Below, piece by piece: positions 1-16,878 of a stretch of DNA of 16,878 nucleotides (position 1 is the first letter of the stretch; each line of letters begins with the position of its first letter). The notes beneath the pieces were generated by a model, which was not told the DNA's origin, searched no databases, and was given only the letters and a program-made list of their open reading frames with translations. Both the position numbers and the translations under genes were made by a program. The DNA is from an uncultured Polymorphobacter sp. (GTDB lineage: Bacteria > Pseudomonadota > Alphaproteobacteria > Sphingomonadales > Sphingomonadaceae), in the NCBI GenBank assembly GCA_937894055.1, contig CALDHQ010000310.1, positions 1-16,878 of the forward strand, read 5' to 3'.

Positions 1-1049
1 ACCTTGTCCTCGATCTTGAGCACCAGGTCGGGCGGCACCTGCGCGCCGCCGCCGGCCAGCGCCACAAGGCTGCTGGTGTCGCTGGTCAGGAAGTCGGGGT
101 GGTTGATCAGCTCGCGCGCCATCACCGGCACGCCGCTCATCGATGACACGCGCTCGCGCGCAATCAGCTTCAACGCCTCGCCGGCATCCCAGCGGTACAT
201 CATCACCAGCTTGCCGCCCGCCGCCGTCGTCGCATAGGCGCCGCAGTTGTTCGCGGTAACGTGGAACAGCGGCGTGGTGATCAGCGTCACCGGAATTGCT
301 GCTTCTGCAGGCGGTTCGATGCCGGTGGCAAGGTGCATGGCACGCGCCGTCGAGGCGCCAGCATACATCAGGTTGAACAGGTTCGCGACGCAGCCGCGGT
401 GCGTCAGCTGCGCGCCCTTCGGGTTGCCGGTGGTGCCGCTGGTGTAGAAGATGCAGGCGTCAGCTTCGGGATCGACCGCCACGTCGGGCATCGCGCCGCC
501 GGCAGCAACGACTTCGTCCCACGTTGTCACGCCGGCATGCGCTGCCGCCAGCCGTACGCCGACCAGCTTGACACCCGCCACCATGTCGGGCCGCGCCTGG
601 ACGCGCACCAGCCGTTCATCATCGAGGAACAGCACCTTGGGCGCCGAGTCGCCGAGCGCATAGGCCATCTCGTCGGTCGTCCACCAGGCGTTCATGCCGA
701 CGACGGCCACGCCGACCGACACGCAGGCCCAGTAAATCACCATCCATTCGGGGAAGTTGCGCAGCGCCACCGCGACGCGGTCGCCGGGCTTGACGCCGTT
801 CGCCAGCAGCCACCCCGCCACTGCATCGGCCTTGGCGTGCGTCTGCGCATAGGTCAGCGTCTCGTCGCCGTAGACGAGGTAGGGCCGGTCGGCGAAAGCG
901 GCGGTCGACAGCCAGAATTCACGAACACTCGGCGGCGCGTTCTTGTAGTTGCGCAGGCGCTGGCCGAGGACCTCGATCTCTTCGATCTCGAATGCCCCGC
1001 CCGGGCCGGTCAGTTCAGCGCGCGCTTGCGCCAGTTCCGCATAATGCAT
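1..1049 (-). CDS. Acyl-CoA synthetase / AMP-forming CoA ligase, N-terminal part (cut by left edge)
   Basis: This is an ANL-superfamily adenylating enzyme, which activates a carboxylic acid to an acyl-AMP and then transfers it to CoA. The reading frame is open from the ATG at 1047-1049 to the window edge, giving 349 codons against a usual family length of about 540-560, so roughly 60% is present. The protein starts MHYAELAQARAEL. The ATP/AMP-binding loop YTSGTTGNPKGAQ lies at residues 202-214, and a TTPLFH-type segment follows it, as in fatty-acyl and aryl-CoA ligases. A purine-rich GGGGAA ribosome site sits about 6 nt upstream of this ATG. It follows the tandem HxlR regulator by 48 bp on the same strand and is probably in its operon. 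The missing C-terminal lid domain and the lack of a readable acid-pocket signature leave the substrate unknown. Given the divergent Rieske oxygenase, an aromatic or branched acid is possible, but that is inference. Confidence 0.93.
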   Translation of the reverse strand, partial: MHYAELAQARAELTGPGGAFEIEEIEVLGQRLRNYKNAPPSVREFWLSTAAFADRPYLVYGDETLTYAQTHAKADAVAGWLLANGVKPGDRVAVALRNFPEWMVIYWACVSVGVAVVGMNAWWTTDEMAYALGDSAPKVLFLDDERLVRVQARPDMVAGVKLVGVRLAAAHAGVTTWDEVVAAGGAMPDVAVDPEADACIFYTSGTTGNPKGAQLTHRGCVANLFNLMYAGASTARAMHLATGIEPPAEAAIPVTLITTPLFHVTANNCGAYATTAAGGKLVMMYRWDAGEALKLIARERVSSMSGVPVMARELINHPDFLTSDTSSLVALAGGGAQVPPDLVLKIEDK

Positions 1050-1097
1050 GGCGAATTCCCCATTGACTGATAAGCGACCGGTTTTCCGGTTCGACCG

Positions 1098-2009
1098 TCA
1101 ACGCATAGCGTGGTTGACGCTCACGGCAAGTGCCGATGCGTTTGCAACCGCCGCGTCGGGCAAAAATGCCGACGGCAGGAAGGCGGCGCCGCAGCTGCGA
1201 TGCACCAGTCGGATGGGGGCACGGGTGCGCGCGACCAGCCAGTGATCGGCCCAATGCTGGATGGCGACCAGCACGCCGTACAGGTCGAGCCCGCGCGGCG
1301 TCAGCCAATAGCCCTCCCCGCCCGGCGTCAGCAGCCCGAGCGCCTGCAATCGCTCAAGCCGGTTCGACAATATGTTGGCGGCAATACCGGTGGCGTCGCG
1401 CAACGCCCCGAAGCGCCGCACGCGCATGAAGGCGCAGACGAGGATTTCGATGCCCCATTTGTCACCGAAGATGTCGAGGCTGGCGGCAAGCCATGGCAAC
1501 GCTTGCCCGTCGGCGCTGTCGAGGCTTGAACGCCGCGTCGCGCGCTGTTTGGCCGGCAGCGCCGCAACGCCGCGGCCGGTAACCTGCAGTGCGACGCCGC
1601 GCGCGTCGGCATCTGCACCGCACGCCGCACATGCCATCACGGCGCGCAAGGTGCGCCCGCCAAGCAACCGCGCCGGCGGCGGCACAGCACCGTGCGCAGC
1701 CTCCCAGCGCAGCATTTCGTGAAGCACCGGCAGGAATGCCTCGCCCGCCGGGGTCAGGCGATATTCGTGGCGCAGCGGTCGCAGGCAATACGGCAGCTTG
1801 ACCACCAGCCCGGCACCTTCCAGCGTCCGCAGCCGCAGTGCCGCCAGCCGCGCCGGCACGCCACCGTCGACCAGGGCCGCAAACCGTGTTGCACCGCCCG
1901 CCAGCAACGCCAGCAGCATCAGCGTCCAGCGGTCGCACAGCAGGTCGGCCGCCTGCCGCACCGCGACGAGAATCGCGGCAGTTGCGCGCGGCGACGGCGG
2001 TTCGCTCAC
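1098..2009 (-). CDS. Transcriptional regulator with two tandem HxlR winged-helix domains
   Basis: This 303-aa protein has two HxlR-type winged helix-turn-helix domains in one chain. Domain 1 spans about residues 20-105 (DRWTLMLLALLAG near 26-38, then a RLRTLEGAGLV recognition-helix segment and YRLTPAGEAFLPVL wing). Domain 2 spans about 176-260 (DKWGIEILVCAF near 183, SNRLERLQALGLL, YWLTPRGLDLYGVL). Most HxlR proteins are about 100-150 aa with one domain and dimerise; here two copies are fused, which could give a monomeric or pseudo-dimeric DNA binder. Short Cys motifs follow each domain (CAAC at 127-130 and HRSCG near 270-274), possibly a redox or metal site. The start is GTG at 2009. Its GTGA overlaps by 4 nt the TGA stop of the upstream DUF3237 gene, indicating translational coupling. 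It probably controls its own operon and the divergent Rieske oxygenase; that regulatory target is inferred. Confidence 0.9.
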   Translation of the reverse strand: MSEPPSPRATAAILVAVRQAADLLCDRWTLMLLALLAGGATRFAALVDGGVPARLAALRLRTLEGAGLVVKLPYCLRPLRHEYRLTPAGEAFLPVLHEMLRWEAAHGAVPPPARLLGGRTLRAVMACAACGADADARGVALQVTGRGVAALPAKQRATRRSSLDSADGQALPWLAASLDIFGDKWGIEILVCAFMRVRRFGALRDATGIAANILSNRLERLQALGLLTPGGEGYWLTPRGLDLYGVLVAIQHWADHWLVARTRAPIRLVHRSCGAAFLPSAFLPDAAVANASALAVSVNHAMR

Positions 2010-2470
2010 AGAATCTCGAACAAATGGTAGCGCGGGCCACCCGCCCGCTGGTGGCCGATGCCGACGACGATCGTGTCGTTGAGCCAGCGGTAGGCTTCCG
2101 CGCCCGCCTCGAAGCGTGCCACGGTGCGCAGCCGGTATTCATCGTCACCCAGCCGTTCACCACGGTTGAAACGCGCCATCACGTCGTCAGGTGCGCGAAA
2201 GCTGCCCTGATAGGTCAGGTAGAGCCGCGCACCGTCATCGGTCAGCAGCGCCAGCCGCACATCGATGAGCATCACCCCGTCGGCACGGTTGATCACCCAG
2301 TCGGCACCACCTGGCAGCACCGTGCCGCGCAGCCGGTCACCGCTGAAGCTGCCGCCGGCAACGGGGGCGATGCGGCGACGGCCGGCCGGCGTCGCGCCGA
2401 TCGACAGCATTTCGGCAAACGGCACATCAAGGTCGAGCACCATCAGCGGCGCGCTTTGCAACTGGACCAT
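2006..2470 (-). CDS. DUF3237 (UPF0311) family protein
   Basis: This 154-aa protein matches the DUF3237 family, small beta-barrel proteins of unknown biochemical role that often occur beside catabolic genes. Characteristic segments are GRRRIAPVAGGSFSGDRLRG (residues about 30-49), VLPGGADWVINRADG (51-65), a TDDGARLYLTYQG strand and the late YRWLNDTIVVG. I chose the ATG at 2468-2470 because a strong GGGGAGG ribosome site lies 5 nt upstream and a TATAAT box lies 25 nt further up. An in-frame ATG at 2488 sits almost at the predicted transcription start and lacks a ribosome site. No signal peptide or membrane segment is seen, so it is probably cytoplasmic. It is first in an operon with the tandem HxlR regulator (4-nt overlap) and the acyl-CoA synthetase. 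Its role there is unknown. Confidence 0.88.
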   Translation of the reverse strand: MVQLQSAPLMVLDLDVPFAEMLSIGATPAGRRRIAPVAGGSFSGDRLRGTVLPGGADWVINRADGVMLIDVRLALLTDDGARLYLTYQGSFRAPDDVMARFNRGERLGDDEYRLRTVARFEAGAEAYRWLNDTIVVGIGHQRAGGPRYHLFEIL

Positions 2471-2494
2471 ATCGACCTCCCCGTTCATTGCACA

Positions 2495-2500
2495 ATTATA
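2495..2500 (-). promoter_or_regulatory. Perfect TATAAT -10 box for the DUF3237-HxlR-ligase operon
   Basis: On the minus strand this is an exact TATAAT hexamer within AT-rich DNA in an otherwise GC-rich window. It predicts transcription starting near 2488, giving a leader of about 18 nt that holds the GGGGAGG ribosome site of the gene starting at 2470. The matching -35 region (about 2518-2523) is poor against TTGACA, as is common for regulated promoters. A small inverted repeat, GCGT-TG-ACGC at 2514-2523, overlaps that -35 position and could be part of an operator. Confidence 0.6.
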
Positions 2501-2513
2501 GCATGTTTCTGAT

Positions 2514-2534
2514 GCGTTGACGCTAATATATAGA
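2514..2534 (+). promoter_or_regulatory. Possible divergent promoter/operator ahead of the Rieske oxygenase
   Basis: The 127-bp divergent region is AT-rich near its centre. On the plus strand TATAGA at 2529-2534 could act as a -10 box (4 of 6 matches), but no good -35 hexamer lies 17 bp upstream. The GCGTTGACGC inverted repeat at 2514-2523 overlaps both putative promoters and is a candidate regulator site. This is weak pattern evidence only. Confidence 0.3.
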
Positions 2535-2597
2535 ATCCTGGTTGCATAGTGTAATTGACTGCGTATCATCGGCTCAAACAACCGGGGAAGACTCACC

Positions 2598-3968
2598 ATG
2601 TCCGCAGCGATTCCGGCCGGCCGTCCAGCGCCGTCGGTGCAACAGGTTTATGACCGCGACACCAACCCCGCGCCGGCCGTGCTGCGCGCCGAATCGCCGG
2701 CCACCGGCCAATCGACCGCCGACGTTTCGGCCGAACGCTATTTTTCGAAGGACTGGCACGACCGCGAAGTCGAACAAGTTTGGCGCCGGACTTGGCAACT
2801 CGCCTGCCGCATCGAGGAGATCCCCAATGTCGGCGACCATGTCGTTTACGACATCGTCCATGATTCACTGATCGTCGTCCGCACCGGCCCCACTGAAATC
2901 CGCGCCTATGTGAACTCCTGCCTGCACCGCGGCACGCGGCTCCGCGACGGCGGCGGCTGCGTCAAGGCGCTGCGCTGCCCGTTCCACGGCTTCACCTGGA
3001 ACCTCGACGGCAAGCTGACCGTCATCCCCGGCGGCTGGGACTTCGCGCACATCGACCGCCACGACTTCAACCTGCCCGAAGCCAAGGTCGGCACCTGGGC
3101 GGGCTTCGTCTTCGTCAATCTCGATCCGACGTGCGAGCCGCTTGAAACCTATCTCGAAATCCTGCCCGAACACTTCAACGCGTTCCGCCTCGAAGACCGC
3201 TACAAGGCCGCGCATGTTGCCAAGATCATGCCGTGCAACTGGAAACTGGCGCTCGAAGCCTTCATCGAAGCCTATCACGTGCCGTGCGCGCACCCGCAGG
3301 TCATGGCCTATTACGGCGACGAAAATACCCAGTACGACGTCTGGCCGGGCGTCCGCCATGTCAGCCGGATGATCAGCGTGCAGGGCGTGCCGAGCCCGGC
3401 GCGCGCCAACACCCCCGACGATGTCGTTGTCGAACACATGCGCCGCGACATGCCGTTCTTCGCCGGCAAGCCGATCGACACCAGCGGCACGACGCCGCGC
3501 GCCGCACTCGCCGCCCGCGCCCGCGAAAAGATCGGCAAGTCGTCGGGCACCGACATGTCGGCGCTGTCGGACGCCGAATCGCTCGATCTGATCGAATATC
3601 TGCTGTTCCCCAACATGGTGCCGTGGGGCGGCCAGTCGCTGCCGATCACCTATCGCTTCCGGCCCAATGGCGACGACCCCGAAACCTCGATCATGGAAAT
3701 CATGTTCCTGTTCGCCAAGGCGCCCGACGGCAGCCACCCCAAACCCGCCGAAATCACCTGGCTCGGCATCGACGAGCCCTGGGCGACCGCGAAGGAACTC
3801 GGCTCGGCGGCGATGGTCGCCGATCAGGACACCGACAATCTGAAACGCATCCAGCGCGGCCTGCGCGCTTCCAAAAAACCCGGCGTGACGCTCGCGGCGT
3901 ATCAGGAAAGCCGCATCCGCCATTATCACGCAACACTCGACAGCTACATGGCCGGCGGCAACGGCTAA
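2598..3968 (+). CDS. Rieske non-heme iron oxygenase, alpha (catalytic) subunit
   Basis: This 456-aa protein is an aromatic-ring-hydroxylating or related Rieske oxygenase large subunit, of normal length. The Rieske [2Fe-2S] site is complete: C108-L-H110 and C127-P-F-H130. The mononuclear iron site is visible as EAYHVPCAHP with H227 and H232. The third ligand is probably one of the Asp residues in VADQDTDNLKRIQRG (409-413). The segment NWKLALEAFIEAYH is typical of the family. A GGGGAAG ribosome site lies 7 nt upstream of the ATG. These enzymes use O2 and electrons from a reductase to hydroxylate, demethylate or otherwise oxidise a ring or side chain. No reductase, ferredoxin or beta subunit is next to it, so electron partners must be encoded elsewhere. 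It is divergent from the DUF3237-HxlR-CoA ligase operon and probably shares its regulation. The substrate is unknown. Confidence 0.95.
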   Translation: MSAAIPAGRPAPSVQQVYDRDTNPAPAVLRAESPATGQSTADVSAERYFSKDWHDREVEQVWRRTWQLACRIEEIPNVGDHVVYDIVHDSLIVVRTGPTEIRAYVNSCLHRGTRLRDGGGCVKALRCPFHGFTWNLDGKLTVIPGGWDFAHIDRHDFNLPEAKVGTWAGFVFVNLDPTCEPLETYLEILPEHFNAFRLEDRYKAAHVAKIMPCNWKLALEAFIEAYHVPCAHPQVMAYYGDENTQYDVWPGVRHVSRMISVQGVPSPARANTPDDVVVEHMRRDMPFFAGKPIDTSGTTPRAALAARAREKIGKSSGTDMSALSDAESLDLIEYLLFPNMVPWGGQSLPITYRFRPNGDDPETSIMEIMFLFAKAPDGSHPKPAEITWLGIDEPWATAKELGSAAMVADQDTDNLKRIQRGLRASKKPGVTLAAYQESRIRHYHATLDSYMAGGNG

Positions 3969-4003
3969 GCGGACGCCATAAACTTCGTGTTGACCCCGTC
4001 CGC
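3969..4003 (+). other. Weak inverted repeat just after the oxygenase stop
   Basis: GCGGACG at 3969-3975 is complementary to CGTCCGC at 3997-4003, with a 21-nt loop. It starts directly after the Rieske gene stop codon. No T-tract follows, so it is at best a weak transcript-end structure. Confidence 0.25.
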
Positions 4004-4052
4004 CGAAAGCGAATTACTGTAGCCCGGCGGGTATTGGGGGAGGCCGCAGGTC

Positions 4053-4754
4053 ATGGAACTGCCGATGCACCGGGACGCTAGCCGATCTGCACCCCGCATG
4101 CGCCAATGGTATTTTCCCGTCACCAGCCTGCTGTTGCTGGCGCTGACGCTCATTGGGTTCGGGGACAATCTGGTTACCGACGTCGGCCAGCCGAGCAACC
4201 GCGACCCCAAGTTCATCGTTCACGGATTGTTGTGCGGCGCCTGGATGATTGCGTTGCTGGCGCAGTCCATGCTGGTCAGCCGCGGCAATGTACGACTGCA
4301 TCGCCGCCTCGGCGTCGGGGCGTTCGTCATTGCCATCGGCGTCACGCTGAGCACAATCTGGGTGTTCGTGATGGTGTGGAAGGGCTGGGCGGTGATGACC
4401 CCGGAGGTCAAGGCCAACCGCCTTTTGCTGCCGAGTTTTTCGCTGTTTGTCGGCCTGGCGTGTCTGGCGCGCCGCCGGCCGGACTGGCACAAGCGCCTCA
4501 TCTTCACAGGCACCTTGTTCATGCTCGAACCGGTGCTGGCACGCACTTATGACCCGCTCATTGTGCCGTTGATGGACGGCATGACCGAAGCGCAGATCGA
4601 CGCGGCATTTGTGCCAACATTGCTTGCAGCATGGCTGAGCTTTTTCGCATCGCTGTTCGTCTATGACGCTATGGTCATCCGGCGCATCCATCCGGTGACG
4701 ATCGTGGCGCTGCTGTGGTTTATCGCCGTCTGGGTGACGGTGCAGTTGGTCTAG
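4053..4754 (+). CDS. Conserved seven-helix membrane protein of unknown function
   Basis: This 233-aa protein has about seven predicted membrane segments, near residues 20-36, 55-74, 87-109, 124-139, 149-165, 187-208 and 214-232. Charged loops hold conserved-looking His motifs: IVHGLL (H57), RLHRRLG (H83) and DWHKRL (H146). The layout of a His-plus-helix, LHRRLG and WHKRL resembles DUF2306-like and other small haem- or metal-associated membrane proteins, but I cannot name a family firmly. A strong GGGGGAGG ribosome site at 4036-4043, 9 nt upstream, supports the ATG at 4053 over in-frame ATGs at 4065 and 4098. It ends 18 bp before the convergent AraC regulator gene and starts 84 bp after the oxygenase. 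It could be co-transcribed with the oxygenase, but nothing in the sequence ties it to that function. Confidence 0.8.
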   Translation: MELPMHRDASRSAPRMRQWYFPVTSLLLLALTLIGFGDNLVTDVGQPSNRDPKFIVHGLLCGAWMIALLAQSMLVSRGNVRLHRRLGVGAFVIAIGVTLSTIWVFVMVWKGWAVMTPEVKANRLLLPSFSLFVGLACLARRRPDWHKRLIFTGTLFMLEPVLARTYDPLIVPLMDGMTEAQIDAAFVPTLLAAWLSFFASLFVYDAMVIRRIHPVTIVALLWFIAVWVTVQLV

Positions 4755-4772
4755 TGCAGGGTTGCCGACGGC

Positions 4773-5795
4773 TCAGGCGGCCCGAAGCCCAGGCGCGCGG
4801 CGCCATGCCGACGGGCTGGTCCCGCTCCAGCGCCGGAAGGCCTGGTCGAACGCGGCGTGGCTGGCAAACGCCAGCGCTGCGCTGATTTCACCCACCGGAA
4901 GCCGCGTCATTTCGAGCAGTTCGCGCGCTACGGCAAAGCGGACATCGTCGCGCACCGCTTCGAACGTCAGCCCTTCGGCGACAAGGCGGCGGCGCAGCGT
5001 GCGCGGGGTCAGGCCAAGCGCCGCGGCGGCGCGCGACATTGACGCGTCCTCACCCAGCAATTGCGGGCGCAGCAAATGCCGCAATTTGCGCGATGTCGCG
5101 CCACTGCCCGAACCGAAGGCGCTCCCGGCCTGCTCAAGCAGGCGTACCCGCGCGGCCGGGTCGGCGGATGGCCGCGGGCGGTCGATCGCGGCACCCGGCA
5201 GCACAAGGCAGGTTTGCAGCTGGTTGAAGCGCGGTGCCGCCTTCAGGGCTTGCCGATACGGCGCGACGTCAGCGGGGGTATCGTCGGCGAAATGGATTTC
5301 GATCGGCGCCACCTCCCCGTCCGACAGCGCGCGCACGATCGCACAGCCGATGGCCACACACACCTGATAGAGCTGGCGGCTACCCGGCGCGTTGCCGCCA
5401 TAAATGCCATAGCCGAATGCCACATCGCCATCCATCGGCAGCAAATAGACCACCGCGCCGCTGCAATAGCCGAGTTGCCAGGTGACGAAATCGAGTAGCC
5501 CTTGCCGCAGTGTCGGCGCATGGCACGCCAGATCATGGATCAGCCCGTGCGCATGCCACGGATAGCGTGCGCCGAGCAGCAGCCCGAAATGCGCGCAGCC
5601 GGTCAGTGCCGCAGCGCGTTCGAGCAAAATCAGGCAGTCGGCGAAGTTCAGGCGACTGTCGGGCGTCAGCGCATCAAGGTCGATACCCAGCCCGCGGCTG
5701 ACCTCGGCCGGATCGACGCCGAGGTCGCGCAACAACCCGGCCATCCACGCGAACGCGCCGGCACGCTGGTATGAAACCTCAAGACGGCCGGACAT
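4773..5795 (-). CDS. AraC-family transcriptional regulator with N-terminal arabinose-binding-like domain
   Basis: This 340-aa protein has the architecture of the OruR/ArgR-like branch of AraC regulators. A ligand-sensing domain of the Arabinose_bd type (PF12625-like) covers about residues 20-205, with HAHGLIHDLACHAPTLRQGL at 81-100 as its most typical part. A C-terminal AraC DNA-binding domain has two helix-turn-helix motifs: ASMSRAAAALGLTPRTLRRR (251-270) and GEISAALAFASHAAFDQAF (302-320), then FRRWSGTSPSAWRR. The ATG at 5793-5795 has a GGAGG ribosome site 10 nt upstream. It is divergent from the exported DUF1254/DUF1214 gene with 101 bp between them, so it probably controls that gene, likely as an activator; the inducer is unknown. 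It converges on the membrane protein gene at 4754 with an 18-bp gap. Confidence 0.93.
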   Translation of the reverse strand: MSGRLEVSYQRAGAFAWMAGLLRDLGVDPAEVSRGLGIDLDALTPDSRLNFADCLILLERAAALTGCAHFGLLLGARYPWHAHGLIHDLACHAPTLRQGLLDFVTWQLGYCSGAVVYLLPMDGDVAFGYGIYGGNAPGSRQLYQVCVAIGCAIVRALSDGEVAPIEIHFADDTPADVAPYRQALKAAPRFNQLQTCLVLPGAAIDRPRPSADPAARVRLLEQAGSAFGSGSGATSRKLRHLLRPQLLGEDASMSRAAAALGLTPRTLRRRLVAEGLTFEAVRDDVRFAVARELLEMTRLPVGEISAALAFASHAAFDQAFRRWSGTSPSAWRRAPGLRAA

Positions 5796-5844
5796 GGCGC
5801 CATGTCCTCCAAACTAAAACTGAAGACCGGCATATCTGGTAGCT

Positions 5845-5857
5845 ATTGCGACGCAAT
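5845..5857. promoter_or_regulatory. Perfect 13-bp palindrome between the AraC regulator and DUF1254 genes
   Basis: ATTGCG-A-CGCAAT is an exact inverted repeat in the 101-bp divergent intergenic region, 39 bp before the DUF1254 start. Its place between two divergent genes, one of them a regulator, makes it a candidate operator. AraC proteins more often bind direct repeats, so another regulator is possible. Confidence 0.45.
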
Positions 5858-5896
5858 CCTACAACCCCGTTGCCCAGCAGCAAGGAGTCCCGAAAA

Positions 5897-7441
5897 ATGG
5901 GAAAATCGGTTCAATTTGTCGTCCGTGCATCGCAACTGGCGATCGCCGCGACACTGCTGTCGGTGCCTGCCGTGGCGCAGGTGCTGACCGGTCCGCCGGC
6001 CGATCCCAAGGTCAAATACTCGACCCCGACCCCGCCGGGCGTCGGCACGCCCGACCGCGTCGAAACCAGCCTCGGCACGCTGCGCTTCACCGGCGGCTTC
6101 CCCGACAAGGACACCGCCACCAAGCTGTGGGACAATCTTGATTTCCAGCGCGCGGTGCAGGCCTATCTGCTGGCGCTGCCGCCGGTCAACCAGGCGGCGA
6201 ACCGCAATGCAGTGCGCGCGCTCGGGCCGGTCAACGCGACGATCCCGATCTTCGAGAACCTTGTCGACAGCCGCTCGATCTTCCTGACCGCCAACGACAA
6301 CACCGTCTATTCGTGGGTCTGGGTCGACCTGACCAACGGCCCGCTGGTCGTCGAGATTCCGCCCAAGTCGCTCGGCACGGTCAACGACATGTGGTACCGC
6401 TGGGTCGTCGATGTCGGCATCACCGGCGCCGACAAGGGTGCCGGCGGCAAGTATCTGTTCGTGCCGCCGGGCTATACCGGCGCGATCCCCGACGGCTACA
6501 CCGTCGTCAAACCGCGCACCTTCAACAACTGGATCGTCTGGCGCAATTTCCTCGTCGACGGCTCGACTGCACCCGCCGTTGATCTGGTCCGGAAATACGC
6601 CAAGATCTACCCGCTGGCGTCCGCCGCGACGCCACCGGCATCGATGAACATGGTCAATCTGTCGGGCATGCCGCTCAACAGCGTCGGCCCCGGCGTCAAC
6701 GGCTATTGGGACCTGCTCAACCAGGTCGTGCAGGCCGAACCCGCAGGCTCGCTCGACCCCGTTACCAGCGGGCTGTTCCAGTCGATCGGCATCGTCAAGG
6801 GCCAGCCGTTCGCGCCGGACGCGCGCATGAAGAAGATCCTCGATGATGCCGCCAAGGTCGGCGACGCGACAGCGCGGACGATCTCGTTCCATGCCCGCGA
6901 CCGCATCGGCTTCTACTACCCCGATAGCAACTGGCAGCTGCCGTTCGTCGGCGGCTACACCTTCCAGACCGCGCCGGGTGCGCTCAACCTCGATGGCGCG
7001 GCCTTCTACTATTTCATGGCCACCGGCGTGACGCCGGCGATGGAAGAAAAGATGGTCGGCAAGGGCTCGCAATATGCCTGGACGGCGCGCGACGCGAAGG
7101 GTGAGGCGCTCGACGGCGGCAAGTCCTACCGCCTGCACCTGCCGCCGAACGTACCGGTCAAGGATTTCTGGTCGGTCATCGTCTATAGCGACCAGACGCG
7201 GTCGATGATCCAGACCGACCAGCGCCAGCCCAGCGTCAGCAGCCAGACCAAGGGCCTGCTGGTCAACAAGGATGGCTCGGTCGACGTGTGGTTCGGCCCC
7301 AAGGCGCCCGCCGGCAAGGCGATCAACTGGGTCCAGACGATGCCGGGCACGTCGTGGAACACCATCCTGCGCCTGTACGGCCCGCTTGAGCCCTGGTTCG
7401 CCAAGACCTGGCGCCCGAGCGAAATCGAGCGGATCGACTAG
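5897..7441 (+). CDS. Exported DUF1254/DUF1214 domain protein
   Basis: This 514-aa protein carries a DUF1254 region (about residues 60-210) and a C-terminal DUF1214 region (about 375-510, ending TSWNTILRLYGPLEPWF). Proteins with this pair are widespread, usually exported, and have no settled biochemical function. The N-terminus is a signal peptide: MGKSVQFVVR, a hydrophobic core, then VPAVAQ with likely cleavage after A27. That predicts a periplasmic protein. The ATG at 5897 is chosen because AAGGAG lies 9 nt upstream (5882-5887) and it places the signal peptide at the extreme N-terminus. An upstream in-frame start at 5846 would put a 17-residue basic extension before the signal and would lie inside the palindrome. 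It is divergent from the AraC regulator that probably controls it. Confidence 0.9.
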   Translation: MGKSVQFVVRASQLAIAATLLSVPAVAQVLTGPPADPKVKYSTPTPPGVGTPDRVETSLGTLRFTGGFPDKDTATKLWDNLDFQRAVQAYLLALPPVNQAANRNAVRALGPVNATIPIFENLVDSRSIFLTANDNTVYSWVWVDLTNGPLVVEIPPKSLGTVNDMWYRWVVDVGITGADKGAGGKYLFVPPGYTGAIPDGYTVVKPRTFNNWIVWRNFLVDGSTAPAVDLVRKYAKIYPLASAATPPASMNMVNLSGMPLNSVGPGVNGYWDLLNQVVQAEPAGSLDPVTSGLFQSIGIVKGQPFAPDARMKKILDDAAKVGDATARTISFHARDRIGFYYPDSNWQLPFVGGYTFQTAPGALNLDGAAFYYFMATGVTPAMEEKMVGKGSQYAWTARDAKGEALDGGKSYRLHLPPNVPVKDFWSVIVYSDQTRSMIQTDQRQPSVSSQTKGLLVNKDGSVDVWFGPKAPAGKAINWVQTMPGTSWNTILRLYGPLEPWFAKTWRPSEIERID

Positions 7442-7454
7442 CGCGCAATTGGTA

Positions 7455-7477
7455 GCGGGGGCTGTGGCGGCCCCTGC
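7455..7477 (+). terminator. GC-rich hairpin after the DUF1254 gene, possible weak terminator
   Basis: GCGGGGGC pairs with GCCCCTGC (one G-T pair) across a 7-nt loop, starting 13 bp after the stop codon. There is no T-run behind it, so termination would be weak or Rho-assisted. Confidence 0.35.
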
Positions 7478-7492
7478 CCGACGGCGGCTCTG

Positions 7493-7521
7493 TTGCGTCA
7501 TTACGCCTGCGGGTTTACCCT
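7493..7521 (+). promoter_or_regulatory. Possible weak promoter for the HdeD-family gene
   Basis: TTGCGT (7493-7498) and TACCCT (7516-7521) are 17 bp apart and match sigma-70 hexamers at only three positions each. The position, 29 bp before the HdeD start, fits a promoter, but the match is poor. Confidence 0.22.
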
Positions 7522-7550
7522 ATTGGTCCTGACGGTAGGGGAGACTGACG

Positions 7551-8141
7551 ATGAATGGCGAAGTCGAAACACGGATCGAAACCTGGCTGCATCGCGCCAA
7601 GAAGAACGCCGGCTGGCTGATAGCGCTCGGCGTGCTCGAGTTGCTGGTCGGACTTGCCGCAATATTCTCGCCGCTGATTGCCGGCGTCGCCGTGGTCATC
7701 ACGGTCGGCGTGGTCATGCTGATTGTCGGTATCACCCGCATCATCAGCGCCTTCATGGCGGGGTCCTTCGGCAGCGGCGTGCTGGCGTTCCTGTGGGGGC
7801 TGCTGGTGACGGTTGCCGGCTATTATTTCGTGACGCATCCGGCGCTGGGGCTGAAGTCGCTGACGCTGTTTGTCGCGGTGGCACTGGCCATTGACGGCGT
7901 CATGCGCGTCATCATGTCGTTCCAGATGAAGCCGGCGAATGGCTGGGGCTGGATGCTGTTCGGCGGCATTGTCTCGGTCATTCTGGCGGTGATGGTGTTC
8001 AACCAGTTCCCGGTTTCGGCGGTCTGGCTGGTCGGCACGCTCGTCGGCATCAGCGTGCTGTTCAACGGCTTCACGACGCTGACGGTGGCAATGGCCGCAC
8101 GCCGGCTGGCGAGCGCCGGGGTCGAGCGCCTACAGGGCTGA
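7551..8141 (+). CDS. HdeD family (DUF308) membrane protein
   Basis: This 196-aa protein has six predicted membrane helices, near residues 21-39, 43-65, 76-94, 101-122, 133-150 and 156-181. The helices form two similar halves, as in HdeD/DUF308 proteins. Typical features are WLIALGVLELLVGLAAI, GVVMLIVGITRIISAF with its polar helix ends, and the repeat-like GISVLFNGFTTL near the end. The family is named for the E. coli acid-resistance protein HdeD; in most bacteria the role is only inferred to be membrane stress tolerance. A GGGGAG ribosome site lies 7 nt before the ATG. It is 109 bp downstream of the DUF1254 gene, with a GC hairpin between, so separate transcription is likely. Its TGA stop directly abuts the stop of the convergent LuxR-hydrolase gene. 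Confidence 0.9.
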   Translation: MNGEVETRIETWLHRAKKNAGWLIALGVLELLVGLAAIFSPLIAGVAVVITVGVVMLIVGITRIISAFMAGSFGSGVLAFLWGLLVTVAGYYFVTHPALGLKSLTLFVAVALAIDGVMRVIMSFQMKPANGWGWMLFGGIVSVILAVMVFNQFPVSAVWLVGTLVGISVLFNGFTTLTVAMAARRLASAGVERLQG

Positions 8142-9971
8142 TCAGGCGGCGCCGAGCGCGGCGACCACTTCCTGCGTGTGCGTGATGTGCAGGAAGCGGC
8201 CGCCGTCGGCGACGGTTTCAAACCGCGCGCCCGGCAGTGTCGAGCGCCAGAACGCAGCGGCGTCGTCAAACGCATAAAGCGGATCCTGCGCGCCGGTCAG
8301 CACCACCCAGCCTGACGCATCGGGCAGCGCCGGCGGCCGCGCGCCACCGCCGTGCGCCAGCATTTCCGCCAGAAACCCATGCATCCCGAGCGCCGACTGG
8401 CGGCCGGCGCGCACCAGGTCGGCGATGACCTGCGGGTCTGCGAGCGCTGCCGTGTCGACGGGGCTGCCGACAACGCTTTCGCGGTAGAGCCGGGCAATTA
8501 CCGCTGAATTGGAGCGCCGGGACATCAACCGGGCAAACGCATTCGCCAACATCGGCGTGCCGAAGAACAGCGCCTTGCCGCGACCCATCATCCCGACATG
8601 GCGCCGGTCGAGATCGACCGGCGGGTCAGGGCCGAGCAGCACGCCGCCGGTGACGCGGTCGGGGTAAGCGGCGGCGCAGTGCAGCGCCGCCGTACTACCG
8701 CCGCGCACCAGCAGCCGCACCTGCTTCAACCCGAGCGCGTCGAGAATATCGCCGAAATCGCTGACAGCGGCTGCATAGGGATCGCCCGCAACGGCATCGC
8801 TGAGCCCGAAGCCGGCACGTTCAAACAGGATCGGCCGGAAACCGCGCGCCTGCAGCGCCGCAATCAGCGCCTGCGGCTGGTGGCGGCCCGCGACCGAGTT
8901 GTGAAAAACGATCACCGGCACCGCCCCCGTCGGGCCATGGTCGGCCACGGCAATGCATCCGCTGCCCTTTCTGCGGGCGAGCAGGCGCAGCGGTTCGGTC
9001 TGCCCGCCGACGTGCATGATTTCGATGCTGCACGCCGTGACCAGTCCGGCGAGCGCATCGACTTCGGCAACGATGCGCGCCAGATCGACGGCATTGGCGA
9101 CACCGCACGCCGCGAAAATCAGCTTGAGATCGGCCTTGCCGCTATGCGGTGACTTGCCTTGCGCTGCGGCAGCGGCATCGCGCGTCGCGCCGTTGGCGAT
9201 CTCGCGCGCCAGTTGCGCCTGACCCGGCGTCAGCGCGAACAGGTCGGAAAACAGCCGCGCAGCATTCTCGGGCGGACGCCAGTCACCGCCGGCGGCCGCG
9301 AGCAGCCGGCGCACCAGATCGGTCTGGCGCTGCGCTCCGACCTTGTCCATCACCAGCGCAATCTGCTTGCGTGCGGTTTCATAGGTTACGCCGGCCTCGG
9401 TCGCGGCTGCGCGCAGATTGCTGCGCCGCGCCAGCGCCGCCACCAGCCGGGTTTGCGACGGCGTCAGCGCATAGATTTGCGCGGCGCGTTCCCAGGCCAG
9501 CGCGCCGGGGCGAAACGCGATCACCGCATAGCTGGCCCGGCCATCGGCCAACACGGCGCGGACATCGGGCGCAATCGGCCAGTGCGCGGCGAGCGCCGGT
9601 GCGGCCGCTGCAAGCGCCACCGGCCGGCCGGTGCGATCATCGGCAATCGCCGAAACGCTCGGCCGTTCGGGGGTCAGCCGGCGCACCACCGCCGCGAGCG
9701 GATCGACGCCGTCGAGCCAGACGACAAAGCGCGGATCGGCGATGACGATGCTGCCGTCGCGGTCGCACGCCGCCGAGGCGAAACTGTCGGCCTGCAAATC
9801 GGCAGGCGGGCTGCGCGTGCCGACCGCGTCGGTGGCGGCGGCGAGCAGTTCGTCGGGCGCCTTGGCCATCGCTTCGCCCCAGCCCTCATGGTCGTCGGCA
9901 AGCAACGCCAGCAACGCATCATCGGGCGTGGCGCGACGGAACCGATCAAGGAAGGCAGCAGCGCGGTTCAT
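8142..9971 (-). CDS. PAS-like / double LuxR-type HTH / alpha-beta hydrolase fusion protein
   Basis: This 609-aa protein joins a transcription-factor-like half to an enzyme half. Residues about 60-160 look like a degenerate PAS sensor (CDRDGSIVIADPRF, then a closing AFRPG strand). A LuxR-type helix-turn-helix follows at about 167-225 (YALTPSQTRLVAALARRS, GVTYETARKQIALVMDKVGA, TDLVRRLL). A second, more diverged copy lies at 245-304 (FALTPGQAQLAREIANGAT, HSGKADLKLIFAACGV, DLARIV). Residues about 320-609 form an alpha/beta hydrolase: a VIVFHNSVAG oxyanion-type loop, RAGFGLSD, nucleophile elbow VRGGSTAA with S426, acid D563 in GAQDPLY, and base H595 or H598. The elbow has Ala instead of the last Gly of GxSxG. 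No clear ribosome site precedes the ATG; a candidate promoter suggests a leaderless mRNA. The hydrolase may sense or turn over the effector; this is inference. Confidence 0.88.
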   Translation of the reverse strand: MNRAAAFLDRFRRATPDDALLALLADDHEGWGEAMAKAPDELLAAATDAVGTRSPPADLQADSFASAACDRDGSIVIADPRFVVWLDGVDPLAAVVRRLTPERPSVSAIADDRTGRPVALAAAAPALAAHWPIAPDVRAVLADGRASYAVIAFRPGALAWERAAQIYALTPSQTRLVAALARRSNLRAAATEAGVTYETARKQIALVMDKVGAQRQTDLVRRLLAAAGGDWRPPENAARLFSDLFALTPGQAQLAREIANGATRDAAAAAQGKSPHSGKADLKLIFAACGVANAVDLARIVAEVDALAGLVTACSIEIMHVGGQTEPLRLLARRKGSGCIAVADHGPTGAVPVIVFHNSVAGRHQPQALIAALQARGFRPILFERAGFGLSDAVAGDPYAAAVSDFGDILDALGLKQVRLLVRGGSTAALHCAAAYPDRVTGGVLLGPDPPVDLDRRHVGMMGRGKALFFGTPMLANAFARLMSRRSNSAVIARLYRESVVGSPVDTAALADPQVIADLVRAGRQSALGMHGFLAEMLAHGGGARPPALPDASGWVVLTGAQDPLYAFDDAAAFWRSTLPGARFETVADGGRFLHITHTQEVVAALGAA

Positions 9972-9976
9972 GATTG

Positions 9977-10005
9977 ATGCTTAACGCCTCAGAATCTTTT
10001 GCCAA
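9977..10005 (-). promoter_or_regulatory. Possible promoter of the LuxR-hydrolase gene (leaderless)
   Basis: On the minus strand TTGGCA (10000-10005, 5 of 6 matches to TTGACA) is followed after 17 bp by AAGCAT (9977-9982, 3 of 6). This would start transcription at about 9970-9971, the ATG itself, which would explain the lack of a well-placed ribosome site. The nearest purine stretch, GAGGCG, is about 13-15 nt away. Confidence 0.35.
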
Positions 10006-10006
10006 T

Positions 10007-10023
10007 ACCCCCCAAATGGGGGT
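10007..10023. promoter_or_regulatory. ACCCCC/GGGGGT inverted repeat, candidate LuxR-type operator
   Basis: ACCCCC at 10007-10012 is the exact inverse of GGGGGT at 10018-10023, with CAAAT between. It abuts the putative -35 box of the LuxR-hydrolase gene and is centred about 44-45 bp before the predicted start of transcription. That is close to the -42.5 position of classical lux boxes. This suggests autoregulation, or regulation by a LuxR-type activator; it is unproven. Confidence 0.45.
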
Positions 10024-10066
10024 GTGGCTGCGCGGCCGGACGCGGCAAATGTCGGGCTCGGTATTG

Positions 10067-10180
10067 GCGGCGTCAGCGCCGCGACGAATCCGGGCGCACC
10101 GCATGCAAATGCGGCCCGCCTGACCAACTGGAAGCCGGCCGGACCCCCTAACCCACGGCCGGCTTCCATATTTTTCTTTT
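10067..10180 (+). ncRNA. Candidate small RNA: three hairpins ending in an intrinsic terminator
   Basis: On the plus strand three perfect hairpins follow one another: GCGGCG-TCAG-CGCCGC (10067-10082), CCGCAT-GCAA-ATGCGG with a GNRA tetraloop (10099-10114), and the 13-bp terminator stem at 10129-10168 with its T-rich tail. No plus-strand protein gene precedes this terminator: upstream is the 5' end of a minus-strand gene. A short independent transcript beginning somewhere in 9990-10066 would explain the structure. No convincing plus-strand promoter is visible, so the 5' end given is only the first hairpin. Confidence 0.4.
10129..10180 (+). terminator. Strong Rho-independent terminator (plus strand)
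   Basis: TGGAAGCCGGCCG (10129-10141) pairs perfectly over 13 bp with CGGCCGGCTTCCA (10156-10168) across a 14-nt loop. It is followed by TATTTTTCTTTT. The T-tract is on the plus strand only; read on the minus strand the hairpin has no T-run. No plus-strand gene ends here. Confidence 0.85.
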
Positions 10181-10206
10181 CGGGAATCGGAAGGCGGGAA
10201 GAGCGT

Positions 10207-10254
10207 CGTGGCAAAGCCACGCCGTCGGACGGGTTCGGGCGGGATTTCCGCCCG
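10207..10254. repeat. Two short perfect hairpins
   Basis: CGTGGC-AAA-GCCACG (10207-10221) and CGGGCGG-GATTT-CCGCCCG (10236-10254) lie between the terminator and the large hairpin before the NTF2-like gene end. No T-runs follow on either strand. They could be 3' untranslated structure of the minus-strand peptidase operon or REP-like DNA. Confidence 0.4.
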
Positions 10255-10284
10255 CCCCGCCGGCCGGGCGCTGCGCTGAGTCCG

Positions 10285-10327
10285 CGGCTAAGCCGAAATT
10301 TGCGAAGGGCAAATTTCGGCTTAGCCG
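10285..10327. repeat. 19-bp perfect inverted repeat overlapping the NTF2-like stop codon
   Basis: The arms 10285-10303 and 10309-10327 are exact inverse complements (19 of 19) around a 5-nt loop. The core is GCCGAAATTTGC / GCAAATTTCGGC. The repeat contains the TAA stop of the minus-strand NTF2-like gene. No T-tract follows on the minus strand, so it is not a standard terminator. It could protect the mRNA 3' end, end transcription with other factors, or be a REP-like element. Confidence 0.7.
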
Positions 10328-10704
10328 GCGGCCAGCTGGGCCCCCATCATCGCATGCAGCATATTGATCGCCTTCAACGGCCGCACCATCACCTTGAAAC
10401 GGCTGATCTTGCCGGCGTCGTTCCACCAGATCATGTCGATTCCGTTGATCTTGATGCCGTCAATCTCGTTCTCGAACTCGAGAATCGCCGAGTTGTCGGC
10501 GCGCCATTCGCCGACATAGCGGAAGCCCGCGCCGCCAAGCACCGAGCCCGCCGCGCCGAGATACTTCAGCGTGATCGCCTTACCGCGCTGCGGCGTGTGG
10601 ACCACCGGCGATTCGAACACCACGTCATCGGCGAGCATCGCGTCGAGCGCGCCGTGATCGTGCGATTTCATATAGGCATACCAGCCTTCGACAGGGTGAC
10701 CCAT
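10321..10704 (-). CDS. NTF2-like / SnoaL-like superfamily protein
   Basis: This 127-aa protein has the cone-shaped NTF2-like fold signature: an N-terminal helix with WYAYMKSHDHGALDAMLADDVVFESP (residues about 8-33), then a curved sheet including EFENEIDGIKINGIDMIWWN (76-95) and a final KISRFKVMVRPLKAI strand (about 98-112). The family includes ketosteroid isomerases, SnoaL-type cyclases and many small ligand-binding proteins; the sequence does not reveal which. Its ATG overlaps by one base the TGA stop of the upstream S9 peptidase gene (TGATG), so the two are translationally coupled. It is the last gene of the M24-S9-NTF2 operon. A role in peptide metabolism is not obvious. Its stop codon lies inside a 19-bp hairpin. 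Confidence 0.85.
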   Translation of the reverse strand: MGHPVEGWYAYMKSHDHGALDAMLADDVVFESPVVHTPQRGKAITLKYLGAAGSVLGGAGFRYVGEWRADNSAILEFENEIDGIKINGIDMIWWNDAGKISRFKVMVRPLKAINMLHAMMGAQLAAG

Positions 10705-12653
10705 CAGCGCAATTCCTCTCCGAACAATTTGCCCAAGAAGACCGTTTCGACTTCGCGGCGCAAGTCATTGTTGGGCTTTTTCTGGAAGCCATGGCCTTCG
10801 TCGGCATAGAGCACATACCAGGTGTCGACGCCGTTGGCGCGCAGGCCTGCGACGACCTGTTCGGACTCGCTCGCCGGCACGCGCGGGTCGTTGGCGCCCT
10901 GCATCACCAGCATCGGCTTGCTGATTTTCGCCAAATTGTTCATCGGCGAAATCGTCACGAACGCCTTGGCCATCGCCGGGTCACGTTCGTCGCCATATTC
11001 GGCGCGGCGATTGTCGCGGCGGTAGGCCTCGGTGTTCTGCAGGAACGTCGTGAAGTTGCTGATGCCGTAGCGTTCGACACCGCCGACCAGCCGGTTCGAA
11101 TAATGCGTCATCACCGCCAGCGACATATAGCCGCCATACGACTGGCCATAGACCGCGACGCGGCCCGCATCCATGTCGGGTTGTTTGCCGACCCAGTCGA
11201 GCAGCGCACCGATATCCTTGACGCTGTCCTCGCGCTTGGCGGCATTGTCGAGGTTGAGGAAGCGCTTGCCGTAGCCGTCGCTGCCGCGGACATTGGGCAG
11301 GATGACGGTGGCACCGAGCACGCTGGCAAAATACTGCGCGCCGGGGTTCCAGCCGGTGCGCGTCTGCGATTCGGGGCCGCCGTGGATATCGATGATCACC
11401 GGCGTCCGCGTGCCCGGCGCCACCTTCGGGCGATAGACCAGCGCCGACACCGTCTCGCCATCGAACGACTTGAAGCGGACAACTTCAGGCGTCGCCAGCT
11501 TGGCCGAATCGAGCCCGCCAAGTTCGGACGTGGTCCAGCGCGTCAGCGTGCCGGCGGTCGAATCCCAGCTCCACGCGTCACCCGCCGAGGTCGGCGTCTG
11601 CATCGAAAAGCCGAGGCGGTTGTTGTCAGGCGCGAAATGCAGATTGTCGATAACGCCGAGCGGCAATGCCGGCTGCGGCAGCGCGCGGCGCGTGACAAAG
11701 TCGCGCACCACCAGCTTCGACGCCCCATCGACATTGATGACGGTAGCAAGAATGCGGCCATCATCCGACACCGCAAAGCCTTCGATATCCCATTTCGGAT
11801 CGCTGGCAATTTCGGTCAGCGCACCTGTGGCTATGTCGATACTGACCAGCCGGCGCAGGTCGCTGGCCTCGTCGGTGATCGCCAGCACGCTGCGGCCGTC
11901 ATGGCTGAACTGGGCGCCTTCGAAACGCGCCGGCTTGCCCTGGCTACGGATCTGGCGCGCCTTGCCGCTGGCGATATCGAGGATGAACAGCTGCGATTCG
12001 CGGTTCGAAATGCCGCGCTCGAACAGCAGTTGCGTCTTGTCGGCGGACAGGTCGCTGGTGCTGACCGAGCCCTGCGCCTGATAGACCAGCCGGCGGCTGG
12101 CGGGGTCGGCGGGGTTCGCCGCCATCAGCGCATAATCGCCCGAGCCCTTGACGGCGCGCGCCCACAACATCAGCGAGCCATCCTTTGCAATCACCGGCCC
12201 GCCGTTGCGCGTGCCGGCTTCGGTCAGTTGCACCGGAACGCCCGCCAGCCCGGCACGATAGAGCTGGAACCATTCATCGCCGCCGGTATCGCGGCCGAGT
12301 ACGAAGTCGGTGGTGCCGGGGATGGTATCCGCACTAGCGACCGGCTCGGCAAAGAACGTCAATTGCGTACGCGCCGCACCGGGCGCCACAACGCGGTGGA
12401 TCTGGTTGGTCGCGCCAAAGCGCGTGGTGATCAGCATCGAGCCGTCGGCGAGCCAGTCCTGCAAAGTCGCGGCGCGGTAGTTCTGGAAGCGCTGCACCGC
12501 CGCCGACACGCCGGCTGGAATCGGCGGCACATTCTCGAGCTTCGTCGTGCCGACCATGCGCACGCTCGGCGCCGGCGCCGGCGCGGCAATGGCTGTGGTA
12601 CCGAGCAACAGCAGCGCAACAAGCGCGGGGGCGCGCCAGACGGAATGGGTCAT
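10704..12653 (-). CDS. Exported S9 family prolyl oligopeptidase / dipeptidyl-peptidase-like serine peptidase
   Basis: This 649-aa protein has a signal peptide (MTHSVWRAPALVALLLLG, cleavage near AIA-AP, residues about 22-24), a central beta-propeller region (about 60-380) and a C-terminal alpha/beta hydrolase domain. The triad is S505 in GQSYGGYMS, D589 in GANDPRVP and H621 in DEGHGF, typical of S9 peptidases that cut short peptides, often after proline. IDIHGGPESQ forms the oxyanion-side strand. The ATG at 12651-12653 is chosen over an in-frame start at 12770 because AAGGA lies 8 nt upstream, the signal peptide begins there, and the longer form would overlap the upstream M24 gene. It follows that gene by 34 bp and overlaps the NTF2-like gene by one base. 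It probably acts in the periplasm, feeding peptides into proline/hydroxyproline metabolism; that link is inferred. Confidence 0.93.
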   Translation of the reverse strand: MTHSVWRAPALVALLLLGTTAIAAPAPAPSVRMVGTTKLENVPPIPAGVSAAVQRFQNYRAATLQDWLADGSMLITTRFGATNQIHRVVAPGAARTQLTFFAEPVASADTIPGTTDFVLGRDTGGDEWFQLYRAGLAGVPVQLTEAGTRNGGPVIAKDGSLMLWARAVKGSGDYALMAANPADPASRRLVYQAQGSVSTSDLSADKTQLLFERGISNRESQLFILDIASGKARQIRSQGKPARFEGAQFSHDGRSVLAITDEASDLRRLVSIDIATGALTEIASDPKWDIEGFAVSDDGRILATVINVDGASKLVVRDFVTRRALPQPALPLGVIDNLHFAPDNNRLGFSMQTPTSAGDAWSWDSTAGTLTRWTTSELGGLDSAKLATPEVVRFKSFDGETVSALVYRPKVAPGTRTPVIIDIHGGPESQTRTGWNPGAQYFASVLGATVILPNVRGSDGYGKRFLNLDNAAKREDSVKDIGALLDWVGKQPDMDAGRVAVYGQSYGGYMSLAVMTHYSNRLVGGVERYGISNFTTFLQNTEAYRRDNRRAEYGDERDPAMAKAFVTISPMNNLAKISKPMLVMQGANDPRVPASESEQVVAGLRANGVDTWYVLYADEGHGFQKKPNNDLRREVETVFLGKLFGEELR

Positions 12654-12687
12654 GCGGGTGTCCTTTGAATCCAACAAAAGGTCAGCG

Positions 12688-13887
12688 TCAGCCAAACGGC
12701 TTGTCGATAGCGACCGAACGGCTGGTGAACCATTCGGCGCCGGTTTCAGTGACGAAGAAATGATCCTCAAGCCGCACCCCGAAACGGTCGGGAATGACGA
12801 TCATCGGCTCGTTCGAAAAGCACATGCCGGGTTCGAGCAACGTCATGTCGCCGCGCACCAGATACGGCGCTTCGTGGATGCTCAGGCCGATGCCGTGGCC
12901 GGTGCGGTGCGGCAGGCCGGGCAGCCGGTAATCGGGGCCGAGGCCGTGGCGTTGCAGCACATGACGCGCCGCCCAGTCGACCGCCTCGCAGGCGACGCCG
13001 GGACGTACCGCGTTGAACGCCGCCTGCTGCGCTTCCGCCTCGATGTTCCAGATGCGGCGCTGTTCGGCACTGGGTTCGCCGAACACATAACTGCGCGTGA
13101 TGTCGCTGTTGTAACCGGCCACCAGACAGCCGGTGTCGATCAGCACCATGTCGCCCTCGGCGAGCACGCTTTCACCGGGCAACCCATGCGGATACGCCGT
13201 CGAGCGCCCGAACTGGACGATGGCGAAGCTGCTGCCCGCGGCCCCGATGGCGCGGTGCGCGTCATTGAGGAAGTTGCGGACTTCGGTCGCGGTGATGCCG
13301 GGTCGCAGGATCGCAGCGGCACGGCGCTGCACCTCGAGCGTCATCAGCTTGGCCTGGCGCATCAGCGCGAGCTCTGCGAGCGACTTGATGCGGCGGCAGC
13401 CATCGACAATCGGGCTGGCATCGATGGTGCGCAAGCCGGTGGTGGCGTGCCGCAGCCGGTCGACCATCACGAACGACATCTGCGGATCGACCGACAAAAC
13501 GCTGCTTTGCGTCTGGGTGAGTGCATGCGCGACCAGCGCATAGGGACTTTCATGCTCTTCCCAGGTCCGGACTTCGCAGGCGATATCGAGCACGGCATCG
13601 AGCGAGCCGCGTTCGAATTCAGGGCAGATGATGATCGGCAGGCCGCGTGGCGGCAGCAGCATCGCCACCAGCCGCTCGCTCGCCCCCCAGGGGATGCCGG
13701 TGAAATATTCAAGGCTGGCGCCGGCACCGATCAGCAGCGCATGCGTGCCGGCCTTGTGAACCAGCGCGCGCGCATGATCGATCCTCGCCTCGCGCTCGTC
13801 GCGGGTAATGCGCGGCGCAGGATTTTCCCAGGGCTTGATTGCGGCGAGCTCTGCCGCTGCCGTCGAACCACCGATGCCGTTAGCCAT
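12688..13887 (-). CDS. M24 family metallopeptidase, Xaa-Pro aminopeptidase/dipeptidase type
   Basis: This 399-aa protein has a creatinase-like N-terminal domain (about residues 25-165) and a C-terminal pita-bread metallopeptidase domain (about 170-385). All five metal ligands of the family are visible: D251 in LIDTGC, D262 in YNSDITRS, H331 in TGHGIG, E360 in FSNEP and E374 in VRLEDHF. H234 and H338 (SIHEAP) match substrate-binding histidines. This set marks an active M24B enzyme, which removes a residue next to proline or splits Xaa-Pro dipeptides. Related fold members include creatinase and ectoine hydrolase, so the exact substrate is not proven. There is no signal peptide, so it is cytoplasmic. 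An AGGGAA ribosome site lies 5 nt before the ATG at 13887. It heads the operon that continues with the S9 peptidase 34 bp downstream. Confidence 0.93.
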   Translation of the reverse strand: MANGIGGSTAAAELAAIKPWENPAPRITRDEREARIDHARALVHKAGTHALLIGAGASLEYFTGIPWGASERLVAMLLPPRGLPIIICPEFERGSLDAVLDIACEVRTWEEHESPYALVAHALTQTQSSVLSVDPQMSFVMVDRLRHATTGLRTIDASPIVDGCRRIKSLAELALMRQAKLMTLEVQRRAAAILRPGITATEVRNFLNDAHRAIGAAGSSFAIVQFGRSTAYPHGLPGESVLAEGDMVLIDTGCLVAGYNSDITRSYVFGEPSAEQRRIWNIEAEAQQAAFNAVRPGVACEAVDWAARHVLQRHGLGPDYRLPGLPHRTGHGIGLSIHEAPYLVRGDMTLLEPGMCFSNEPMIVIPDRFGVRLEDHFFVTETGAEWFTSRSVAIDKPFG

Positions 13888-13985
13888 GCGCGTTCCCTGT
13901 TCTGACCGGCCCGCACCTTGCGTCAGTCGGGCGCGCCAGACAAGCCGCCAAGGTGGTTGATGGCGCGATTCAGGCCGTCAATTTG
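13888..13985. other. 98-bp gap between the peptidase operon and the FAD oxidoreductase
   Basis: The gap separates the end of the FAD oxidoreductase gene from the start of the M24 gene on the same strand. It must hold the peptidase operon promoter unless there is read-through. I see the AGGGAA ribosome site at its left end but no clear -35/-10 pair, operator or terminator. Confidence 0.4.
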
Positions 13986-15209
13986 CTAAAAGCGCGACAG
14001 GGCAAACGCCGGGTCGGGCGCGGTATCGCCGACCAGCATGGCAGCGACGATTTCGCCGGTTACCGCCGACAGCGTCAGCCCGAGGTGATTGTGGCCGAAC
14101 GCCGCGGCGAGATTGGCCGTACCGGTCACGCGGCCGATGGCGGGCAGATAGTCGGGCAGCGTCGGGCGGCTGCCGTACCACGGCGTCGCCTCCCCCTCGA
14201 ACGCCAGCCCCAGGTCCGCGACATGCGCTTGTAATCGCGCCCATTTGCGCGGGTCGGGCGGCAGGTCGGCGCGCGAAAACTCGACGAAGCTCGCGGCGCG
14301 CAACCGGTTGCCGAAGCGCGTGACGATCATCGAACGGTCCTCGAACACCCGAGGCGGCAGCATCGCGCCGCTGGTCGGCGCCTCGATATGATAACCGCGC
14401 TCGGCAATCAGCGGCACGCGCACCCCGATTCCACCGAGCAACGCCGCCGAGCCGATACCTGCCGCGGCGAGCACGACATCGGCATCGAGACGTTCACCGC
14501 CGGCCGCTACCGTGACGCGGTCGCCGTGCTGCACCAGCATCGCCTGACCGGAGCGCCGCACCACCCCTGCCCGCGCCAGCGCACCCGCCAGCGCGTCGGC
14601 CAACCGCGTCTGGTCAGCAATCTGCGCCGAGCCTTCGCAGCGCACCGCGCCGGCGAACGGCGCACCCATCGCGCCACGCAGCGCCTCAAGCTCGGCGGCG
14701 GTCGCGTCGCGGATCGTCGCGTTGCCGGTGTCGGTCGCGGCCCAGGCAGCGCGCCCGGCGACGGCGGTCGCAGCCGTTTCCCAAAGGATGAAATGCCCCT
14801 CCTCGCGCAACAGCGCCGCGTCGCCAACATCCGTCGCTAGCCGCCGCCACGCCGGCATCGCGCCCGCCATCAGCCGCGTCAGCGCCGCCTTGCCTGCCTC
14901 GAAGCGCGTTGCCGCCGCCGCGAGCCGCAGTCCGAACGGCAGCCAAGCTCCAATTGCCGCCGCCGGCAAATCGAGCGCCCCGCCGCGCGCAAAATGCCGG
15001 CGCGGCGCCGAGCGCAACGTCGCCCATGACGCAATCGGCTCTACCTGCTCGACAGCGATGTGCCCGGCATTGCCCCACGATGCCGGGCGCTGCGCCGGCG
15101 CATCATCAACCAGCGTCACCGCCACGCCGGCGCCCGCCAGCCGCAACGCGCAGGCGCTGCCCACCACACCGCCGCCGATGACAATGGCAGTGCGGGGCGA
15201 ATTGGACAT
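13986..15209 (-). CDS. DadA-like FAD-dependent amino-acid oxidoreductase, probable D-hydroxyproline dehydrogenase
   Basis: This 407-aa protein is a DAO/DadA-superfamily flavoenzyme. The dinucleotide-binding motif IGGGVVGSACALRLAGAG lies at residues 11-28, followed by the DadA-type SWGNAGHI (44-51). The C-terminal flavin-contacting stretch has RPTLPDYLPAIGR and FGHNHLGLTLSAVTG. Members oxidise D-amino acids, and one branch oxidises cis-4-hydroxy-D-proline to pyrroline-4-hydroxy-2-carboxylate. The divergent neighbours, a DapA-family lyase and a proline racemase/epimerase, make that branch the best fit. The ATG at 15209 is used because it precedes the FAD motif closely and leaves a 65-bp divergent promoter region. 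An in-frame start at 15287 would overlap the divergent gene. The ribosome site is poor. A DadA-type D-alanine dehydrogenase is the main alternative. Confidence 0.87.
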   Translation of the reverse strand: MSNSPRTAIVIGGGVVGSACALRLAGAGVAVTLVDDAPAQRPASWGNAGHIAVEQVEPIASWATLRSAPRRHFARGGALDLPAAAIGAWLPFGLRLAAAATRFEAGKAALTRLMAGAMPAWRRLATDVGDAALLREEGHFILWETAATAVAGRAAWAATDTGNATIRDATAAELEALRGAMGAPFAGAVRCEGSAQIADQTRLADALAGALARAGVVRRSGQAMLVQHGDRVTVAAGGERLDADVVLAAAGIGSAALLGGIGVRVPLIAERGYHIEAPTSGAMLPPRVFEDRSMIVTRFGNRLRAASFVEFSRADLPPDPRKWARLQAHVADLGLAFEGEATPWYGSRPTLPDYLPAIGRVTGTANLAAAFGHNHLGLTLSAVTGEIVAAMLVGDTAPDPAFALSRF

Positions 15210-15241
15210 GGGGCGGGGCTTTCGGTTCGCGGGCGGCGCGC

Positions 15242-15247
15242 TATAAG
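15242..15247 (+). promoter_or_regulatory. Possible -10 box of the lyase-epimerase operon
   Basis: TATAAG at 15242-15247 matches TATAAT at 5 of 6 positions within the 65-bp divergent region and would place transcription about 20 nt before the GTG start at 15275. No clear -35 hexamer is present, so an activator may be needed. Confidence 0.4.
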
Positions 15248-15274
15248 GCAGCACCCCCTTTTTGGAGAACTGCC

Positions 15275-16180
15275 GTGGCAAATGCAAAGCTCGACTGGAC
15301 CGGTGTCTACCCTGCGGTGACGACGCAGTTCGCCGCCGACCTGTCGGTCGACCTTGCCGCCACCAAGGCGGTGCAATCGGCGCTGATCGATGACGGCGTC
15401 GACGGGTTGATCCTGCTCGGCACCTGCGGCGAAAACAACAGCCTCGAACCCGATGAAAAGCGCGCCGTATTGGCGGCAGCCCAGGACAGCGTGCGTGGCC
15501 GCGTGCCGGTGCTGTCGGGCGTTTCCGAACTCACCACGCCGCGCGCCGTGCAATTTGCGCGCGATGCCGAAGCGCTCGGCGTCGATGCGCTGATGGTGCT
15601 GCCGGCGATGGTCTATGTGCCCAAGCCCGACGAGCTTTACGCGCATTTCGCGGCGGTGGCGGCGGCGACCAGCCTGCCGATCATGCTCTACAACAACCCG
15701 CCCGCCTACCGCGTCAGCATCGATATCGATGTGCTGAAGCGCCTTGCCGACATCCCCAACATCGTCGCGGTCAAGGAAAGCGCGCCCGATCCGCGCCGCT
15801 TTACCGACCTGATCAATGCGTTCGGCGACCGCTTCGTGCTGATGGCCGGGCTCGATGACGTGGCGCTCGAAGGCTTGATGCTCGGCGCCAAGGGCTGGGT
15901 GTCGGGGCTGACCAGCGCCTTCCCGCGCGAATCGGTGGCGCTCGTCGCGGCGGTCAAGGCCGGCGACTGGGACAAGGCACGCACCATCTACCGCTGGTTC
16001 ATGCCGCTGCTGCACCTCGACGCCGAACACGATCTGGTGCAGTCGATCAAGCTCGCCGAGCAGATCATGGGTCGCGGCTCCGAACGCGTCCGCATGCCGC
16101 GCATGCCGCTGACCGGCGCGCGCCGCGCCGAAGTCACCGCGATGGTCGAAAAGGCCGCCGCGACGCGCCCGACACTATGA
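15275..16180 (+). CDS. DapA/NAL-family Schiff-base lyase, probable pyrroline-4-hydroxy-2-carboxylate deaminase
   Basis: This 301-aa protein is a dihydrodipicolinate synthase/N-acetylneuraminate lyase family (beta/alpha)8 enzyme of normal length. It has the LLGTCGEN substrate-carboxylate loop (47-54; DapA usually has GTTGE), Y139 in YNNPP and the Schiff-base lysine K167 in VAVKES. True DapA for lysine synthesis is usually a housekeeping gene. Here the partner is a 4-hydroxyproline epimerase-type gene overlapping by 4 nt, plus a divergent D-amino-acid dehydrogenase. The most likely reaction is therefore deamination and dehydration of pyrroline-4-hydroxy-2-carboxylate to 2-oxoglutarate semialdehyde. 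The start is GTG at 15275 with GGAG 8 nt upstream. Other sugar-acid or keto-acid lyases of the same family remain possible. Confidence 0.85.
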   Translation: MANAKLDWTGVYPAVTTQFAADLSVDLAATKAVQSALIDDGVDGLILLGTCGENNSLEPDEKRAVLAAAQDSVRGRVPVLSGVSELTTPRAVQFARDAEALGVDALMVLPAMVYVPKPDELYAHFAAVAAATSLPIMLYNNPPAYRVSIDIDVLKRLADIPNIVAVKESAPDPRRFTDLINAFGDRFVLMAGLDDVALEGLMLGAKGWVSGLTSAFPRESVALVAAVKAGDWDKARTIYRWFMPLLHLDAEHDLVQSIKLAEQIMGRGSERVRMPRMPLTGARRAEVTAMVEKAAATRPTL

Positions 16181-16878
16181 CGCGCCATATGTTCTTCGCC
16201 ATCGACGGCCACACCGCGGGCAACCCGGTGCGGCTGGTCGCCGGTGGCGCGCCATTGCTGCGCGGCAATTCGATGTCCGAACGCCGCGCCGATTTCATGG
16301 AGCGGTTCGACTGGATCCGCACCGGGCTGTGCTTCGAACCGCGCGGCCATGACATGATGTCGGGCGGTTTTCTGTATCCGCCGACGCTCCCCGACACCGA
16401 CTTCGGCATCCTGTTCATCGAAACCAGCGGCTGCCTGCCGATGTGCGGCCACGGCACGATCGGCATGGTGACCTTCGGGCTGGAACACGGGCTGATTACC
16501 CCGCGCGTCCCCGGCCATCTGCGCGTCGAGGTGCCCGCCGGCATCATCGAAATCGACTATGTGCAGGACGGCAACAAGGTCACCTCGGTCAAGATCCGCA
16601 ACATCGCCTCCTACCTCGCGGCGTGCGGCCTCAAGATCGAGGTCGAGGGGCTGGGCCCGTTGACGCTCGATGTCGCGTACGGCGGCAACTACTACGCCAT
16701 CGTCGAACCGCAGCCGGGTTACGCCGGCATCGACGCGCTGGGTGCGGCGCGCATCCTCGAACTCAGCCCGAAGGTCCGCGAGGCGGTGCGCGCGGTGTTC
16801 CACCCCGTCCATCCCGACGATCCGCGCATCAACGGCGTCAGCCATGTGCAATGGGCCGACGTGCCCAAGGCAAACGAC
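16177..16878 (+). CDS. Proline racemase superfamily: probable 4-hydroxyproline 2-epimerase, N-terminal part (cut by right edge)
   Basis: The frame is open from the ATG at 16177 to the window end, giving 234 codons of a usual 310-345. The protein shows the superfamily hallmarks DGHTAGNPVRLV (residues 10-21), FEPRGHDMMSGGFLYP and the first catalytic site MCGHGTIG with C90. In this superfamily, Cys/Cys enzymes racemise proline or epimerise 4-hydroxyproline, and a Cys-to-Thr change at the second site marks trans-3-hydroxyproline dehydratases. The second site lies past the edge, so these cannot be told apart here. The ATGA overlaps the stop of the DapA-family lyase by 4 nt. The neighbouring lyase and flavin dehydrogenase favour the 4-hydroxy-L-proline epimerase role. 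A second in-frame ATG at 16189 is an alternative start. Confidence 0.88.
   Translation, partial: MTRHMFFAIDGHTAGNPVRLVAGGAPLLRGNSMSERRADFMERFDWIRTGLCFEPRGHDMMSGGFLYPPTLPDTDFGILFIETSGCLPMCGHGTIGMVTFGLEHGLITPRVPGHLRVEVPAGIIEIDYVQDGNKVTSVKIRNIASYLAACGLKIEVEGLGPLTLDVAYGGNYYAIVEPQPGYAGIDALGAARILELSPKVREAVRAVFHPVHPDDPRINGVSHVQWADVPKAND

Follow-up and report, generated by a model that had tools for sequence, protein, structure and literature searches.

Whether a bacterial regulator that carries an alpha/beta-hydrolase fold destroys its own signal or only recognizes one is the question raised by a reading frame (8142..9971, minus strand, 609 amino acids) in a stretch of 16,878 nucleotides, hereafter the window, from an uncultured Polymorphobacter sp. 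(contig 310 of a 724-contig, 3.18-Mb assembly). An initial annotation described its product as a PAS-like sensor joined to two LuxR-type helix-turn-helix (HTH) segments and a serine hydrolase with the triad S426-D563-H595/H598, which would hydrolyze its own signal and thereby reset itself. The evidence presented here points instead to a twin-HTH regulator with a pseudo-hydrolase domain.

The reading frame is a genuine gene, and purifying selection acts on it. Compared with the nearest named relative found, Polymorphobacter arshaanensis (95% identity over residues 1-608, best segment), 581/610 positions are identical (stop included), and the whole gene gives a dN of 0.025 and a dS of 0.363. The hydrolase part is likewise under purifying selection, since residues 335-608 give a dN of 0.032 and a dS of 0.370. 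A protein search (E ≤ 1e-5) returned 156 matches; most of the best 120 cover at least 95% of the query, with identities mostly between 45 and 90%, and all residue tallies expressed below as fractions of 120 refer to the best 120 of these 156 matches, the window protein counted in.

An AlphaFold2 model of the 609-residue protein, built on a 91-sequence alignment (mean pLDDT 93, pTM 0.92), and profile matches to solved HTHs bore out the proposed layout, namely a sensor-like part, two LuxR-type HTHs and then an alpha/beta-hydrolase fold. The chain begins in the model with a helical bundle (residues 3-50; 9822..9965, minus strand; helices 3-17, 20-26, 28-37, and 39-50), followed by a sensor-type domain (residues 57-153; 9513..9803, minus strand) for which PAS-like is a tentative fold label. 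Its predicted strands (57-60, 64-69, 75-78, 105-110, 117-123, and 148-153) and helices (80-86, 93-97, and 135-142) come in an order compatible with PAS, yet no Pfam PAS match was obtained. A fold search with the whole model was filled by hydrolases, mostly over residues 323-609, and was uninformative for the N-terminal domain. In the accessible text of a study on tandem luxR genes, as distinct from tandem HTHs, an autoinducer-binding domain is among the criteria that define LuxR homologs (PMC4288048). The Pfam scan of the window protein (E 0.1) detected no such domain (PF03472), so that by this criterion it is not a LuxR quorum-sensing receptor.

Both HTHs adopt a complete four-helix fold in the model. 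HTH1 (residues 167-228; 9288..9473, minus strand) comprises helices 171-183, 186-193, 197-211, and 216-228, and HTH2 (residues 245-312; 9036..9239, minus strand) helices 249-259, 264-270, 275-289, and 294-312; the second HTH fold, for which the initial annotation had named structure prediction as the test, is thus present over residues 249-312. When residues 1-312 were searched as a profile built from 12 twin-HTH proteins, the best solved match was the HTH of EL222, at HTH2 (E 1.9e-8), where NarL and ComA also match, while GerE (E 0.0003) and FixJ (E 0.0066) were matched at HTH1. The HTH1 and HTH2 profiles align with each other and both align with the single HTH of related regulators. Pfam GerE matched 15/49 members scanned at E ≤ 0.01, single-HTH ones included; the single-HTH relatives P0121 and L014 exceed its cut-off, another relative (P0083) passes it at 248-301, in the HTH2 region, and the window protein gave no GerE match of its own in the Pfam scan. 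Judged by sequence and predicted fold, both domains belong with the four-helix HTHs of the LuxR/GerE type. The likeness to the NarL/FixJ/GerE superfamily (HTH1 to GerE and FixJ, HTH2 to NarL and ComA) comes with two differences, as the window protein has no receiver domain in the Pfam scan and its HTHs lie mid-chain, in tandem. Regulators of the EL222 type, in which a LOV domain senses light, resemble it in placing a LuxR-type HTH after a PAS/LOV or sensor-like domain; the window protein differs in having two HTHs, not one, and a hydrolase-fold domain of 280 residues after them.

The initial annotation had also regarded HTH2 as the more diverged of the pair. This holds for one position of the recognition helix, residue 281, which is Asp or Glu in 110/120 where EL222 has a recognition-helix His; the remark is countered by conservation within the family, which is no lower for HTH2 (mean majority frequency 0.72) than for HTH1 (0.69), and by HTH2 providing the best match to a solved HTH. 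The recognition-helix residues R201, K202, K279, and K283 are conserved, the latter two being basic: in HTH1, R201 is Arg in 120/120, K202 is retained in 117 and T199 in 114, and in HTH2 K279 is Lys in 119/120. As judged from its recognition helix, HTH1 looks the more canonical of the two; that HTH2 makes no contact with DNA is a guess.

The C-terminal domain (residues 327-609; 8145..8993, minus strand) has both the characteristic fold and the sequence profile of the alpha/beta hydrolase superfamily, and lacks the canonical nucleophile and catalytic His. Its active-site register was taken from profile alignment to the solved hydrolases 9wlv and 1brt and agrees with the positions of strand, elbow and helix in the model; pocket geometry and side-chain positions are deduced solely from alignment and secondary structure. 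At the nucleophile elbow (8700..8705, minus strand), between strand 418-422 and the helix that starts at 426, R423 occupies the position before the nucleophile and G424 the nucleophile slot, as the Ser of 9wlv (GWSGG) and that of 1brt (GFS) fall on profile position 425, which is residue 424 of the window protein. Hence, the window protein has Gly where a small-x-Nu-x-small elbow would hold Ser, Cys, or Asp. In the best 120 matches this slot holds mainly Gly (50), Cys (34) or Thr (28), with Ser in 5 and Ala in 3, and R423 is present in 116/120. R423 was considered as the slot residue and rejected, because the small-x-Nu-x-small pattern, the relatives with Ser424 and the profile alignment all indicate 424.

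The catalytic-His slot, in the loop that follows the final strand, is occupied by R592 (8196..8198, minus strand), onto which the His of 9wlv and 1brt align; it is Arg in 77, His in 38, Asn in 3, Leu in 1 and a gap in 1 of the best 120 matches. The acid slot is retained, with D563 (8283..8285, minus strand) aligned with the Asp of both solved enzymes and Asp in 83/120. With respect to hydrolases of the esterase/haloperoxidase/epoxide-hydrolase type (9wlv, 1va4, and 1brt), the window protein resembles them in the whole fold, the acid residue and a DRxGxGxS-type loop, and departs from them in its Gly nucleophile slot, its Arg in the His slot and its fusion to two HTHs.

Of the triad put forward in the initial annotation, only the acid D563 sits in its slot. 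S426 (8694..8696, minus strand) was rejected as nucleophile, since it lies two residues beyond slot 424, as the first residue of the model helix 426-435, and corresponds to the "small" +2 position, being Ser in only 48/120, Ala in 27 and Thr in 21. H595 and H598 (8178..8189, minus strand; model helices 594-597 and 599-608) are highly conserved (His in 114/120 and 116/120, respectively) and lie outside the catalytic-His slot. A self-resetting regulator, in which an active S426-D563-H595/H598 serine hydrolase destroys the signal, is favored by the hydrolase fold, by D563 in the acid slot, by the conservation of both His and by the joint occurrence of S426, D563, and H595 in 40/120; given the location and variability of residue 426 and an Arg in the catalytic-His slot, it is very improbable. 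Hydrolysis of its own signal is thus unsupported for the window protein, in which Gly424 takes the place of the nucleophile and Arg592 that of the catalytic His.

How far the loss of these residues extends was addressed in two surveys. At the order level, 34/296 genomes and 22/80 genera matched a 16-row profile at E ≤ 1e-20; 30 loci were fetched and 29 read, one (L050) having been left out on account of an internal stop, and these reading frames include the window's own (L035) and a few repeats of proteins already in the set. A Ser or Asp nucleophile together with His was found in 0/29 of the order-wide HTH-hydrolase reading frames. Cys together with His occurs in a single one (L037), in which the acid is absent; two others (L056 and L059) have the His without a nucleophile, and four (L044, L048, L057, and L058) have Cys or Ser without the His. 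The distant twin-HTH proteins L006-L008 show the same Gly/Arg state at 424/592. In the single-HTH LuxR-hydrolase fusions of Sphingomonadales (P0121, P0122, L011, L014, L049, and L051-L064) the HTH precedes the hydrolase fold and, as in the window protein, every row is without the combination of Ser, Cys, or Asp with His; they differ from it in having one HTH and in a His slot that holds Gln, Ser, Glu, His or another residue, never Arg. Examples of elbows among single-HTH members are GHAAG, GHNMGG, and GLVTG, and of His loops GAGQ and GAGS.

As a positive control, 9/12 hydrolase reading frames from outside the family, recovered in the same search, retain a Ser or Asp nucleophile with His, and 3/12 (L012, L017, and L019) lack this pair. 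The latter are hydrolase-fold proteins of 334-358 amino acids with the elbow HHTGA and a His loop GGID or GGVD, and in related genomes apparently form another group of non-canonical alpha/beta hydrolases. A 520-residue open frame (L032), longer than a hydrolase domain, has a hydrolase fold that keeps Ser and His (LALSAGA and GRNH).

In the class-level survey 14/289 genomes matched and, among 10 HTH-fused reading frames (a wrong frame, L084, is excluded from this count), 3 keep Ser or Asp with His (L081, L082, and L083) and 7 do not. Judging from these alignments, the order-level and twin-HTH proteins read have, as a rule, lost the canonical pair; this does not extend to every HTH-hydrolase fusion, because L081, L082, and L083 keep it. 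Among the best 120 of the 156 matches, a Cys/His pair at 424/592 is present in 31 and Ser or Cys with Asp and His in 4. Together with L081-L083 these proteins indicate that the architecture can accompany a possibly active site, which counts against a purely sensory role, as does the lack of the pair in 3/12 control hydrolases.

The same proteins bear on an unlikely explanation, a non-canonical catalysis in which Arg423, Arg592, Asp563, and His595/598 would carry out pocket chemistry or a related reaction, with cysteine being used in the Cys/His branch. The strong conservation of R423, H595, and H598 would fit it, and so would the exchange of Gly/Arg for Cys/His at 424/592, which goes by clade; on the other hand, the nucleophile slot of the window protein holds no nucleophile and the Cys/His branch is mostly devoid of the acid, residue 563 being Tyr or Phe in 25/31 (best 120 of 156). 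In addition, the Cys/His pairing follows clades, and a sign test would need more independent contrasts than the tree offers (1-2 for Cys424 and 4-5 for His592). An independent coupling of Cys424 with His592 was set aside on these grounds; the pairing may reflect simple inheritance.

On the basis of these alignments and the model, the window protein is probably a LuxR/GerE-family regulator with tandem HTHs and a non-catalytic hydrolase-fold domain that would bind a ligand as a sensor. We infer that it would be located in the cytoplasm, where a small molecule would bind in the old active-site pocket of the hydrolase-fold domain. The ligand is perhaps anionic or polar, because R363, R423, R521, Q525 and, in the branch of the window protein, R592 are conserved; R363 (8883..8885, minus strand), in the loop after strand 351-356, is Arg in 120/120, and Q525 and R521 are retained in 120/120 and 119/120, respectively. 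Ligand binding would then present the HTH pair differently to DNA, and HTH2 might be a weak DNA binder or might form, together with HTH1, the equivalent of a dimer within a single chain. Sensing could alternatively reside in the N-terminal PAS-like domain, which is present in the model and conserved (mean 0.64 over residues 51-157), the hydrolase-fold domain being a mere scaffold or dimerization module; this is doubtful, as conserved polar residues (R363, Q525, and R423) would occupy candidate pocket positions and the clade-specific swaps at both active-site slots look like pocket tuning.

If the hydrolase-fold domain is indeed a sensor, a wider proposal can be advanced tentatively, as a possibility that we hold with limited confidence: an alpha/beta hydrolase turned receptor, with catalysis lost, would define a large and as yet undescribed class of one-component regulators, distributed in Sphingomonadales and in some few further Alphaproteobacteria. 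Slots 424 and 592 would have been re-tuned by clade in these proteins (Gly/Arg, Thr/Arg, Cys/His, and rarely Ser/His/Asp), each for different small molecules, and the twin HTHs would be a built-in dimer in one subfamily. Hydrolase-fold receptors are used in signaling elsewhere, as in RsbQ and the plant proteins D14, KAI2, and GID1, the last of which has lost catalysis; these act via separate partner proteins, whereas in the window protein the hydrolase fold and the HTH modules are parts of one chain. Searches of the open-licence PMC literature, as far as its text is accessible, turned up no account of a fusion between a LuxR HTH and an alpha/beta-hydrolase fold.

Were the proposal true, these proteins would be bacterial, DNA-binding equivalents of the plant hormone receptors that derive from hydrolases. 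Several of them bear the public-source name "alpha/beta fold hydrolase", which would mislead if they are receptors, and they would then constitute a set of regulators with open-ended pockets awaiting ligand discovery. The Gly/Arg, Cys/His, and Ser/His/Asp clades at the same two slots offer a natural series for the change from enzyme site to sensor site, and twin HTHs in one chain a test of whether LuxR-type regulators read a palindrome without dimerizing.

The genes around the regulator gave no hint of the ligand. A DUF308 gene (7551-8141, plus strand), HdeD-like below the NCBIfam cut-off, adjoins it in convergent orientation, and a SnoaL-like gene (10321-10704, minus strand) lies upstream on the same strand. 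According to a simple gene caller, the neighbors in the window are shared with the P. arshaanensis region (L065) and are absent from the P. multimanifer locus (L003) and from more distant twin-HTH loci, except for one AraC-type gene in L072. Two loci (L066 and L070) have neighbors in common with each other, and other loci are connected by a small number of generic paralogue clusters; no conserved neighbor hinting at the ligand was found among the loci compared.

The operator proposed in the initial annotation (10007-10023) is an inverted repeat, found also in the region upstream of the gene in P. arshaanensis (L002), and the P. multimanifer locus L003 contains no match to CCCCNAANTGGGG at any position. 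In the genome, the pattern ACCCCCNNNNNGGGGGT occurs at one place besides 10007-10023, against one place for a control pattern; counted in full, the wider pattern has two places and the control one. The repeat itself stands, and the candidate operator is not distinguished from chance because its pattern does not stand out from the control.

Other features of the window deserve mention. A long hairpin (10274-10338) at the 3' end of the SnoaL-like gene contains the half-site GCTAAGCCGAAATTTG at 10287-10302 and, reversed, at 10310-10325; this half-site recurs once elsewhere in the genome, with a single mismatch, and the hairpin has Rfam microRNA matches far under gathering scores. At 10130-10179, a G+C-rich inverted repeat (GGAAGCCGGCCG ... 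CGGCCGGCTTCC) with a T-rich run behind it on the plus strand looks terminator-like by eye; both flanking genes are on the minus strand, and it could end an unannotated plus-strand transcript. Three genes (4053-7441) separate a Rieske oxygenase gene from the DUF308 gene, at 4053-4754 (plus strand), 4773-5795 (an AraC-family regulator, minus strand) and 5846-7441 (a DUF1254/DUF1214 protein, plus strand); in P. arshaanensis (L065) the counterparts of the Rieske oxygenase and DUF308 genes are adjacent, as judged from simple gene calls. A second tandem-HTH regulator in the window is encoded at 1098-2009 (minus strand), an HxlR family protein in which two stretches match HxlR.
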